Positions 1 to 64,000 of a stretch of DNA of 64,000 nucleotides are shown here, one piece after another; positions within the stretch are counted from its first letter, which is position 1, and every line of letters starts with the position of its first letter. The notes beneath the pieces are model-generated. The model was not told where the DNA came from and did not search any database. It saw only the letters and a program-made list of their open reading frames with translations. Source of the stretch: Halochromatium roseum (GTDB taxonomy: Bacteria > Pseudomonadota > Gammaproteobacteria > Chromatiales > Chromatiaceae); assembly GCF_016653315.1 (NCBI RefSeq), contig NZ_NHSH01000006.1:62001-126000 (forward strand), in the 5' to 3' direction. The translations under genes and the position numbers were made by a program.

Positions 1-1556
1 AGCTCGAGTGCCTCGATCCGCGCGGTGTTGAAGGTCTGGCTGTGATCACGGAGGCGAACGCCCTCGACCCGCTCACGCAGCGCCTTGAGCTTTTCGACGC
101 CTTCGGCCATGGTCGGCTGATCGCGGAAGACACCGCAGTGATCCTCCATCAACCGGCGGAGCTCCGCCTTCACATCCGCGACGCGCTCGCCCTCGCCTTG
201 GCGCTCCCAGCGCGCTAGTCGTGCAATCGCCGGCTCAATGTGTGCATCGCGCATCGGTCGGTGATTCGGATGCTCGGCGACATAGCTCAGGATGTCGGTG
301 CCCGCGGCGCGGCCGAAGACCAGGATGTCGAGCAATGAGTTGCCGCCCAGGCGGTTGGCGCCATGCACCGAGACACAGGCACATTCGCCCGCCGCATAGA
401 GCCCCGGCACCACCTCTTCGGGACCATGTCGAGCTGGTGCCACGACCCGCGCATGGCGATCGGTCGGGATGCCGCCCATCGCATAGTGCGCGGTCGGGAA
501 CACCGGGATCGGCTCCTTGGCGGGATCGATGCCGAGGAATACCCGACAGATATCGGTGATCCCAGGCAGGCGGTGATGCACGACATCGGCGCCCAGGTGA
601 TCGACCTTGAGCAGCACATAGTCCTTGTTGGGTCCGCAGCCACGGCCCTCGCGGATCTCGGTGACGATCGAACGCGAGACCATATCGCGGCTGGCGAGAT
701 CCCGCGCCTTGGGCGCGTAGCGCTCCATGAAGCGCTCGCCCTCGCCGTTGACCAGATAGCCACCCTCGCCGCGCGCACCCTCGGTGATCAGCATGCCCTT
801 GCCGGCGACACCAGTGGGATGGAACTGATAGAACTCCATGTCCTGCAGCGGCACCCCGGCGCGCAGCGCCATCGCCATGCCGTCACCGGTATTGATGAAG
901 GCGTTGGTATTGGTGCGGAACACCTGGCCATAGCCGCCAGTGGCGAGCAGCGTGGTCTTGGCTTCGATGATCAGCGGTTCGCCGCTCTCGATGTCCAACA
1001 CCAACGCGCCAATCGCGACCCCTTCATCGTCGCGAATCAGGTCAACCGCAAAGTACTCGTCGAAGAAGTGGGTCTTGGCGCGCAGGTTCTGCTGATACAG
1101 CGTGTGCAGGATGGCGTGGCCGGTGCGATCCGCGGCGGCACAGGTGCGGGCCGCCTGCTCGCCGCCGAAGTTCTGGCTTTGGCCGCCAAAGGCACGCTGG
1201 TAGATCTTGCCATTGTCGAGCCGCGAGAACGGCACACCGGCATGCTCGAGCTCGTAGACGGTGGGGATCGCCTCGCGGCACATGGTCTCGATGGCATCCT
1301 GATCGCCCAGGTAGTCCGAGCCCTTGACGGTATCGAACATGTGCCAGTGCCAATTATCGGGCAGCGCATTGGCCAGGGCAGCGTTGACACCGCCCTGGGC
1401 GGCCACCGTGTGCGAACGGGTTGGAAACACCTTCGAGACCACGGCGACGCGCAGATTAGCAGCGGCAAGGCGCAGCGCGGCGTTGAGACCCGCGCCGCCA
1501 GCGCCAATGATCAGCGCATCGAAATGTCGGTGGGGTAGAGAGTGGGCAGCGGGCAT
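1..1556 (-). CDS. sdhA: Succinate dehydrogenase flavoprotein subunit, 3' end cut by window edge
   Basis: This is the FAD-containing catalytic subunit of succinate:quinone reductase (complex II). It oxidises succinate to fumarate at the cytoplasmic side of the membrane. About 518 residues are visible and the C-terminus lies beyond position 1; the family is usually near 590. Visible features are an N-terminal dinucleotide fold (IIGAGGAGLNAA, about residues 16-27), the flavinylation segment TRSHTVAAQGG with the covalent FAD histidine near residue 49, the active-site stretch HPTGVAGKGMLITEGARGEG, and GANRLGGNSLLDILVFGRAAG. The ATG at 1556 follows sdhD by 5 bp. sdhB should follow beyond the edge. 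Identification is firm from these motifs and from the sdhC-sdhD-sdhA order. Confidence 0.96.
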   Translation of the reverse strand, partial: MPAAHSLPHRHFDALIIGAGGAGLNAALRLAAANLRVAVVSKVFPTRSHTVAAQGGVNAALANALPDNWHWHMFDTVKGSDYLGDQDAIETMCREAIPTVYELEHAGVPFSRLDNGKIYQRAFGGQSQNFGGEQAARTCAAADRTGHAILHTLYQQNLRAKTHFFDEYFAVDLIRDDEGVAIGALVLDIESGEPLIIEAKTTLLATGGYGQVFRTNTNAFINTGDGMAMALRAGVPLQDMEFYQFHPTGVAGKGMLITEGARGEGGYLVNGEGERFMERYAPKARDLASRDMVSRSIVTEIREGRGCGPNKDYVLLKVDHLGADVVHHRLPGITDICRVFLGIDPAKEPIPVFPTAHYAMGGIPTDRHARVVAPARHGPEEVVPGLYAAGECACVSVHGANRLGGNSLLDILVFGRAAGTDILSYVAEHPNHRPMRDAHIEPAIARLARWERQGEGERVADVKAELRRLMEDHCGVFRDQPTMAEGVEKLKALRERVEGVRLRDHSQTFNTARIEALE

Positions 1557-1561
1557 AAGGA

Positions 1562-1903
1562 TCAACCAATCTGAACCAAGATCAAGGCCTGCAGCGCCCA
1601 GAGGCCGGAGGCGAGGAACACCAGCGCGAACAGCGACAACAGCCCGACACGCAGGCCAATCGGCTTGATGTAGTCGATCAGCACATCACGGATGCCGACC
1701 CAGGCATGGGCCAGCAGCAACGGGATGAAGACCAACAGACCAACCGCCACCCAGGGCGAACCTGCCCAAGCGGCCAGCTGGCTATGGTCCTGCGGCGGCG
1801 CGAACGCAAAGAAAAGCACCAAGTAGAGCCCGAACAGGCCCAGATAGACGGCACTGACGCGCTGCACGAGCCAGGCCTTGAGACCAGAGGCGCGCCGGCT
1901 CAT
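1562..1903 (-). CDS. sdhD: Succinate dehydrogenase membrane anchor subunit D
   Basis: This 113-residue hydrophobic protein has three predicted membrane spans (about residues 16-34, 50-72 and 83-108). With SdhC it anchors SdhAB and helps bind heme b and the quinone. The segment LLAHAWVGIRDVLIDYIKP is the typical SdhD heme and quinone region, with a conserved histidine followed by G-(I/V)-RD. The ATG overlaps the sdhC stop codon by 4 bases (ATGA), so the two are translationally coupled. Sequence similarity alone is weak for this family, but motif, length and position make the call secure. Confidence 0.93.
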   Translation of the reverse strand: MSRRASGLKAWLVQRVSAVYLGLFGLYLVLFFAFAPPQDHSQLAAWAGSPWVAVGLLVFIPLLLAHAWVGIRDVLIDYIKPIGLRVGLLSLFALVFLASGLWALQALILVQIG

Positions 1904-2274
1904 CGCAGCACCACCGCCCCAATCAGGGTCAGTGCCAGGGCGCTAGAGAGTGCCGTCCAAGCCGTCTTACGGGCGCTCGGACGGTCGAGTCCCCAACCGA
2001 GATCAAGCGCGAGATAGCGGATACCCGCGAACAGATGATGGAGCAGCGACCAGCCCAGCAGCACGAAGACCAGCTGCCCCAGGGCGCTGCCGGCCAACAC
2101 CTGGACCGATGCAAACCCAGCACTGCCGGAGAGGGCCTGCGCGAACAGGGCGGCAAAAACCGGAATCGCGAGCACCATCAACAGGCCGCTAACGCGGTGC
2201 AAAATCGAGACGACGCCGGGTATCGGCAGCCGGATACGCCAGAACTCGAGGAAAACGGGGCGAGATTTGACCAT
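1900..2274 (-). CDS. sdhC: Succinate dehydrogenase cytochrome b556 subunit C
   Basis: This 124-residue protein has three membrane spans. The N-terminal pattern RPVFLEFWRIRLPIPGVVSI followed by LHRVSG matches the SdhC signature (S-hydrophobic-x-H-R-x-[ST]-G) near residue 25. LLHHLFAGIRYLALDLGWG carries the heme b ligand histidine. It is the first gene of the sdhCDA series on this strand. Upstream, an inverted repeat at 2352-2370 may be an operator. No other gene is close on the same strand before 2637, so a promoter in 2275-2569 is likely. Confidence 0.94.
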   Translation of the reverse strand: MVKSRPVFLEFWRIRLPIPGVVSILHRVSGLLMVLAIPVFAALFAQALSGSAGFASVQVLAGSALGQLVFVLLGWSLLHHLFAGIRYLALDLGWGLDRPSARKTAWTALSSALALTLIGAVVLR

Positions 2275-2351
2275 GAGAGGCTCGCTTGTCTGGAACTTGT
2301 CTAGGCTTGTCTGGGATCAGTCAGGCACGCATTTGTGCAGCGCAACAAGAT

Positions 2352-2370
2352 TAGCGGTTCGCGACCGCTA
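2352..2370. promoter_or_regulatory. Perfect inverted repeat upstream of sdhC
   Basis: TAGCGGT-tcgcg-ACCGCTA is a 7-bp perfect inverted repeat with a 5-base centre, lying about 80 bp upstream of the sdhC start. It could be an operator or a leader hairpin. There is no T-run, so it is unlikely to be a terminator. Confidence 0.4.
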
Positions 2371-2569
2371 GTGGCAACCTCATCCTTATCAGTGGTATCC
2401 CTGCCGCTTATCCAGAGACGCTGGCAGCAACCGTAGCAGCAACAGTGAGATCTGCCGGATGTCGGGTTTCGATTCAGTCTTGTAAAAGCGCGCATTGTCG
2501 CCACGCACTTCCTGCACCCTAGGCGAGGCGCCCCGGGACGCTAGCCGACATTGACGCGTAACGCAATAC

Positions 2570-2606
2570 AAAAGCCCCGCACCACCAAGAGCGGCACGGG
2601 GCTTTT
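2570..2606 (-). terminator. Rho-independent terminator after the small secreted protein gene
   Basis: AAAAGCCCCG and CGGGGCTTTT form a 10-bp perfect stem around a 17-base loop. A-runs and T-runs on the two sides let it work in either direction. It lies about 30 bp past the stop codon at 2637 and separates that gene from sdhC. Confidence 0.85.
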
Positions 2607-2636
2607 TAAGCGGCCCAGAGCGGGCCATAGGGGCGG

Positions 2637-3041
2637 TCAATCGAAGTTGGTGACCTTGAAGGCGTAGAACGGACTGACTCGCTGTTCCTCGGTCCAGCGC
2701 AGATAGGCATCGAACTGCTCGGCCATCTGCTCGCTCGGGAACGGCAGCACCTCAGCGGCGGGCTTGCCCTGCTCAAGGTCCCTCAGGGCCTCAAAGGCAG
2801 CCAGGCGGCTGAGTCCCCGCGACTTGGTCCAGGCCAGGTAGTCGGCGAACTGCTTGGCCATCACCTTGCTCGGGAATGGGTTGGAGGCGGTATCAATCTG
2901 GTGCAGCTCCGAGGCGGTCACCACCGGGCGCGGGGTTTCAAACGCCGGCGCAGTTGAGTGACCGGTTTCGGTTGCGGCTAGGTTTCCGGCCGCGAGCATG
3001 GCGAGGCTAAAGCCTCCGGCAATCAAGGTTGGGTAAGACAT
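2637..3041 (-). CDS. Small predicted secreted protein with a duplicated motif; function unknown
   Basis: About 134 residues if the ATG at 3041 is used; a GTG at 3056 would add five residues. I do not recognise the family. The N-terminus (MSYPTLIAGGFSLAMLAAGN) looks like a signal peptide. The rest contains two imperfect copies of a roughly 35-residue unit: NPFPSKVMAKQFADYLAWTK and LPFPSEQMAEQFDAYLRWTE, each followed by an S-x3-AF segment. The pattern PFPS-x2-MA-x-QF-x2-YL-x-WT suggests a short amphipathic helical repeat. It is followed by a good terminator and is probably a single-gene unit. Coding character is supported by the conserved duplication. Confidence 0.75.
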   Translation of the reverse strand: MSYPTLIAGGFSLAMLAAGNLAATETGHSTAPAFETPRPVVTASELHQIDTASNPFPSKVMAKQFADYLAWTKSRGLSRLAAFEALRDLEQGKPAAEVLPFPSEQMAEQFDAYLRWTEEQRVSPFYAFKVTNFD

Positions 3042-3171
3042 CGTCGGTCGATCCACAAAGTTCGATAAGATGCCTAAGTATATTAGCGATTTCTAATTTA
3101 TAGTCCAGACCCACTAGGCAGTAAATTGAAACAATCGGTTGCGAGATGTGTCCAAATGTGACAGCCGGGTC

Positions 3172-4278
3172 TCAGGCAGCCTTCGGACGTTTCCAGGTGT
3201 AGACCGCGGTCACCGCATAGTTCCAGACCGCACCGACCAAGATACCGGCGAGCGCCGACAGCACCCAGAGCGAGTGGGTTTGAAAGATCCAGCTCGCGAT
3301 ACCGACGTTCGCCAAGGCGCCAACGCTGCAAGCCGCGACAAACGAGAGCCAGCCGCGGAGCATGTCCCAGCCGCGCAAGCGCATATCGCTGTAGGTGAAC
3401 AGGTTGTTGAGGAAGAAATTGGTCGTCATCGCGACCAACGCTGCCGCACTCTGGCCGACCAGGAAACTGGTGCCGAGTCCTTTGAAGCTGAGCCAGAGCA
3501 CCAGCATGTGCACAAACACACCGCTACCGCCGATCAGCGAGAAGGCAATGAAGCGCGCCGGGATCATCGGACCGACCCACTTCTGGATCAGCATCAGCAG
3601 GTACTCCCAGAGCACCGCCTCATCCAACTTGCTCTCGCCGGACTGTCGCGCACGAAACTGGTAGGGCAGCTCGAGAAACCGCAGCGGCCGCGGATAGGTC
3701 GCGAACAGATCGAGCAGAATCTTGTAGCCAACCCCGCTCAGCTCTCGCATACATTCCTGCAGCACCTCAGCGCGGAGCATGAAGAAACCGCTCATGGGGT
3801 CCTTGAGGTCCGCCTTGATCAGATGTTGCCCGATGCGGGTCGCCACCCGGCTCATCGAGGCACGCTGCGCATCCCAGTCACCCACCTCACCGCCGGCGAC
3901 GTAACGGCTGCCGATGACAATATCCAGCGGCTCCGCGCGGAGTTTCTCCAACATCGTTGGTAGCAGCGACTCATCGTGCTGCAGATCGGCATCGATCACC
4001 GCGATGTAGGGCGCCGAGGTCGCGAGCATCCCTTCGATACAAGCCGACGAGAGGCCGCGGCGGCCAATGCGTTGAATCAACCGCACACGGGGATCTTGGC
4101 AGGCCATCGCGCGCACGCGCGCTGCGGTTCCGTCTGGCGAATCGTCGTCGACGAAGATCAGCTCCCAGCTCAGCCCACGCAGCACCGACTGCAGACGATC
4201 GACCAGGATGGGAACATTCTCTACCTCGTTAAAGGTCGGAATCACAACGGCGACGATGGGGGTTTGGCAGTCAGTCAA
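3172..4278 (-). CDS. Family 2 glycosyltransferase fused to a GtrA-like membrane domain (polyprenyl-phosphate sugar synthase type)
   Basis: A 368-residue protein. Residues 1 to about 235 form a GT-A fold of the dolichyl/polyprenyl-phosphate mannose synthase type: VAVVIPTFNEVENVPILV, VDDDSPDGTA, VIDADLQHDE and a GSRYVAGG segment. Residues from about 240 to the end form a four-span GtrA domain (RFIAFSLIGGSGVFVHMLVL onward). Such proteins load a sugar onto a polyprenyl phosphate carrier at the inner membrane for later transfer to envelope glycans. The start codon appears to be TTG at 4278 because no ATG or GTG is available in frame upstream. The sugar cannot be told from sequence. Confidence 0.88.
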   Translation of the reverse strand: MTDCQTPIVAVVIPTFNEVENVPILVDRLQSVLRGLSWELIFVDDDSPDGTAARVRAMACQDPRVRLIQRIGRRGLSSACIEGMLATSAPYIAVIDADLQHDESLLPTMLEKLRAEPLDIVIGSRYVAGGEVGDWDAQRASMSRVATRIGQHLIKADLKDPMSGFFMLRAEVLQECMRELSGVGYKILLDLFATYPRPLRFLELPYQFRARQSGESKLDEAVLWEYLLMLIQKWVGPMIPARFIAFSLIGGSGVFVHMLVLWLSFKGLGTSFLVGQSAAALVAMTTNFFLNNLFTYSDMRLRGWDMLRGWLSFVAACSVGALANVGIASWIFQTHSLWVLSALAGILVGAVWNYAVTAVYTWKRPKAA

Positions 4279-4608
4279 GGAGGTCAGGTCCGGCAGTTGT
4301 ATCAGGGCAGGAGCCTCAGTCAGGGCCCCACTATACCGGCTCGATACAGACCCCGTGTTGGGACAGTCTCAGTGTCAGCTCCAACCGCATCGGCATCCTG
4401 CGCGAGCCAAAAGCCCATAAAGTCGCCTTGCCATGGGCAAAAAAGAATCGCTGAGCGCAACCCTGTGAATTCTGCTAGTTTAACGACCCATATCGATGTT
4501 GAAAAAATTATAGCTTAGATAACAAAAGCTTGGGAATTCCTTAACGCTCGCCTGCCGTATCAGCGTTATTCGCAATGTCCCATCTCTGCATACTGAGGAG
4601 GCCAACGC
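4279..4608. other. Intergenic region between divergent glycosyltransferase and sat
   Basis: No gene is supported. The last 150 bases are AT-rich compared with the surroundings and probably hold the sat promoter. A ribosome binding site (GAGGAGG) lies 8 bases before the sat ATG. I cannot place the -10 and -35 with confidence. Confidence 0.5.
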
Positions 4609-5796
4609 ATGATCAAGCCAATCGGTTCTGACGAACTCCAACCGCGGTTCGTCTACGACTCCGAACGCCACCATCAGCTCGCCCACGAGGCAGAATCCCT
4701 GCCCTCTGTGACGATCAGCTCTCAGGCTGCCGGCAATGCCGTGATGATGGGTGCCGGCTACTTCAGCCCTCTCGAGGGCTTCATGAATCTGGCCGACGCG
4801 CTCAGTGTGGCCGAGTCGATGAAGACCATTGACGGTCGCTTCTTCCCGGTGCCTGTGCTCTGCCTGCTGGAGTCCGCGGACGCCATTGAGGGCGCCGAGC
4901 GGATTGCGCTGCGCGACCCGAACGTCGAGGGCAACCCGGTGCTGGCGGTGATGGAGGTCAAGGCGATCGAGACCGTCTCCGACGACCAGATGGCACGGAT
5001 GACGGAGAAGGTCTATCGAACCAACGACCCTGAGCATCCCGGGGTGAAGACCTTCCACAGCCAGGGGCGAACGGCGATCTCGGGGCCGATCCATGTCTTG
5101 AGCTTCTCGTACTTTCAAAACGACTTTCCGGATACATTCCGGACAGCGGTCGAGATCCGTCACCAGATCCAGGAGCATGGCTGGAAGAAAACCGTTGCCT
5201 TCCAGACCCGTAACCCGATGCACCGCGCCCACGAAGAGTTGTGCAAGATGGCGATGGAAGCGGTTGGCGGCGATGGCATCGTGATTCACATGCTGCTCGG
5301 CCAGCTCAAGCCCGGCGATATTCCGGCTCCGGTCCGCGACGCCGCGATTCGCAAGATGGCCGAACTCTACTTCCCGCCTAACACCGTCATGATTACCGGC
5401 TACGGCTTCGACATGCTCTACGCGGGTCCGCGTGAGGCCGTGCTGCATGCCTATTTCCGACAAAACATGGGCGCAACGCACTTTATCATTGGCCGCGATC
5501 ACGCAGGGATCGGGGATTACTATGGGGCCTTCGATGCCCAGAGCATCTTCGATGAGGAGGTGCCTGAGGGGGCGCTCGATATCGAGGTATTTCGCGCCGA
5601 TCACACCGCCTACTCGAAGAAGCTCAACCGAGTGGTGATGATGCGCGACGCCCCAGACCACAGTAAGGAAGACTTCATCTTGTTATCAGGGACGAAGGTC
5701 AGAGAGATGTTGGGTCGCGGTGAGGCGCCGCCACCTGAGTTCTCGCGGCCCGAAGTCGCACAGATCCTGATGGATTATTACCAATCGATCAGCTAA
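4609..5796 (+). CDS. sat: Dissimilatory ATP sulfurylase
   Basis: A 395-residue sulfate adenylyltransferase. In sulfur oxidisers it runs in reverse, turning APS and pyrophosphate into ATP and sulfate by substrate-level phosphorylation. Diagnostic segments are QTRNPMHRAHEELCKMA (the R-N-P-x-H-x-x-H nucleotide binding motif, near residue 200), FIIGRDHAGIGDYYG, and LLSGTKVREMLGRGEAPPPE near the C-terminus. The length fits the homo-oligomeric Sat of Allochromatium, without a fused APS kinase domain. The start is supported by a GAGGAGG site 8 bases upstream. It belongs functionally with aprMBA 2 kb downstream, although two minus-strand genes lie between them here. Confidence 0.97.
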   Translation: MIKPIGSDELQPRFVYDSERHHQLAHEAESLPSVTISSQAAGNAVMMGAGYFSPLEGFMNLADALSVAESMKTIDGRFFPVPVLCLLESADAIEGAERIALRDPNVEGNPVLAVMEVKAIETVSDDQMARMTEKVYRTNDPEHPGVKTFHSQGRTAISGPIHVLSFSYFQNDFPDTFRTAVEIRHQIQEHGWKKTVAFQTRNPMHRAHEELCKMAMEAVGGDGIVIHMLLGQLKPGDIPAPVRDAAIRKMAELYFPPNTVMITGYGFDMLYAGPREAVLHAYFRQNMGATHFIIGRDHAGIGDYYGAFDAQSIFDEEVPEGALDIEVFRADHTAYSKKLNRVVMMRDAPDHSKEDFILLSGTKVREMLGRGEAPPPEFSRPEVAQILMDYYQSIS

Positions 5797-5859
5797 ATCC
5801 GCTCACGTCAATAGCCGGTCACCACCCTGGACGATAAAGCGCTGACTTCTGGTTAAAAC

Positions 5860-5883
5860 GGCCACCTCGCACAAGAGGTGGCC
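5860..5883 (-). terminator. Terminator hairpin between convergent genes
   Basis: GGCCACCTC-gcacaa-GAGGTGGCC is a perfect 9-bp stem with a 6-base loop. On the minus strand it is followed by GTTTT, so it fits best as the terminator of the minus-strand gene ending at 5889. It may also stop sat transcripts. Confidence 0.75.
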
Positions 5884-5888
5884 CGGTG

Positions 5889-6776
5889 TCACAGGTACAG
5901 GACGCCGTCTCTGCGGTCTAGAAGCGAAACCTGCTCCCCTGATGCACCTCTCAGCCGCGCTTCGGCTCGAATGGCATTGACGACCCTCTGATCCGCGATC
6001 TCCGGGTAGAGCGGGAAGAATCGCTCAACCTCTAAGGCATAAGGTCTTGCCGCGAGTTCGAGTCGCCTCCGGTCTTCGCGCTGCAATCCATGTAACATCA
6101 ATAGACGCGTCGACTGCCTCATCAGATAGCGCTGGCATAGCTGGCGCTGCTCCTCATCCCTCCAGTCCTCTCTCAGCAAGAAAACGGGAAACGGATCGGA
6201 CTCATCTGGTTGCCGCTGGAACCAGCGAGCACGCGGCTTAGAGCCGGCCCTTGCGGCGACCAGTCGCTCAACCTGGTAATTGACTGGCGCCTCGCAACGA
6301 TCTTGCTCATCTCGAGTCCTGTCGATTGGCATCACCGCCGCTGGTAGCGCAGTCCACTCCGGCCGAGACGGAAACAACGCCATGTAATCGGCTTCTGTGC
6401 AAGAAAAGATCAGCGCCAAGGGAGACTGGTCCTCAGCATCAAGCAGCCAATACTCATAGTTGTCAGCCGATGGGAATGGCAAACAGGCTGTTGTCAGGAA
6501 AGCCGCAAGCTCAATGATCCGTTCATCGCTGTTTTCATACATCGAAGACGTTTGCTCTGCTATCGCCCTTAACTCGTCGTTGCCGATACTTGCAACTCTC
6601 GTAAAGGCCCCCTTTGCTTTGAGTCCAGCCGCACCCTCGCGAGCCTTAGCTGCACGGAGAAAGTGAATCTCCCAACGTACACCATCCATCGTAATCGCCC
6701 TAGCGCGGTCAGACTCTGCGATCTGCACCTGACCGGAGTAAGGCGGGAGAAGTCGCTGGGAGAAGGCTTTCATCAT
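5889..6776 (-). CDS. Conserved-looking hypothetical protein between sat and aprM
   Basis: A 295-residue soluble protein I cannot assign. There is no signal peptide and no clear membrane span. The sequence is rich in Arg, Glu and Ala, with charged helical stretches such as REDRRRLELAARPYALEVER. It starts 6 bp after the stop codon of the gene at 6783 and ends at a good terminator, so the two form an operon. Its location within the sat/apr region suggests, but does not prove, a link to sulfur metabolism. Two adjacent ATG codons are possible starts. Confidence 0.8.
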   Translation of the reverse strand: MMKAFSQRLLPPYSGQVQIAESDRARAITMDGVRWEIHFLRAAKAREGAAGLKAKGAFTRVASIGNDELRAIAEQTSSMYENSDERIIELAAFLTTACLPFPSADNYEYWLLDAEDQSPLALIFSCTEADYMALFPSRPEWTALPAAVMPIDRTRDEQDRCEAPVNYQVERLVAARAGSKPRARWFQRQPDESDPFPVFLLREDWRDEEQRQLCQRYLMRQSTRLLMLHGLQREDRRRLELAARPYALEVERFFPLYPEIADQRVVNAIRAEARLRGASGEQVSLLDRRDGVLYL

Positions 6777-6782
6777 CGCGAG

Positions 6783-7418
6783 TCACCAACCGCGAGGCTC
6801 ATCAGATAACAAGACACCCAAATAAGGCGCATAGGTTAATACCGCGCCCTGAGTAACGCCGACCGCCGAAAACGCATGCACGACGCGGTCGAGATGAGAT
6901 TCGTTCTGTGGGTCTGCTTTCAGCGCTTCTAAAGCAAGAATCAAAGGACCAATCGCTTCGGCATCCAGATAAGTCGTCAGCATACGCATTGCATCATCGA
7001 CCTTCTCAGCGTCGACCTCATGCCTTGCCCTTGCAGCCTCATCGGCATTTGACGTATCGAAATCTGGCGCTTCCTCATCACTATTTCCGGCAAACATCTG
7101 CCGGTTGGCAGACGCTTTCAGACCGGCAAAAGCGTTGTATTCCTCCTGTGCTCTTTGTTTAAGGCTACTCACGAAATCATTGAACTGAGCCGTGTTAGGC
7201 CGCCCCGAATAGAGTGACAGGAGGGTTTCGCCATTCACGCGACTGGTGAACTCCAAGCGAGACTTCTTGATCACCGGCTCGGGGTTCAGCACGGTTAGCA
7301 TCACCCTGAGTTTCTCTTCTCTCCAGGGTGACTTGATGCACACCCTGACTTCGTCATCGACGATGTCCAACTCTTGTGTGACCAGAAATCGATGTTTTTG
7401 TACAAGTCGCGTTAGCAT
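6783..7418 (-). CDS. Hypothetical protein, first gene of a two-gene operon
   Basis: About 211 residues from the ATG at 7418; a GTG at 7469 would add 17 residues. I do not recognise the family. The N-terminal half is beta-rich (LVTQELDIVDDEVRVCIKSP, LRVMLTVLNPEPVIKKSRLE). The middle is acidic and probably flexible (NSDEEAPDFDTSNADEAARA). The C-terminal third is helical (VDDAMRMLTTYLDAEAIGPL). It lies 6 bp upstream of the 5889 gene. I see no signal peptide and no cofactor motif. It may act with its partner, and both are inserted between sat and aprM. Confidence 0.78.
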   Translation of the reverse strand: MLTRLVQKHRFLVTQELDIVDDEVRVCIKSPWREEKLRVMLTVLNPEPVIKKSRLEFTSRVNGETLLSLYSGRPNTAQFNDFVSSLKQRAQEEYNAFAGLKASANRQMFAGNSDEEAPDFDTSNADEAARARHEVDAEKVDDAMRMLTTYLDAEAIGPLILALEALKADPQNESHLDRVVHAFSAVGVTQGAVLTYAPYLGVLLSDEPRGW

Positions 7419-7806
7419 AGTGAACGATCCAGAGAGAATCTTAGCCAGACAGAAGCCGTATCCAGCCACCTGCTGAGCGAGGGTCTGCCAAAGACAGCAT
7501 ACCGGTTAGCCCGTTAGCCAGGCATCTTCTTCACCCGTCAGCCCTCATCAGGTTGCTATCAAAAGCGAACGCTCTTGATTCCGTTCTGCGTCTGTGTCGC
7601 GCAGCAGCAAGGCCTTGCCGTCGATGCTGCGCGGTCATTGTGCCGCCCACAGCCAGCACTAGGCAAGCTTTAAGCACATGTAAATATTATATTTTTTCTC
7701 CACTCAGGAAGTTTTATATGACCCAAAAAAAGATTGACTTGTATGCCGATAAGGGATCATCCACGATGTTCCGTTCGGAAACCCGGAACAGAGGAAACCG
7801 ACGTCG
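7419..7806. other. Divergent intergenic region upstream of aprM
   Basis: I see no real gene; an open frame here overlaps aprM in another frame and has no ribosome binding site. The last 130 bases are AT-rich and should hold the aprMBA promoter. A GAGGAAACCGACGTCG stretch just before 7807 supplies a plausible ribosome binding site. Confidence 0.5.
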
Positions 7807-8658
7807 ATGTTCACCACAAATCCTTTTGCTGAAGTATCAACCTTCATTCCGACTGCAGTCATGCAGGGCTACATCATTCTGATGGTCCTGCTGGTCGCCG
7901 GCGGAACGGTCGTAGACATGGTGCTCAAGAAGAACGCCAAGTACTTTTTCGAGAACGCCCGCAAGGCAAAGACACAAGCTAAACGTACAGTGGGCGGGGC
8001 GGAGAAAACATCCCTCGCTGTTCAAACGCTCGCCAAGGAGGTTCTAACCTCGGGCGAGTTCGCTAACCCCCAACGCAGGCTCTCGCACCTATTCACGATG
8101 TACGGGTTCATCCTGTTCGTTGTGACCACAGCGATCCTTATCTTTGGGTATCCGACTGCGGCTGATCAAGCCCCCGCTATTTTGGCGCTGTTGTGGCATC
8201 TGGGCGCCCTGATGCTCTGTTTCGGCGGCTACTGGTTCTGGTTCCGTATCCGCGTCGACGTCTCTGCAGAAGGCAATCCTTGGTATCGGATCGTGCGGGC
8301 GGACATGTTCATCCTGTCTCTACTGGCGATGGCAACATTCGGGTTGATTTGGTCGATCTTGCAGTCGGGCGGCGCCAGCGGGCTTGACACCTTGTTCTTT
8401 GTGCTGTTCATCGCCGCGACTACCTTCCTGTTCGGCACTGTGTACTGGTCGAAATTTGCGCACATGTTCTTCAAACCGGCGGCCGCGTACCAGAAGCGCG
8501 TGATCAAGGCCGATGGGTCGAGGGAAAATTTGCCTGAGATTCCCGAACTCACTGACCCCGAGGTAAAAGAGATGTACCCGGATATCCCTGAGTACATGGG
8601 CGACAAACCACCGTACATGGGGCTTGGCATCAATCGGGAAGCACCGAGTCACTATTGA
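7807..8658 (+). CDS. aprM: AprM, membrane partner of APS reductase
   Basis: A 283-residue integral membrane protein directly upstream of aprBA, the position and size of AprM in Allochromatium vinosum. It has about five to six hydrophobic spans (roughly residues 18-38, 100-122, 127-146, 164-186 and 196-216) and hydrophilic ends. It is thought to link cytoplasmic AprBA to the quinone pool, taking electrons from sulfite oxidation. Histidines in or near spans (LSHLFTMYG, LLWHLGALM, KFAHMFF) could ligate heme b as in related respiratory gamma subunits; that is inference. It is 39 bp from aprB, with a GGGG-type ribosome binding site between. Confidence 0.9.
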   Translation: MFTTNPFAEVSTFIPTAVMQGYIILMVLLVAGGTVVDMVLKKNAKYFFENARKAKTQAKRTVGGAEKTSLAVQTLAKEVLTSGEFANPQRRLSHLFTMYGFILFVVTTAILIFGYPTAADQAPAILALLWHLGALMLCFGGYWFWFRIRVDVSAEGNPWYRIVRADMFILSLLAMATFGLIWSILQSGGASGLDTLFFVLFIAATTFLFGTVYWSKFAHMFFKPAAAYQKRVIKADGSRENLPEIPELTDPEVKEMYPDIPEYMGDKPPYMGLGINREAPSHY

Positions 8659-8697
8659 TCAGGCACTCGCCGACGAACAACCACTAGGGGTAATAGA

Positions 8698-9180
8698 ATG
8701 CCAACTTTTGTCTATATGACTCGTTGCGACGGCTGCGGCAACTGCGTTGATATCTGCCCGTCCGACATCATGCACATCGATAAGACCACGCGACGCGCTT
8801 ACAATATCGAGCCAAACATGTGCTGGGAGTGTTATTCCTGTGTCAAGGCTTGCCCACATCAGGCGATTGACGTTCGCGGCTACGCCGACTTTGCTCCACT
8901 TGGCCACTCGGTGCGAGTGATTCGAGACGAAGAAAAAGGGGTGATCGCCTGGCGAATCAAATTCCGCAATGGCAAAAAGGATATGAATTTGCTGGCGCCG
9001 ATCACGACGAAACCTTGGGGCAAACATATCCCCAAGCTCGCCGACGAACCCGCACCGAGCAATGAAGCGCGCGACAGCCAACTGCTGTTCAACGAGCCAA
9101 AGTACATCCGTCTCGACGATGGTGGCTTGCATACGCTCAAGTCTAACGGCCTAAAAATGAAAGAGGGGGTGTACTACTGA
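8698..9180 (+). CDS. aprB: Adenylylsulfate reductase beta subunit
   Basis: A 160-residue ferredoxin-like subunit of dissimilatory APS reductase. Two [4Fe-4S] cluster motifs are visible: CDGCGNCVDICP (residues 10-21) and CWECYSCVKACP (residues 42-53). It carries electrons away from the FAD of AprA. The C-terminal tail, about 100 residues that wrap around AprA in known structures, is present and ends in KEGVYY. Its TGA overlaps the aprA ATG by one base (TGATG), so translation is coupled. Confidence 0.97.
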   Translation: MPTFVYMTRCDGCGNCVDICPSDIMHIDKTTRRAYNIEPNMCWECYSCVKACPHQAIDVRGYADFAPLGHSVRVIRDEEKGVIAWRIKFRNGKKDMNLLAPITTKPWGKHIPKLADEPAPSNEARDSQLLFNEPKYIRLDDGGLHTLKSNGLKMKEGVYY

Positions 9181-11060
9181 TGGCTCACGAAACAATCGTC
9201 GAAGACGGCATTGACGTCCTGGTTGTTGGTGCGGGTCTGGGAGGCACTGGCGCAGCCTTTGAAGCGAGATACTGGGGTAAAGACAAAAAGATCGTTATTG
9301 CCGAGAAGGCGAATATCGACCGCTCCGGCGCCGTTGCGCAGGGTCTCTACGCCATCAACTGCTATATGGGAACCCGATTCGGAGAGAACAACCCGGAAGA
9401 TCATGTGCGTTATGCGCGCATTGACCTGATGGGCATGGTTCGCGAAGACCTCCTGTTTGACATGGCTCGCCACGTCGATTCAACTGTGCATCAGTTTGAG
9501 GAATGGGGTCTGCCCCTGATGCGGAATCCGAAGACGGGCGCCTATCAGCGCGAAGGGCGCTGGCAGATCATGATTCACGGCGAATCCTACAAGCCCATCG
9601 TCGCCGAGGCGGCGAAGAAATCGGCGGACAAGGTCTTCAATCGTATCTGCGTCACCCATCTGCTCATGGACGAGGCCCAGGAGAACCGGGTCGCTGGCGC
9701 CGTCGGCTTCAACGTCCGGACCGGCAACTACCACGTCTTCAAGTCCAAGACCGTGATCGTTGGTGCCGGTGGCGCATCGAACATCTTCAAGCCCCGCTCG
9801 GTCGGAGAAGGTGCCGGTCGCGTCTGGTACGCACCTTGGTCATCAGGCTCCGCCTATGGTCTGCTGATCGAGGCCGGCGCCAAGATGACGCAGATGGAAA
9901 ACCGGATTGTTCTGGCGCGCTTCAAGGATGGCTACGGTCCGGTTGGCGCATACTTCCTGCATCTCAAAACCTATACCCAGAATGGCCTGGGCGAAGAGTA
10001 CGAATCCAAGTGGTTCCCCGCGCTCCAGGAGATGGTGGGTAAGGAATATCTGGACGTGGAGGCTTCGCACAGAACCCATCGCCCGATCCCAACCTGTCTG
10101 CGCAACCACGCGTTCATCAATGAGGTCAATGCCGGTCGCGGCCCGATCCACATGGTCACCATGGAGGCCTTCCAGGACCCGCATCTCGAAGAGATCGGCT
10201 GGCACAACTTCCTCGGCATGACGGTTGGTCAGGCCGTCCTCTGGGCCGCAACAGATGTCGATCCGAAGTACGAGAATCCTGAGTTGACGACATCAGAGCC
10301 TTACGTGATGGGCTCTCATGCGACCGGCTGCGGTGCCTGGTGCTCCGGTCCTGAAGATGTGTCACCGGATGAGTACTTCTGGGGCTACAACCGAATGACG
10401 ACAGTCGCTGGTCTGTTTGGCGCTGGTGATGCCGTCGGCGGTACCCCACATGCCTTCTCTTCCGGCTCCTTCACGGAAGGTCGCCTGGCCGCCAAGGCTG
10501 CCTGCAAGTACATCGACGATGGCAAGGCAGAAGGCATTATGATCTCTGAGGCTCAGATCAATCGGCGCAAGGAGGAGATCTTCAAGCCGATGGAGCATTA
10601 CAAGATCTACCGCAATGAGATCACCGCCGGCTCGGTCAACCCGAACTACATCAACCCGCGTCAAGGCCTCGATCGCTTACAGAAGTTGATGGACGAGTAC
10701 GCTGGTGGTGTCACGGTCAACTACATGACCAATGAAAAGCTGCTCAACATCGGTCTGAAGAAGATCAAGCTACTCGAGGAAGATCTCGACAAGATCGCAG
10801 CGGAAGATATCCATGAACTGATGCGGGCATGGGAACTGAAGCATCGCATGCGGACGTCCGAGTCCGTGTTGCAGCACACGCTGTTCCGCAAGGAGACGCG
10901 TTGGCCCGGCTACTACTACCGCGGTGACGCAATGAAGCTGGATGATGAGAACTGGCATGTGCTGACGGTCTCGCATCGCGATCCGAAAACGGGTGAATAC
11001 ACCATGGAGAAGGCGCCTTGCTACCACTTGGTGGACGAGGCTGAGGCCGAGGCGGCCTAA
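9180..11060 (+). CDS. aprA: Adenylylsulfate reductase alpha subunit
   Basis: A 626-residue FAD enzyme that forms APS from sulfite and AMP in sulfur oxidisers. The N-terminal fold has VLVVGAGLGGTGAAFEARYW. The region HRTHRPIPTCLRNHAFINEV holds conserved Arg and His residues of the substrate channel, and GDAVGGTPHAFSSGSFTEGR is the FAD-binding C-terminal signature. The length matches the family. It is the last gene of aprMBA, and a hairpin at 11093-11112 follows the stop codon. With sat it completes the cytoplasmic route from sulfite to sulfate with ATP gain. Confidence 0.98.
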   Translation: MAHETIVEDGIDVLVVGAGLGGTGAAFEARYWGKDKKIVIAEKANIDRSGAVAQGLYAINCYMGTRFGENNPEDHVRYARIDLMGMVREDLLFDMARHVDSTVHQFEEWGLPLMRNPKTGAYQREGRWQIMIHGESYKPIVAEAAKKSADKVFNRICVTHLLMDEAQENRVAGAVGFNVRTGNYHVFKSKTVIVGAGGASNIFKPRSVGEGAGRVWYAPWSSGSAYGLLIEAGAKMTQMENRIVLARFKDGYGPVGAYFLHLKTYTQNGLGEEYESKWFPALQEMVGKEYLDVEASHRTHRPIPTCLRNHAFINEVNAGRGPIHMVTMEAFQDPHLEEIGWHNFLGMTVGQAVLWAATDVDPKYENPELTTSEPYVMGSHATGCGAWCSGPEDVSPDEYFWGYNRMTTVAGLFGAGDAVGGTPHAFSSGSFTEGRLAAKAACKYIDDGKAEGIMISEAQINRRKEEIFKPMEHYKIYRNEITAGSVNPNYINPRQGLDRLQKLMDEYAGGVTVNYMTNEKLLNIGLKKIKLLEEDLDKIAAEDIHELMRAWELKHRMRTSESVLQHTLFRKETRWPGYYYRGDAMKLDDENWHVLTVSHRDPKTGEYTMEKAPCYHLVDEAEAEAA

Positions 11061-11092
11061 GACTCCAGCCGGATGTCGGCTGAGATAACCGT

Positions 11093-11112
11093 GCCCCCGA
11101 ACAATCGGGGGC
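11093..11112 (+). terminator. Hairpin after aprA
   Basis: GCCCCCGA-acaa-TCGGGGGC is a perfect 8-bp GC-rich stem with a 4-base loop, 32 bp after the aprA stop codon. No long T-run follows immediately, though TATT does. A separate run of eight T occurs at 11152-11159. Confidence 0.65.
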
Positions 11113-11236
11113 TATTCAGTAAGCGATAAGATCAACGGCGGGTTTGTTGGTCTTTTTTTTCGAGCGAGCCAAAGCGCCTGCCGCGGCAAGTAGATCCGGA
11201 CCCGCCGCCGCTTGATCTACTGATTGAGATGAGCCG

Positions 11237-11587
11237 ATGAACATCATTCAAAAAACAGACGATGAGTTACTGGAGATCGCCATCCCCATGTGGGATGACC
11301 TCATTAAGTACTCAAATAAGGGGCAATATGGAAAGTTTATCCGCAACTTTTCCTACAATCTGTTGCTCGGACTAAACGAAGTAGAGGTTGGCAAGCAGTT
11401 CGCAAAAAGTGAGCTAACACGGAGCCTATCACCAGACTACGATGTGCTCGGCTTTATTCGTCGTGGCGAGCATGTCAGCTGTTTGTTTAGAGTCCGCAGC
11501 ACCAAGAAAGAAGGCGAATGGCTCGGGCGCATGGTCCTGGGCTACGAGGAAGGCGAAGTCAAGATCTTTGCCGCATCTGTTTTTTAA
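11237..11587 (+). CDS. Hypothetical protein upstream of the SlyD-like protein
   Basis: A 116-residue soluble protein with no family I can name. It reads as an alpha/beta domain: helical start (DDELLEIAIPMWDDLIKYSN), then beta strands at the end (VSCLFRVRSTKKEGEWLGRM, VLGYEEGEVKIFAASVF). The ending resembles small NTF2-like folds, but I cannot confirm that. Its stop codon is immediately followed by the ATG of the next gene, so the two are co-translated. Placement after aprA suggests a helper role, perhaps in folding or stability of a sulfur-pathway enzyme; this is inference only. Confidence 0.8.
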   Translation: MNIIQKTDDELLEIAIPMWDDLIKYSNKGQYGKFIRNFSYNLLLGLNEVEVGKQFAKSELTRSLSPDYDVLGFIRRGEHVSCLFRVRSTKKEGEWLGRMVLGYEEGEVKIFAASVF

Positions 11588-12103
11588 ATGACCATGCCCG
11601 CGATTATTGAAGACAACAAGTACGTCGAGTTGACATACCAGGTCATCGACAAAAAAACGGGAAGCGTCTTGACCCAGGTCGAATTCCCTGTCGGTTATGT
11701 GCATGGCGCCAATGAGGTATTATCACCTGCTGTCAGCGCCGAACTGAAGGGAAAAGCCGTGGGTGACATCATTGAAGTTCCAATTGACTGCAATGAATTA
11801 TATGGCCCAAGAGACGAGTCCCTGGTCGTGACAGACTATATCGAGAATGTCCCCGAGGAATACCGCGAGGTCGGCACGACGATCACGATGGAGAATGCTA
11901 AGGGTGAGACCAAGAGCTTCCTGGTCACCCGTAAAGACGATAAAACCTTAACGATCGATGGCAATAACCCGCTGTGCGGTAGAGAAGTGATTTTTCGACT
12001 GGAGATCATCGAGGTACGGGACGCGACCGACGAGGAGATAGAAGCGGGCGGCAAGCTCGATGAAGGCCCCAACCTGGAAGGAAGCCTCCGCAAACTCCAC
12101 TGA
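11588..12103 (+). CDS. FKBP-type peptidyl-prolyl isomerase, SlyD-like
   Basis: A 171-residue cytoplasmic protein. The start matches SlyD-type FKBPs (NKYVELTYQVIDKKTG, then PVGYVHGANEVLSPAVSAEL, then GKAVGDIIEVPIDCNELYGP). An insert-in-flap domain occupies roughly residues 80-130, and the chain returns to the FKBP core with IDGNNPLCGREVIFRLEIIE. These enzymes catalyse proline isomerisation and act as chaperones. The histidine-rich metal-binding tail of E. coli SlyD is absent. A second ATG six bases downstream is an alternative start. It abuts the gene at 11237. Confidence 0.88.
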   Translation: MTMPAIIEDNKYVELTYQVIDKKTGSVLTQVEFPVGYVHGANEVLSPAVSAELKGKAVGDIIEVPIDCNELYGPRDESLVVTDYIENVPEEYREVGTTITMENAKGETKSFLVTRKDDKTLTIDGNNPLCGREVIFRLEIIEVRDATDEEIEAGGKLDEGPNLEGSLRKLH

Positions 12104-12257
12104 CGCGATCCAGAACCACAAAGTCCCGGATTCGACCAGCCCGGCGCGCCCTTGTAGCCCGGACGGGGCCGAATTCTCATTAAAGCGTCAGTCTTTCGGG
12201 AGGGGCTGACGGCAGCGATCCGATCCTCCCGTTATCACCCACGAGTAGAGGTCTTTT

Positions 12258-12419
12258 ATGAGCGAAGCACCGAAAAGCCGGCCAAAGGTTCCCGAGGGCA
12301 GCGCGCGCTATTTGATCACGCGCCAGAAGAGTGCCAATGACAAAGGGTTTGTTGGCTACGACACGATCTGGGAGTCGTTTCAGAAAGAGAAAAAATACTC
12401 AACGCCCAAACGCCCGTAA
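12258..12419 (+). CDS. Small basic protein of 53 residues, unknown function
   Basis: An ATG at 12258 preceded by AGAGG (6 bases away) opens a 53-residue frame that begins MSEAPKSRPKVPEGSARYLI and ends with KKYSTPKRP. It is basic (many Lys and Arg) and has no membrane span. Regular codon use and a good ribosome binding site argue for a real gene. It is too short for me to assign a family. It lies 154 bp after the SlyD-like gene and may be in the same transcript. Confidence 0.55.
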   Translation: MSEAPKSRPKVPEGSARYLITRQKSANDKGFVGYDTIWESFQKEKKYSTPKRP

Positions 12420-12505
12420 ACGAAGCGGCCACGCGGCAAGGACTCGCCGCGCGGCCAAAGGCTGTCTATGGACTCGCCATCGACGGTCTATGGAATCCTC
12501 TGCAC

Positions 12506-13018
12506 TCACTCGAGTCGCTGGAGATCGAAGTCCATGGTCTCGAGATCACCAAAGATCCATGTCGCAGAAGGAGCGCCGAGACCGGCCACGGTGCCAGGAT
12601 TGACGAGCCAAGTCATGCCACCTTTCACATTATCTAGGCATCGGATCTCTGGCTCATGACTGTGTCCACAACAGACTAAGTCGTGATCACCGGCACGCGC
12701 AAAGGCCTGCCCAATATGCGGATAGTGCGTCATGAAAATGCAGCGCCCCGCCAACTCCAGGTTGGCATCGTTGCCATAGTAGGAAAGCTGCCCCTCTGAG
12801 CGACACGCCAAGCGCGATATCGAGACCGGATCGCCGAGATTGTTGCCATGGATCACATGAATCGGAAGATTCAGTTTAAGTGACGCGAGCAGCGTGTTTG
12901 TTCCAATCAGGTCGCCGCAATGCAGAACGCATTCTGCGCCCCGTGTCTTGGCTTCAGCAATCGCGGTCGCAAGCATGGGACCACGATCATGGCTATCCGA
13001 AACAATGCAGATCTTCAT
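12506..13018 (-). CDS. YfcE/MJ0936-family metallophosphoesterase
   Basis: A 170-residue calcineurin-like phosphoesterase. The metal-binding motifs are in order: IVSDSHD near the start, HCGDLIG, IHGNNLGD, MTHYP, and CGHSHEPEI, with VNPGTV after that. This small one-domain type hydrolyses phosphodiesters (YfcE and MJ0936 act on model cyclic or bis-nitrophenyl phosphates), but the natural substrate is usually unknown. The ATG at 13018 gives MKICIVSDSHD, the typical family start; an upstream ATG at 13027 is possible. It is 75 bp downstream of cysC on the same strand. Confidence 0.9.
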   Translation of the reverse strand: MKICIVSDSHDRGPMLATAIAEAKTRGAECVLHCGDLIGTNTLLASLKLNLPIHVIHGNNLGDPVSISRLACRSEGQLSYYGNDANLELAGRCIFMTHYPHIGQAFARAGDHDLVCCGHSHEPEIRCLDNVKGGMTWLVNPGTVAGLGAPSATWIFGDLETMDFDLQRLE

Positions 13019-13092
13019 GCAACACACTCAGTTAATGTGAATCTTGCGCGATTCATCTGCCGGGGTGGTGAAGCTCCATGAGCATTAGAAGC

Positions 13093-13758
13093 TCAGGTCG
13101 CGGAGGCCTTTAAGATGCCCCGGCCCACCAGATAGTCAATGACCTCCCCCGCCAGTGCTTCGGGTGTCTGCTCGCTCGCCTTCAGGGTCAGTTCAGGTGA
13201 ATCTGGAGCCTCGTAGGGGTCATCGATGCCGGTGAAGTGGCTGATCTCCCCGGCACGCGCCTTCTTATACAGGCCTTTGGGATCGCGCTGCTCGCAGACA
13301 TCGAGCGGCGTATCGACGAAGACCTCGATGAAATCGCCATCGCGCATCGTCGCCCGTACGCGATCACGGTCTACGCGGTAGGGACTGATAAAGGCCGTCA
13401 GCGCGATCGTGCCCGCCTCGCAGAACAACTGAGCCACGGCACCGATCCGACGGATGTTCTCTTCTCGATCAACAGCCGAAAAGCCCAAACCGAAGCGCTC
13501 TGCGAACTCGTCGCCATGGGTCTCCTTGAGGATGTTCCGGCCGGCATTCAGGCCGTGTCGGACATTGTCACCGTCAAGCACTGCACTCTTCACCCCACGC
13601 GCTGCGAGCATGTGGTCGAGCACATTCGCCAGCGTGCTTTTGCCCGAGCCGCTGAGACCGGTAAACCAGATCACGCACCCACGGTGGCCATGCAACCGCT
13701 CACGCTCTTCACGAGTCACCCGGTGCTCGTGCCAAGTGATGTTGGTATCGTTCTCCAT
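13093..13758 (-). CDS. cysC: Adenylylsulfate kinase
   Basis: A 221-residue APS kinase that makes PAPS from APS and ATP. The P-loop is GLSGSGKST (about residues 34-42), followed by LDGDNVRHGLN (the APS-binding motif), the NIRRIGAVAQLF segment, and FVDTPLDVCEQRDPKGLYKK. It is probably for assimilatory or sulfonation needs, opposite in direction to the energy-yielding Sat reaction. It is close to sat and aprMBA, so enzymes that compete for APS are encoded within 9 kb. Confidence 0.96.
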   Translation of the reverse strand: MENDTNITWHEHRVTREERERLHGHRGCVIWFTGLSGSGKSTLANVLDHMLAARGVKSAVLDGDNVRHGLNAGRNILKETHGDEFAERFGLGFSAVDREENIRRIGAVAQLFCEAGTIALTAFISPYRVDRDRVRATMRDGDFIEVFVDTPLDVCEQRDPKGLYKKARAGEISHFTGIDDPYEAPDSPELTLKASEQTPEALAGEVIDYLVGRGILKASAT

Positions 13759-14288
13759 CTACTCTAGATTCCCGTGACAAGGGATCGGCCTGCCGGACGC
13801 AGTTCCGATCGCGATTTGATTAAAAAAGCGCTGTCGCGAGACAGCCGCAAATGACCGCGCAACGAGTATACAAGCAGTCTACCAAAAGCTGCACCAAGTG
13901 ATCCGCGCCGTGATCCGCGCCGGCTCGCACCTGAGCATCGAAATCAAGCATCCAGAATGCCAGCAAAGGCTACTGCAGGCCTCGGACTCTGGCAATCAGG
14001 ATCGCTTACTGGGAGTCCTGCGATGGGCCCACCCCTCGATTTGTCTCAGCAAGGCGCAAGTTCTCGATGAAGCAGCCCTCCAGATCAATCGCAGCCGACC
14101 GCCAGACGCCTTGGCTCAGGAGCGCGACGGGTTCAGGAGCACGCCGCTAACCGAGCCTATCGGCACCTGAAGACGGGCTGAAAGCGTGACTCAGACCACA
14201 GTCCAGAGAACATTCAAGCAACCGTCCTAGACAAACAAGGGTTAGTGAATTAGTATTTGCTTATTCACTAACAAAACGGAGCTTGGCC
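13759..14288. other. Gene-poor stretch between cysC and a small membrane protein
   Basis: I see no convincing gene. An open frame at 13898-14170 starts with GTG in a short direct duplication (GTGATCCGCGCC twice) and has no ribosome binding site or known similarity. The end of the stretch holds the long inverted repeat at 14241-14272. Confidence 0.5.
14241..14272. promoter_or_regulatory. Perfect 10-bp inverted repeat upstream of small membrane protein
   Basis: GTTAGTGAAT and ATTCACTAAC are exact reverse complements separated by 12 bases. The element lies 16 bp before the start codon at 14289, where a repressor would block initiation. It is AT-rich and lacks a T-run, so an operator is more likely than a terminator. 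Confidence 0.5.
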
Positions 14289-14513
14289 ATGTTGACCAAT
14301 TGCCGAACGATGCGCGCTGCCGTGATACTCTCCGCACTCCTGCTGGCTACAGGTGTTCTACTTGGCGTCATCGCCATGATGACACCGCTCGCGGTACCGA
14401 CGAGCCAACTCGCCTTGGTGCTAGTACTGTCCGCAGCGCTACTTCTAGCCGTGACCTTCCTGGTTGCTCTGATCCCTGGCGTTTCACGGCACATGGACGA
14501 ATGTCGCCATTAG
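14289..14513 (+). CDS. Small two-span membrane protein, unknown function
   Basis: 74 residues from the ATG at 14289, which has GGAG 7 bases upstream; a TTG at 14283 is an alternative. Two membrane helices are clear: AAVILSALLLATGVLLGVIA and LALVLVLSAALLLAVTFLVA, joined by a short loop with Pro residues. It ends in a short charged tail (SRHMDECRH). No family recognised. It stands alone between cysC and tyrA, with a conspicuous inverted repeat directly in front of it. Confidence 0.6.
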   Translation: MLTNCRTMRAAVILSALLLATGVLLGVIAMMTPLAVPTSQLALVLVLSAALLLAVTFLVALIPGVSRHMDECRH

Positions 14514-14637
14514 AGTCGCGCTTGGAACCGCACTTGGAATCACCTAGACAGGATCGCCAGGCCCTGATGCCTCGCGCGTCGAGAAGACGCCGATAAGCAT
14601 CGGGCCTCAACTCCGGCAACGAACTAGCGGCAGTTCC

Positions 14638-15528
14638 TCAATCACCACCCGTTGTTGATGGCTCCAACCCGTCAACATAGCGCTCCCGCGCCGCGCGCGC
14701 GCGCTCAAAGATGCTCAGCAACGCATCTGCATCGGTAGATCGAATGGTGTTCGAGAGTTCGTTGAGCTCATCGCCAAAGCGGCTCAGCATGCTGCTCAGG
14801 GCGTCCGCGTTGGCAATACAGATATCGCGCCACATCTCTGGACTCGATGAAGCGATGCGGGTGAAGTCGCGGAAGCCGCCGGCCGCATAGCGGAAGATTT
14901 CATCGTTGCTACGCATCCTCGCGAGCGCATCAACCAGCCCGAACGCCAGCATGTGCGGCAGATGGCTGGTCGCGGCAAGCACCTCATCGTGATGCTCGAC
15001 GCTCATCTCGGTCACCTCAGAGCCCACCTGCTCCCACATCGCCCGCACCCGCGCGACCGCTCCTGGGTCTGTCTCAGGTACGGGCGTCAGGATAACCCGG
15101 CGACTCTGGTAAAGGTCAGGAAACGATGAGCCGACGCCGCTGCGCTCGGTGCCCGCGATCGGATGTCCAGGCACCAGCCAGGACGGAACATTGCCGCCAA
15201 AGACTCGCCGAGCATCGCTAACAACGCTGCCTTTGACGCTGCCGCCATCGGTGACCACAGCACGCGCTGGGAGCCGCCCCTTGATCTTCGCAAAGACCCC
15301 CGCAATCGCCCCCAACGGCACGGCGATGAACACCATATCGGCATCCGCCACCGCATCGCCGGGCTCGAAAACGTAATCGTCGATCACACCGAGTTCGAGC
15401 GCGAGCTTAAGGTTCTCTATCGAGCGACCGCAGCCAATCACCTCCCCGACGGCATCAGCCGCGCGCAAGGCTCGCGCCAAAGACCCGCCAATGAGACCGA
15501 CGCCGATGACTGCAAGGCGCTCGATCAT
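14638..15528 (-). CDS. tyrA: Prephenate dehydrogenase
   Basis: A 296-residue NAD(P)-dependent enzyme of tyrosine synthesis. The Rossmann motif is LAVIGVGLIGGSLARAL (residues 5-21). Family segments include VVTDGGSVKG, VPGHPIAGTERSGVGSS (substrate-binding His and the GTE-x-S/A-G region) and HHDEVLAATSHLPHMLAFGL. It overlaps hisC by 4 bases and ends the gyrA-serC-serA-pheA-hisC-tyrA series. In many gammaproteobacteria this protein is fused or adjacent to aroA. No aroA follows here; transcription ends near the convergent small membrane gene. Confidence 0.95.
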   Translation of the reverse strand: MIERLAVIGVGLIGGSLARALRAADAVGEVIGCGRSIENLKLALELGVIDDYVFEPGDAVADADMVFIAVPLGAIAGVFAKIKGRLPARAVVTDGGSVKGSVVSDARRVFGGNVPSWLVPGHPIAGTERSGVGSSFPDLYQSRRVILTPVPETDPGAVARVRAMWEQVGSEVTEMSVEHHDEVLAATSHLPHMLAFGLVDALARMRSNDEIFRYAAGGFRDFTRIASSSPEMWRDICIANADALSSMLSRFGDELNELSNTIRSTDADALLSIFERARAARERYVDGLEPSTTGGD

Positions 15529-16664
15529 CCGCCGCTCCGAGGCGCGTTCGTTTTCCCGAGCACCCGAGCGAGTGCCGCCAGCATCCGGTCGTTCTCTTCC
15601 GCCAGGCCGATACTAATGCGGAGATGCGTCGGCAGGCCGTAATTCGCAACCGGGCGACAGATCACGCCCTCGCGCAGCAGCGCCTGATCGATAGGACCGA
15701 CCGGCTGGCCCAGATCAACCGTGACAAAATTACCAACCGACGGAATCGCGTCCAGGCCCAAGGCGTCGAGACCCGCCATCACCCGCGCCCTCTCCTGCTG
15801 GTTATGCGCAACCGAGCGCTCAACATGCTCACGATCAGCAAGCGCAGCCACCGCCGCAGCCTGCGCCGGTGCATTGACATTGAACGGATGCCGGACACGG
15901 TTCATCAGCTCAGCGGCATGCGCATGACTGAGGCCATAGCCGACCCGCAACGAGGCCAGCCCGTGAATCTTGGCAAAGGTGCGCGTGACGATCAGGTTCG
16001 GATAGTCATCGAGCCAAGCGCTGGTGTCTGGATAATCAGCTTCATCGACATACTCGAAATACGCCTCATCCACCACCACCATGCAGTGCTCTGGTAGGCC
16101 AGACAAGAAGGCCCGCAACGGCTCGGCCGCGATCCATGTCCCGGTTGGATTGTTCGGATTGGCGATCCAAACCACGCCCGTGCGTTCATTGACCAGTGCC
16201 GCCATCGCCTCGAGATCATGTCCAAAGTCGCGCGCCGGTGCGACGCGTGCAAGCGCGCCGGCCGCCATGGTCGCGATCGGATAGACGGCAAAGGCATGCT
16301 CGGAAAACACCGACTCCAGCCCAGGATGCAGGAACACACGCGCAACCAGATCAAGCACATCGTTAGAGCCATTGCCAATCGTCACCTGCTCAGGCTCAAC
16401 GCCATGATGCGCAGCGATTGCCCGGCGCAACGCAAACCCCCCGCCATCCGGATAGCGCCCCAGCTCAGCCGCAGCCGCCGCATAGGCAGCACGCGCCGCT
16501 TCACCACAGCCAAGTGGATTCTCGTTCGAGGCCAGCTTCACCGACCCGGTGATACCCAACTCTCGCTCAAGCTCGGTGATTGGCTTTCCCGGCACATAAG
16601 GTGTCAGCCCCGCGATCTGCGGTGCGGCCTTCGCCAGATGTCGGTTTGGCTGTTCGCTCATCAT
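15525..16664 (-). CDS. hisC: Histidinol-phosphate/aromatic aminotransferase
   Basis: A 379-residue PLP enzyme of fold type I. Visible motifs are KLASNENPLGC near the start, the cofactor region IGNGSNDVLDLVARVFLHPG, IANPNNPTGTW, VVVDEAYFEYVD, and TRTFAKIHGLASLRVGYGLS with the Schiff-base lysine. The position between pheA and tyrA suggests it acts mainly on phenylpyruvate, hydroxyphenylpyruvate or arogenate, as the hisC2 copies in such clusters do. It could also serve histidine synthesis. A ribosome binding site GGAG lies just before the ATG at 16664. Confidence 0.94.
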   Translation of the reverse strand: MMSEQPNRHLAKAAPQIAGLTPYVPGKPITELERELGITGSVKLASNENPLGCGEAARAAYAAAAAELGRYPDGGGFALRRAIAAHHGVEPEQVTIGNGSNDVLDLVARVFLHPGLESVFSEHAFAVYPIATMAAGALARVAPARDFGHDLEAMAALVNERTGVVWIANPNNPTGTWIAAEPLRAFLSGLPEHCMVVVDEAYFEYVDEADYPDTSAWLDDYPNLIVTRTFAKIHGLASLRVGYGLSHAHAAELMNRVRHPFNVNAPAQAAAVAALADREHVERSVAHNQQERARVMAGLDALGLDAIPSVGNFVTVDLGQPVGPIDQALLREGVICRPVANYGLPTHLRISIGLAEENDRMLAALARVLGKTNAPRSGG

Positions 16665-16790
16665 GCACTCCTACTCGATTGGCAGCCGGCTCTCGGCTGC
16701 TCATGGCCGCCCGGTCGCCATTGGCTTCGTTGGCTTCGTTGGCCCAGGCCAGCACGGGCCAGCATGCGCATCCACGGAGGTCAGCGCATC

Positions 16791-17876
16791 CTAGAGCACG
16801 GCCTCCGGATAGGAGCCAAGCACTTTGCACAGGTTCGCAGCGCCCTTCAGCTCCGCGAGCGCTGCCTCAACCTCGGGCGACTGCCGGTGCCCGCAGACAT
16901 CGACAAAAAAGACGTAATCCCACACACCCTGACGCGAGGGGCGGGATTCGATTCGGGTCATGCTCAGGCCCTGTTTCGCAAACGGGGTCAACAACCGATG
17001 CAAGCCACCCGCCTCGTTCCTGCACGACAACAGCATGCTGGTTTTATCATGCCCGCTTGGCGGCGAATCCTCAGAGCCGATGACCAAGAATCGGGTGGTA
17101 TTGCCGGGCTCGTCCTCGATACGCTGCGCCAGAACCCTCAGCGCATAGAGTTCTGCGGCCGCCTCGCTCGCCACCGCCGCGGCGTCCTCTGCCGCCGCCG
17201 CGCGCTTTGCCGCATCGGCATTGGTTCCAACCGCGACGCGCTCCGCATTCGGCAGATAGCGATCGAGCCAGCCGCGACATTGGGCCAGCGATTGCTGATG
17301 CGAGTAGACCCGCCGCACCGCAGCCAGATCCTTCGCGTTCGATAGCAGATGATGATGGATGCGCAGCGTCACCTCGCCTGCGATCAGCAGCGGCGAGCGC
17401 ATGAACATGTCGAGCGTGTGGTTGACCACCCCTTCGGTCGAGTTCTCGACCGGCACCACACCATAGTCACAGGCGCCCGCTTCGACCTCGCGAAAGATAT
17501 CGCTGATCGCACCGAACGGCTGGGCATGCACCGAGTGGCCAAAATGCTTCAGCGCCGCGGCCTGAGTGAAGGTGCCCTGCGGCCCCAAATAACCCACCTT
17601 CAGTGGCTTCTCGAGCGCCAGACAGGCCGACATGATCTCGCGGAACAGCCGAGCGATCTCTTCGCCGTCGAGCGGACCGGGATTCTCGGCCTTGATGCGG
17701 CGCAAGATCTCGGCTTCGCGCTCCGGTCGGTAGTATTTGACCGACTCACCATGGGCATCCTTGATCTTGGCCACAGCTTGGGCGCATGCGGCGCGCTCGG
17801 AGATCAGCCGCAACAGATCGGCATCGATGGCGTTGATCCGCTCGCGCACCTGTTGGAGCTGATCGTCGCTGGTCAT
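16791..17876 (-). CDS. pheA: Bifunctional chorismate mutase / prephenate dehydratase
   Basis: A 361-residue P-protein. Residues 1 to about 90 are an AroQ-type chorismate mutase (RERINAIDADLLRLISERAA). Residues from about 95 to 270 are the prephenate dehydratase (VGYLGPQGTFTQAAALKHFG, VPVENSTEGVVNHTLDMF, TRFLVIG). The C-terminal ACT domain has the ESRPSR element used for phenylalanine feedback. It makes phenylpyruvate. The start is ATG at 17876; it is 63 bp downstream of serA. A short direct repeat of TTGGCTTCG lies in the 126 bp before hisC. Confidence 0.96.
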   Translation of the reverse strand: MTSDDQLQQVRERINAIDADLLRLISERAACAQAVAKIKDAHGESVKYYRPEREAEILRRIKAENPGPLDGEEIARLFREIMSACLALEKPLKVGYLGPQGTFTQAAALKHFGHSVHAQPFGAISDIFREVEAGACDYGVVPVENSTEGVVNHTLDMFMRSPLLIAGEVTLRIHHHLLSNAKDLAAVRRVYSHQQSLAQCRGWLDRYLPNAERVAVGTNADAAKRAAAAEDAAAVASEAAAELYALRVLAQRIEDEPGNTTRFLVIGSEDSPPSGHDKTSMLLSCRNEAGGLHRLLTPFAKQGLSMTRIESRPSRQGVWDYVFFVDVCGHRQSPEVEAALAELKGAANLCKVLGSYPEAVL

Positions 17877-17939
17877 GAGTCCTGGTAACGCCTGTTGATC
17901 ACAGAAACCTCCGCTCGACCACCTTGGGTCAACCTCGTC

Positions 17940-19121
17940 TCAGGCTTGTACGGCATCAGGCAGACAACGCACTGACAACACACCATCAATGCCGGCGATG
18001 CGCTGTACCGTCTGCTCCTGACAGGGCTGGTCGATATCGATCAGCGTTACCGCTAGGTCGTCTCGCGAGCGGTTCAGCATATCGATGATATTCAAACCAT
18101 CCTGGGCGAGATCGGTCGAGATCTGCCCGAGCATGTTCGGTACGTTGCGATTGACTACCACCATCCGATGTCCACCGTTGCGTGGTAGATGGATCTCAGG
18201 GAAGTTGACCGAATTGCTGACGTTGCCATCCTCGAGATAGGCGCGAACCTGATCCGCCACCATCACCGCGCAATTCTCCTCCGCCTCACAGGTCGAAGCG
18301 CCCAAGTGCGGCAGGGTCACCACACGCGGATGCGCCTTCAGCAGATTGCTGGGGAAGTCGCAGACATAGGCGTAGAGCTTGCCAGCATCGAGCGCGGTGA
18401 CCGCTGCATCGTCATCGATGATGCCATCGCGGGAGAAGTTGAGCAGGACCGCCCCATCGCGCATGCTCTGAATGCGCTCGGCATTGATCATATGCCGGGT
18501 CTTGTCGGTCAATGGCACATGAAAGCTCATGAAATCGGAGCGCGAGACCAGATCATCGATCGACAGCGCACGCTCGACATCGGCCTCCAGTTTCCAGGCA
18601 CTGCGCACGGTGATGCTGGGATCAAAGCCGATCACCTTCATGCCAAGCGCCCGTGCGGCATTGGCGACCAACACGCCAATCGCACCTAGTCCGATCACGC
18701 CCAAGGTCCGGCCCGGCAGTTCGAAGCCGACGAACTGCTTCTTTCCGGCCTCGACCGCCTTGCCGATCGCCGCATCATCGCCCTCAAGCTCGCGGGCAAA
18801 CTGCCAGCCTTGAGCAATATTGCGCGCCGCCAGCAGCATGCCGGCCAGCACCAGCTCCTTGACCGCATTGGCATTGGCGCCCGGAGCGTTGAACACCGCA
18901 ATACCGCGCTCGGTCATCGCCGGCACCGGGATGTTGTTCACGCCCGCACCCGCGCGGCCGATCGCCTTCAGACTCGCGGGCACCGGCAGATCGTGCATCT
19001 TTGCCGAACGCACCAGGATCGCATCGGGATGGCTCAGCTCGGATGCAATCTCGTACTGCTCGCGCGGCAGCCGATTGAGGCCTGCTACAGAGATGTTGTT
19101 CAGTGTCTGGATCTTGTACAC
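17940..19121 (-). CDS. serA: D-3-phosphoglycerate dehydrogenase
   Basis: A 393-residue enzyme that oxidises 3-phosphoglycerate in the first step of serine synthesis. The NAD fold is TLGVIGLGAIGVLVANAARA (near residue 140). Catalytic signatures include LLNFSRDGIIDDDA and TLPHLGASTCEAEENCA. A C-terminal ACT domain (MVVVNRNVPNMLGQISTDLA) suggests serine feedback. It lies 4 bp after serC, giving a coupled two-step serine pathway. Confidence 0.95.
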   Translation of the reverse strand: MYKIQTLNNISVAGLNRLPREQYEIASELSHPDAILVRSAKMHDLPVPASLKAIGRAGAGVNNIPVPAMTERGIAVFNAPGANANAVKELVLAGMLLAARNIAQGWQFARELEGDDAAIGKAVEAGKKQFVGFELPGRTLGVIGLGAIGVLVANAARALGMKVIGFDPSITVRSAWKLEADVERALSIDDLVSRSDFMSFHVPLTDKTRHMINAERIQSMRDGAVLLNFSRDGIIDDDAAVTALDAGKLYAYVCDFPSNLLKAHPRVVTLPHLGASTCEAEENCAVMVADQVRAYLEDGNVSNSVNFPEIHLPRNGGHRMVVVNRNVPNMLGQISTDLAQDGLNIIDMLNRSRDDLAVTLIDIDQPCQEQTVQRIAGIDGVLSVRCLPDAVQA

Positions 19122-19125
19122 CCGA

Positions 19126-20205
19126 TCACCCCTTGGTCCGCTCGAACTCAGCCATGAAGGCGATCAGTGCATCGACACCGGCCTCAGGCATCGCATTGTA
19201 GATGCTTGCGCGCATGCCGCCGACCGAGCGATGGCCCTTGAGGGTGAGCATCCCGGCCGCCTTGGCCCCGGCGAGAAAGTCGGCATCCAGCTCAGGATCG
19301 GCGAGCGTGAAGGGCACATTCATCCAGGAGCGCGACGCCGGCTCGACCGGATTGGCGTAGAAGCTGGAGCTATCGATCGCGGCATAGAGCTTCTCGGCCT
19401 TGCGCCGGTTGATCTCGCCCATGCCCTCAAGCCCACCGAGATCCTTCAACCATTTGAACACCAGACCGGCCAAATACCAGGCATAGGTCGGCGGCGTGTT
19501 GTACATCGAGCCGCTATCGGCATGAACCCGGTAGTCGAACATGGTTGGGGTGCCACTGAGCGGCTCACCGAGCAGATCCTCACGGACGATGAGGATCGTC
19601 AGCCCTGCCGGGCCGATGTTCTTCTGCGCACCGGCGTAGATCAACCCGTAACGCGAGACATCGATCGGCCGCGACAGCAGCGTTGATGACATATCGGCCA
19701 CTAGCGGCGCCGAGGACTCGGGAATGTAAGGAAACTCGACGCCCTCAATGGTCTCGTTTGGCGTGTAATGAAGGTAGGCCGCATCCTCGGACAGTGCCAG
19801 CTCCGACTGCGCTGGCGCGCGCACGAAATGCTCAGGCTGCGTGCTGGCCGCGATATGCACAGCACAAAACCGATGCGCCTCGGCGATGGCCTTCTTCGAC
19901 CAACTGCCGGTATTGAGATAATCAGCCTTACCGGCGCGCCCGGACAGGTTCATCGGCACCATCGCAAACTGGCTCGAGGCGCCGCCCTGCAGGAACAGCA
20001 CCCGATAACCTTCCGGAATCGCCAGCAGTTCGCGCAGATCTTGTTCGGCCTGCTCGGCAATACTCATGAACTCCTTGCCGCGATGGCTCATCTCGGCCAC
20101 GCACATGCCGCTGCCGTTCCAGTCCAGCATCTCTTCCTGGGCTTGGCTGAGCACGGGCTCTGGCAGCATCGCCGGGCCGGCGCTGAAGTTATAGGGTCGA
20201 GACAT
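19126..20205 (-). CDS. serC: Phosphoserine aminotransferase
   Basis: A 359-residue PLP enzyme of the serine and pyridoxal pathways. The N-terminus RPYNFSAGPAMLPEPVLSQA is diagnostic. Further motifs are VLFLQGGASSQFAMVPMNL, VADMSSTLLSRPID and IYAGAQKNIGPAGLTI with the PLP-binding lysine, and MTL-type ending KGHRSVGGMRASIYNAMPEA. It is 45 bp downstream of gyrA, the usual gammaproteobacterial order. Confidence 0.97.
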   Translation of the reverse strand: MSRPYNFSAGPAMLPEPVLSQAQEEMLDWNGSGMCVAEMSHRGKEFMSIAEQAEQDLRELLAIPEGYRVLFLQGGASSQFAMVPMNLSGRAGKADYLNTGSWSKKAIAEAHRFCAVHIAASTQPEHFVRAPAQSELALSEDAAYLHYTPNETIEGVEFPYIPESSAPLVADMSSTLLSRPIDVSRYGLIYAGAQKNIGPAGLTILIVREDLLGEPLSGTPTMFDYRVHADSGSMYNTPPTYAWYLAGLVFKWLKDLGGLEGMGEINRRKAEKLYAAIDSSSFYANPVEPASRSWMNVPFTLADPELDADFLAGAKAAGMLTLKGHRSVGGMRASIYNAMPEAGVDALIAFMAEFERTKG

Positions 20206-20250
20206 CAGCGGTACCTTCTTCTTGATTCAATCGATTGGATAGGGGGCGCA

Positions 20251-22887
<2,637 letters not shown>

Positions 22888-23280
22888 CGCTCTTTATAAA
22901 CTTCCTAAAACAGGGATGTGTTGCGCCTGGCGGGGAGCAGTCGGGCGGCTCCGGCAACCGGGCAAAACGCGAGAGAATGAAGCCGCGATCGAATCCACCG
23001 ACACCGGGCAATCAAACCAAGCACGGCGGTAACGCGACGCTCTATCGCAAGCGATAAAAGCCAGTCATCATACCACTTGGAGCCGTTCAATATCGCGTTG
23101 GGCGCGTCTTCCAACAAAACAGCACGCCCGGTTCGCACCCTCCTCGCAGTGCCGGATCAATCAGCCGCTCAAGCACTTGCCACCGCATGAGTCCAGCCTA
23201 GCGTCAGGCGTTCGTTGTTAGCGCGGACGGAAAAGCAACAGCAGCGCCCTGGCCAACCATCAGACCGCCGCAAGCACCGG
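22888..23280. other. Intergenic region between uvrC and gyrA
   Basis: I see no gene or strong hairpin. Both neighbours run on the minus strand, so the gyrA promoter should lie here, but I cannot place it. Confidence 0.5.
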
Positions 23281-25116
23281 CTAATTCCGTTCAGACTCGG
23301 CGTGCAGTGCGTCGTGGATCTGGCGCGCGAGCGCTCGGCTGATACCCTCAACGCGGGCGATATCGTCCGGCGCCGCCCGCACCAACCCGCGTAGCCCGCC
23401 GAAGGCGCGCAGCAGATTCTGCCGGCGCTTCGGGCCGATGCCGGGAATATCCTCGAGCGTGGATGTCTTGCGCGCCTTATCGCGCCGCTGCCGGTGCCCC
23501 GTGATCGCGAAGCGATGCGCCTCATCACGGATCTGCTGAACCAGATGCAGAGCGGGCGAATCAGCGCCGGCGAGGATCGCCGCATCGCCGTCGGCCAACC
23601 CATCCGCGAGCCACAGCTGCTCGGCCCCCGCCTTGCGATCTGGCCCCTTGGAGACCCCGACTAACTTGACCCCATCGATCCCAAGCTCGTCGAGCACGGG
23701 CATGACCGCACCGAGCTGACCCTTACCGCCGTCGATGAACAGCAGGTCTGGCAGGGGAACCTCGCCGGCCTGGACCCGGCGGTAACGGCGCAGCAGCGCC
23801 TGCTCCATCGCCGCATAATCGTCGCCCGGGGTGATGCCCTCGATATTGAAGCGTCGGTAGTCGGACTTGCGCGGCCCTTGGTCGTCGAACACGACGCAGG
23901 AGGCCACCGTCAGCTCACCACGGGTGTGACTGATGTCGAAACATTCCATGCGCTGTGGAAGCGCATCAAGACCGAGCAAATCGCGCAGCGCCTCCAGTCG
24001 GCGCGCGTAGCCAGCCCGGCTACCGAGGCGTGTCTTGAGCGCCAAGGCGGCATTGTTGACCGCCATCTCGACCCAGCGCGCACGCTCGGCACGCAGTCGG
24101 TGCTTCAGCGCCACTCGCCGACCGGCGCGCTCGCTCAGCGCCGCGGTCAAGAACTCGGCCTCATCCGGCTCGGCATTCAACAGCACCTCTGGCGGGATCT
24201 CCTTATCGACATAGAACTGGGCCAAGAAGGCCGAGAGCACGGTCGCTTGATCGGCATCGACGGGCACCTGTGGAAAAAACGCCTTGTTGCCGAGGTTGCG
24301 CCCACCGCGAATGAAAAAGACTTGGACGCAGACCGTCCCGGCCTCCTCCACCGCCGCGATGATGTCGACGTCCCCGCCCTCGGCGGTGACGTATTGGCGT
24401 TGCTGGATGCGCTGTAAGGTCGCGATCTGATCGCGCAGCGTCGCCGCACGCTCGAACTCGAGCGCCTCCGCGGCCTGCTCCATCCGCTGACCAAGCTCAG
24501 CGATCACCTCGTCGGTACGCCCCTCCAAGAACTTGATGCTGTCTTGGACATCCAGTGCATAGTCCTCGGCGCACACCAGCCCGACACAGGGGCCGGTGCA
24601 GCGCTTGATCTGGTACTGCAGACAAGGCCGCGTCCGGCTGCGATAGAAGCTATCGCGGCATTGCCGCACCGGGAACAGCTTCTGCAGCAGCTGTAGCGTC
24701 TCGCGCACCGCCGAAGCACTTGGATAGGGACCAAAGTAGCGGCCCGAGCCCTTGCGCGCACCACGATAAAACGACAGCCGCGGAAACTCGTCTTGGGTGC
24801 TCAGATAGATGAAAGGATAGCTCTTGTCGTCGCGCAGGAGGACGTTGTAGCGCGGCCGATGCGTCTTGATCAGATCGCTCTCGAGCAGCAGCGCCTCACC
24901 CTCGGTGCGGGTCACGGTCACCTGGATGTCGGCGATCTGCGCCACCATCACCTGCAGCCGCCGATTCAATGCGCGGCCGAAATAACTGCTGACGCGGCGT
25001 TTCAGGTTTTTTGCCTTGCCGACATAGAGCACGCTGCCGGCATCATCAAGCATGCGGTAGACGCCTGGATCAACCGGGATCTGCGAGACTGCGGTGCGAT
25101 GATCGAAGGACGACAT
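23281..25116 (-). CDS. uvrC: Excinuclease ABC subunit C
   Basis: A 611-residue nucleotide excision repair nuclease. The GIY-YIG domain opens the protein (GVYRMLDDAGSVLYVGKAKN). A UVR motif follows near residue 205 (MEQAAEALEFERAATLRDQI). The RNase H-like domain holds MECFDISHTRGE and LLFIDGGKGQL, and a double helix-hairpin-helix closes it (LEDIPGIGPKRRQNLLRAFG). It cuts on both sides of a lesion within UvrBC. Length and domain order are complete. Confidence 0.97.
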   Translation of the reverse strand: MSSFDHRTAVSQIPVDPGVYRMLDDAGSVLYVGKAKNLKRRVSSYFGRALNRRLQVMVAQIADIQVTVTRTEGEALLLESDLIKTHRPRYNVLLRDDKSYPFIYLSTQDEFPRLSFYRGARKGSGRYFGPYPSASAVRETLQLLQKLFPVRQCRDSFYRSRTRPCLQYQIKRCTGPCVGLVCAEDYALDVQDSIKFLEGRTDEVIAELGQRMEQAAEALEFERAATLRDQIATLQRIQQRQYVTAEGGDVDIIAAVEEAGTVCVQVFFIRGGRNLGNKAFFPQVPVDADQATVLSAFLAQFYVDKEIPPEVLLNAEPDEAEFLTAALSERAGRRVALKHRLRAERARWVEMAVNNAALALKTRLGSRAGYARRLEALRDLLGLDALPQRMECFDISHTRGELTVASCVVFDDQGPRKSDYRRFNIEGITPGDDYAAMEQALLRRYRRVQAGEVPLPDLLFIDGGKGQLGAVMPVLDELGIDGVKLVGVSKGPDRKAGAEQLWLADGLADGDAAILAGADSPALHLVQQIRDEAHRFAITGHRQRRDKARKTSTLEDIPGIGPKRRQNLLRAFGGLRGLVRAAPDDIARVEGISRALARQIHDALHAESERN

Positions 25117-25326
25117 AAAGAGCGCGAGCGGGGTTACTGAGCACGAATGCGCGGCAGATGACGATTATACCGAGGCTTACTCAATGCGAAGGGCGGCGCC
25201 CTCCAGGCGATGAAGCGCGGGTTTCACAGCATCGTATATAGCGCACCGCTAGCTCAGACGATTCAGCGCTGGCTTCACCGTCGCCCGAGGCTGGTCCTGC
25301 CAGAGAGGCTACCGTATCCTGCAACA

Positions 25327-26496
25327 ATGCATGTTCCGAACTACCAAGGCGGCAGCATCGTCAATCTGATGCAGTCGCTGATCCACGCGCGCGGGCATTG
25401 GCCTGGCGATGCAGCGCCTTATCCCGAGGCGCCGTTGCTGCCCGCAGCCGAGATCCGCCAGGCGCGTCACGTCCTGCTGCTGGTGATCGATGGCCTCGGC
25501 GACGACTGGCTGCGGCGGCACTCACCCCATGGACCCTTGGCGCGACATCGGCTCGGCTCGCTCACATCGGTGTTCCCTGCCACCACCGCGTCGGCGATCA
25601 CCACCTATCTCACCGGTGATGCGCCGCAACAGCACGCGATGACCGGCTGGCATATGTGGCTAGCAGAGCTTGGCTGTGTGCTCGCAGTGCTTCCAGGCAA
25701 GCCAAGATATGGCGGCAGCAGCTATAAACAAGCCGGCATCGACGTGCAGCAGCTCTATCGCCACCGCTCGCTGTTTGCTTACCTGGACACCGCTTCTACC
25801 GTCATCTCACCACGCGCGATCGCCCGCTCAGAGTACAATTTGGCGCATCTCGGGCCGGCTCAGCTGTATCCGTATGAGCGCTTGTCCGGGATGTTCAGCG
25901 TCATCGCAAAGACCATCAAGCGCGCGCGCAAGCCAACCACCTTCTACGCCTATTGGCCCGGGCTCGATAGCCTTGGCCACGAACAGGGCATCGAGAGCCC
26001 GCAAGCCCTTGCCCATCTCGACGCGATCGAACAGGGTCTAAGCTTGCTCATGAAGCGTCTCGCCGGCACTGACTGCTTGGTGCTGATCTGCGCCGACCAC
26101 GGACAGCTCGATACCGAGCCAGCGCAGATCACCGAACTCAGTAGCATTCCAGCGCTTGCTGACTGCCTGCGAATCCCGCTTTGTGGCGAGCCACGCGCCG
26201 CCTACTGCTATGTCCGTCTCGATCAGGGCGCGCGCTTCGAGCGCCTCTGTATGGATCATCTCAGCCAAGACTTCGAGCTGTTCCGCAGCACCGATCTGAT
26301 CGACCAGGGGCTATTCGGACTCGGTCAGCCGCACCCGCGCCTACAAGAGCGCGTTGGCGACTACTGCCTCATCGCACGCGACCGGGCCCTGCTCCACCAA
26401 GCACTCATCGGCGAAAAGCCATTCCGGCAGATCGGCGTCCATGGCGGCCTCAGCTCGGCCGAGCTGATGGTGCCCCTGTGCCGCTTCGACGCCTGA
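25327..26496 (+). CDS. Type I phosphodiesterase/nucleotide pyrophosphatase-like protein (alkaline phosphatase superfamily)
   Basis: About 389 residues from the ATG at 25327 (MHVPNYQGGSIVNLMQSLIH), which reads as a natural family start; the frame stays open for 39 codons upstream. Metal and nucleophile regions of the superfamily are visible: LLLVIDGLGDDWL, FPATTASAITTYLTGDAP with the nucleophile Thr, PGLDSLGHEQG, and LICADHGQLDT. A final HGG (IGVHGGLSSAELMVPL) completes the metal site. The substrate is unknown. It is followed 54 bp later by uppP, which might point to phospholipid or isoprenoid phosphate handling. Confidence 0.85.
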   Translation: MHVPNYQGGSIVNLMQSLIHARGHWPGDAAPYPEAPLLPAAEIRQARHVLLLVIDGLGDDWLRRHSPHGPLARHRLGSLTSVFPATTASAITTYLTGDAPQQHAMTGWHMWLAELGCVLAVLPGKPRYGGSSYKQAGIDVQQLYRHRSLFAYLDTASTVISPRAIARSEYNLAHLGPAQLYPYERLSGMFSVIAKTIKRARKPTTFYAYWPGLDSLGHEQGIESPQALAHLDAIEQGLSLLMKRLAGTDCLVLICADHGQLDTEPAQITELSSIPALADCLRIPLCGEPRAAYCYVRLDQGARFERLCMDHLSQDFELFRSTDLIDQGLFGLGQPHPRLQERVGDYCLIARDRALLHQALIGEKPFRQIGVHGGLSSAELMVPLCRFDA

Positions 26497-26550
26497 GCGC
26501 TATACTCTCGCTCCCGCGCACCACGACCCGCTGTTGTAAGGACCCGCTGA

Positions 26551-27366
26551 ATGGACGTCGTCCAGATCGTTCTGCTCGCCGCTGTACAGGGCTTGACCGA
26601 ATTCCTCCCCATCTCGAGTTCGGCGCACCTCATCGTGACGCCGATCGTCTTCGGCTACGCGCTACAGAGTCTCGCCTTCGATGTCGCCGTGCACCTTGGG
26701 ACATTGGCCGCGGTGATGCTGTATTTTCGCCATGAGCTCGTGACGATGACGTTTGCCGTCGGCAGCGCTATCCGCACAGGCTCGCTTGCCGATCGCAACG
26801 CCCACTTGGGATGGATGATCCTGATCGCGACCTTGCCGATCCTTGTGCTCGGCTTCCCATTGAAGGCACTGCTTGAGGTTATCCGCGAAGACGAACGCCT
26901 CGTGCAGCTCGTGATCGCCAGTACAACCATCGGCTTCGGCCTGTTGCTCTGGCAAGCCGACCGTCTCGGCAAGCGCAGGCGTGACGAATACAAGCTGGGC
27001 TGGCGCAGCGCGCTCCTGATTGGGCTCTTCCAAGCGATGGCGATCATTCCCGGCACCTCGCGCTCTGGAATCACCATGACCGCGGGTCTATTCCTTGGGC
27101 TGACGCGGGAGGCGGCTTCGCGCTTCTCGTTCTTGCTCTCGATACCCACCATCCTGATCGCGGGACTACTAGAGACCAAGGAACTCATCGAGTCACCAGA
27201 CCCGGTCGCTTGGGGCCAGCTTTGGCTTGGGGCCGCACTCTCGTTCGCGATCGCCTACCTGACGATCCACTTCTTCTTGCGCTTCATCGAGCGCATCAGC
27301 ATGTTTCCGTTTGTAGCCTATCGCCTCATGCTGGGTCTGCTGATTTTTTGGATTGTTCTACGATGA
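26551..27366 (+). CDS. uppP: Undecaprenyl-diphosphatase
   Basis: A 271-residue integral membrane phosphatase that recycles undecaprenyl diphosphate for peptidoglycan synthesis. Both family signatures are visible: AAVQGLTEFLPISSSAHLIV at the start (residues 9-28) and the second active-site region AMAIIPGTSRSGITMTAGLF. Eight hydrophobic spans fit the BacA type. The ATG is preceded by GTAAGGA. The TGA stop is in frame with the next small gene. Confidence 0.96.
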   Translation: MDVVQIVLLAAVQGLTEFLPISSSAHLIVTPIVFGYALQSLAFDVAVHLGTLAAVMLYFRHELVTMTFAVGSAIRTGSLADRNAHLGWMILIATLPILVLGFPLKALLEVIREDERLVQLVIASTTIGFGLLLWQADRLGKRRRDEYKLGWRSALLIGLFQAMAIIPGTSRSGITMTAGLFLGLTREAASRFSFLLSIPTILIAGLLETKELIESPDPVAWGQLWLGAALSFAIAYLTIHFFLRFIERISMFPFVAYRLMLGLLIFWIVLR

Positions 27367-27429
27367 GAGATCGCCGCTATCGCCGAGCTATTTCATAGCG
27401 GCCGCATCATCGATGTCATCATCTTACTG

Positions 27430-27648
27430 GTGATGCTCGAGACCGCGGCTTTGCTGGCCTATCGTCGCATCACTGGTCGAGGTCCGAGGCCGCAAGCACT
27501 CTTGCCGACACTCGCCTCTGGCCTGCTGTTGATACTTGCGCTGCGCGCCGCCATCGCCGACCTCCGCTGGGAATTCATCGCCTTGCCGCTGACCTTAGCC
27601 TTGGTCACGCACCTGCTTGACATCGCCCAACGCTGGCGCGGGCAATAA
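27430..27648 (+). CDS. Small membrane protein downstream of uppP
   Basis: 72 residues from GTG at 27430. Two membrane helices are visible (ALLPTLASGLLLILALRAAI and EFIALPLTLALVTHLLDIAQ). I believe similar small proteins in other proteobacteria begin with a segment like EIAALFHSGR; here that segment (EIAAIAELFHSGRIIDVIIL) is encoded in the same frame directly after the uppP stop codon. The true start may therefore be a non-standard codon nearer 27367. The function is unknown. Confidence 0.6.
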   Translation: MMLETAALLAYRRITGRGPRPQALLPTLASGLLLILALRAAIADLRWEFIALPLTLALVTHLLDIAQRWRGQ

Positions 27649-27665
27649 GCACAGACCGATGCCCA

Positions 27666-27689
27666 CAAAAAAGGCAGCTCTCGCTGCCT
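27666..27689 (-). terminator. Terminator of the puf operon
   Basis: On the minus strand the order is AGGCAGC-gaga-GCTGCCT followed by a T-run (TTTTTTT counting the last stem base). It lies 68 bp past the stop codon of the last pufA. This is a textbook rho-independent terminator. Confidence 0.88.
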
Positions 27690-27756
27690 CTACTTGCTGC
27701 GCGAAACCCGGCAGGGTACCGGGTCCGCACAGCGTCTCGAACGTTGCTCGCCCGAG

Positions 27757-27945
27757 TCAGACGACAGACATGACCTGCGAGATCATGGTCGCCGCATCAC
27801 TAACGGCGGGGCCACCCAACCAGTTGAAGTCAGCGCTGCTGAGCAGGATAAAGTGAATTAGCAGGGCTAACACGAACAAGAATCCAAACAACGCTACCAA
27901 GGCGCGACGTGGATCAAAGATCTGCCAAATTTTGTGCATGGGCAT
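27757..27945 (-). CDS. pufA: LH1 antenna alpha polypeptide, third copy
   Basis: 62 residues, one membrane helix. The LH1 alpha pattern is clear: [20 protein letters not shown], then [12 protein letters not shown] with the bacteriochlorophyll-binding histidine, then FNWLG. It is the last gene of pufB1A1LMC-B2A2-B3A3. AGGAGA lies 6 bases before the ATG at 27945, the same spacing as in the second copy. It differs from copy 1 mainly in the N-terminal DPRR motif and the C-terminal tail. Confidence 0.95.
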
Positions 27946-28033
27946 TCGAGTTCTCCTGAAGTAATTGCGGGCAACGGCGGCTTTTGCGCTTCGTTCCCGT
28001 CAGAAATCTAGCTGGTCTACCCGAGGTTTCGGA

Positions 28034-28177
28034 TTACAACCAAGGACGCCAAAACCAAGCCAGCAAATGTGCAAACGCGGCAACACCAACGAATGCGGAA
28101 AAGCTAGACATGAAGATGCCGTGAAACTCCTGCGCCTCTTCTTCAGTCAGGCCGGTTAGGCTTGCGTTATCAGCCAT
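28034..28177 (-). CDS. pufB: LH1 antenna beta polypeptide, third copy
   Basis: 47 residues beginning [20 protein letters not shown] and ending [10 protein letters not shown]. The histidine of FAHLLAWFW binds bacteriochlorophyll, and the FHG histidine is the second conserved one. It is identical to the other two LH1 beta copies except at two or three positions. CGGAGG lies before the ATG. It is too short for most automatic gene callers. Confidence 0.95.
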
Positions 28178-28362
28178 GGATTCAACCTCCGGATTTCAAT
28201 AAAGGCCTCTCGGCCATTGACCGCGATACCCCCGCGGTGGGGTCGCCCTAGGGGCGTTAAGCGACCGAACCCGAGCTCTAAGCCTCGAGATCCGACAACG
28301 CGATGGAGGGGGTCGAGCACCTCAATCTCAAAGAACAGTCGCCGCTTCTCACTCAGCGACTA

Positions 28363-28554
28363 TCAATTGATTGTGCGCGTTGGCGGCATTGCCGACATAC
28401 TGCTCGCCGGAGCCTGCAGTGCGTTGTTACCCAGCCAGTTGAAGGCAGGGGACATCAACAACATGAAATGAATCACCAACGCCAACGCGAACAAAAAGCT
28501 CATAAGCCCGATTAGGCTTCGGCGTGGATCAAAGATCTGCCAAATGCGATGCAT
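28363..28554 (-). CDS. pufA: LH1 antenna alpha polypeptide, second copy
   Basis: 63 residues starting [20 protein letters not shown]. The pigment-binding histidine is in [13 protein letters not shown], and FNWLG follows. An AGGAGA ribosome binding site is 6 bases upstream. The C-terminal tail ([20 protein letters not shown]) differs from both other copies. The 185 bases between this gene and pufB3 contain several GC-rich hairpins on the transcript, the kind that often protects or separates puf mRNA segments. Confidence 0.95.
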
Positions 28555-28643
28555 CAGTTTTCTCCTTTGGAAAGCCTGGCAGAGATTGGCAGACAGCGAC
28601 TGTCAAACAAATCCCCACCTTGTTCATGATCGACCAGCAACCA

Positions 28644-28787
28644 CTACAGCCAGGGACGCCAGAACCATGCGAGCAGATGCGCAAATGCCGCAACACCGAC
28701 GAATGCGCTAAAGCTTGACATAAAAATACCGTGAAATTCTTGGGCTTCTGTTTCGGTCAGGCCCGTCAGGCTTTTGTTATCAGCCAT
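28644..28787 (-). CDS. pufB: LH1 antenna beta polypeptide, second copy
   Basis: 47 residues, [20 protein letters not shown] to the WFWRPWL end. It sits 89 bp downstream of pufC and 89 bp upstream of pufA2. An upstream in-frame ATG (28865) gives an N-terminal extension without antenna character, so the ATG at 28787, shared with the other copies, is chosen. Confidence 0.95.
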
Positions 28788-28876
28788 GGTAATTACCTCT
28801 GTGTCGTTTTCAGGTTTGACCTTACGGTCATCGTTTCCACCCAGATGGGCGGGGTGATCCGTCACCCTGGATATTC

Positions 28877-30217
28877 CTACCGAGTTTGTGGGGCCGGCGG
28901 ATACTGTAGCGGTGCCGGCGGATAGCGCATCATCGATGGCGGCGGATACTGAAGCCGAGGTGGATACTGTTGAGGCTGCTGCTCGACCGGAGCGTCAGCC
29001 GTCGCCTCTGCTGGCTCTTCCTCCGCAGCCGCCTCAGGTGCAGGCGCCGGCGGTTCCGCCTTTGCCTGCTCATCGGACGCTGCAGCCTCTGCGGGCTCAG
29101 GCTCAGCGACAACAGGCATTTCAGCCTTAGCCTGTGCGGGCGGCGTGTCTCCTTCAGAAGCCGCAGCCGCTGCCTCTTCCGCTGCCTTCTTCGCCGCCAA
29201 GCCACCCTCAGGGATGGGACCTTGCAGGGACGGATAGTCCTTCACCATCGGTGCACCGTAAAGCGGCTTGTAAGCGCCTTGGTGGCAAGTGGCGCAATAG
29301 ACCTTGTACACGTCGCCCAACGGACCCTTACGCGAATCAGGCAGAATGTCTGTCAGCGGCACAACATAATCGTTGTTCAACTCCCTGACGTGGCGGATAG
29401 CGTACCAAGCGGTAGTCCGCTGCGGCGGGCTCTGATCCCAGGAATAGAACGAACGAGAGTTGTGGCAGTAGGTGCAATTCACGCCGAGCGAATCGGACAT
29501 GTGCATCATCAGCCCATAGGTCCATTCCGCCTGCTTGATCGACCGACGGTTCCCCTGCGGCAGCACGGTATCGCCGATGACACGAATGTCATTATCTTGC
29601 AGCAAGAAAGGCGTAAACGGATCATAAGGCAGCGACGAGTAGGCAACAGACGCAGCAGCAATATTCTGCCCAGTCGGCGCCAGTGCGGTCGGCTGACCCG
29701 GACCCGGATCGGTCACCCAGACGTATTCCGGCACTGGATTGCCACGATGGCAGGTATAGCAAGTGATACCGGTATCCGCGACATGGTCCTTCCAATTGGC
29801 ATTGGTATCCTGCGTCATCTGCAGCATCCTGCGCGAGGTGACCTTGGTATAAATACCATCCTCCTCGAAACCACCGTCGCTCACATGGCAGTAATAGCAA
29901 CCTTGCTCGGGCGCCACCCAATTGGTCAGAGCAACCATGAGCCGGTTGAACTCATTGACCGTCAGATTGCCAAGCACCTGGACGTTCTTGTAGACATCCT
30001 TCGCCAGCGGCCCACCCTCAGCCGAAGCTGGAATTGGATCTGGCGGCACATTGGCCTCGAGCGAAGCTTGCAGCAAACGCGGGTTATAGTTGGTCTGCAT
30101 CTGTAGACCACGATACCCGTTCTGGATCGTTTCGGGCGGCGGCGCCTCGCAGCCAGCAAGGATCGCCGAAGCGCCCAATGCCGCGAGTACCACCGTCTTA
30201 CGGTTTAGAAACTTCAT
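28877..30217 (-). CDS. pufC: Tetraheme cytochrome subunit of the photosynthetic reaction centre, with a Pro/Ala-rich tail
   Basis: 446 residues. A lipoprotein signal is visible ([11 protein letters not shown] with the lipidated Cys). The four heme sites are CYYCH, CYTCH, CTYCH and CATCH. It sits on the periplasmic face and re-reduces the special pair. The start at 30217 overlaps the pufM stop codon by 4 bases. From about residue 330 a long tail begins that is rich in Ala, Pro and Glu ([20 protein letters not shown]) and ends with repeated QYPP/RYPP units. The tail follows the last heme and is not needed for heme binding; it may be a spacer on the cell surface side of the complex. Confidence 0.96.
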
Positions 30218-31197
30218 TGCGACACCCCCTGCAGCAGGGACGGATCCTGGATCGTCATCTCTGATGGGTAGGGAGCCACGATGCCGTGCTTGATGCCCCA
30301 CAGATACCAGTTCTCAACCACAGTACCGGTCAGCAAGATTCCGATACCGGCGGTAATCACCGTCAAGACCGCAAACCACCAAGCCCAACGATGGATGGAT
30401 TCCATGGTGGCGTTAAAGCCCATGGTCCAGCGCCAGAACAGCATCGCACGCTCAGCTGCCGTACCACGACTGGTGATCTGATCGATCTCACGGTCGCCGC
30501 CGTAGCGAGAGACACCCAAGATCGTGCCACCGTGCATGGCGAAGAGCACCGCGGAGCCATAGAGGAAGGCAATCGACAGGGCATGGAACGGGTTGTAGTA
30601 GAAGTTGCCATAGCGAATCGAGATCGCCGCTGTCCAGTCGAGATGCGGGAAGATCCCAAATGGCACCGCCTCACCCCAGCTACCCATCAGCACGGGCCGA
30701 ATGAAGCCCAACGTCAGGTAGAAGAAGATCGCTGCAGCAAACGCCCATGCGACATGGGTGCCGGTGCCGAGTGCGATCGCGCGCTGGTAGGTCCGAATCC
30801 ACCAGAGGATGATCGAGGCCGTCAGGAAGAACCCTGCCATCAGCCACCAGCCACCATCACCCAATGGGGGGATGCTCAGCCCGTAGGCTGGCGGTGGCGG
30901 CTCAAGCGCCAGCCAGAAGAAGTTCTTGACGAACTGAATTGGACTCCAGTCGACCGACGCCAGCATATTGAAGCCGATGATCTCGATGGCAATGAAACCA
31001 CAGATCAACGAAGCAATACCGGCAAACCCAAAGTAGATCGGTCCGATCTGGGCGTCGCCAATCTTGCCGATCCAATATGAGAACCAGGGAAAGACCGGTT
31101 TTCCGAGGCGCGGCAAGCTACTTTCCGGAAGGTCTACACCAGGGTAGCCCGGCTCGCGGACTTGAACCCGCGTAAAGATATTTTGATACTCAGCCAT
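30214..31197 (-). CDS. pufM: Photosynthetic reaction centre M subunit
   Basis: 327 residues with five membrane helices. The start is [20 protein letters not shown], preceded by AGGGG. The region [20 protein letters not shown] and the helix around [20 protein letters not shown]-type sequence carry the iron-ligand histidines and the special-pair side of the M subunit. It binds bacteriochlorophyll, bacteriopheophytin and menaquinone/ubiquinone with PufL. The pufL stop codon is 13 bp upstream. Confidence 0.97.
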
Positions 31198-31210
31198 ATT
31201 GGTGTCCCCT

Positions 31211-32035
31211 TTATGACCAGAACGGTAATTCGAGCCACCAGTTCCACCACTCTGGCCAGCCACGCGTCCAGAATGGGCCGCTCAGCACGATACATACCGC
31301 GCTCCAGAAGGCCGCATTGATCGCGAGGAACAGACCGAGACGATGGATACCGAGCGCACCGATGGAGTAACCGACGAGGTCACGGAAGAAGGTGTTCTCG
31401 TGCTCACCCGTCTTCACTGGCTCGCCCTTCTGCGGGTTCGTCATCGATAGGATCAACGAGCCATGCAACGCCAGCGCAAGAGCGTTAGTGAAGAAGAACG
31501 TGATCGCCAGCATGTGAGCTGGGTTGTAGTGGAAGTGCAGGTATTGGTAGCCCACATTCGACACCCAGTCGAGGTGACTGAAGATGCCATACGGGAAGCC
31601 ATGTCCCCATGCACCCAGCAACACCGGACGAATCACGACGAGCGTGACATAGGCGAGGATTGCAAAGCCAAAGGCGATAGGAACATGCAGTCCCATGCCC
31701 AGCTTGCGTGCAATCTCGGCTTGACGCAGCGCCCAAGAGACGAATGCGCCAATCGCACAGATGGTAATGAATTGCCAGAGACCGCCTTCCATGAGCGGCG
31801 CCATCCCGAGCCCATAGCTCAGGTCAGGCGGGGCAATATTGATTTCCCAAGGATTCCAGGTCGGGCCCATGGCCGCGCCCCAGATAATCAGCAGGGTACC
31901 AAGCGTGGCGAAGAAGATTGTTGAGACCCCGAAGAAGCCGACATAAAACGGCCCCACCCAAAAGTCAAACAGATCCCCCCCGAGCAAGGTACCGCCACGA
32001 ACGCGGTATTTTTTCTCGAAACTCAGCATGGCCAT
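31211..32035 (-). CDS. pufL: Photosynthetic reaction centre L subunit
   Basis: 274 residues with five membrane helices. It starts [20 protein letters not shown] (ATG at 32035; GAGGAA upstream; another ATG two codons later). The [11 protein letters not shown] segment and [20 protein letters not shown] (special-pair His region) are diagnostic. [20 protein letters not shown] marks the last helix. It precedes pufM by 13 bp. Confidence 0.97.
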
Positions 32036-32144
32036 TGAAGATTTCCTCTGCTGGGGAGACACGCGCTAGCGCCCTCCACGTAGCAAAATCGGCGGCAGGC
32101 GTTGCCATGCTGGCACCCGCACTGCCGTCATCCGATAGGCCCTA

Positions 32145-32342
32145 TTAACTCTGCTGCGGGACGACCTGCACTGCGGGCGCCTGAGCGGATACGGCCGGGA
32201 TACCATCTTCTAGCCAGTTGAAGTCATTCGTGCTCAACAGGATCAAATGGATTGCTAGCGCTAGAACAGTCAGGAAGCTAGCGATGCCGATCAGGGCCAT
32301 ACTCGGCTGAACAAGCAGCCAGATTTTGTAGATTTTTTGCAT
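32145..32342 (-). CDS. pufA: LH1 antenna alpha polypeptide, first copy
   Basis: 65 residues, [20 protein letters not shown], with the pigment His in [20 protein letters not shown]. The LSTNDFNWL segment resembles the LH1 alpha of Thermochromatium and Allochromatium. It is the most divergent of the three copies. It lies upstream of pufL, as usual. GAGAACG is a plausible ribosome binding site. Confidence 0.95.
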
Positions 32343-32435
32343 TACTTCGTTCTCCAGTACTCTGCCGTTAAGCAGAAATTGGCGATGCTAGGACATCGAT
32401 GTTATGAGAATGGTCGTACAGGCAATCTGCTTGGC

Positions 32436-32579
32436 TTAAAGCCAAGGACGCCAAAACCAAGCCAGTAAATGTGCAAACGCCGCGACCCCAACAAAGGCAC
32501 TAAAGCTAGACATGAATATGCCGTGGAACTCTTGAGCCTCTTCTTCCGTCAGTCCGGTTAAGCTTTTGTTGTCTGCCAT
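32436..32579 (-). CDS. pufB: LH1 antenna beta polypeptide, first copy
   Basis: 47 residues, [20 protein letters not shown] to the WFWRPWL end. It is the first gene of the puf operon, with CGGAG 8 bases before the ATG. The promoter element lies about 475 bp upstream at 33055-33098, leaving a long untranslated leader. Confidence 0.95.
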
Positions 32580-33054
32580 TGGGTTACACTCCGGTTCTGC
32601 TAACTCGACCATTTGGCCATTGGCGCATGACGTATGCGTCACCAAGAAACGCCGTGGCTGCTGTTGCCGCAGCGTTTGCAGGCATCCGCAGCATGCGAAT
32701 ACCCATTCGGCTCTCACGATTGAGGGCCAGAGCCCGCTGTCGCTTAAGTCCAAAAAAGAAGCGTGAGCAGTGCATCAAAGGCTCTGTCCACGCAAAAACT
32801 GGTTTTTTGCACCAGCACCCCTGTATAGCTGTGCTAGAGCGTGCCTCCTGGGCTTTATCGGCTTGCTAGCCGCCAAACCTGCCAACCTCAGCTTGAGCCA
32901 GGTACCGAGGAGCTGCCGGGACATACGGTACTCGACCGTAATGGTGGAGATGTCAGGCGAGGCGCTCACGTCGTACGATGCAATCAGTGCTGGCTCAATC
33001 GGCTGGGTGGATGGGCGCTTGGATTCAAGTCCGTTGAGACGCCCAAGAGTTAAG
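32580..33054 (-). other. Long puf leader, no gene seen
   Basis: About 475 bases separate the puf promoter element from pufB1. I looked for a pufQ-like or other small gene on the minus strand and found none I can support; a 64-codon frame at 32775-32969 starts with GTG, lacks a ribosome binding site and resembles nothing known. Confidence 0.5.
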
Positions 33055-33098
33055 TGTCAGTCTAGCCTGACCACGCTCTATGTCAAGCCAAACTTACA
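33055..33098 (-). promoter_or_regulatory. puf promoter with PpsR/CrtJ-type operator doublet
   Basis: On the minus strand the upstream site is TGTAAGTTTGGCTTGACA (33098-33081), ending in the -35 hexamer TTGACA. The downstream site is GGTCAGGCTAGACTGACA (33072-33055), containing the -10 hexamer TAGACT after a 16-bp spacer. Site starts are 26 bp apart, as in the other seven elements of this window. The downstream site has one mismatch (GGT for TGT). Confidence 0.8.
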
Positions 33099-33493
33099 CA
33101 TTAACTGTCAAGTCAGGTTGGCAGTCTGCATTCCTTATGACGCACCTCATGTTGCCCTGCTGTGCGGCTAGATCACCAGGCTAGATCACCGGCAGATCAA
33201 CACAGGTCAACGGAATCGCTGTTTGGCTGACAAGACCGGCCGGCCTTCCCCCGCTTGCGTGCTCAGTGCCGGTGGCGCGGGCAAAACGACTCAAGGTTGC
33301 TGCGTAGGATCGGCTCCCAGGCAGCCTCTATTTCGATAGGGACAGACGAGAGGAAAAAGGCAGGAGCAAGCGGCGAAGCACGAGGGAGATCGGTGCTTGA
33401 AGCTCACAGATGCAGCTTATGACGGCCGCTGATGCGGCCTTGGAAGAGGCGGCGTCCTTAAGGAGAGGCCTAGAGAGGCTTCTTCTCTGCCGC
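33099..33493. other. Gene-free stretch between the puf promoter and the bchZ repeat
   Basis: No gene, RNA gene or strong hairpin is apparent. It contains an A/G-rich segment around 33340-33380 (GAGAGGAAAAAGGCAGGAGC). Confidence 0.5.
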
Positions 33494-33577
33494 TAAGTGG
33501 CTGCCCATTTTCTACTTCCCGATGCTTGCCAGACAGTGGTGCTCCAATCGGGAAGCAGTTGGTGGTTGCTTTCTAAG
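33494..33577 (-). repeat. Dispersed palindromic repeat, copy A, at the 3' end of bchZ
   Basis: Copy A shares with copy B (54000-54093) the outer sequences TAAGTGGCT, CCATTTTCTACTTCCCGAT and TTTCTAAG, and the inner arm ATCGGGAAG. CTTCCCGAT (33515-33523) and ATCGGGAAG (33547-33555) form a 9-bp perfect stem, with 23 bases between. The bchZ stop codon lies inside the repeat edge. It looks like a REP-type or miniature element that may act as an mRNA 3' end structure. Confidence 0.8.
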
Positions 33578-35054
33578 TTGGGCGGCCGCGGGTCAGCTGA
33601 TCTTTGGTGTCACGCAGCGTCGCGGCACTGACCCGCTCATCACCGGCAACCCGAGCAGCGCGCTCGGCCGCATCACGCAGCCGCTTAGCCGCCGAGATGC
33701 GGGTCAGCACCGGCGTCGCTTCGAGGATCTCATCGAGCAGACGCTGGGCATCTGTGTCCCAGGCAAGCTCACGGTGCATGCGCGACGGGGTCGCATCGAC
33801 CTGATCGAGATCGGTGCCAAGCGGCAGGATGTTAAACAGCGCATCGAAGAGCGCGTTGCAGACCTCCTGGATCAGGTAGGTCGCACCGGAATAGCCCATA
33901 AAGGGCGTGCCGGTGTGGCGCCGGATGATGGTCCCGGGCAGTGATGCCGGAATGAAGGCTGCACGCCCGCCAATCTCAGCCAGGTACATGCGCTCGTTAT
34001 AGCCACCGAACAGGATTAATGGCGTACACCCGTGAACAGATTCGCGCACCGCATCGTTATCCGGCTTCTTGCCTGGTCGGCGCGGCACAGCAAAGTTGCA
34101 GGGCAGCCCCATCTCGTCTTCGAGGAAATGGCGCACGCCACGGGTGTAGGTCTCAGTGGCAACAATGCCGAAACTCGCGGTCCCGAAGAAATCCTGCGTC
34201 ACCGAGCGCCAAAGATCCCAGATCGGCTTGATCGTGGTGTGCTTTTCGCGCTCAATGAAGGGCTCAGGGTCGAGCCCGAGCAGCTCACCGAGGGTACGTA
34301 AGAAGCGGGTGGTGCTATGCAGTCCGATCGGCGCCTGCAGATAGGGCTTCTCCAGCGCCTCGCAGAGCTTGCGGCCGAATTCGCGATAGAGGCAGACATT
34401 CACCGCAGCATCGGCGAGACGCGGGATCTCGTCGAGATGGGTACCGAGCGGAAAGGTCATATTGACCTCGGCGCCGATGCCCTCGATCAATCGACGGATC
34501 TCAGCCAGGTCCGACCAGGTATTAAACATCCCGTAGATCGGGCCAATGATGTTTACCAGCGGCTTAGCTCCCTGCCCGTCTACCTGCTTGCTGCTCTTGG
34601 CCTTTGCAGCCTTAGCACGCTTCTTAGCGGCCGCTGCGCCGTATTGATTCCAGAGCCAGACGATCGCGCGGTCCGCACTCTGCCACTGATCCTCGTCGAT
34701 GGTGCGCGGCAGGAAGCGCTGGATCGGCGTCCCAGACGGCGTCACCCCGCCACCGATCATCTCCGCGATGCTGCCGGTGACGACAACCGCAGGCTGGTCG
34801 GGATCGAGGGTCGAGAAGGCGCGCCGCATGGCGTTCTCGGTCCCATCCTGACCGAGTTCCTGCTCGCCGAGACCCGTGACGACAACGGGAAGCTCGTGCG
34901 GCGGCAAGGCGTCAGTGTAATGCAGCACGGCGGTGACGGGCAGGTTCTCACAGCCAACCGGGCCATCGATGATCACCGACAGCCCCTTGACCGCCGTGAA
35001 CACATACACCGAGCCCCAATAACCGCCAGCGCGGTCGAGATCCTGGATCAGCAT
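33573..35054 (-). CDS. bchZ: Chlorophyllide a reductase subunit Z
   Basis: 493 residues, nitrogenase NifK-like. BchXYZ reduces the B ring of chlorophyllide a on the way to bacteriochlorophyll a. Visible are the [20 protein letters not shown] start, [20 protein letters not shown]-like cluster region ([18 protein letters not shown]), [20 protein letters not shown], and [20 protein letters not shown]. The conserved Cys of VGCENL ligates the [4Fe-4S] cluster shared with BchY. It begins 5 bp after bchY, with GGGAGG in the bchY end. Confidence 0.96.
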
Positions 35055-35059
35055 CAGCC

Positions 35060-36565
35060 CTATCCTCCCGTCGTCGGGCCTTTGCGCTGCGGCTTGGCTG
35101 AGCCTGAGCGCGGCGTTGCGTGCTTACCCTGATTCGGGCGTGGCATCGGCTGCTGATCCCAAACCCCGGCGGTGTCGCCCTCGCCGACACCGGCGAAGAA
35201 CGCGGTCATCCGATCGAACCGGGCTTGGTTGCCGAGCGCGGCGTTGACCACCTGCGCAAGGGAGCCCGCACCCGCCGGCCCCATCAGCGGACGCGCCGAG
35301 ATCAGGTTGGTGAAATAGAGCGCCGGGATCGACTGCTCCTTCGCATGCTGGACGACCGGCGTGGTGCCGATCGCGAGATCAGGCTTCACCGCATCAACCG
35401 CCGCCTTGTCTTGCTCGAGGGTCGCGCGGAACTGGATCACCACACCCTTGGACTCGAGCCATTCCCGATCGGCATCAGACCAAGGCGTGCGCGGCGTCGC
35501 GGTGCCAACATAGGGCACCCGCGCCCCACTCTCGATCAGCAGCCGCGCCACCAGCAGCTCCGAGCCCTCGTAGCCGGAGACCGTGATCGTGCCATCGATC
35601 GGCGCCTTCAACATGGCCCCTTTGATCGCCGGCAGGAAGGCGTTCTTAGCGGCGCTGATCTTATCCGCGGCGACGTTGCAGGCCGCGCCAATCGCATCCA
35701 GCCATGCCGCCGTGCCGTCATAGCCGACCGGCGCCGAGCCAACCAGAGCACGCCCAGCCTTCTGGAACTCACGGATCGATGCCGTGTAATAGGGATGGAT
35801 GGCAGCAACAGCGGCGCAATCGAGCGCAGCATAGAGCTCGCGCCATTCGCGCGTCGGCACCACCGGCCCGGTGGCCAGGCCTAGCGGGGCCAACATGGCG
35901 CCGATACCGACTGGATCAGCGGGAAACATCTCGCCCAGCAGGGTCACCGTCGGTTGCTCACTGCGACCACCGCGCGGCGCCTGCACCGGCCCCTGCTCCG
36001 CCTCCCCGCGCGCATAGCGCAGCATGGCGCTGGCAAGCACATCTTTGGCCTCGGCATGGGTTGGCACACCAAACCCAGGCACATCGATACCGATGATGCG
36101 CACGCCGTTCTGCGACTTCGGCAGCAACCGCAGCGGCACCCCGGAGGCGGTCGGCACGCAGAGGTTCATCACCACGACGGCGTCGTACTTGCTCGGGTCC
36201 GAGAGCTGTTGGACGGCCTCGCGCACATCCTCGAACAGCTTGCCCGTGACCAGGGTCTCGGAATCAAAAGGTACATAGCCAACGCTGCGCCGCGCACCAT
36301 AGAAGTGCGAAGTGAAGCTCAGCCCGTAGACACAGCAGGCCGAGCCGCAGAGGACGGAGGCGGTGCGCCGCATGCGCAGACCGACGCGAAGCGACCCAAA
36401 GGCCGGACACATGGTTTGGGGCTGATCATGGGGTCCGGTGGGATAGTCGGTCGCCAAGCGCTGCAGTACATCGCTGTTACCCGCCGCTTCTGCGGCTCGA
36501 CGCAATTCGTCGGCGCCCGCCTGGCAGCCGAAGCCCTCGCTACTGAGCGTCGCGTCATCGCTCAT
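35060..36565 (-). CDS. bchY: Chlorophyllide a reductase subunit Y
   Basis: 501 residues, nitrogenase NifD-like, forms a heterotetramer with BchZ. Motifs seen include [20 protein letters not shown] and [20 protein letters not shown] (cluster cysteines), [40 protein letters not shown], and [21 protein letters not shown] basic Pro-rich tail ends the chain. It follows bchX by about 150 bp. ATG at 36565 has AGGTT upstream. Confidence 0.96.
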
Positions 36566-36717
36566 TGGAACCTAAAACCCTGTTGATACATAGTTTTCTG
36601 GAGCATAGATGCTCGACTCAATAGGCCAAAACCGTGCAGCCCGATGAGAACGACAGATCTTGGGCCGAGGTGAGGCCCTTGGGCTCAGGAACTGCCGACG
36701 CCAGGCTTGATGCGCTT

Positions 36718-37710
36718 TCAAGCCTCGTCGTAGATGACTTCGAGCGATGGCTTATCGAGACTACCCGCAGCACACATATCCTCGATCGTCGCCGGCTCGA
36801 GCCTGATGTCACGCCCAACCGCATCACTCGAGAACAGGTTCAGCAACTCGTCCTGACTAAGAGGATGGGCGCGCAGCGGTGGCGCCTCAGCCGCATTCAC
36901 GCCCAGCTCCTCGAACAACGGCGCCCAGGTCCCGCCCGGCATGCCGACGATCTGATAGGCCGCGCTCTTGCGTCGGATATCGTCATCGGCCGGGATCGAG
37001 GCCAGCACGGGAATGCCGACCTTCTTCGCCCAGGCCTGCGCCTCGCCAGTGCCGTCGTCCTTGTTGATGACGATGCCGGCAACGCCGACGTTGCCGCCGA
37101 GTCCGCGGAAATACTCAACCGCGGAGCAGACATTATTAGCAACATAGAGCGACTGCAGATCGTTGGAGCCGACCACGATCACCTTCTGGCACATGTCACG
37201 CGCGATCGGCAGACCGAAGCCACCGCAGACCACATCGCCAAGGAAGTCGAGCAGGACATAGTCGAAATCCCACTCATGGAAGCCAAGGCCTTCAAGGATC
37301 TCGAAACCATGAATGATCCCGCGTCCACCGCAACCGCGGCCGACCTCAGGCCCACCAAGCTCCATCGCGAAGACGCCGTCGCGCTTAAAACAGACATCAC
37401 TGATGCTAACCTGTTCGCCGGCCGCCTTCTTCTTCGACGAGGTCTCGAGAATCGTCGGACAGGCCTTACCGCCAAATAGCAGCGTCGTGGTATCACTCTT
37501 TGGATCGCAACCGATCAGCAACACCTTCTTGCCCTGCTGCGCGAGCATGTAGGACAGGTTGGCCAGGGTAAAACTTTTGCCAATACCACCCTTGCCGTAG
37601 ATGGCGATCACCTGCGTCTGCGTGAGCGTCGGAGACTGAGTCGACAAGGCCGCTGACTGCTCGGGAAAACCGAGGCTCACAGCGGCGGACGTGGCGGAGG
37701 CGTTAGCCAT
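36718..37710 (-). CDS. bchX: Chlorophyllide a reductase iron protein subunit X
   Basis: 330 residues, NifH-like ATPase that delivers electrons to BchYZ. The P-loop is IAIYGKGGIGKSFTLANLSY. LLIGCDPKSDTTTLLFGG and the cluster cysteines in ELGGPEVGRGCGGRGIIHGF and FLGDVVCGGFGLPIARDMCQ are present. It overlaps the end of bchC by 8 bp, so the genes are translationally coupled. Confidence 0.97.
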   Translation of the reverse strand: MANASATSAAVSLGFPEQSAALSTQSPTLTQTQVIAIYGKGGIGKSFTLANLSYMLAQQGKKVLLIGCDPKSDTTTLLFGGKACPTILETSSKKKAAGEQVSISDVCFKRDGVFAMELGGPEVGRGCGGRGIIHGFEILEGLGFHEWDFDYVLLDFLGDVVCGGFGLPIARDMCQKVIVVGSNDLQSLYVANNVCSAVEYFRGLGGNVGVAGIVINKDDGTGEAQAWAKKVGIPVLASIPADDDIRRKSAAYQIVGMPGGTWAPLFEELGVNAAEAPPLRAHPLSQDELLNLFSSDAVGRDIRLEPATIEDMCAAGSLDKPSLEVIYDEA

Positions 37711-38665
37711 TCATTCCTCTCCAATCGAGAACCATCTTCAGGCAGGTTGGATCATCGAAGGCCGTCTCGTAAGCCGTAGCGGCCTCGGTGGCGGCATAGC
37801 GATGCGTGATCAGCCCCTCCAAAGAGAGCGCTCCGGCCTCGATCAGACCCCGCACTGCGATCAGGTCAGCCTCGCGGAACTCCGCAGCAACACGAAGCCG
37901 CAGCTCGCGCATGAATGCGGGCGGAAACTGAAACGAGAGCGGCGCCTCGTAGAAGCCGGCCAGAACGATCTCGCCCCCGCGCGCCAGGCGCGCGATAAGC
38001 TGATCGAGGAGCGCGCTATCGCCGCTCACATCGCAGATGACCAAATAGTCGGCACGGCTGTCGGTCTGTGGATCGACGACATCATAGCCAACCGCGCCGA
38101 CAGCTCGCTTCGGATTCGTTTCCCAGACCACCGGCGGCTGCGCGCCCAAGGCGATGGCGACCCGCGCTAACAGTCTGCCGAGCACACCATGGCCGACAAT
38201 GAGATCCGGGCAGGTCTTATCGGTACCGGCGATAGCGTGATGGGCGGTCGCCGCCAACGCCATCAACACGCCCTGCTCGCCCAAGTCATCAGGAATCGGC
38301 AGCAACCGCGCGCCGGGTGCCACGACCCGAGACGCGGCGCCGCCGAACAGGCCGTTAACGTCGCCATAGCAGCGCGCGCCGGGCACGAACACAAGCTCGC
38401 CCTCGCTGCGACCGCTGTCGACGCCGGCCTTGATCACTCGCCCCACCGACTCATAACCCGGCACCAATGGATAGCCCATGCCAGGAAACGCCGGCATACG
38501 ACCCGTCCAAAGCAGTCGCTCGGTGCCGGTACTGATCCCGCTGAAGTCGATGTCGACGACACAATCGGCATCTGTCGCCGGCGTCAGCTCCAGGCGTGTC
38601 AGCGCGAGCTGCCGAGGCTGATCAAGAACGACGGCGAAGGCGGACAGATCAGCAGAAGCGTTCAT
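37703..38665 (-). CDS. bchC: Bacteriochlorophyllide hydroxyethyl dehydrogenase (3-hydroxyethyl bacteriochlorophyllide a dehydrogenase)
   Basis: 320 residues of the zinc-type alcohol dehydrogenase superfamily. BchC oxidises the 3-hydroxyethyl group to the 3-acetyl group of bacteriochlorophyllide a. Visible: DIDFSGISTGTERLLWTGRM, PGMGYPLVPGYESVGRVIKA, and a weak Rossmann region (DLIVGHGVLGRLLARVAIAL). It is the first gene of bchCXYZ and lies 87 bp downstream of a PpsR-type operator doublet (38753-38796). Confidence 0.95.
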   Translation of the reverse strand: MNASADLSAFAVVLDQPRQLALTRLELTPATDADCVVDIDFSGISTGTERLLWTGRMPAFPGMGYPLVPGYESVGRVIKAGVDSGRSEGELVFVPGARCYGDVNGLFGGAASRVVAPGARLLPIPDDLGEQGVLMALAATAHHAIAGTDKTCPDLIVGHGVLGRLLARVAIALGAQPPVVWETNPKRAVGAVGYDVVDPQTDSRADYLVICDVSGDSALLDQLIARLARGGEIVLAGFYEAPLSFQFPPAFMRELRLRVAAEFREADLIAVRGLIEAGALSLEGLITHRYAATEAATAYETAFDDPTCLKMVLDWRGMNG

Positions 38666-38752
38666 AAAAGATGTGTCAACATGATTATCGACCCGACTAG
38701 CGACAGAATTAGGCCAATAGTTTCAATTAGTTAAGCCGACTTCTAATACGAG

Positions 38753-38796
38753 TGCAAGTCTAGCTTGACCATCAATTCTGTCAAGATAAATTCACA
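38753..38796 (-). promoter_or_regulatory. bchC promoter with PpsR/CrtJ-type operator doublet
   Basis: Minus strand, upstream site TGTGAATTTATCTTGACA (38796-38779) with -35 TTGACA; downstream site GGTCAAGCTAGACTTGCA (38770-38753) with -10 TAGACT. The downstream site is degenerate at both ends (GGT, GCA). Site starts are 26 bp apart. The same double-site layout at bchC is known for CrtJ in Rhodobacter capsulatus. Confidence 0.75.
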
Positions 38797-39335
38797 GGTC
38801 AATTGTCAATCGTCAATGGCAGAGCCGAACCGGCGATCAGCAGCCGTGGTTGCATCAGCCAACGGTTTGCCGAAGAGGGATTTGACCAAAGTCCGCGTTG
38901 CGGTGCATCACCTTCTGCTCGCGCGGCGGTCGCCGTCGATCATCGCCAGTGGTTAACGGATCGAGGCCAAAATTCAAGGCCAAACTAGGCCTTAACTCAC
39001 CGGATCGATGCAAGGAGGATGACCATCGGCTCCGCTCCGCGAGCGGCAGGCTGATACCGGCTTGCATCACCACTAAACGTTTCGGACAGGATCTTAGCAT
39101 TTCCTGCTCGCGGGTGAGCGGCGCTGGCATGAAGACTGCCCGGGAACCGGCGACTTCGATTTGCAAAGGTCGGTTTCGTCGCTGTTTGCATCGCGGCGAC
39201 GCATCGGAAATCCAGGCCATCACAGGGAACCCCTGCCCGCTTGCCCGAACGCTTGGCTCGCCTCGAACGACAGTCGACCAAGCCGCAAGCTGGCAGGTTA
39301 TGCGACAGAAATCCCCTCTTTCTACTTCACTCTCC
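38797..39335. other. Gene-free stretch upstream of bchC
   Basis: Several open frames exist on both strands but none has a ribosome binding site or a recognisable product. A short hairpin (AAGGCC-6-GGCCTT) lies at 38976-38993. It may be decayed sequence. Confidence 0.45.
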
Positions 39336-39524
39336 CTACTTCCCTGTGGTGTCCATATTCATCGCTGAGTAGACCGGGCACGAACGCATGTAAGCCGTAC
39401 CAACCAGAACCAGACCGATCAGACCTAGTAGGTTATGATCGATAAGGCCCCACAACGCGATCGCGACGCCAGCAGCGAAACGGATGTTACGGTCCGTGTC
39501 GCCAATGTTTTTAGTCATGTTCAT
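39336..39524 (-). CDS. Small YgaP-like (DUF2892) membrane protein
   Basis: 62 residues from the ATG at 39524, which has GGAG 7 bases upstream. The pattern MTKNIGDTDRNIRFAAGVAI, two short hydrophobic segments, and a terminal CPVYSAM match the DUF2892 family, the membrane part of YgaP-type rhodanese proteins. The Cys of RSCPVYS is conserved in the family. These proteins often accompany sulfur-transfer enzymes. It is near a PpsR-type doublet at 39678-39721 that could also read in this direction. Confidence 0.85.
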   Translation of the reverse strand: MNMTKNIGDTDRNIRFAAGVAIALWGLIDHNLLGLIGLVLVGTAYMRSCPVYSAMNMDTTGK

Positions 39525-39677
39525 GTCGAAACTCCTACAACTCAACGCCATTGTGAATTGGTTACGCAATTGCTGACAGCAGAAGCGAGACTGGTTGAAC
39601 AACTCCCTATCAGGGAAGAAACTGGCCCTACCCGCAGCTCGCTAACATCGCCGGCAGGCGAAACCTTAGAATTCCTG

Positions 39678-39721
39678 TGTAAACATAAACTGACACAGGC
39701 GGGCGTCAGGTTAAACTAACA
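39678..39721 (+). promoter_or_regulatory. Orphan PpsR/CrtJ-type operator doublet
   Basis: Sites TGTAAACATAAACTGACA (39678-39695) and CGTCAGGTTAAACTAACA (39704-39721), 26 bp start to start. The second site is almost identical to the pucBA sites. The -35 would be CTGACA and the -10 TAAACT on the plus strand, but no gene follows on that strand before 40500. On the minus strand it lies about 155 bp upstream of the DUF2892 gene. Confidence 0.7.
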
Positions 39722-39926
39722 CTCAGAGCATCGCAAGCGGTTAATAAAGGCCCGCATCCGCATGATCTAGACCTCAGAGATCGTGTAACGCCTTTAGCGC
39801 AACAGTCTAGATTCGGGGATAAAGAGTGCTAGCGGAGCGACGCTAGAGTAGCGGTGCTAGCCGGTGCGCGAGGAGTACGAAGAGTACGAAGCTGAGGGAG
39901 GATTGCTTCGTCTTGTACCCTGGAGC

Positions 39927-39952
39927 GGCGCCGGCCGGAATCGCCCGGCGCC
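39927..39952. terminator. GC-rich hairpin downstream of the 59-residue gene
   Basis: GGCGCCGG and CCGGCGCC form an 8-bp perfect stem around 10 bases. It lies 19 bp beyond the stop codon at 39971 on the minus strand. There is no T-run, so it may be a weak terminator or an mRNA 3' structure. Confidence 0.5.
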
Positions 39953-39970
39953 ATGACGTTAGCCAGCGAG

Positions 39971-40150
39971 TTATCGATACTTCTCGCAGCCGGCCTTATC
40001 ACTGATTGCATCCAAGAACATTGCATCATACCAGGGAATCTGCTTGTCACAGATGTGGTAGAGATTCACCGATCTCGAATAGCCTTTAACGAAAAGCGTG
40101 CCCCCGACGACTATGATGGCGAACAGAAACATCAGCAACCCTGATTTCAT
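39971..40150 (-). CDS. 59-residue protein with an N-terminal membrane helix, unknown function
   Basis: The ATG at 40150 has GAGGGG 7 bases upstream. The protein starts MKSGLLMFLFAIIVVGGTLF, a clear signal anchor or membrane helix, and continues with a 35-residue hydrophilic part with two cysteines (YHICDKQIPWYDAM and KAGCEKYR). The stop is TAA at 39971. I do not recognise it. It lies between the DUF2892 gene and pucBA inside the photosynthesis cluster. A periplasmic domain with a possible Cys-Cys pair is a fair guess. It is too short for many gene callers. Confidence 0.65.
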   Translation of the reverse strand: MKSGLLMFLFAIIVVGGTLFVKGYSRSVNLYHICDKQIPWYDAMFLDAISDKAGCEKYR

Positions 40151-40279
40151 TGAAGTTTCCCCTCAAGTGGCGGCACAAAGCCATTGTAATCTTACATCTC
40201 AAGCCAACCGGTCCTCTACTGCAAACGACCCTCGAGCGATGATCTAGGCCTTGCCGCAATCGGTACCGACAAACTAGAG

Positions 40280-40311
40280 TATGACGTCGCTCAAGTATGA
40301 TGTCGCTCAAG
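40280..40311. repeat. 16-bp tandem duplication
   Basis: TATGACGTCGCTCAAG is followed at once by TATGATGTCGCTCAAG, one mismatch. Two units only. Confidence 0.7.
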
Positions 40312-40433
40312 CGTCCCCGCGCGACCACGATGACATAACCCTCTGAGGTTAGCGAGGGTTGCAAGACCGGTCAACGCCGAATCGGCATGTGCCGAGCGGT
40401 CTCAGCGGCCGTTGTTGGGCCCGCTCTCTAGCC

Positions 40434-40475
40434 GGAACGCTCCTCGGCACGGTCCCAGGAACGCCCCTCGGCACG
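40434..40475. repeat. 18-bp direct repeat, 24-bp period
   Basis: GGAACGCTCCTCGGCACG and GGAACGCCCCTCGGCACG are separated by 6 bases. They lie 25 bp before the pucBA operator doublet, so they may be part of a control region or a simple duplication. Confidence 0.65.
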
Positions 40476-40499
40476 CTGCCTGATTGACCAGAGAGCAAC

Positions 40500-40543
40500 T
40501 GTTAAGTTTTGTTGACATTTTATCGCGTCAAGCTAAACTGACA
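40500..40543 (+). promoter_or_regulatory. pucBA promoter with PpsR/CrtJ-type operator doublet (40676 pair)
   Basis: Sites TGTTAAGTTTTGTTGACA (40500-40517) and CGTCAAGCTAAACTGACA (40526-40543), 26 bp apart. The -35 is TTGACA (40512-40517) and the -10 TAAACT (40534-40539), spacer 16. It is 132 bp before pucB. Confidence 0.82.
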
Positions 40544-40675
40544 CTCAATCGGAACTGTCAGCCAGGCACTAGGAGCCGCGGGCGGCTTATCGCTGGCCGC
40601 AGCCAATCTCGTTCTGTATCGCAACAGTACCCGACAACCGATTTGCGAGGGGCACGCCCCTAGGAGACTCAAGAG

Positions 40676-40819
40676 ATGTCAGAAGACAAGCACCCCTCGG
40701 GCCTCACCCCCGAGCAAGCCAAAGAGTTTCATGAACAATTTAAGATCACATACACCGCCTATGTCGGCATCGCCGCGATCGCACACCTGATGGTGATGAT
40801 CTGGAAACCTTGGTTCTGA
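40676..40819 (+). CDS. pucB: LH2 antenna beta polypeptide, divergent copy
   Basis: 47 residues, MSEDKHPSGLTPEQAKEFHE to MVMIWKPWF. The conserved histidines are in EFHEQ and IAHLMV. It differs strongly from the three other beta copies of the window (FKITYTAYVGIAAIA instead of WKHGTWSWVMIASVV), so it may belong to a spectrally different LH2. It is preceded by AGGAGAC and followed 13 bp later by pucA. Confidence 0.93.
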   Translation: MSEDKHPSGLTPEQAKEFHEQFKITYTAYVGIAAIAHLMVMIWKPWF

Positions 40820-40832
40820 ACAGGAGGCGAAT

Positions 40833-41066
40833 GTGTTTCAAAAAGTCTTCAACTACAAACCCGCCGAGCATGACTACCGCATCTGGCTGGTTATCAACCC
40901 GGCAGTCTGGCTGATCCCCATCTTCGCCCTCGTCCTCCTTGTCGCCATCGCCGTGCATGCGATGGTCTTCGCAATGCCGGAATACAGCTGGAGCAAGGCC
41001 GATAGCATGGAGCCGACGGCTCAGACGATTGCGGCAGCACCGACACAGACACAGAAAACCGAGTAA
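40833..41066 (+). CDS. pucA: LH2 antenna alpha polypeptide, divergent copy
   Basis: 77 residues from a GTG at 40833, with AGGAGG 5 bases upstream. An ATG two bases earlier is in another frame and gives no antenna protein. The N-terminus FQKVFNYKPAEHDYRIWLVI leads to the helix with the pigment His in AIAVHAMVFAMPEYSW. Tyr and Trp are present in PEYSW, the region that hydrogen-bonds B850 in LH2. It has a hydrophilic 27-residue tail. A hairpin at 41101-41130 separates it from the P450 gene. Confidence 0.93.
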   Translation: MFQKVFNYKPAEHDYRIWLVINPAVWLIPIFALVLLVAIAVHAMVFAMPEYSWSKADSMEPTAQTIAAAPTQTQKTE

Positions 41067-41100
41067 TTCTGCGCAAGGTCGCCGACCTGAATGCCTAGTG

Positions 41101-41130
41101 GATCGGAGCCGTGACGAACGGCCTCCGATC
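41101..41130 (+). terminator. Hairpin between pucA and the P450 gene
   Basis: GATCGGAG(CC) pairs with (GG)CCTCCGATC, loop of about 10 bases, followed by AGGTCTTATT. It could be a partial terminator that makes downstream P450 expression lower than that of pucBA. Confidence 0.6.
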
Positions 41131-41141
41131 AGGTCTTATTC

Positions 41142-42518
41142 ATGCACCTGCACCCCGCCACTGACCCCGTGACGCCTCCCAACCAGGTCGTCACCAAACC
41201 GCCGACCTTATCAGCCTTTGCATCCCTGCCGCCGTTGTTCCGTCGCGATCTTCTCAGCTTGTTCGCGCGGGCCTCGCAGTCGCCGCTCGTTCGTCTTGAC
41301 TATCTCGGCCTCCGCCTGTTTCAGCTCAATGATCCCGCGCTGATTCGACAGGTGCTGTTGGACAAAGAGCGACGTTATCGCAAGGGCCGCCTCATGCGAC
41401 GGCTCGGTGCGGTGACTGGCGAAGGTCTACTGATCAACGACGGCGAACGCTGGAAGAAGCATCGCCGTCTAGCGAATCCGTCTATGTCTGGCCGTCGCCT
41501 GACGGGGTATGCGCCGGCAATGGCCGAATCGGCTCGCCTCCTGGTCGAGCGTTGGCGAGCCCTGCCAGCGGGACAGCCGGTCGACCTGATAGCGGAGATC
41601 TCCCGCACCACCCTGATCGCCTTACTGCGGACGCTTTTTGGCATCGACTACGACGCGCGCTACGCAGATGTCAGCGAAGTCATTCATCGCCTGCTTGATG
41701 CTCTCGTACAACGCGGGAGCAGCCTCCTCGCAGCGCCGCTGAGTTGGCCGACGCCGTCCAACCTCGCCTTCCGGCGCAAGATCTCCGAGGCCGAAATGAT
41801 CCTGGCGCGCATTATCGACAGCCGCCGCCGCTATCTAGACGACGCTGATGATCCGAGCGATCTGCTTGGCCAATGGCTTCGCCAGCGCGAGCAAGACCCC
41901 GAGCACTTCACCCCGGAAGAGATGCGCGACGAACTCATGACCATGCTCATCGCTGGTCATCATTCGCTCGCCATCGCACTGAGCTGGGCACTGTGGGAGA
42001 TCGCCGGTGACTCAGACCTGCAACAAGGACTCCACACAGAGGTGGACGCGCTAGCGCAGGCGCCAACCGACGCCAACGCCCTGCAGACCCTGCCGTTGAC
42101 CCAAGGCACCTTCCTCGAGGCGCTACGTCTTTATCCACAGCCACCGATCCTGCTCCGTGACGCCCTCAGCGACCATGTCCTTGGCGGTTACCGCATCCGC
42201 GCTGGCGATCAGCTCATCATCAACATCCTCGCCATCCACCACGACCCGCAGCTGTGGCCGGAGCCACATCGTTTCCGGGCCGATCGCTATCCGAACATCA
42301 ATCCAGATCATCTGATGCAGGCGCATCATCTGGGCTTTGGAGGTGGACCGCGAAGCTGTATCGGACGGCGCTTCGCCCTGATCGAGGGCACCCTACTCCT
42401 CGCCCATCTCCTGCGCGGACTGCAGCTCGATCGGGCTATCCCGGGTCCGATCGCGCCTCGCTTTGCCGGCATGATGGTGCCTTCGGCGCCGTTGCTGCTG
42501 CATGTAACCCCAAGGTGA
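41142..42518 (+). CDS. Cytochrome P450 with an atypical I-helix
   Basis: 458 residues, no membrane anchor. The heme signature is FGGGPRSCIGRRFAL with Cys406; the ExxR motif is E326-ALR. The LRLYPQPPILLRDALSDHVL region and the general pattern resemble CYP175/CYP97-like carotenoid hydroxylases, which is only a hint. The oxygen-activation motif normally AGxET(T/S) reads A271-G-H-H-S-L, so the usual acid and threonine are replaced by His and Ser. It lies 75 bp after pucA and overlaps the next gene by 4 bases (GTGA). A role in modifying a carotenoid or another pigment is inferred from context. Confidence 0.9.
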   Translation: MHLHPATDPVTPPNQVVTKPPTLSAFASLPPLFRRDLLSLFARASQSPLVRLDYLGLRLFQLNDPALIRQVLLDKERRYRKGRLMRRLGAVTGEGLLINDGERWKKHRRLANPSMSGRRLTGYAPAMAESARLLVERWRALPAGQPVDLIAEISRTTLIALLRTLFGIDYDARYADVSEVIHRLLDALVQRGSSLLAAPLSWPTPSNLAFRRKISEAEMILARIIDSRRRYLDDADDPSDLLGQWLRQREQDPEHFTPEEMRDELMTMLIAGHHSLAIALSWALWEIAGDSDLQQGLHTEVDALAQAPTDANALQTLPLTQGTFLEALRLYPQPPILLRDALSDHVLGGYRIRAGDQLIINILAIHHDPQLWPEPHRFRADRYPNINPDHLMQAHHLGFGGGPRSCIGRRFALIEGTLLLAHLLRGLQLDRAIPGPIAPRFAGMMVPSAPLLLHVTPR

Positions 42519-43435
42519 ACAAGGCAGCCAAGGTCGATACTCAAAGCCCTGGCGGCGCGGTGCCGGTCGCGCCGACGCTCGACGGCGTCAGCCGCACCCT
42601 ACTGATCCCACTGCTCGCCCGCGCCGAGGCCCAGTCGCTTTGGCCAGGGGTTGCATTCGATGACGCCGCGGCGCGTCGCCTGACGGCACAGCTTGCAGTC
42701 GATCGCGCCGAGCTGGGATCAGACCCCTTCCCGATGCGGCTCTGCATCAGCCGCTCAATTGCGATTGAGGCGGCACTCAATCGGTTATTGAGCACGCCCA
42801 TCGAGCGCACGCTGGTGCTGATCGCCTGTGGTCTCGATACCCTGCCTGTCCGGCTTGACGCATCACTGGCGCCAGCACAACGGGCGCGCCTGCGCCACTG
42901 GGTCTGTGCCGACTTGCCGCCGGTCATGGCGCTACGCGACCAGCTCCTGCCAGCCTCGGCGCAGATTCGGCACGTCTGTGCGTCCCTGCCCGACCAGCTC
43001 GATGAGATCGCCGCCGCCCTCGACGAGACGCGGCCAGTGTTTATCCTGGAAGGGGTACTACCCTACCTCGATGCCGAACAGGTTGCAGACTGCCTCGCCG
43101 CACTTGGCAGACTCGCGCCCGCCGGGGCCGATCTCCTGATCGATGGCTACCACCCAGCCCTGCTCGCCTTCTCGCGGCTTGGCAACACCTTTCGGCGGAT
43201 GCGCACTCAATTCCGCTTTGGCATCGCCGACCCGCGCGATTACGCCAAGATGGCCGCGCGCATCCAGGTTCATGCTCAGCACGATCTACTGCGTCCCCTG
43301 CCCTGGCGACACCGCAAGCGCGCCTGGCTGCCATCGCTCGTCGCTAGCGGCAAGCCGCTCGCGACCCTAACCCAGCTCGAACTCAGACCGAGCACCGAGG
43401 ATGCCATCTTCCTTCAACGCCGCGGCATCCGATAG
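42515..43435 (+). CDS. SAM-dependent methyltransferase, LCM/PPM1 family
   Basis: 306 residues from GTG at 42515, overlapping the P450 stop codon. Family markers are RSIAIEAALNRLL-type N-terminal helix, the SAM motif LVLIACGLDTLPVRL near residue 105, and FILEGVLPYLDAEQV. LCM-family enzymes methylate carboxylates or hydroxyls of proteins, polyketides and mycolate-like compounds. The coupling with a P450 suggests oxidation followed by methylation of the same compound. It converges with crtC, and the two coding ends overlap by 22 bp. The substrate is unknown. Confidence 0.85.
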   Translation: MNKAAKVDTQSPGGAVPVAPTLDGVSRTLLIPLLARAEAQSLWPGVAFDDAAARRLTAQLAVDRAELGSDPFPMRLCISRSIAIEAALNRLLSTPIERTLVLIACGLDTLPVRLDASLAPAQRARLRHWVCADLPPVMALRDQLLPASAQIRHVCASLPDQLDEIAAALDETRPVFILEGVLPYLDAEQVADCLAALGRLAPAGADLLIDGYHPALLAFSRLGNTFRRMRTQFRFGIADPRDYAKMAARIQVHAQHDLLRPLPWRHRKRAWLPSLVASGKPLATLTQLELRPSTEDAIFLQRRGIR

Positions 43436-44481
43436 GGCAACAAATGCTGGACCCAAGCCGAGCGGAAGCGATCGAGCGATAGGCTCTCATGCACGGCCTC
43501 GATCGGGCGGCCCTGCAGGTGTGACGCAATCACCGAGCGGGAATAGAACGGGGTATCTTCGAGGGTCTTGACGACCCGTGGCGGATGCTGAGCATCGGCT
43601 TGACTAGAACGCGGCATGCGCCAGATCGGCGTGCGCGCAAGGCGATGATCCGGCGGCGCCTCAAAATGGCTCAAGCCGCCATCCGCACCGAAGTGGAGCC
43701 CAAGCGAGAGCCTGTCTCCCTCCCGTCGATCGGCATGATAGAGGATCAGACTCTCATCACCACCGAGACTGGCCCGCGACCAATCCCAATAGCGGAAGGC
43801 ATCCTCTAGCGGCTCGTCGCCCCAGTTGCGGTCTAGGTAGGCATGACCAGTCCAGCTGATGGCTGGACGCTCCAGACTGACCTCAACACGGGCACTCGGC
43901 GCGATCGGTCGCCAGCGGTGCCGCCCGGCCTGATCTAGCTCGAAGACCTGCTCATTGATAAAGGTCGGCGTGACCTTGACCTCACCGCGCACGCGCTGCG
44001 GGATCGGCGTGCCGATCTCATCGATCTCCACCCTCAGGGTCCGATCAGCCCCCCAGTGCAGGGCGCTAGGTCCGATCTGCAAGTGCGAGGGACTTTGCGT
44101 GAGTCCGTGCTGACGCCGCTCGGTCATGGTCCAACGCCGCGCTTGGCCGTAGAGACAGACGTTCAGCGAGCAATAATCGCGCGGCTCATCGCGTCCACGC
44201 CGCCGGCCCTTGAAGTAGTAAGGCGAGAAGACGCTGCCGATGAAGGCGATCAGGGTCAGCCCATGGAGACCATCATCACTGAGCGCATCGACATACCACC
44301 AGGCGTAGCCGCGCGCTGGAACCTGAACGCTTAGGTCAGGTCCTTGAGGATCGCCTCCGCCGCCAGGCGCCCCGAGATGGTCGCCATCGGCACCCCCGGC
44401 CCCGGATGCACGCTGCCCCCCGCCAGATAGAGTCCCGCCAGTCGCGAGCGCGCCGCCGAGCGGCTGAACGGCCCCCGCCAT
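43414..44481 (-). CDS. crtC: Carotenoid 1,2-hydratase; start codon uncertain
   Basis: CrtC adds water across the 1,2 double bond of acyclic carotenoid ends. The core is clear: GYAWWYVDALSDDGLHGLTL, IAFIGSVFSPYYFKGRRRGR, SLNVCLYG, ISWTGHAYLDRNWGDEPLED and WDWSRASLGGDESLILYHAD. Other CrtC proteins begin about 15 residues before WWYVD. Here that point falls at or inside the end of the upstream crtD paralogue, and I find no ATG, GTG or TTG between its stop (44331) and the conserved core. The nearest ATG in frame is at 44481, giving 355 residues and a 151-bp overlap. The frame itself stays open to 44628. Okenone has a methoxy end that needs CrtC and CrtF. Confidence 0.9.
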   Translation of the reverse strand: MAGAVQPLGGALATGGTLSGGGQRASGAGGADGDHLGAPGGGGDPQGPDLSVQVPARGYAWWYVDALSDDGLHGLTLIAFIGSVFSPYYFKGRRRGRDEPRDYCSLNVCLYGQARRWTMTERRQHGLTQSPSHLQIGPSALHWGADRTLRVEIDEIGTPIPQRVRGEVKVTPTFINEQVFELDQAGRHRWRPIAPSARVEVSLERPAISWTGHAYLDRNWGDEPLEDAFRYWDWSRASLGGDESLILYHADRREGDRLSLGLHFGADGGLSHFEAPPDHRLARTPIWRMPRSSQADAQHPPRVVKTLEDTPFYSRSVIASHLQGRPIEAVHESLSLDRFRSAWVQHLLPYRMPRR

Positions 44482-45806
44482 CCATGCGAGGTGCGGCCGT
44501 AGAGCGCCCCCCCAGTGGCCGGAAACAGGCGCTCGAACTCCGTCGGCGTCGTGATGACCCGACGCTCCGGATTGAGGTCGGTCCTGAGGCCACAGCGGCG
44601 CAACAGGTTGAAGGTCTGCTCCTCGCATTGCTCGATCTCTTCGCTAGTAAAAGGTTTGGTGTCGCCCCGCGCGGGCGCATTGACGAGGCACAACAGCCGC
44701 TCCGGCCCCGCGACCTCGGCATCGTCATCGCGATCCTGTGCGCAGACATAGACCGTCGGCTCCCTGGGCAGCTCACCACGCCCAAAGATGGCCTCGAACT
44801 CCTCTGCATAGTTGCGGCAAAAAAACACATTGTGGCGCACCAACGGGAAGCCACTGGTCTTGGCATGAACGCTGAAGGTCACTGCCGATAATGAGCGCGC
44901 GGAGCGTGGATGCGCCGGGGTCGCGCGGCGCGCTGCCGCCCCAAAGGCCCCAGCGGACAGGGCCGCGACATCGGCGTTACAGAGCACGGCATCCGCCTGG
45001 ATACGCTCGCCGCTCTCAAGCTGCACGCCAACGACGCGCTTGCGCTCGACGAGGATCTCCTGCACGCCGGCCTGATAACGCAGCTCAACGCCTTGCTCCT
45101 GCGCAAGCGCGGCACAGGCCTTAGGCAACTGATGGATACCCCCATCGACGGTCCAGACCCCAGCCTGCTCCACATGCGCGACAATCCCGAGCGTTGGCGG
45201 CGCGTGGAACGGCGAGGAACCGACATAGGTGGCATAACGGCCGAACAGCTGGCGCAGACGCGGATCAGGGAAGAAGCGGCCCAAGTCCTGCCAGAGGGTC
45301 GAGTAGGGCTTCAGACGCGCCACCGGAATCAGGCCAGAATCGAGCACCAGCGAGAGCGGGGTCGGCTCCGCGAGCTGGATGAAGGCATGCTCCAAGGTGC
45401 GGTACATATCGCTGGCACGCGCGCAGAAGGCGCGAAACAGACGCGCCTGCTCGGCACCAGCAAAATCGCCGATCGCCTCGGCCGAGCGATCGATATCGGT
45501 ATAGAGGTCGAGCCGCTCATCCTCACTCCAAGCATGGCGAGCCAAGACCTCGACCGGATGCAGGCTGAGGTAATCATCGAGCCTGGCTCCAGCCGCGGCG
45601 AAGAGCTCCTCGAACACCCAGCGCATGGTCACCACGGTCGGCCCTGAATCGATCCGTGCACCGGCGACTTGGACCTCACGCATCTTGCCGCCCGGATAGC
45701 CTGAGCGCTCAAGTAGGGTCACCCTGAGACCCTGGGCGGCGATCCTGATCGCGGCGGCCAGACCGCCAATCCCAGCGCCAATGACAACAACGTGCGGCTC
45801 AGCCAT
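44331..45806 (-). CDS. CrtD-type carotenoid desaturase/ketolase, paralogue 1
   Basis: 491 residues of the phytoene desaturase family. It has the FAD motif VVVIGAGIGGLAAAIRIAAQ, the CrtD-like RYATYVGSSPFHAPPTL, and a C-terminal FAD segment LYLAGGSVHPGPGVPMATIS. In okenone producers two such CrtD paralogues are known, CruO (C-4 ketolase) and CruS (3,4-desaturase and C-2 ketolase). I cannot decide which this is. The close overlap with crtC, which acts on the same acyclic end, slightly favours the CruS role. A good ribosome binding site (AGGGAG) precedes the ATG. Confidence 0.88.
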   Translation of the reverse strand: MAEPHVVVIGAGIGGLAAAIRIAAQGLRVTLLERSGYPGGKMREVQVAGARIDSGPTVVTMRWVFEELFAAAGARLDDYLSLHPVEVLARHAWSEDERLDLYTDIDRSAEAIGDFAGAEQARLFRAFCARASDMYRTLEHAFIQLAEPTPLSLVLDSGLIPVARLKPYSTLWQDLGRFFPDPRLRQLFGRYATYVGSSPFHAPPTLGIVAHVEQAGVWTVDGGIHQLPKACAALAQEQGVELRYQAGVQEILVERKRVVGVQLESGERIQADAVLCNADVAALSAGAFGAAARRATPAHPRSARSLSAVTFSVHAKTSGFPLVRHNVFFCRNYAEEFEAIFGRGELPREPTVYVCAQDRDDDAEVAGPERLLCLVNAPARGDTKPFTSEEIEQCEEQTFNLLRRCGLRTDLNPERRVITTPTEFERLFPATGGALYGRTSHGWRGPFSRSAARSRLAGLYLAGGSVHPGPGVPMATISGRLAAEAILKDLT

Positions 45807-45927
45807 CGGCTCCCTGGGACCTGAGGCAGGCGCGAGCCGAGACCATCAGCACTGCGATGAGAAGGACGCAGTGCTGAACAGGATAGCGGCTGGCGCGATT
45901 GTGGGAATGACTCAACAACGGTCTCAA

Positions 45928-47418
45928 TTAGAGGCTTTTCAGCACCATATCCGCCGCCAGGCGCCCGGAGATCGATGCCATCGGGATACCCGGGCCTGGG
46001 TGCGCGCTACCACCAGCGGTAAACAACTGCTCGATCTTGGTCACCGCGCCAGGACGATCGAACGAACCCCACCAACCATGATTGACGCGCCCAAAGACCG
46101 CCCCACCAGAGGCTGGATAGGCACGCTCGAAATGGGCCGGCGTCGTCACCGCAATGTCTTCGCGCTCGGCGAGCGTCAGCCCGCACTGTTGGAGCAAGGC
46201 GGTCACCTGCTCGCCACAGCGGCCTATCTCTTCATCGGAGAGAACCTGAGAGTCACCCCGCGAGGGCGCATTGACCACGATCAACATTCGCTCGCGCTCG
46301 GCTGGCTCCGGCGCCGAGGGATCACCGCGATCCTGCGCACAGAGGTAGACGGTCGGATGGGCGGGGAGTCGTAGATCCTCGAAGATCGCCTTGAACTCAT
46401 CCGCATAGTCGCGCGGGAAGAAGACGTTATGATACTGCATCGGAAACCCGACCGGGCGCGCCAGCAGATTCCAGGTCACCACCGAATGGGAGCGCTTCTC
46501 AGGCGGAATCGGCGGCACCGCCCGCTTGGCTTGCTCGCCGAACAGACCCGCACCCAGCGCGGCCGCATCCGCATTACAGATCACAGCATCGGCTGCAAGC
46601 TGCTCGCCATTTTCCAAGCGCACGCCACGAGCGCGCCCGCCTTCAACCAGGATCTCGGCCACAGCCGTACCATAGTTCAGCTCAACACCCTTCTCGACCG
46701 CCAGCTCCGCCAGTGCCTCGGGCAAGCGATGGATGCCGCCTTCCACCGCATGTACACCGCGGCTTTCGACATCGGCCACCAGCATCAGGGTCGCCGGGGC
46801 ATGGTAAGGGGAGGCGCCGACGTAAGTCGCATAGCGGCCAAACAGCTGCCGCAGGCGCGGGTCCTTGAAGTAGCTGCCGAGCGCTTGCCAGAGCGTGAAC
46901 ACGGCCTTGATCCGCATCAGCTCACCCAGCCCGTTCCAGCCGAAGCGCGCGAAGATGGTCACCGGCGTCGGCTGCTGCGACTGGATGAAGGGCACGTCTA
47001 AGGCTGCATAGACGCGCTTGGCATGGGCGGCGAAGCGGCGAAAACCATCCGCCTCCTTGGCCCCGGCAAACTCAGCGATGGCCTGCGCGGAGCGTTCATG
47101 TTCACCGAACAGATCCAGGCGCTCGGTCTCACTCCAGGCATGGCGCGCCAGCACCTCCGCCTGATGCAGTTTGACCCGTTCACCGAGGTCAGCACCGGCC
47201 TCACGAAAGATCTGCTCGAAGACCCACGGCATCGTCAGCACCGTCGGGCCCGTATAGAAGGATTGATCGCCAACGTGCTGCTCGCGCAGCTTGCCACCGG
47301 GATGATGACCACGCTCGAGGACTCTGACATCAAGGCCGTTCAAGGCGAGCTTCAAAGCCGCACTCAAACCGCCCATCCCGGCACCGATGACAATGACCTG
47401 TTTCTTGCGCGACGGCAT
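45928..47418 (-). CDS. CrtD-type carotenoid desaturase/ketolase, paralogue 2
   Basis: 496 residues, clearly paralogous to the 44331 protein along its whole length. FAD motif VIVIGAGMGGLSAALKLALN; GRYATYVGASPYHAPATLML; final LFTAGGSAHPGPGIPMASIS. It starts 37 bp after a PpsR-type site doublet at 47455-47498, so it probably heads the operon paralogue 2 - paralogue 1 - crtC. Like its neighbour it should be CruO or CruS in an okenone pathway, or a true CrtD. It is not a CrtI by position and pairing, though that cannot be excluded. Confidence 0.88.
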   Translation of the reverse strand: MPSRKKQVIVIGAGMGGLSAALKLALNGLDVRVLERGHHPGGKLREQHVGDQSFYTGPTVLTMPWVFEQIFREAGADLGERVKLHQAEVLARHAWSETERLDLFGEHERSAQAIAEFAGAKEADGFRRFAAHAKRVYAALDVPFIQSQQPTPVTIFARFGWNGLGELMRIKAVFTLWQALGSYFKDPRLRQLFGRYATYVGASPYHAPATLMLVADVESRGVHAVEGGIHRLPEALAELAVEKGVELNYGTAVAEILVEGGRARGVRLENGEQLAADAVICNADAAALGAGLFGEQAKRAVPPIPPEKRSHSVVTWNLLARPVGFPMQYHNVFFPRDYADEFKAIFEDLRLPAHPTVYLCAQDRGDPSAPEPAERERMLIVVNAPSRGDSQVLSDEEIGRCGEQVTALLQQCGLTLAEREDIAVTTPAHFERAYPASGGAVFGRVNHGWWGSFDRPGAVTKIEQLFTAGGSAHPGPGIPMASISGRLAADMVLKSL

Positions 47419-47454
47419 ACGCTGAGATACTCGAATTTGCTAAGTTGACACAGG

Positions 47455-47498
47455 TGTCTACTAAACTAGACACGCGAGACTGTCTAGATTACACGACA
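47455..47498. promoter_or_regulatory. PpsR/CrtJ-type operator doublet in a divergent region
   Basis: TGTCTACTAAACTAGACA (47455-47472) and TGTCTAGATTACACGACA (47481-47498), starts 26 bp apart, both full TGT-N12-ACA matches. The first is a near-perfect palindrome. On the minus strand a -35 TAGACA and -10-like TTAGTA can be fitted for the crtD paralogue; the plus-strand gene at 47640 is 142 bp away and may also be controlled. Confidence 0.78.
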
Positions 47499-47639
47499 GC
47501 AGGCAGATTGGCCAACGACACCCGAATCTCGCACCGCGCATGCTGATCTGACCGCCGTTCAGACGGCCGTTCAAGCAGCCGACAAGAGCCAACCGCCCCC
47601 TTCAGCACCTCATCATCGTTACGAGGAGTCGCAGACCCG

Positions 47640-48098
47640 ATGAAGTATACCGCTAGACGTACCTGGCCCGAAAAATCCAAATCCTGGGAATACCTGGGTG
47701 AATCCGACAGTCTTGAAGACTTCGCCCTCGCCTTCGCCACCGACAAGGCACTCCCGGTCGACACCGAATTCGTCGTTATCGAGAAGGCTGGCGCCGAATC
47801 CGAGATCGAGTTCTTTAAGGTGACGCGAACCTCTCCTTACGGCCTCGTCACCGCTGCACCTCGGGTCGAGAGCGAGACGGGCTCAAGCAGCACCGCCGAC
47901 ACGGCGCCCGCTGCTGCCAAAGATGAGCAAACCGACAACGACGGCGGTGACGATAACTATGGTGGAGTCGAGGCCATTGCTGGAGCTTGGCGCGGCGTCA
48001 TCGCCAACATCTTGATGTTCGTCAAGGCTGGCGGGGCGGCCTTCCTCTTCTTTTTGGCCGCGATCTTTCTTGCTAAATGGCTCTTCAACGCCTGGTGA
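47640..48098 (+). CDS. Tail-anchored protein of unknown function in the photosynthesis cluster
   Basis: 152 residues. I do not recognise the family. Residues 1-75 look like a compact beta-rich domain (KYTARRTWPEKSKSWEYLGE, VDTEFVVIEKAGAESEIEFF). Residues about 76-110 are acidic and low complexity (SETGSSSTADTAPAAAKDEQ). A single membrane helix ends the chain (AAFLFFLAAIFLAKWLFNAW). It stands between a PpsR-type doublet and a pucBA pair, so an assembly or anchoring role in the photosynthetic membrane is a reasonable guess. GAGGAG lies 11 bases before the ATG. Confidence 0.8.
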   Translation: MKYTARRTWPEKSKSWEYLGESDSLEDFALAFATDKALPVDTEFVVIEKAGAESEIEFFKVTRTSPYGLVTAAPRVESETGSSSTADTAPAAAKDEQTDNDGGDDNYGGVEAIAGAWRGVIANILMFVKAGGAAFLFFLAAIFLAKWLFNAW

Positions 48099-48184
48099 GC
48101 GCTGGTGAGCGACTGCTGAACGCTTGCTAAGCACTTGGTCAAGCGAGCAGATTCGGCACAGACAACGCCTTGAGCAAAGATTTC

Positions 48185-48228
48185 TGTAACTTTTGCTTGA
48201 CACTGAGAAGTGTCACGCTAAACTAACA
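48185..48228 (+). promoter_or_regulatory. pucBA promoter with PpsR/CrtJ-type operator doublet (48352 pair)
   Basis: TGTAACTTTTGCTTGACA (48185-48202) and TGTCACGCTAAACTAACA (48211-48228), both perfect TGT-N12-ACA, 26 bp apart. -35 TTGACA, -10 TAAACT, spacer 16. pucB starts 123 bp downstream. Confidence 0.87.
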
Positions 48229-48351
48229 AACCATGCACCGCAGCTGATGTTCGGAAACACACCAGCAACCACACAGCAGATGCGGTTTTCTAGGCACTCG
48301 TCTCGATGGCGCGCGCCGTGACTCGACCCCGTTAGATCGGAGGAACTCTCA

Positions 48352-48495
48352 ATGGCCGAAACGAAGAACCTGTCCGGACTGACCGACGCACAAGCAAAGG
48401 AATTCCATGAGCATTGGAAGCATGGCACCTGGAGCTGGGTGATGATCGCTTCTGTTGTTCACGTGGTGACCTGGGTCTATCAGCCCTGGTTCTAA
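48352..48495 (+). CDS. pucB: LH2 antenna beta polypeptide
   Basis: 47 residues, MAETKNLSGLTDAQAKEFHE to VTWVYQPWF. The conserved histidines are in EFHEHWKHG and VVHVVTW. It is nearly identical to the beta copies at 53378 and 57586. A CGGAGG site lies 8 bases before the ATG. Forms B800-850-type LH2 with the PucA below. Confidence 0.95.
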   Translation: MAETKNLSGLTDAQAKEFHEHWKHGTWSWVMIASVVHVVTWVYQPWF

Positions 48496-48574
48496 GCGCT
48501 AAGCGCCTCGATACCTCGAACGCATTTGCAGCTGATTGTGCTGCAGTCGCTAACCTTTATTTAGGAGAGATTCC

Positions 48575-48841
48575 ATGCAAGTTCCTTATCTGATGGCTGA
48601 CCCAACCATTGCAAAGCCCGATCATCCAGAAGAAGACTGGAAGATCTGGACCGTCATTAACCCAGCTACTTGGATGGTTCCTTTCTTTGCCATCCTGTTC
48701 GTGCAGATGTGGATCATTCACACCTATGCACTGAGCCTGCCAGGCTATGGCTGGAAAGATTCCGCACAAGCAGCTTATGATGCTCGCACCGCTGCAGTGG
48801 TTGAGCAGGTTCAAGGTCAGCAGATCGCTCAGGTCCAATAA
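48575..48841 (+). CDS. pucA: LH2 antenna alpha polypeptide (Tyr/Trp variant)
   Basis: 88 residues. It begins MQVPYLMADPTIAKPDHPEE, an N-terminal extension longer than in Rhodoblastus-type LH2 alpha, then the helix with the pigment His in WIIHTYALSLPGYGW. It reads GYGW where the other two close copies read GYGF. Its tail KDSAQAAYDARTAAVVEQVQ is shared with the 57286 copy but not with the 53555 copy. GGAGAG lies before the ATG. A terminator follows at 48956. Confidence 0.94.
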   Translation: MQVPYLMADPTIAKPDHPEEDWKIWTVINPATWMVPFFAILFVQMWIIHTYALSLPGYGWKDSAQAAYDARTAAVVEQVQGQQIAQVQ

Positions 48842-48955
48842 GACCCTGCTTGATGCAGAGCGGCCCATCTCAGACTGAGCCGCTCATAGGACGAGATCAG
48901 CATTCGTCCGCTTAGGCACCAAGCCAAGGATTAATACACAGGGAAGTGGTAAACA

Positions 48956-48981
48956 GCGCCCGCAATGGGCGTTGTTTTGTT
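48956..48981. terminator. Terminator between pucA and the convergent membrane protein gene
   Basis: CGCCC-gcaat-GGGCG is followed by TTGTTTTGTTT on the plus strand. The same element, with a longer stem, occurs at 57150-57174 after the paralogous pucA. Confidence 0.75.
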
Positions 48982-49038
48982 TGCGGAGAACGGAGATCAA
49001 ACCTTCGAATCATCCCTGATCATCGAAGGTTGATCGCC

Positions 49039-49629
49039 TTAGGCTTGTGCGAGCCCTTGCGCTCGATGCCGCATCAGCAGCGTACAGCACACAGCACCCA
49101 CGAAGATCGCGCTCCCCGTCGCCGCCAAACCGATCAGGTTCTCCGCGACCCCTAAACTCGGGTCATAATCGCGATACCAGGCAACGCCAAGCACGAGTAC
49201 TGCGCCGATCAGGTTGGAGCGCCCTGGCGTCAAACTCTGACGCCAGGCACTCGGCATGGTATGCAGAGAAAAGTGCAGGAATGCCAGTAGCGCCCCAAGC
49301 AGATAGAGGCTGTTGATCGCCCCATGCTGCAGAGGGCCCCATAGCTCGCGCTCGCTACCGAAGAAGGGGATCGCGCAGCCAAGCGCCAGCAGAACCAAGG
49401 CGATGGTGACGAAGCCACGCAGACAGCGCGAGCGAAAGGCATCGACATAGCACATCATCAGCATGGTCGCGCCCAGATAAATGGCCGCCTTGGTGATCAC
49501 TGGCGCATCAATAACGCCTAGACTGAATGACTTGGGCACCGCGTAGACGCCGAGCAAGATCGCCGATGCGGCGATAACGAAGACCAGGACGAACGGAATA
49601 GGCCGACAATCGGCCGCGGATTCTGGCAT
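49039..49629 (-). CDS. Multi-span membrane protein of unknown function next to crtY
   Basis: 196 residues from the ATG at 49629. About six membrane helices are visible (VLVFVIAASAILLGVYAVP, AAIYLGATMLMMCYVDAF, GFVTIALVLLALGCAIPFF, SLYLLGALLAFLHFSLHTM, SNLIGAVLVLGVAWYRD, LIGLAATGSAIFVGAVCCTL). It has scattered histidines (LQHGAINS, FLHFSLH) but not the His boxes of CrtW or CrtR ketolases and hydroxylases. I do not recognise the family. It follows crtY by 83 bp and probably shares its transcript, which points to carotenoid or pigment-membrane work. Confidence 0.75.
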   Translation of the reverse strand: MPESAADCRPIPFVLVFVIAASAILLGVYAVPKSFSLGVIDAPVITKAAIYLGATMLMMCYVDAFRSRCLRGFVTIALVLLALGCAIPFFGSERELWGPLQHGAINSLYLLGALLAFLHFSLHTMPSAWRQSLTPGRSNLIGAVLVLGVAWYRDYDPSLGVAENLIGLAATGSAIFVGAVCCTLLMRHRAQGLAQA

Positions 49630-49712
49630 GACAGACACTCTCTCGTGATGGGTGTAGAACTGCGCCACAACTGCTGAGCACAGTCGCTCGGTAAAGACTG
49701 ATGAAGGATTGA

Positions 49713-50885
49713 CTAGGGCTGTTCTGGGGTTCGCGCCCGGCGTCCCCAGCCTTTTGGCGTCCAGGGGGCACCGACATACATGATCCGCCACCAATCGACC
49801 AAGGTCGTCTCCATCGCGAAGAAGCGATGAATCACCGCGTCTGGCAGCAAATAGAAGCGCTCCATCAAGCGCCGCCGCTTATCATCATGGAACCAGCGGA
49901 ACATGAGCAGATTCAGCGCCGCCAAGAAGATCGACTGGAAGCGCAGGTAGCGCGTCAAGCGCCGCCAATCCCGGCCAAAGAGGTCATCGATCGGCGTCTT
50001 CGCGAGATGCTCGGCTAAGCGCGAAGCCGCGGCCAATGAATAGCCTGTGCTCGGATTGAACCAGCCCCCGGCATAGCCCGCTAGGATCGGCGCCTCGGAC
50101 TTAGGATGAAAGGTGCTGAGCGCCGGCATCGGCAAGACACCAACCTCGGTGCGCAAGACCGCGTCAATCTCCAAACCAAACGCAGGCGCCTCAGCCAAAA
50201 TCGCGGCGCTGATCGCTTCGACATCCAGATCCGGGCGATTGGAGAAATAGGTATCTTCGATCAGCACCCGATCCTCAGCGAAGGGCAGGATATAGAAGAA
50301 GCGAAAGCCATCACGCTGCTGACAACGTGAATCCATCAGGATCGGCACTCTCGTCGGCGCAGCACGGCTGAGACGACATTCAAGACCCACGAATTTCTGA
50401 TATCCCCCACCTGGACTGTTAGCCCCTTGCTCTGGTCCACGCGCATCGATCACCACACGCCCGTGCAACCGCGAGCCATCGGCAAGCTCAACCTCTTTCG
50501 CCCGCACCTGGCGCACATCGGTCTCGAGCCGCAGCTCAATCCGCGGTGAGGCATCGGCAACAGCGCGCACGACCCGATCGAGGTGCTCAGAGCTCAGCGA
50601 GCGATAGGCGCCCTTGACCCAACGCGAGGATGCTTTGAAAAACAGCTGATAGCCCGGCCACTCATACTCGATTAGGGGGCTGGCCCAAGCGAAGGCTGAG
50701 GCTGGCAGATCGCGCGCTTGGAAAGACCAGATATGGTTGCCACCGATGGCGGCGTCGCGCTCAAGCAAGATGATCGATGCATCTGGCCGCCGCTCGGCGA
50801 GGGCCAGCAGGATGAGGGCATTTTGGAGGCCACCGCCGACAAGCAAATAATCGGCGTCGACCCGCGGTTGTTCCTGGGTGGTCAT
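49713..50885 (-). CDS. crtY: Lycopene beta-cyclase
   Basis: 390 residues of the CrtY family. The N-terminal FAD motif is YLLVGGGLQNALILLALAER; further diagnostic segments are IGGNHIWSF, YQKFVGLECRLS, PILMDSRCQQRDGFRFFYIL, VLIEDTYFS and GYAGGWFNPSTGYSLAAASR. It forms the beta ring at one end of lycopene, which CrtU then turns into the aromatic chi ring of okenone. Purple bacteria with spirilloxanthin lack this gene. ATG at 50885. Confidence 0.94.
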   Translation of the reverse strand: MTTQEQPRVDADYLLVGGGLQNALILLALAERRPDASIILLERDAAIGGNHIWSFQARDLPASAFAWASPLIEYEWPGYQLFFKASSRWVKGAYRSLSSEHLDRVVRAVADASPRIELRLETDVRQVRAKEVELADGSRLHGRVVIDARGPEQGANSPGGGYQKFVGLECRLSRAAPTRVPILMDSRCQQRDGFRFFYILPFAEDRVLIEDTYFSNRPDLDVEAISAAILAEAPAFGLEIDAVLRTEVGVLPMPALSTFHPKSEAPILAGYAGGWFNPSTGYSLAAASRLAEHLAKTPIDDLFGRDWRRLTRYLRFQSIFLAALNLLMFRWFHDDKRRRLMERFYLLPDAVIHRFFAMETTLVDWWRIMYVGAPWTPKGWGRRARTPEQP

Positions 50886-51214
50886 GGCTATGATCGCGGG
50901 ATTCTAGAGCGGAGAGAAGGGGAAACAGGGAAGGAAACACGAATCGCAAGCTCAGCCCGGACTCCAACCGGCCGACGCCCACGACGGCCTAGATTACCAT
51001 GCTAACGACAGGCTAGTAGCAACCCTGGCGCCCCCGCCGATGGTTGCTTGATGACCGTCAGCGCCCACTGCACAAGCTGTCGCTAGACTTCCAGACAGTC
51101 CTTATCCCATCCCTCCCATTCCTGTCCGGGCTCGGATCATGCCTGCATGCGGCGCACGTCGGCCGTGGCATCGCCTCCCATCCCGGACGCTGCCTTGTCG
51201 TTCCGGAGAACAGC
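50886..51214. other. Divergent control region between crtY and crtU
   Basis: No gene is supported. AGCAACC and GGTTGCT (51018-51048) form a 7-bp inverted repeat around 17 bases. I find no TGT-N12-ACA site here, unlike the other photosynthesis promoters of the window. Confidence 0.5.
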
Positions 51215-53119
51215 ATGCACCGTCGCCACTTCATTCGAAATGTTGGGCTCATCACCGTTACCGGCGCCGCGCTTGGCGGTGCTGGCTTGTACGCTATCCA
51301 GCCGCGGCGCTCTACCCTACCCTTTGCCTCCGACCAGAATGCAACGCTGCCACTGAGCCCAAGCACCAAAAAGCGGGTGGTGGTGGTCGGCGGCGGGCTC
51401 GCCGGCATTGCCGCGAGCTATGAGCTTGCCAAGCGTGGCTTTGACGTCACCCTGGTCGAGCGCTCCAGCAATCTTGGCGGGCGGCTCACCGGTTGGGATG
51501 TCGACGTCAACGGCGAGACCATGGCCACCGAGCACGGCTTTCATGGCTTCTTCAATCAGTACTACAACCTCAACGGACTACTCGCCGAGAACGGTCTGCG
51601 TGACAACTTCAAGCCGGTCTTGGATTACCCGGTCATCTTCAAAGACCCGGCCAAAGGCACCGAGAGCTTTACCAACACCACAACCCTATTCCCCTTCAAC
51701 CTCTTCGCCGTCGTCAATCAGGCCAAGTCGGTCTCACTGCTCGACTTCAATAACCCGACCGGCCGGCTCTACGAGGTGATGCGCTACGATCCAGACAAGA
51801 CCTTCGCGCGCCTCGACGACCTCGACTTCAAGACCTTCTGCGAGCGCGTCAACAAGCCGATGGTCGACACCATCATCGAGCCCTTTGCGCACACATCCTT
51901 CAACCAGTTTCATCAGTACTCGACCGCCGAGGGCATCAAGTTCTTCCATTTCTTCTTTCTCGGCAATCCCGATGGCATGGGCTACGACCAAACCATCGAC
52001 GATGCCATGACCTCGGTGATCACCCCCTTGACCAACGCCCTCACCGAGCTGGGTGTGCGGGTCACCACCGGCGCCGAGGTCGATCGCTTAGTCGCCCAAG
52101 ACGGCCGCATCAGCAAGGTCATCCTCAAGCGTCCTGGGGCCATTCTCGGCGCCGAGCACAGCATCGATGCCGCCGCTATCGGCAGCGACTGGACCCCGTT
52201 CTGGAATGGCTCCAACCTCTACTACGCCAAACGCGACGCGCAGGGTGAGATCCATGGCGTTTCTGGACGTTGCACCCACATGGGCTGCCCGGTTGGTCTC
52301 GACGCCGCCACCGGTGGCTTCGCCTGCCCCTGCCATGGCGCCAAGTACGATAGCAACGGCGTTCCCACTGCTGGGCCGACCATCGTGCCGCTAGTCGAGC
52401 TCGACGCCACCCCCACACCCGAGGGTCAGATCAAGCTCAGCGCACGCCCCGAGCAATCGAACATCGAGCTAGAAACGGACTATGTGGTACTCGCCTGCGA
52501 TGTCCCCGGCGTCAAGGCCATCATCGCCCAGTCCGAGCTCCCGAGTCCCGAGCTGGTGAGCAGCGTTGAGCGCCTCGGCGTCGCTGATCCGTACATCGTC
52601 TGGCGACTCTGGCTCGACCGCGAATGCCCTCCGATGGCCGTGCCCTTCTATACCGTCAGCGGCTGGCGCTACACCGACTCGATCGCGATCTACTCGCAGA
52701 TGCAACCCGAGTCGGAAGACTGGGCGCGTCGCCACCAGGGCTCGATCATCGAGCTACACGCCTATGCCGTCGAGCCGGAGAACGTCATCGACGAGGCCGA
52801 GATCAAACGCATCATGCGCGCCGAACTCGACGAGCTAATCCCCGAGCTGAAGGGCGCCAAGGTCGTCTACGACATCTACACGATGCAGGAGAACTTCCCC
52901 CGCTGGGCGCCAGGCGACTATGCCGGCCGCCCTGGCGTGCGGACGCCAATCGACAACCTCTTCCTCGCCGGCGACTACCTGCGACTCGAGGTGCCGGCTA
53001 ACCTGATGGAGGCGGCAACCATGACCGGCCGTATAGCGGCCAATCAGGTTCTGGTCGCCGAAGGGCTGCGCGAGAATCCGATCCCAACCGTCGACCCCAA
53101 GGGGCCGCTCGCCTTGTAG
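51215..53119 (+). CDS. crtU: Carotene desaturase/methyltransferase with Rieske domain
   Basis: 634 residues. CrtU desaturates the beta ring and shifts a methyl group, producing an aromatic ring. The FAD fold is KRVVVVGGGLAGIAASYELA (near residue 55), and GFHGFFNQYYNLNGLLAE is typical of CrtU. A Rieske [2Fe-2S] site is inserted: C353-T-H355 and C371-P-C-H374. The C-terminal FAD segment is FLAGDYLRLEVPANLMEAAT. The start MHRRHFIRNVG, followed by a hydrophobic stretch, resembles a twin-arginine signal. Start chosen by GGAG 7 bases upstream of 51215. Confidence 0.93.
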   Translation: MHRRHFIRNVGLITVTGAALGGAGLYAIQPRRSTLPFASDQNATLPLSPSTKKRVVVVGGGLAGIAASYELAKRGFDVTLVERSSNLGGRLTGWDVDVNGETMATEHGFHGFFNQYYNLNGLLAENGLRDNFKPVLDYPVIFKDPAKGTESFTNTTTLFPFNLFAVVNQAKSVSLLDFNNPTGRLYEVMRYDPDKTFARLDDLDFKTFCERVNKPMVDTIIEPFAHTSFNQFHQYSTAEGIKFFHFFFLGNPDGMGYDQTIDDAMTSVITPLTNALTELGVRVTTGAEVDRLVAQDGRISKVILKRPGAILGAEHSIDAAAIGSDWTPFWNGSNLYYAKRDAQGEIHGVSGRCTHMGCPVGLDAATGGFACPCHGAKYDSNGVPTAGPTIVPLVELDATPTPEGQIKLSARPEQSNIELETDYVVLACDVPGVKAIIAQSELPSPELVSSVERLGVADPYIVWRLWLDRECPPMAVPFYTVSGWRYTDSIAIYSQMQPESEDWARRHQGSIIELHAYAVEPENVIDEAEIKRIMRAELDELIPELKGAKVVYDIYTMQENFPRWAPGDYAGRPGVRTPIDNLFLAGDYLRLEVPANLMEAATMTGRIAANQVLVAEGLRENPIPTVDPKGPLAL

Positions 53120-53208
53120 ATCAGCACTCGGCTCGCGGCTAACCACCGCGGGCCGCTCGTAACGCGTCAACGAGTCAAGCTGAGTTGACGCATTCGAACG
53201 AAAAAAGA

Positions 53209-53252
53209 TGTAAATCGACCTTGACACACAGAGATGTCAGGTTAAACTAACA
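53209..53252 (+). promoter_or_regulatory. pucBA promoter with PpsR/CrtJ-type operator doublet (53378 pair)
   Basis: TGTAAATCGACCTTGACA (53209-53226) and TGTCAGGTTAAACTAACA (53235-53252), both perfect TGT-N12-ACA, 26 bp apart. -35 TTGACA, -10 TAAACT. pucB starts 125 bp downstream. Confidence 0.88.
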
Positions 53253-53377
53253 CTCGTGGTTTGAGGCAACGTCAGCATCTGTACCGGGGCTGCAAAGCGC
53301 TCTTCCACACATCGAAGGACGGCGCAGAGATGTGCCGGACGGCACCTGAACCACAACCTTCACGAGAGGTTATTTCG

Positions 53378-53521
53378 ATGGCTGAATCTAAAAATTTGTC
53401 GGGTCTGACCGACGAGCAAGCAAAAGAATTTCATGAGCACTGGAAGCATGGCACCTGGAGCTGGGTCATGATCGCCTCCGTCGTTCATGTGGTGACCTGG
53501 GTTTATCAACCCTGGTTCTAA
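53378..53521 (+). CDS. pucB: LH2 antenna beta polypeptide
   Basis: 47 residues, MAESKNLSGLTDEQAKEFHE to VTWVYQPWF. It differs from the 57586 copy only at residue 4 (Ser versus Asn). GAGAGG lies 10 bases before the ATG. It is inside the left arm of the inverted duplication. Confidence 0.95.
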   Translation: MAESKNLSGLTDEQAKEFHEHWKHGTWSWVMIASVVHVVTWVYQPWF

Positions 53522-53554
53522 ACCGCTAGTCCAATTTCGACGAGGAGATATTCC

Positions 53555-53797
53555 ATGCAAGTTCCTTATTTAATGGCCGACCCGACCATTGCAAAGCCAG
53601 ACCATCCAGAAGAAGACTGGAAAATCTGGACCGTGATCAACCCAGCGACCTGGATGGTTCCTTTCTTTGCCATCCTGTTCGTGCAGATGTGGCTGGTTCA
53701 CAGCTATGCACTGAGCCTGCCAGGCTACGGCTTCAAGGATTCTGTCCGCGTTGCTGAGCCCGTTGCTGTCGTCGCCCCCGCACCGGTCGCCGAATAA
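53555..53797 (+). CDS. pucA: LH2 antenna alpha polypeptide (Tyr/Phe variant)
   Basis: 80 residues. The N-terminal extension and helix are identical to the 57286 copy (VQMWLVHSYALSLPGYGFKD), and then the tail diverges into VRVAEPVAVVAPAPVAE, shorter and Pro/Val-rich. Phe replaces the Trp of the 48575 copy in the region expected to hydrogen-bond B850 pigments. GAGGAG lies 8 bases before the ATG. Confidence 0.94.
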   Translation: MQVPYLMADPTIAKPDHPEEDWKIWTVINPATWMVPFFAILFVQMWLVHSYALSLPGYGFKDSVRVAEPVAVVAPAPVAE

Positions 53798-53814
53798 GCA
53801 GGTTGTCTTTCCTG

Positions 53815-53849
53815 ACCGCGGGCTCGCCCTTCCAAGAGGGCACCGCGGT
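53815..53849 (+). terminator. Hairpin after pucA
   Basis: ACCGCGG pairs with CCGCGGT, and an inner GCCC/GGGC extends the structure. It is 17 bp past the stop codon. No T-run follows. Confidence 0.6.
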
Positions 53850-53875
53850 TAGACGAGCTGGCCTAGGCTAGCCAT

Positions 53876-53916
53876 CCCCTCCCCTCCCCCTCCTTTCCCT
53901 TTCCTTTGCAGCAACC
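53876..53916 (+). other. Polypyrimidine tract
   Basis: About 40 bases on the plus strand are almost only C and T (CCCCTCCCCTCCCCCTCC followed by TTTCCCTTTCC). It lies between the pucA hairpin and repeat copy B. No function can be assigned. Confidence 0.7.
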
Positions 53917-53999
53917 CACGCATGAGGCTTCTAAGCTTCAGCGCCTGTGGCCTTGCGCAGCACTCATCACTGCTGACGAGAACGAGCGATCCATCGCGT

Positions 54000-54093
54000 T
54001 AAGTGGCTATCCATTTTCTACTTCCCGATTATCACTCAACCATAACCCTTAATGGCCCACACATCGGGAAGACATTGATGGACCATTTCTAAG
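54000..54093 (-). repeat. Dispersed palindromic repeat, copy B, at the 3' end of pucC
   Basis: It matches copy A (33494-33577) over the outer 30 bases and the palindromic arms. CTTCCCGAT (54021-54029) pairs with ATCGGGAAG (54063-54071); the loop is 33 bases here and 23 in copy A. It begins 18 bp beyond the pucC stop codon. Confidence 0.8.
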
Positions 54094-54111
54094 GCGCACA
54101 GCCTCTTAGGG

Positions 54112-55518
54112 TTAGGGCATCTGATCTAAGCCGAATTGTGTAGGGGTGCTGTTTGCCGCCTCCCGACGTCGACGCAACAGCAGCGGAATCAAGACAACCA
54201 AGGCGGCGAGCAGCAAGAGGATCTCGAGACTGTAGACGACACGATAGCCGAGTGATGGACTGGTCCATTCTGGCCCAAAGGTTCCATTGGCAGCCATTCC
54301 CGAGACGAGATCACGCAGCGCCCCACCTAGCGCAATCGCGACACCCTGTGCCGTTGCCTGAACCGCGCCCCAAGCGCCGAGCGCCAGTCCGACATGCCCA
54401 CGTTCAGCAAGCTCCATCGCCGCGGTCAGCGTCCCAATCGCGAGCAGACCAGTCCCAAAGCCGATCAGCGCGGTCCCCATCCGGAACACCAAGGCTGACT
54501 CCATGGTCGCCGCAACAATCACAAGCAGGAAGGCGCAGACCCCCACCAAGGCACCAACGCTAGCCAGCTGATAGGCGTTCCCACCCCGGCTCAGGACATA
54601 ACCAGACAAGGCAAAAGCGATAAAGGTGCCGCCGGCAAGGATTGCGGTCAGCGAGGTGGTTTGTGCAACCGTTAGCCCCAGCACCTGCGCGCCATAAGGC
54701 TCGAGCAGGATCTCCTGCATGCTGAAGCCGGCCGTGCCCAAACCAACAACGATCAGCAAGCGACTCGCATACCCTCCGCGTAGAAACGCGTTCCAGGTCT
54801 CGCGAAAGGGTGGTCGCGGAATCTTGGCCACGGCACGCTTGAGATCGATCGATTCCTGCTTCCAAGCCGCGATCAGATTCATGATGATGGTCGCCAAGGC
54901 CGCCGTATGCACGACCTCAACCAACTTCTTGTGCGAAAAGTCTTCGAGCAAATGGCCAAACAGCAGCGCACTGCCGACCATCCCAAGCAACAGCATCGAA
55001 TAGAGCAGCGCAACGACTCGTGGCCGTTTCTCAGGTGTCGCCAAGTCCGTTGCCAAGGCCAAGCCGGCGGTCTGCACCGTATGCAGGCCCGCTCCAACCA
55101 TGAGGAACGAGACACCGGCAAAGAACTGTCCGACGAAGATCAGGTCATTGGTCTCATCAGAGAGGATAAGAATCGAGTACGGCATGATCGCGAAGCCACC
55201 GTACTGCAACATGCTACCAAGCGCGATATAGGGCACGCGACGCCAGCCGAACGCCGAATGATGGTAATCCGAGCGATGTCCGATCAATGCGCGCAAGGGT
55301 GCAAAGACCAGCGGCAAGGCCACCATCAGCGAGACAAACCAGGCCGACACCCCAAGCTCGACGACCATGACGCGGTTCAAGGTGCCATACAGCAGCACCA
55401 TCGCCATACCAACCGAGATCTGAAAGAGCGACAGACGCAGGATACGCTGCAGCGGCAACTCGGTCGTCCCAGCATCGGCAAACGGAAGGGTCAAGAGATA
55501 CTTGGTCAAGCGATTCAT
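54112..55518 (-). CDS. pucC: PucC/LhaA-type light-harvesting assembly transporter (BCD family)
   Basis: 468 residues with about 12 membrane helices, of the PucC (bacteriochlorophyll delivery) group of the major facilitator superfamily. Family markers are RILRLSLFQISVGMAMVLLY, LNRVMVVELGVSAWFVSLMV, LRALIGHRSDYHHSAFGWRR and RVPYIALGSMLQYGGFAIMP. These proteins are required for LH1 or LH2 assembly. GGAGTGAGCT precedes the ATG. It follows crtF by 165 bp and ends beside repeat copy B. Confidence 0.94.
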   Translation of the reverse strand: MNRLTKYLLTLPFADAGTTELPLQRILRLSLFQISVGMAMVLLYGTLNRVMVVELGVSAWFVSLMVALPLVFAPLRALIGHRSDYHHSAFGWRRVPYIALGSMLQYGGFAIMPYSILILSDETNDLIFVGQFFAGVSFLMVGAGLHTVQTAGLALATDLATPEKRPRVVALLYSMLLLGMVGSALLFGHLLEDFSHKKLVEVVHTAALATIIMNLIAAWKQESIDLKRAVAKIPRPPFRETWNAFLRGGYASRLLIVVGLGTAGFSMQEILLEPYGAQVLGLTVAQTTSLTAILAGGTFIAFALSGYVLSRGGNAYQLASVGALVGVCAFLLVIVAATMESALVFRMGTALIGFGTGLLAIGTLTAAMELAERGHVGLALGAWGAVQATAQGVAIALGGALRDLVSGMAANGTFGPEWTSPSLGYRVVYSLEILLLLAALVVLIPLLLRRRREAANSTPTQFGLDQMP

Positions 55519-55683
55519 AGCTCACTCCAAGGCAGACTCATTGCGGGCATCACCAACAGGATCGATGAGCAACAAAAGCAAGGAGCCTACCCATAGCTGA
55601 AGATGGAAGGCTGCGAAGATGGGGCAACAGGCAGACCAGCAAGCCGCCTTGCGGACATGCTCGCAATAGCCAGAGACCTAGGC

Positions 55684-56871
55684 TCAAGCAGCCTTGGCGA
55701 CGATGAGCCGGGTTTGTAGCGGCCGGCGCGTGCGGACAAAACGAATCTGGTCGAATCCAGCCGCTTGCAGCATGGCACGATGCTCGCGCGGCGGACGCGT
55801 TCGCCCGCTGCCCATCGCCAGCAGATAGAGGCCAAAATAGGCATCGCCGACGGGTTCTACCCCAGGCGTCTCCGACATCGGCTCGGTAATGATCAGGGTG
55901 CCACCAGGCTCAAGCGCGGCCCGCACGGCACGCAAGATGGTCATCGCGCCGTCGTCGTTATGGTCCAGGATCACGCGCACCAAGGAAATGATATCGGCTC
56001 CACGCGGGAGCGGATCGACCTTGACGTTACCGCCAAAGACCTCAGCACGATTTTCGATGCCGGCGGCGCGGAAATGCTCACGCGCGCGTTCGACGACCGC
56101 AGGCAGATCAAACAGACGCAACTGCAGATGCGGCCAGCGCTGGGCGGCCTGCAGCAAGAACCGACCTTCACCACCACCAACGTCCATCAAGCAGCGATAA
56201 CCGTTCAGCGGGAAGGCATCGAGCGTGTCCTCTGCGACGAAACCGCTCGACGCAGACATCAACAGACTGTATTCAGCGACCCGCTCATCACCATCGGCCG
56301 CCGGGTCCGCCGAGCCCGCATAGGACCAGTAGCGTCCAAGCTCGGTCTCGCTCAGTTCGCCTCGAAACAGCGCCAGCGGATCATCGAGATCGTGATACAG
56401 CATGCGATGATGGCGCACCATGGCGGCAATCCCTGGATTGCCCGGCATCGCAATCCCCAGCTTGCCAAGCCCGTAACGGCCATTGCCGCGCCGCTCTAGC
56501 AGGTCGATCGCCACTGCCGCGCGCAAGAAGCGATCGGCTGCGGCAGGCGTCATGCCCATCTTGCCGGCCAACTCCTCAGCGCTCCGCGGGCCATCGGCAA
56601 GCTCATCAAAGAGGCCAAGCTCGACACAGCCATAGAGAATCTGGGAATAGACGAAGCCAGCCGTGATATCAAAGAGTGCGCGGGCGCGCTTTGATGCCTC
56701 AAACTTGGTCAACGGAAAATCCGCCGCCCAACGCTGAAAGCTCGGACTGGCGAGCTTGCGATCGCGCCAAACGCGCCAACGCTCAAGGAATGGAAGCTGC
56801 AACTGGATACCTTCGCGAGTTGAACCGAGCGACAGAAAAGAAGGGTTTGCAAGTACGCTGAGCCACGACAA
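55684..56871 (-). CDS. crtF: Hydroxycarotenoid O-methyltransferase
   Basis: 395 residues, SAM-dependent methyltransferase of the CrtF family. It methylates the 1-hydroxy group made by CrtC, giving the methoxy end found in okenone and spirilloxanthin. Visible: LASPSFQRWAADFPLTKFEA, FDITAGFVYSQILYGCVELG (dimer domain), the SAM motif LMDVGGGEGRFLLQAAQRWP, and LVRVILDHNDDGAMTILRAV. It is transcribed toward pucC. Confidence 0.94.
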   Translation of the reverse strand: MSWLSVLANPSFLSLGSTREGIQLQLPFLERWRVWRDRKLASPSFQRWAADFPLTKFEASKRARALFDITAGFVYSQILYGCVELGLFDELADGPRSAEELAGKMGMTPAAADRFLRAAVAIDLLERRGNGRYGLGKLGIAMPGNPGIAAMVRHHRMLYHDLDDPLALFRGELSETELGRYWSYAGSADPAADGDERVAEYSLLMSASSGFVAEDTLDAFPLNGYRCLMDVGGGEGRFLLQAAQRWPHLQLRLFDLPAVVERAREHFRAAGIENRAEVFGGNVKVDPLPRGADIISLVRVILDHNDDGAMTILRAVRAALEPGGTLIITEPMSETPGVEPVGDAYFGLYLLAMGSGRTRPPREHRAMLQAAGFDQIRFVRTRRPLQTRLIVAKAA

Positions 56872-57285
56872 ACAACTGCTACAAGACGCAGCTGTGACGA
56901 CACTCAGGGTAAGCGCACCATCGAGTCGCCGATTTTACATGGCAGCGCCGTGCATCAACAATTGTTGACCATCAATGGATGCCGAAAACACTCACCTTCT
57001 TCATCCATACCATGGCCAGCAACAGCGCTGAGCCACACTCAAGCTCGCTCGAGTCATCCGGTCTCCCAGCCGCGCGAGGCAAGAAAGACGACGAAGCTTG
57101 CACAGCTGACAGCACGCAGCAATCGTGTCGCGACGACGCCCCATAACGAAACAACGCCCATTAAGGGCGTTGTTCATCACCTTCCCGGTGTCATGATCCT
57201 TGGCTTGGTGCCAAAGTGGACGATCGATGATCTCGTCCAGCGAGCGGTTCAACCTGAGGTGAACCGCCCTGCATCACGCATGATC
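56872..57285. other. Intergenic region between crtF and pucA
   Basis: No gene is supported. It contains the terminator of the 57286 pucA at 57150-57174 and flanking sequence homologous to the 3' flank of the 48575 pucA. No TGT-N12-ACA site is apparent before crtF. Confidence 0.55.
57150..57174 (-). terminator. Terminator after the third close pucBA pair
   Basis: AACAACGCCC-attaa-GGGCGTTGTT is a perfect 10-bp stem with a 5-base loop. On the minus strand it is followed by TCGTT. It is homologous to the terminator at 48956-48981. Confidence 0.85.
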
Positions 57286-57552
57286 TTATTGGACCTGCGC
57301 GATCTGCTGGCCTTGAACCTGCTCGATGACGGCGGCGGAGCGAGCGTCCACAGCGGCTTGAGCAGAATCCTTGAAGCCGTAGCCTGGCAGGCTCAGTGCA
57401 TAACTGTGGACCAGCCACATCTGCACGAACAGGATGGCAAAGAAAGGAACCATCCAAGTCGCTGGGTTAATGACGGTCCAGATCTTCCAGTCTTCTTCTG
57501 GATGATCGGGCTTTGCAATGGTCGGGTCAGCCATCAGATAAGGAACTTGCAT
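57286..57552 (-). CDS. pucA: LH2 antenna alpha polypeptide (mosaic Tyr/Phe variant)
   Basis: 88 residues. Up to GYGFKD it is identical to the 53555 copy, and from there on (SAQAAVDARSAAVIEQVQGQ) it matches the 48575 copy with four substitutions. Its 3' flank and terminator also match those of the 48575 copy. The protein is therefore a mosaic, best explained by recombination or gene conversion among the puc loci. Confidence 0.94.
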   Translation of the reverse strand: MQVPYLMADPTIAKPDHPEEDWKIWTVINPATWMVPFFAILFVQMWLVHSYALSLPGYGFKDSAQAAVDARSAAVIEQVQGQQIAQVQ

Positions 57553-57585
57553 GGAATATCTCCTCGTCGAAATTGGACTAGCGGT

Positions 57586-57729
57586 TTAGAACCAGGGTTG
57601 ATAAACCCAGGTCACCACATGAACGACGGAGGCGATCATGACCCAGCTCCAGGTACCATGCTTCCAGTGCTCGTGAAACTCTTTTGCTTGTTCGTCGGTC
57701 AGGCCGGACAGATTTTTGTTTTCAGCCAT
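57586..57729 (-). CDS. pucB: LH2 antenna beta polypeptide
   Basis: 47 residues, MAENKNLSGLTDEQAKEFHE to VTWVYQPWF, one residue different from the 53378 copy. The ribosome binding site and leader are the same as in that copy. The operator doublet lies 125 bp upstream at 57855-57898. Confidence 0.95.
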   Translation of the reverse strand: MAENKNLSGLTDEQAKEFHEHWKHGTWSWVMIASVVHVVTWVYQPWF

Positions 57730-57854
57730 CGAAATAACCTCTCGTGAAGGTCGTTGTTCAGGTGCCGTCCGGCACATCTCTGCGCCGCACTTCGATGTGT
57801 AAAAAAGGATGCATCAGCCCTGGTACAGATGCTGTTGCTCGCTTAATCCACGAG

Positions 57855-57898
57855 TGTGAGTTTAACCTGACATCCCTGTGTGTCAAGTTCGATTTACA
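57855..57898 (-). promoter_or_regulatory. pucBA promoter with PpsR/CrtJ-type operator doublet (57586 pair)
   Basis: Minus strand: TGTAAATCGAACTTGACA (57898-57881) and TGTCAGGTTAAACTCACA (57872-57855), both TGT-N12-ACA and 26 bp apart. -35 TTGACA, -10 TAAACT. Confidence 0.87.
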
Positions 57899-57954
57899 TC
57901 TTTTTCGTTCGAATGCGTCAACTCAGCTTGACTGAGTATCACCGTCTGCTTGCC

Positions 57955-58848
57955 TCAGCCACGTGCGACTGCGAGCCGGCGCATGAAGTCTTCGCTCATG
58001 GGTGGCGGCAGCAGGCGCTGCATCTCACCAATCACTAAGGACTGCAGCTTTTCGGCGCCTGGACAGGACGGAATCGAATCCACGGCCTCAACGATCAAGC
58101 CGACAAGACGCTCAAGCGCACCATCGACCCCAAGCTCAGCGACAGCACTGGGTCGATTGTGCACCGCATCCTGCCCGACCGGCTTTCCTATCTCATCGGC
58201 ATTGCCAGCCACATCACGGAGGTCATCAGCGACCTGATACGCCTCGCCGAGATTGGCCCCAAGGATGCGCCACTCGGCGGGATTTCGCCCCGCCGCCGCT
58301 GCGCCAGCCTCGGTTGCAGCCGCAAATAAGGCCGCCGTCTTCTGACGATGATACTCGCTTAGATCGACCCGCTCTTCGCACTCCCAGGCTTGGCCGGCGA
58401 CAATGCCGTCTTTGAGACCGACCGCTCGGCCCACAATCATCAGAAGCGGGGCCAGGCGCTCTGGGTGGCGCAGCGTATGCCAAGCGAGATTCTCGAACGC
58501 GAGCACGATCAGCCCATCGCCAGCGAGCACCGCAAGCCGCTCCCCATAAGCACGGTGCACCGAGGGTTTTCCACGGCGGGTGTCCGCATCATCGAAACAG
58601 GGGAGATCGTCATGAACCAGCGAGGCACAGTGCAGCAACTCCAGGGACACCGCGGCCGCGTCAGTGACGGCTGGCGCGTCATCGCCACAGGCCATGGCGA
58701 CAGCAAGACAGAGGCGCGGACGCACGCGCGATGCTGGGTTCAGTACCGCGTGACGCACGGCCTGTTGTAACAGAGGTGGCGAGTCATCACCCAAACCCTT
58801 GGAGAGGGCGGCCTCAAGCGACTGCTCGATCCGCTGTAAAACATCCAT
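57955..58848 (-). CDS. crtE: Geranylgeranyl diphosphate synthase
   Basis: 297 residues from the ATG at 58848 (MDVLQRIEQSLEAAL); an upstream ATG at 58911 would add 21 residues without family character. Both aspartate-rich motifs are present: DDLPCFDDADTRRG and YQVADDLRDVAG. It makes the C20 precursor for carotenoids and the bacteriochlorophyll tail. No TGT-N12-ACA doublet is evident upstream; only a partial site (TGTCAGAGCAGCCTGTTA at 58913) is seen. Confidence 0.94.
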   Translation of the reverse strand: MDVLQRIEQSLEAALSKGLGDDSPPLLQQAVRHAVLNPASRVRPRLCLAVAMACGDDAPAVTDAAAVSLELLHCASLVHDDLPCFDDADTRRGKPSVHRAYGERLAVLAGDGLIVLAFENLAWHTLRHPERLAPLLMIVGRAVGLKDGIVAGQAWECEERVDLSEYHRQKTAALFAAATEAGAAAAGRNPAEWRILGANLGEAYQVADDLRDVAGNADEIGKPVGQDAVHNRPSAVAELGVDGALERLVGLIVEAVDSIPSCPGAEKLQSLVIGEMQRLLPPPMSEDFMRRLAVARG

Positions 58849-59121
58849 CAGCGTGTGTCCCCATAGAAGCGAATGGCTTTCAGGTCGCCGGCCCCACTGC
58901 GCCAAAAGCAAGTGTCAGAGCAGCCTGTTACCTACCGGTTAGGCCGTGTAAGATAGACAGCTACCTCAGGAGCGTCAAACGACCAGGATCAACTCTCGTC
59001 CTCTAAAACGCATCCACAAGGTCAGATTGGAGCGTGGCAGAAAGGTGGGAACGGATGCCGCAACCGTTGCGCATACCAGGGCCGACTATCCAGTCTGAGG
59101 TTGAGCAGGCCAACCGCGGGA

Positions 59122-59457
59122 TTACCAGGGCCGATAGACCAGCCCCGGAATGCTGCGCTCGTCGAACTGGGCCGTCAGACCCTGGATAAGGGCCTCAAGC
59201 TCTTCACGATCGACATAGCGACCATAGGAGGCTTTGGCCGCGTCTAACGGTACCTCCACGTAGTATCGGTTTTGGTCCGGCTCCGGGAGAATCTGCAGCG
59301 CATGATCGTCGGAGCCAAGAATGCCAAGGTAATCATCCTCGGATTGCAGCCGATCGAGCATCTGTTCACAGATCGCTTTGGCGGTCATTTCCACCGCGCT
59401 CGTCGACGATACACGTTCGCCAGAGCGGTTGATGAGATAAAAGACGCGAAAATGCAT
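59122..59457 (-). CDS. Hypothetical protein
   Basis: 111 residues from the ATG at 59457 (MHFRVFYLINRSGERVSSTS); an ATG at 59610 would add 51 residues with weaker coding character. Soluble alpha/beta protein with YLGILGSDDHALQILPEPDQ and YYVEVPLDAAKASYGRYVDR. I do not recognise it. It is divergent from the symporter gene at 59672. Confidence 0.75.
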   Translation of the reverse strand: MHFRVFYLINRSGERVSSTSAVEMTAKAICEQMLDRLQSEDDYLGILGSDDHALQILPEPDQNRYYVEVPLDAAKASYGRYVDREELEALIQGLTAQFDERSIPGLVYRPW

Positions 59458-59671
59458 GTTGGTATCTCTCGACGCCGATCGCCCTGCCCCTCTCGTAGCA
59501 AGCACCGGCATAACCGACGCATACTCAAGCGGTGCATAGCTGATGCACTCATCCACGGTCACCGCGTTCAGGCTCGACGCGAGTGATGGATCGACACCCC
59601 AGCCGTTCATAGTATCATCAGTTCACGATTTGTGAACATCTGCTGAATCTCTGGGCTCCGGAGCACCGCTT

Positions 59672-60967
59672 ATGGCCTTGCTGAAACTCAAGCTGCACTG
59701 GCAGATCCTGATTGCCCTCGCCCTGGCCGTCATCGTTGGCTTGCTGGTTGGCGAGGACGGCAACCTGTTCGGCGTGACCTTCTTTGCGATCTTCGACTTC
59801 ATCGGTCAGCTCTTCCTGAATGCCCTGAAGATGATCATCGTGCCGCTGATCGTCTCTTCGATCATCGTCGGCGTTGCCAGTATCGGCGATTCGGAGAACC
59901 TAGGGCGCCTCGGCGCTAAGACCATCGGCTACTACGCCCTGACCAGCCTCCTGGCCATCATCGTTGGACTCGCGGTGGTCAATCTGATCCAGCCTGGAGT
60001 CGTCGACGGCAGCGCGGAGGAGGTCTTCGGACTCAACGCCAACACCAGCGAGCTTGAGGCGCAGTTTGCCGATAAGGGCGCCGACGACATCGTCGCCATC
60101 TTCCTGCGCATGGTGCCAACCAATATCGTCGCCGCCGCGAGCAACGCGCAGATGCTCGGGCTGATCTTCTTCAGCATCCTCTACGGGTTCTTCATGACCC
60201 GGATCGCCAACCAGTACGCCGAGGCGCAGTACAACTTCTTCAACGGCATGTTTCAGATCATGATGCAGATCACCGATCTGGTCATGCGCTTCGCGCCGCT
60301 CGGCGTCTTTGCGTTGGTCGCCAAGACCGTCGCCAACACCGGCCTCGAGGCCTTTGGACCGCTGGCCTTATTCTTTTTTACCGTCGTCATCGCACTCGGC
60401 ATCCATTTCGCCGTCACCCTGCCGCTGCTGCTGCGGTTCCTCGGGGGCGTCAGCCCACTGCGCCACTATCGAGCCGTCAGCCCGGCGCTACTGACCGCGT
60501 TCTCGACCGCATCCTCCTCGGCCACCCTGCCCCTGACCATGGAATGCGTCGAGAAGAATGCCGGCGTCTCGAACAAGACCAGCAGCTTCGTGCTCCCCCT
60601 CGGCGCCACGGTCAACATGGACGGCACCGCGCTCTATGAATGCGTCGCGGTCATGTTCATCGCCCAAGCCTATGGCATCGAACTCGGCTTAGCGACGCAA
60701 TTCAGCGTGGTCCTGCTGGCACTGCTGACCTCGATCGGCGTTGCCGGCATTCCCGCCGCCAGCCTGGTTGCGATCGCCATCATCCTCTCCGCTGTCGGCC
60801 TGCCGCTCGAGGGTATCGGGCTGATCCTGGCCGTCGATCGTGTCCTCGATATGATGCGCACCGCGGTCAATGTCGCCGGCGACTCGGCCGGCGCGGTGAT
60901 CATCGCCAAGTCAGAAGGCGAGGAAGGCATCCTTGAGGACGCTGTGCCGCAGCGCGTAACGGGATGA
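59672..60967 (+). CDS. Dicarboxylate/amino acid:cation symporter (DAACS family, GltP/DctA-like)
   Basis: 431 residues with about eight spans and two re-entrant loops. Signatures: the serine-rich hairpin [40 protein letters not shown], and the final [15 protein letters not shown]. It takes up glutamate, aspartate or C4-dicarboxylates with Na+ or H+; the sequence does not settle which. It would support photoheterotrophic growth. Confidence 0.94.
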
Positions 60968-61086
60968 GCGCCACTGAACGCCTCGCAAGTCAAAGCAAAT
61001 GCACCTCGAAAGAACACGGCCAATCAGCGCCGGTCGCGTCATCTTAGAAGCGGCCCCACTGGATCAGATCCAGTTCGTAAACGGGC

Positions 61087-61104
61087 GCGGGCGTTAGCGC
61101 CCGC
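61087..61104. terminator. GC hairpin between convergent symporter and cytochrome genes
   Basis: GCGGGCG-ttag-CGCCCGC, 7-bp perfect stem with a tetraloop, no T-run. Located 28 bp past the cytochrome stop codon on the minus strand. Confidence 0.5.
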
Positions 61105-61131
61105 CAACCCGCCCGAGCGCGATGAGCGAGG

Positions 61132-61767
61132 CTACTGCGTCTCACTGCTCAGCAGCTGGGCCGCAGTGCCCGGCTCAAGCCCAAACTCCTCCTCCACCAT
61201 CGCATTCCAGGCCTCGCGCTTGAAGGTGTTCTCGCTCGGCACATGCCGATGCACCAGGTTGTAGTGGCAGTCGATGCAGCTCTTGCCCTCGGTCTCCTCT
61301 TGGTGGATCGCCGCTGTATTGGCCCGAACGCCCTGGATCGCCTCTAGGGTATGGCAGCGCTTGCAGGTGGCCGAATCGCGCTTGCGAAACCAGTCTCGGG
61401 CCGCAAATGCCGCCTCTGGCAGATGCAGCAGATTCACCACCGGGTCGTCGTAATCGGGCCCGAACAGCTGCTTGATCAGGTCCTTGGTGCCGATCGCATG
61501 GTCATAGGTGGCCATGATGATGCCTTCGGAGACATGGCAGTCGCCACAGCTCGCACGCACCCCAGACGGCGAGTTGTAGTGCGGTGTCGACTGATAGCTG
61601 TCATCGGCATAGGTCATCGAGTGGCAGGTGGTGCAGAACTCGTTTGAGCTGGTGTAGTGATCAAACTCGATGAGAAAGAACATGAACACCACACCACCAA
61701 TGCCGCCGGCCACCAAGGCGAAGAGCACATGCCGGGTGATGAAGTGAGGCGCCTGGAGCTTGATCAT
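61132..61767 (-). CDS. NapC/NirT-family tetraheme cytochrome c
   Basis: 211 residues with one N-terminal membrane helix (LFALVAGGIGGVVFMFFLIE) and four heme sites: CTTCH, CGDCH, CKRCH and CIDCH. Such proteins pass electrons from quinol to periplasmic multiheme enzymes. The start codon overlaps the end of the octaheme gene by 4 bases, so the two proteins are coupled, as with Hao-type octaheme enzymes and their NrfH/NapC partners in other bacteria. Confidence 0.93.
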   Translation of the reverse strand: MIKLQAPHFITRHVLFALVAGGIGGVVFMFFLIEFDHYTSSNEFCTTCHSMTYADDSYQSTPHYNSPSGVRASCGDCHVSEGIIMATYDHAIGTKDLIKQLFGPDYDDPVVNLLHLPEAAFAARDWFRKRDSATCKRCHTLEAIQGVRANTAAIHQEETEGKSCIDCHYNLVHRHVPSENTFKREAWNAMVEEEFGLEPGTAAQLLSSETQ

Positions 61768-63455
61768 TGGGCGGCCTCCTGATTCTCATCGGCAGCCGCA
61801 GAACCACTTTGCGGCTTGTCCTGAGCTAGGTTGGTGTCGGAGGCCACCGCAGTGGACGCATCGGATGCAGCATTGGGCACAGAGGTCGTATCGGCCGCTG
61901 CTGGCTCACTCACCACGGCAACCGCGGCCGGAACCAACTGCAGGGCTGCTGCCGGAACCTCTGCGGGCTCGACTGGCGGAGCTGCGGGCGCCGGAGGCGG
62001 CATCCAACCGAGGATCGGATTGGCCTGCTGCGGCTCACCCAGCCATTCATGCTGGCCGGTGCTCGCGAGCACTGGATCGATGATCTCTGCCGCCTGCTCA
62101 CCCGCAGCGGCCCGTGCTTGCGGAAGGAAGCGGCTGTAGAAATTGCGCCCAACCAGGTACATCCCCTCCCACCAGGCATGATTGGCGCTCATCATCGAGG
62201 CACCATGGCGGGCCCGCGCACCCTCATCGTGCCAAAGCTCCCAATAGGTGAACTCAAGCGGCTCATCAAAGGGTAGCGGTGTCAGCAGGCCACGCTCGTA
62301 GAGGGCCGCCATGATGGCCTCGGCCGGCTCGCCAAACTTGCTGTTATACAACTCGACGACATTGTCGAATTGGGTCATGAAGCTCTCGGTGAAGGTCTTG
62401 CCGTGGCACTCCAGACACACCAGGCTCATCACCCCACGACGGCGGTCTGGCGCGATCACCGCCCGCACCTTGCCGGTGCTGCCATCCGGCTTCACAAGCT
62501 CGCTACCCCGCCGTGGTGGCGCCTCGGCATCCGACTGTTCGAGCTTACTGCCATCCTCAAACAGAATCAGATACTGCTTGTGCGACACCGGCTGATTGAG
62601 ATTCCAGGCATTACGCAAGCCAACATCATGCGTGGCCGGAATCTTGCCCGCCGCGCCCATGTGGCACGTCGTGCAGGTGGGGGCCGCCGTGTAATCCTTG
62701 CCGGCGATCCAGGTCTCGCCATCCAGGTTCATCTGGTCGCGTTGCGCGGCATAGAGCATGCCGTGCTTGGACGCCTCGAACACCTCTTTATCCGGTGAGT
62801 CGGGGCCGGAATGGCAGCGCACACAGGCACTCGGCTCACGCGCCTGGGCCTTCGAGAAGGCATGACGGCCATGACAGGACGAACAGGAGCCCTTGGAACC
62901 GTCCGGGTTGACCCGACCGATACCCGAGTTGGGCCAGGTCGCCGGGTCGAGGGTGCCATCGCCAAGCACCTTGACCTCCGAGCCGTGACACTGATCGCAG
63001 CCCGCCGCCTGCATCGCGCCGCCAGTCAACTGATGCGCCAGCGCCGGGATGCGGGTTTTGATCTTCGCATAGGCCTCGGCGTGGACCGAGCCAGCCTGCT
63101 CCTCGTATTCCTTGGTGTGGCAGCGTCCGCAGTCCTTGGGCGAGACGATGGTCGCGATGATCTCGCCCTCATGCTCCATCGCATCGGCATCCGCGGCCTC
63201 GGCTTGATGGCAATCCAGGCAATTGACCCCGGCTTCTCGATGTGCGCTCTCATGCCACTGGCGCGTGAGCCCAGCCGATGATTTTTCATGACAGCTCACG
63301 CAGCGCTCGCCGGCCGGATTCCCCCAATGCTCGGAGGAGAGTTCGACCTTCGCCGCTTGCGTGGCGCTCGCCACGAACAGCATACAAAAACCCCAAAAAA
63401 TAAGGGGCAAAGAACGCGGAAATGAGAATGACCACATCATCAAAACAAGCCTCAT
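61764..63455 (-). CDS. Octaheme c-type cytochrome, hydroxylamine oxidoreductase-like
   Basis: 563 residues with a signal peptide (about residues 10-34). Eight heme sites: CVSCH, CLDCH, CGRCH, CDQCH, CSSCH, CVRCH, CTTCH and CLECH. The part after the last heme, YWELWHDEGARARHGASMMS and WWEGMYLVGRNFYSRFLPQA, resembles the HAO/octaheme nitrite or tetrathionate reductase group. The C-terminal 100 residues are Ala/Pro-rich and low complexity. An ATG at 63440 with GAGG upstream is an alternative start. With the NapC-type partner it may reduce a nitrogen or sulfur oxyanion, or oxidise hydroxylamine; I cannot tell which. Confidence 0.88.
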   Translation of the reverse strand: MRLVLMMWSFSFPRSLPLIFWGFCMLFVASATQAAKVELSSEHWGNPAGERCVSCHEKSSAGLTRQWHESAHREAGVNCLDCHQAEAADADAMEHEGEIIATIVSPKDCGRCHTKEYEEQAGSVHAEAYAKIKTRIPALAHQLTGGAMQAAGCDQCHGSEVKVLGDGTLDPATWPNSGIGRVNPDGSKGSCSSCHGRHAFSKAQAREPSACVRCHSGPDSPDKEVFEASKHGMLYAAQRDQMNLDGETWIAGKDYTAAPTCTTCHMGAAGKIPATHDVGLRNAWNLNQPVSHKQYLILFEDGSKLEQSDAEAPPRRGSELVKPDGSTGKVRAVIAPDRRRGVMSLVCLECHGKTFTESFMTQFDNVVELYNSKFGEPAEAIMAALYERGLLTPLPFDEPLEFTYWELWHDEGARARHGASMMSANHAWWEGMYLVGRNFYSRFLPQARAAAGEQAAEIIDPVLASTGQHEWLGEPQQANPILGWMPPPAPAAPPVEPAEVPAAALQLVPAAVAVVSEPAAADTTSVPNAASDASTAVASDTNLAQDKPQSGSAAADENQEAAQ

Positions 63456-63506
63456 GACGCTGCAAGACAGGCAAAAGTTAAGCGAATCAAGGGTGCCAAT
63501 TCATAT

Positions 63507-63526
63507 AAATAAGTGAATACTTATTT
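63507..63526. promoter_or_regulatory. Perfect inverted repeat between divergent multiheme cytochrome genes
   Basis: AAATAAGT-gaat-ACTTATTT, 8-bp perfect arms with a 4-base centre, in an AT-rich segment. It is 52 bp from one start and about 190 bp from the other, so it could be an operator for either. Confidence 0.45.
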
Positions 63527-63717
63527 TCTGAATCGCTGAAATAGATCACTCAACCACTATCGATCGCGGCCTGATTACAACAGCATCCCAAAGCAGCGGC
63601 AATCCAAGGTATTGACCTCGGGCATATTCGCCACCGATCATGCCATCCGACAATAGCTGTTGATGTTCATCGTCAACCGCAAAACCAAAAGCTGACTCCC
63701 GAAGGAGGATGACCCTG

Positions 63718-64000
63718 ATGTTGCGTTCACTGTTCACCCATGCGATCGCGGCCAGCGCCCTGTTGCTGGCAACCGCGTCCACCCTCGCCGACGAGGCCGA
63801 ACCCATCCACCATGTCTCGTCTGAGGTCTGCTCGAATTGCCACCAAGAGATCTATCGGCAGTGGAAGGGCTCGATGCATGCAAACAGCACCGCGCTCAAG
63901 GACCCGATCCACGGCACCTTCTACGAGATGGTCGCCGGCTCCCCGACCGAGGAAGGCGTCCTGCACAAGGCCTCTGGCAAATACCCCATCTGCCTGCAGT
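63718..64000 (+). CDS. Multiheme c-type cytochrome, 3' end cut by window edge
   Basis: 94 residues visible. Signal peptide MLRSLFTHAIAASALLLATA then a first heme site CSNCH in SSEVCSNCHQEIYRQWKGSM, a pattern typical of periplasmic cytochrome c554-like or multiheme cytochromes. GAAGGAGG lies 9 bases upstream of the ATG at 63718. It is divergent from the octaheme gene and probably works in the same electron pathway. Confidence 0.85.
   Translation, partial: MLRSLFTHAIAASALLLATASTLADEAEPIHHVSSEVCSNCHQEIYRQWKGSMHANSTALKDPIHGTFYEMVAGSPTEEGVLHKASGKYPICLQ

What the first reader, a model, noticed from the sequence alone, without database searches (positions are those of the whole stretch)
41142..43435. 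P450 and LCM-type methyltransferase operon beside pucBA
A P450 and a methyltransferase overlap by 4 bases and follow pucBA by 75 bp, with only a hairpin between. Neither is part of the known okenone or spirilloxanthin routes as I know them. The pair looks like a two-step oxidation and methylation module for a photosynthetic pigment or a linked small molecule, controlled with antenna genes.
Basis: inference. Interest (0 to 1): 0.78.

Follow-up and report, generated by a model that had tools for sequence, protein, structure and literature searches.

The report
Okenone-linked P450–methyltransferase gene pair
A pair of genes for a heme oxidase and a methylating enzyme sits beside light-antenna genes in purple sulfur bacteria that carry okenone-type pigment genes, and probably adds an oxidised, methyl-capped group to that pigment; its function has not been tested.

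Summary
An intact cytochrome P450 (41142-42518) and an LCM-type methyltransferase (42515-43435) overlap by 4 bp, 75 bp behind pucBA, inside a photosynthesis and okenone-type carotenoid cluster. The pair occurs in 8 of 146 family genomes. All 8 are among the 15 with a close homologue of the window's CrtU-type aromatic-ring enzyme; 0 of the 131 others have it. Adding genome contigs gives 11 pair-bearing Chromatiaceae, all CrtU+. Seven of 15 CrtU+ genomes lack the pair, so okenone itself should not need it. The P450 clade reaches two MAGs outside the family, both with CrtU-like genes; one also has the methyltransferase, unlinked. In 10 of 11 genomes the pair lies by antenna or puf genes; T. minor has a puc-type dyad before it. 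Both genes are under purifying selection. Nearest solved P450 relatives include the carotenoid hydroxylases CYP97A3/C1, but the oxygen-activating motif is AGHHS/AGHQS, not AG-x-[ED]-T. Best reading: a methyl of okenone's aromatic end becomes a carboxylate and is capped as methyl ester, a route to "thiothece"-type carboxylic pigments. The chemistry is inferred.

The parts
40512..40531 (+). dyad TTGAC-N10-GTCAA in the pucB promoter region; same motif before bchC and near other photosynthesis genes
40676..40819 (+). pucB, LH2 beta polypeptide
   Evidence: PF00556
40833..41066 (+). pucA, LH2 alpha polypeptide
   Evidence: PF00556
41101..41130 (+). hairpin between pucA and the P450 gene, no long U-run
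41142..42518 (+). cytochrome P450 of a clade found only in CrtU+ genomes so far
41952..41969 (+). codons of the I-helix motif A-G-H-H-S-L (residues 271-276) in place of A-G-x-[ED]-T-x
42357..42359 (+). heme-ligand Cys406 in FGGGPRSCIGRR
42515..43435 (+). LCM-family (leucine carboxyl methyltransferase-like) SAM methyltransferase
43414..44628 (-). context: crtC-like carotenoid 1,2-hydratase, converging on the methyltransferase, ends overlap by 22 bp
   Evidence: NF045922 282 bits, below its cut-off of 400
44331..47418 (-). context: two CrtD-type enzymes (44331-45806, 45928-47418), by position the cruS and cruO of the okenone route
   Evidence: NF045637 above cut-off; names inferred from gene order in PMC10604819
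49713..50885 (-). context: crtY lycopene cyclase
51044..53119 (+). context: CrtU-type aromatic-ring enzyme (amine-oxidase fold with Rieske domain); name inferred from architecture and position, no library used holds a CrtU model that it matched
55684..56871 (-). context: O-methyltransferase, by position crtF, so the 1'-methoxylation probably has its own enzyme

Best explanation
The pair is an aryl-carotenoid tailoring module made together with the LH2/LH1 antenna. The P450 oxidises okenone (or its chi-ring precursor) at the aromatic end, most likely a ring methyl through alcohol and aldehyde to a carboxylate. The LCM-type methyltransferase caps that carboxylate as a methyl ester, so that the pigment stays apolar enough for the antenna. 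If the P450 uses O2, the step would run when cells meet traces of oxygen, as CrtA does for spheroidene. Shown: conserved coupled intact pair, antenna/puf context, co-occurrence with the CrtU-type gene, P450 and LCM folds. Inferred: carotenoid substrate, site, acid and ester product, oxygen dependence.
For: Pair only in CrtU+ genomes: 8 of 15, against 0 of 131 without, of which 41 are pufC+; the three further pair-bearing genomes (T. marina, T. minor, Thiohalocapsa HLSAbin6) are CrtU+ too. Both MAGs outside Chromatiaceae with the P450 (55 and 51% identity) have CrtU-like, crtB and crtI-type genes together, and one keeps a methyltransferase homologue elsewhere (41% identity, 272 bits). By antenna/puf genes in 10 of the 11 (HLSAbin6's contig is too short to tell), in four different arrangements. 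Nearest solved relatives of the P450 include CYP97A3 and CYP97C1, carotenoid hydroxylases. The methyltransferase fold is that of ML2640c, LCMT1 and PPM1, the last two leucine carboxyl methyltransferases. A separate crtF-type gene is present. Precedents: a chi-ring methyl is oxidised to COOH by CruH in synechoxanthin, and thiothece-484 of Thiocystis gelatinosa is listed as a carboxylic carotenoid (PMC8342508 passages); a P450-dependent monooxygenase is the last step of aryl-carotenoid synthesis in Brevibacterium (title in a reference list); T. marina contains okenone (PMC8767323 passage).
Against: Seven of 15 CrtU+ genomes lack the pair. In the window's genus, G139, T. minor and T. marina the pair and crtU lie within about 9-22 kb on one contig, so co-inheritance may be linkage; in Thiohalocapsa crtU is on another contig, but all 5 of 5 genomes of that genus have it, so it cannot vary with the pair. 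In the group of the two MAGs CrtU-like genes are common (4 of 5), so co-occurrence there is weak. Identity to CYP97 (24-27%) is no higher than to BM3 (24-26%), CYP175A1 (27-28%) or CYP184A1 (30%); the best sequence match is CYP184A1, not known to me as a carotenoid enzyme; the tree puts CYP97A3 near the clade only weakly, with a CYP102-type and another P450 in the same open fork (88/89, long branches). The clade lacks the usual acid-alcohol pair, so ordinary O2 chemistry is uncertain. The LCM match is modest, below the TIGR00027 cut-off, and sequence search of the PDB found no homologue at E <= 0.01. The CrtU name itself is inferred. No carboxylated okenone from a pair-bearing strain is known to me.
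Confidence: 0.4

Rival explanations
1. Carotenoid tailoring, but elsewhere or with other chemistry: ring or chain hydroxylation (or C-19/C-20 oxidation) followed by O-methylation to a methoxy carotenoid, not a methyl ester.
For: CYP97 relatives hydroxylate rings; Chromatiaceae make chain-oxidised carotenoids whose enzymes are unknown (PMC8342508 and PMC10604819 passages).
Against: The partner enzyme has the carboxyl-methyltransferase fold; the pair tracks the aromatic-ring enzyme.
Confidence: 0.25
2. The pair modifies a non-carotenoid: bacteriochlorophyll, a terpenoid or another small molecule whose synthesis is simply induced with the antenna.
For: P450 and LCM families are broad; the best PDB sequence match is CYP184A1, solved also with oleic acid.
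Against: Pair absent from all 41 pufC+ genomes without the CrtU-type gene, which should make bacteriochlorophyll too; P450 clade found again in two MAGs outside the family that have CrtU-like genes.
Confidence: 0.2
3. Linked passenger: the pair rides in the photosynthesis cluster during transfers and has a function unrelated to pigments.
For: Window genus and G139 share P450 and CrtU at 90-96% identity although the other members of their genera in the sample lack both, as if the whole cluster moved.
Against: Re-placed several times but always by antenna/puf genes where it can be judged; in Thiohalocapsa crtU is on another contig (distance unknown); T. minor has the dyad at -159 without pucBA.
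Confidence: 0.1
4. The P450 is not a classical O2 monooxygenase: with His/Gln-Ser in place of Glu/Asp-Thr it works with peroxide or does an O2-independent rearrangement, fitting an anoxic host. (Can hold together with the carotenoid readings.)
For: AGHHSL/AGHQSL in all 13 distinct members of the 51-100% identity clade, while 27 of 27 other P450 rows in which the motif could be read keep [ED]-T (8 further weak matches unread, one misread); interrupting the acid-alcohol pair impedes normal compound I formation (PMC9112060 passages).
Against: Ser may replace Thr in proton delivery (recalled); ExxR, heme loop and Cys intact; purple sulfur bacteria are important at oxic-anoxic interfaces (PMC8767323 passage).
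Confidence: 0.15

Closest known systems
CYP97A3 / CYP97C1 (plant carotene ring hydroxylases)
   Same: Among the best solved relatives by sequence (CYP97A3 E 1e-63) and fold (Z 40-42); shared RD-LMTMLIAGH and RLYPQPP-L-R stretches
   Different: 24-27% identical in the structural alignment; CYP97A3 I-helix AGHETS against AGHHSL; plant plastid; no methyltransferase partner (recalled)
CYP175A1 (Thermus carotene hydroxylase, in a crt cluster)
   Same: Bacterial P450 in a carotenoid cluster; fold Z 39
   Different: In another open part of the tree on a long branch, keeps AGHET, not with antenna genes
Aryl-carotenoid P450 step of Brevibacterium (Dufosse & De Echanove 2005)
   Same: P450-dependent last step on an aromatic-ring carotenoid (title seen)
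   Different: Cheese actinobacterium; no gene compared here
CruH of synechoxanthin synthesis
   Same: Proposed same conversion, chi-ring methyl to carboxyl (PMC8342508 passage)
   Different: Not a P450 as I recall; no homology tested
LCMT1 / PPM1 / TIGR00027-type methyltransferases (ML2640c, Rv0731c)
   Same: Fold Z 18.2-22.5 over 221-251 residues in the first 15 rows; GLDT and LEG-LPYL stretches, LCM motifs as I recall
   Different: 12-22% identity; protein C-terminus as substrate in LCMT1/PPM1; below the TIGR00027 cut-off (32 of 93.6 bits)
CrtA (spheroidene monooxygenase of Rhodobacter)
   Same: Works like: late O2-linked change of an antenna carotenoid in a purple bacterium
   Different: Not a P450 enzyme (PMC10604819 passage), makes a 2-keto group

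Membership tests
Cytochrome P450 superfamily | PF00067 match, Cys heme loop FxxGxRxCxG, ExxR | tested here: met
   238 bits; heme-loop Cys and EALR invariant in the 8 aligned
Cytochrome P450 superfamily | I-helix acid-alcohol pair [ED]-T | tested here: not met
   H/Q-S in all 13 distinct clade members; not an absolute requirement of the superfamily
CYP97 carotenoid hydroxylases | at least 40% identity (family naming rule, recalled) | tested here: not met
   24-27% in structural alignment
CYP97 carotenoid hydroxylases | forms one clade with CYP97 | tested here: inconclusive
   same open fork, support 88/89, long branches
LCM methyltransferases (PF04072) | Pfam gathering score | tested here: met
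   27.8 against 22.3 bits; NP119 homologue 38.2
LCM methyltransferases (PF04072) | fold of LCMT1/PPM1/ML2640c | tested here: met
   Z 22.5 to 18.2 for the first 15 rows, next 15.3
LCM methyltransferases (PF04072) | methylates a carboxylate | not testable with these tools
   needs enzyme assay
TIGR00027 methyltransferases | NCBIfam cut-off | tested here: not met
   32.3 of 93.55 bits
Okenone biosynthesis set (crtC, crtF, crtU, crtY, cruO) | present in every CrtU+ genome | tested here: not met
   pair in 8 of 15
Antenna-coregulated genes | beside antenna/puf genes in the same orientation, or with an operator of their kind | tested here: met
   10 of the 11 pair-bearing Chromatiaceae; HLSAbin6 contig too short to tell
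Antenna-coregulated genes | cotranscription | not testable with these tools
   needs RNA

The most novel reading that the evidence does not exclude
The pair is the unidentified genetic basis of the carboxylic, probably carbomethoxy, aryl keto-carotenoids described in 1972 from Thiocystis (Thiothece) gelatinosa. A P450 clade with a rebuilt oxygen-activation site turns a ring methyl of okenone into COOH, and a carboxyl methyltransferase new to carotenoid metabolism esterifies it, as an antenna-coupled switch of the pigment. That thiothece pigments are methyl esters on the ring end is recalled; the 1972 paper was not read, and whether T. gelatinosa has the pair was not tested.
Probability: 0.27. 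Interest if true: 0.78.

Novelty: new variant of a known kind. Interest (0 to 1): 0.6.

Why it matters
Okenone's fossil, okenane, is used as a biomarker for purple sulfur bacteria in sulfidic, sunlit ancient water. A dedicated, antenna-linked enzyme pair that further modifies aromatic carotenoids would mean that part of this pigment class carries an unrecognised group, and could give genes to carboxylic carotenoids described in 1972. It also offers a P450 clade whose conserved oxygen-activation residues are replaced in organisms that mostly live without oxygen. All of this can be tested with culturable type strains.

Tried and rejected
(1) In-frame TGA in the four Thiohalocapsa methyltransferases (flagged): rejected; the frames are open from start to stop. 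The same flag on T. halophila CrtU: the frame is open over 645 residues. (2) Methyltransferase as a replacement for CrtF: rejected as needless, a PF00891 gene is in the cluster. (3) Viral carriage of the P450: no relative confirmed in viral contigs; in plasmids 643 records match, all below 60% identity, about 30-33% in the ten rows shown. (4) Sequence search of the PDB with the methyltransferase: no match at E <= 0.01, two weak ones at E <= 10 that I take as spurious, none for the NP119 copy at E <= 1; the fold search gave the relatives. (5) The search around the two MAGs reached only 5 genomes. (6) Literature: one search gave three papers, none with the two terms in title or abstract; nothing on such a pair showed in the listings; one search found no paper. 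The okenone pathway paper (PMC3207450) is not held. PMC5574413 and PMC4882832 do not hold the word thiothece. (7) CYP97 as sister group: not supported enough to claim. (8) Naming the dyad a PpsR/CrtJ site: not claimed, no regulator was tested. Not done: a genome-wide search of the two MAGs for photosynthesis genes; a test of T. gelatinosa. Limits: depends on two exact peptide patterns and misses relatives without them; at most 7 candidates per genome were scored and the match list is cut, though the 15 strong ones stand far above the next (at least 395 against 35 bits), and G127's is a fragment at a contig edge.
Full report
WHAT IS THERE. The window lies at 62001-126000 of contig C6 of a 5.17-Mb genome. 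Around the finding it holds pufLMC, bchZYXC, pucBA, a crtC-like gene (282 bits, below the NCBIfam cut-off of 400), two CrtD-type enzymes, crtY, a Rieske-containing amine-oxidase-type enzyme that I call CrtU, pucC and an O-methyltransferase in the crtF position. The names crtU, cruO, cruS and crtF rest on architecture and on the okenone gene order in PMC10604819; no CrtU model was matched in the libraries searched. The P450 and methyltransferase are both intact and overlap by 4 bp. pucA ends 75 bp before the P450 start, and the gap holds a stable hairpin. The P450 is the only match to PF00067 in the genome at E <= 0.001.

CONSERVATION AND DISTRIBUTION. In 146 genomes of the family, P450 matches above 530 bits occur in 8, and methyltransferase matches above 260 bits in the same 8. 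The other 16 genomes with a P450 match score at most 200 bits, the other 10 with a methyltransferase match at most 38. CrtU matches of at least 395 bits occur in 15 genomes (one, G127, a fragment at a contig edge), the next being 35 bits; pufC in 56, the 15 among them. The 8 all fall in the 15 (hypergeometric 1.5e-9 among 146, 4.5e-6 among the 56). These numbers ignore relatedness. In the window's genus the three genomes with crtU are the three with the pair (of 6 in the sample), and in genus g23 the one with crtU is the one with the pair (of 5). In g38 all 5 have crtU and 4 have the pair. In the first two groups the genes lie in one cluster, so transfer of the block could explain the match. 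In g38 pair and crtU are on different contigs. Seven of the 15 lack the pair (G027, G038, G091, G107, G114, G127, G142).

The genome-contig scan gave 20 loci. Eleven have 51-94% identity: Halochromatium sp. A10, Thiocystis minor, Lamprobacter modestohalophilus, Thiocapsa marina, five Thiohalocapsa genomes and two MAGs labelled Deltaproteobacteria. The other nine have at most 37%. With the window and G139 that makes 11 pair-bearing Chromatiaceae. All have CrtU: eight, and T. marina, T. minor and HLSAbin6, which also repeats T. halophila.

OUTSIDE CHROMATIACEAE. The two MAGs carry the P450 without a neighbouring methyltransferase. Both have carotenoid clusters with a CrtU-like gene (30-37% identical to the window's in two stretches flanking its Rieske part): in M3003 it is fused to a lycopene cyclase domain and sits near crtB, a crtI-type gene and a PF04240 (CruF-like) gene; in NP119 it is next to a polyprenyl synthase-phytoene synthase (crtE-crtB) fusion. 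NP119 has a methyltransferase homologue on another contig (41% identity, 272 bits), M3003 only weak matches. In the five genomes that the tool holds for that group, the CrtU-like gene is in 4 and the P450 clade in 2, both of them with the CrtU-like gene. This agrees with the aryl-carotenoid reading but is weak evidence by itself. Whether these MAGs have photosynthesis genes elsewhere was not searched. In 398 genomes drawn from the window's phylum, no methyltransferase other than the window's own scores above 117 bits (508 for its own; 11 of 398 have E <= 1e-15).

REGULATORY CONTEXT. Window, A10 and Lamprobacter: dyad, pucBA, 74-77 bp, P450-MT. G139 and T. marina: another pucBA lies about 300 and 500 bp upstream. 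Thiohalocapsa (four genomes): pufLMC, an antenna pair, then about 370-410 bp, P450-MT. T. minor: no antenna gene seen within 840 bp upstream, pufLMC downstream, and the perfect dyad TTGAC-N10-GTCAA 159 bp before the P450. HLSAbin6 cannot be judged, its contig being 3.2 kb. The dyad with at most one mismatch occurs 7 times in the window against 1.08 expected (0 of 100 shuffles reach 7; one of the seven is outside the photosynthesis genes). It recurs before bchC, puf, puc and crtE-type genes in several related clusters, but no copy was found by the pair in the Thiohalocapsa stretches. Cotranscription is inferred.

THE P450. Its clade of 12 rows is monophyletic (100/100) on a long stem, with the two MAG sequences outside the Chromatiaceae ones. 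Heme loop and ExxR are intact. In all 13 distinct members (19 rows) the I-helix reads AGHHSL, or AGHQSL in Thiohalocapsa ML1. Of 26 other rows, 17 read AG-x-[ED]-T, one reading was spurious and 8 could not be read; 10 of 10 paralogues from the MAG group read ET. The closest solved structures are CYP97C1 (Z 42.2), CYP184A1 (41.4) and CYP97A3 (40.5), then BM3 (39.6) and CYP175A1 (39.0), on a model with mean pLDDT 79. By sequence they are CYP184A1 (E 2.4e-65) and CYP97A3 (1.1e-63). CYP97 and CYP175A1 act on carotenoid rings, but identity to CYP97 is no higher than to BM3, CYP175A1 or CYP184A1, and the tree does not settle the nearest relative. The reading of the acid-alcohol pair follows passages of PMC9112060.

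THE METHYLTRANSFERASE. It has an LCM domain by Pfam and, on a model with mean pLDDT 80, ML2640c (Z 22.5), Rv0731c, LCMT1 and PPM1 as best matches, with a step down to 15.3 after TYW4. LCMT1 and PPM1 methylate carboxylates, which is why a methyl ester is preferred here over a methyl ether. This is inference.

MECHANISM. Okenone's described route does not use the pair (PMC10604819 passages; PMC5944118 passages), and 7 of 15 CrtU+ genomes lack it, so it should act late. The likeliest order is P450 oxidation at the aromatic end to a carboxylate, then capping by the methyltransferase. Precedent for a chi-ring methyl becoming COOH is synechoxanthin with CruH. Carboxylic thiothece-484 is reported from Thiocystis gelatinosa (PMC8342508 passages and reference list). 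That it is a methyl ester on the ring end is my recollection. T. marina contains okenone (PMC8767323 passage); okenone in the other named strains is recalled or inferred from crtU.

LITERATURE. Passages only were read in PMC10604819, PMC5944118, PMC8342508, PMC8767323, PMC9112060, PMC6212597, PMC7880592, PMC11041744, PMC8549741 and PMC8232776. In PMC6579920 one reference entry was seen. PMC5574413 and PMC4882832 were only term-searched. The listings showed no paper on such a pair.

VERDICT. A real, conserved, antenna-linked enzyme pair that tracks aromatic-carotenoid genes. Most likely a late okenone-tailoring module (0.4 for the specific acid-ester chemistry; about 0.65 for some carotenoid substrate, adding the first rival).

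Noticed in passing
window 49039-49794 (-): 251-aa ORF without Pfam or NCBIfam match, overlapping the crtY gene and 79-87% identical in A10, Lamprobacter and G139: an unnamed conserved ORF of the okenone cluster.
   Followed up: no
window 47640-48098 (+): 152-aa ORF without NCBIfam match, conserved upstream of the cruO-type gene (51-97% identity in four genomes, T. minor included).
   Followed up: no
window 33067, 38765, 40512, 48197, 53221, 57867: Dyad close to TGACA-N8-TGTCA enriched in the photosynthesis cluster (7 window hits with at most one mismatch against 1.08 expected, six of them here) and in related clusters; likely a shared operator, regulator unknown.
   Followed up: partly
window 56950-57747 (+): Probably spurious ORF whose matches in related clusters lie antisense to antenna genes; several extra puc-type pairs lie around the okenone genes there.
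   Followed up: no
L121:11813-14143 (-): Lycopene-cyclase domain fused to a CrtU-like desaturase in the MAG M3003; NP119 (L120:5523-7484) has a crtE-crtB-type fusion.
   Followed up: partly
L119:9027-10670: In NP119 the methyltransferase homologue lies tail-to-tail with a YwiC/UbiA-like protein.
   Followed up: no
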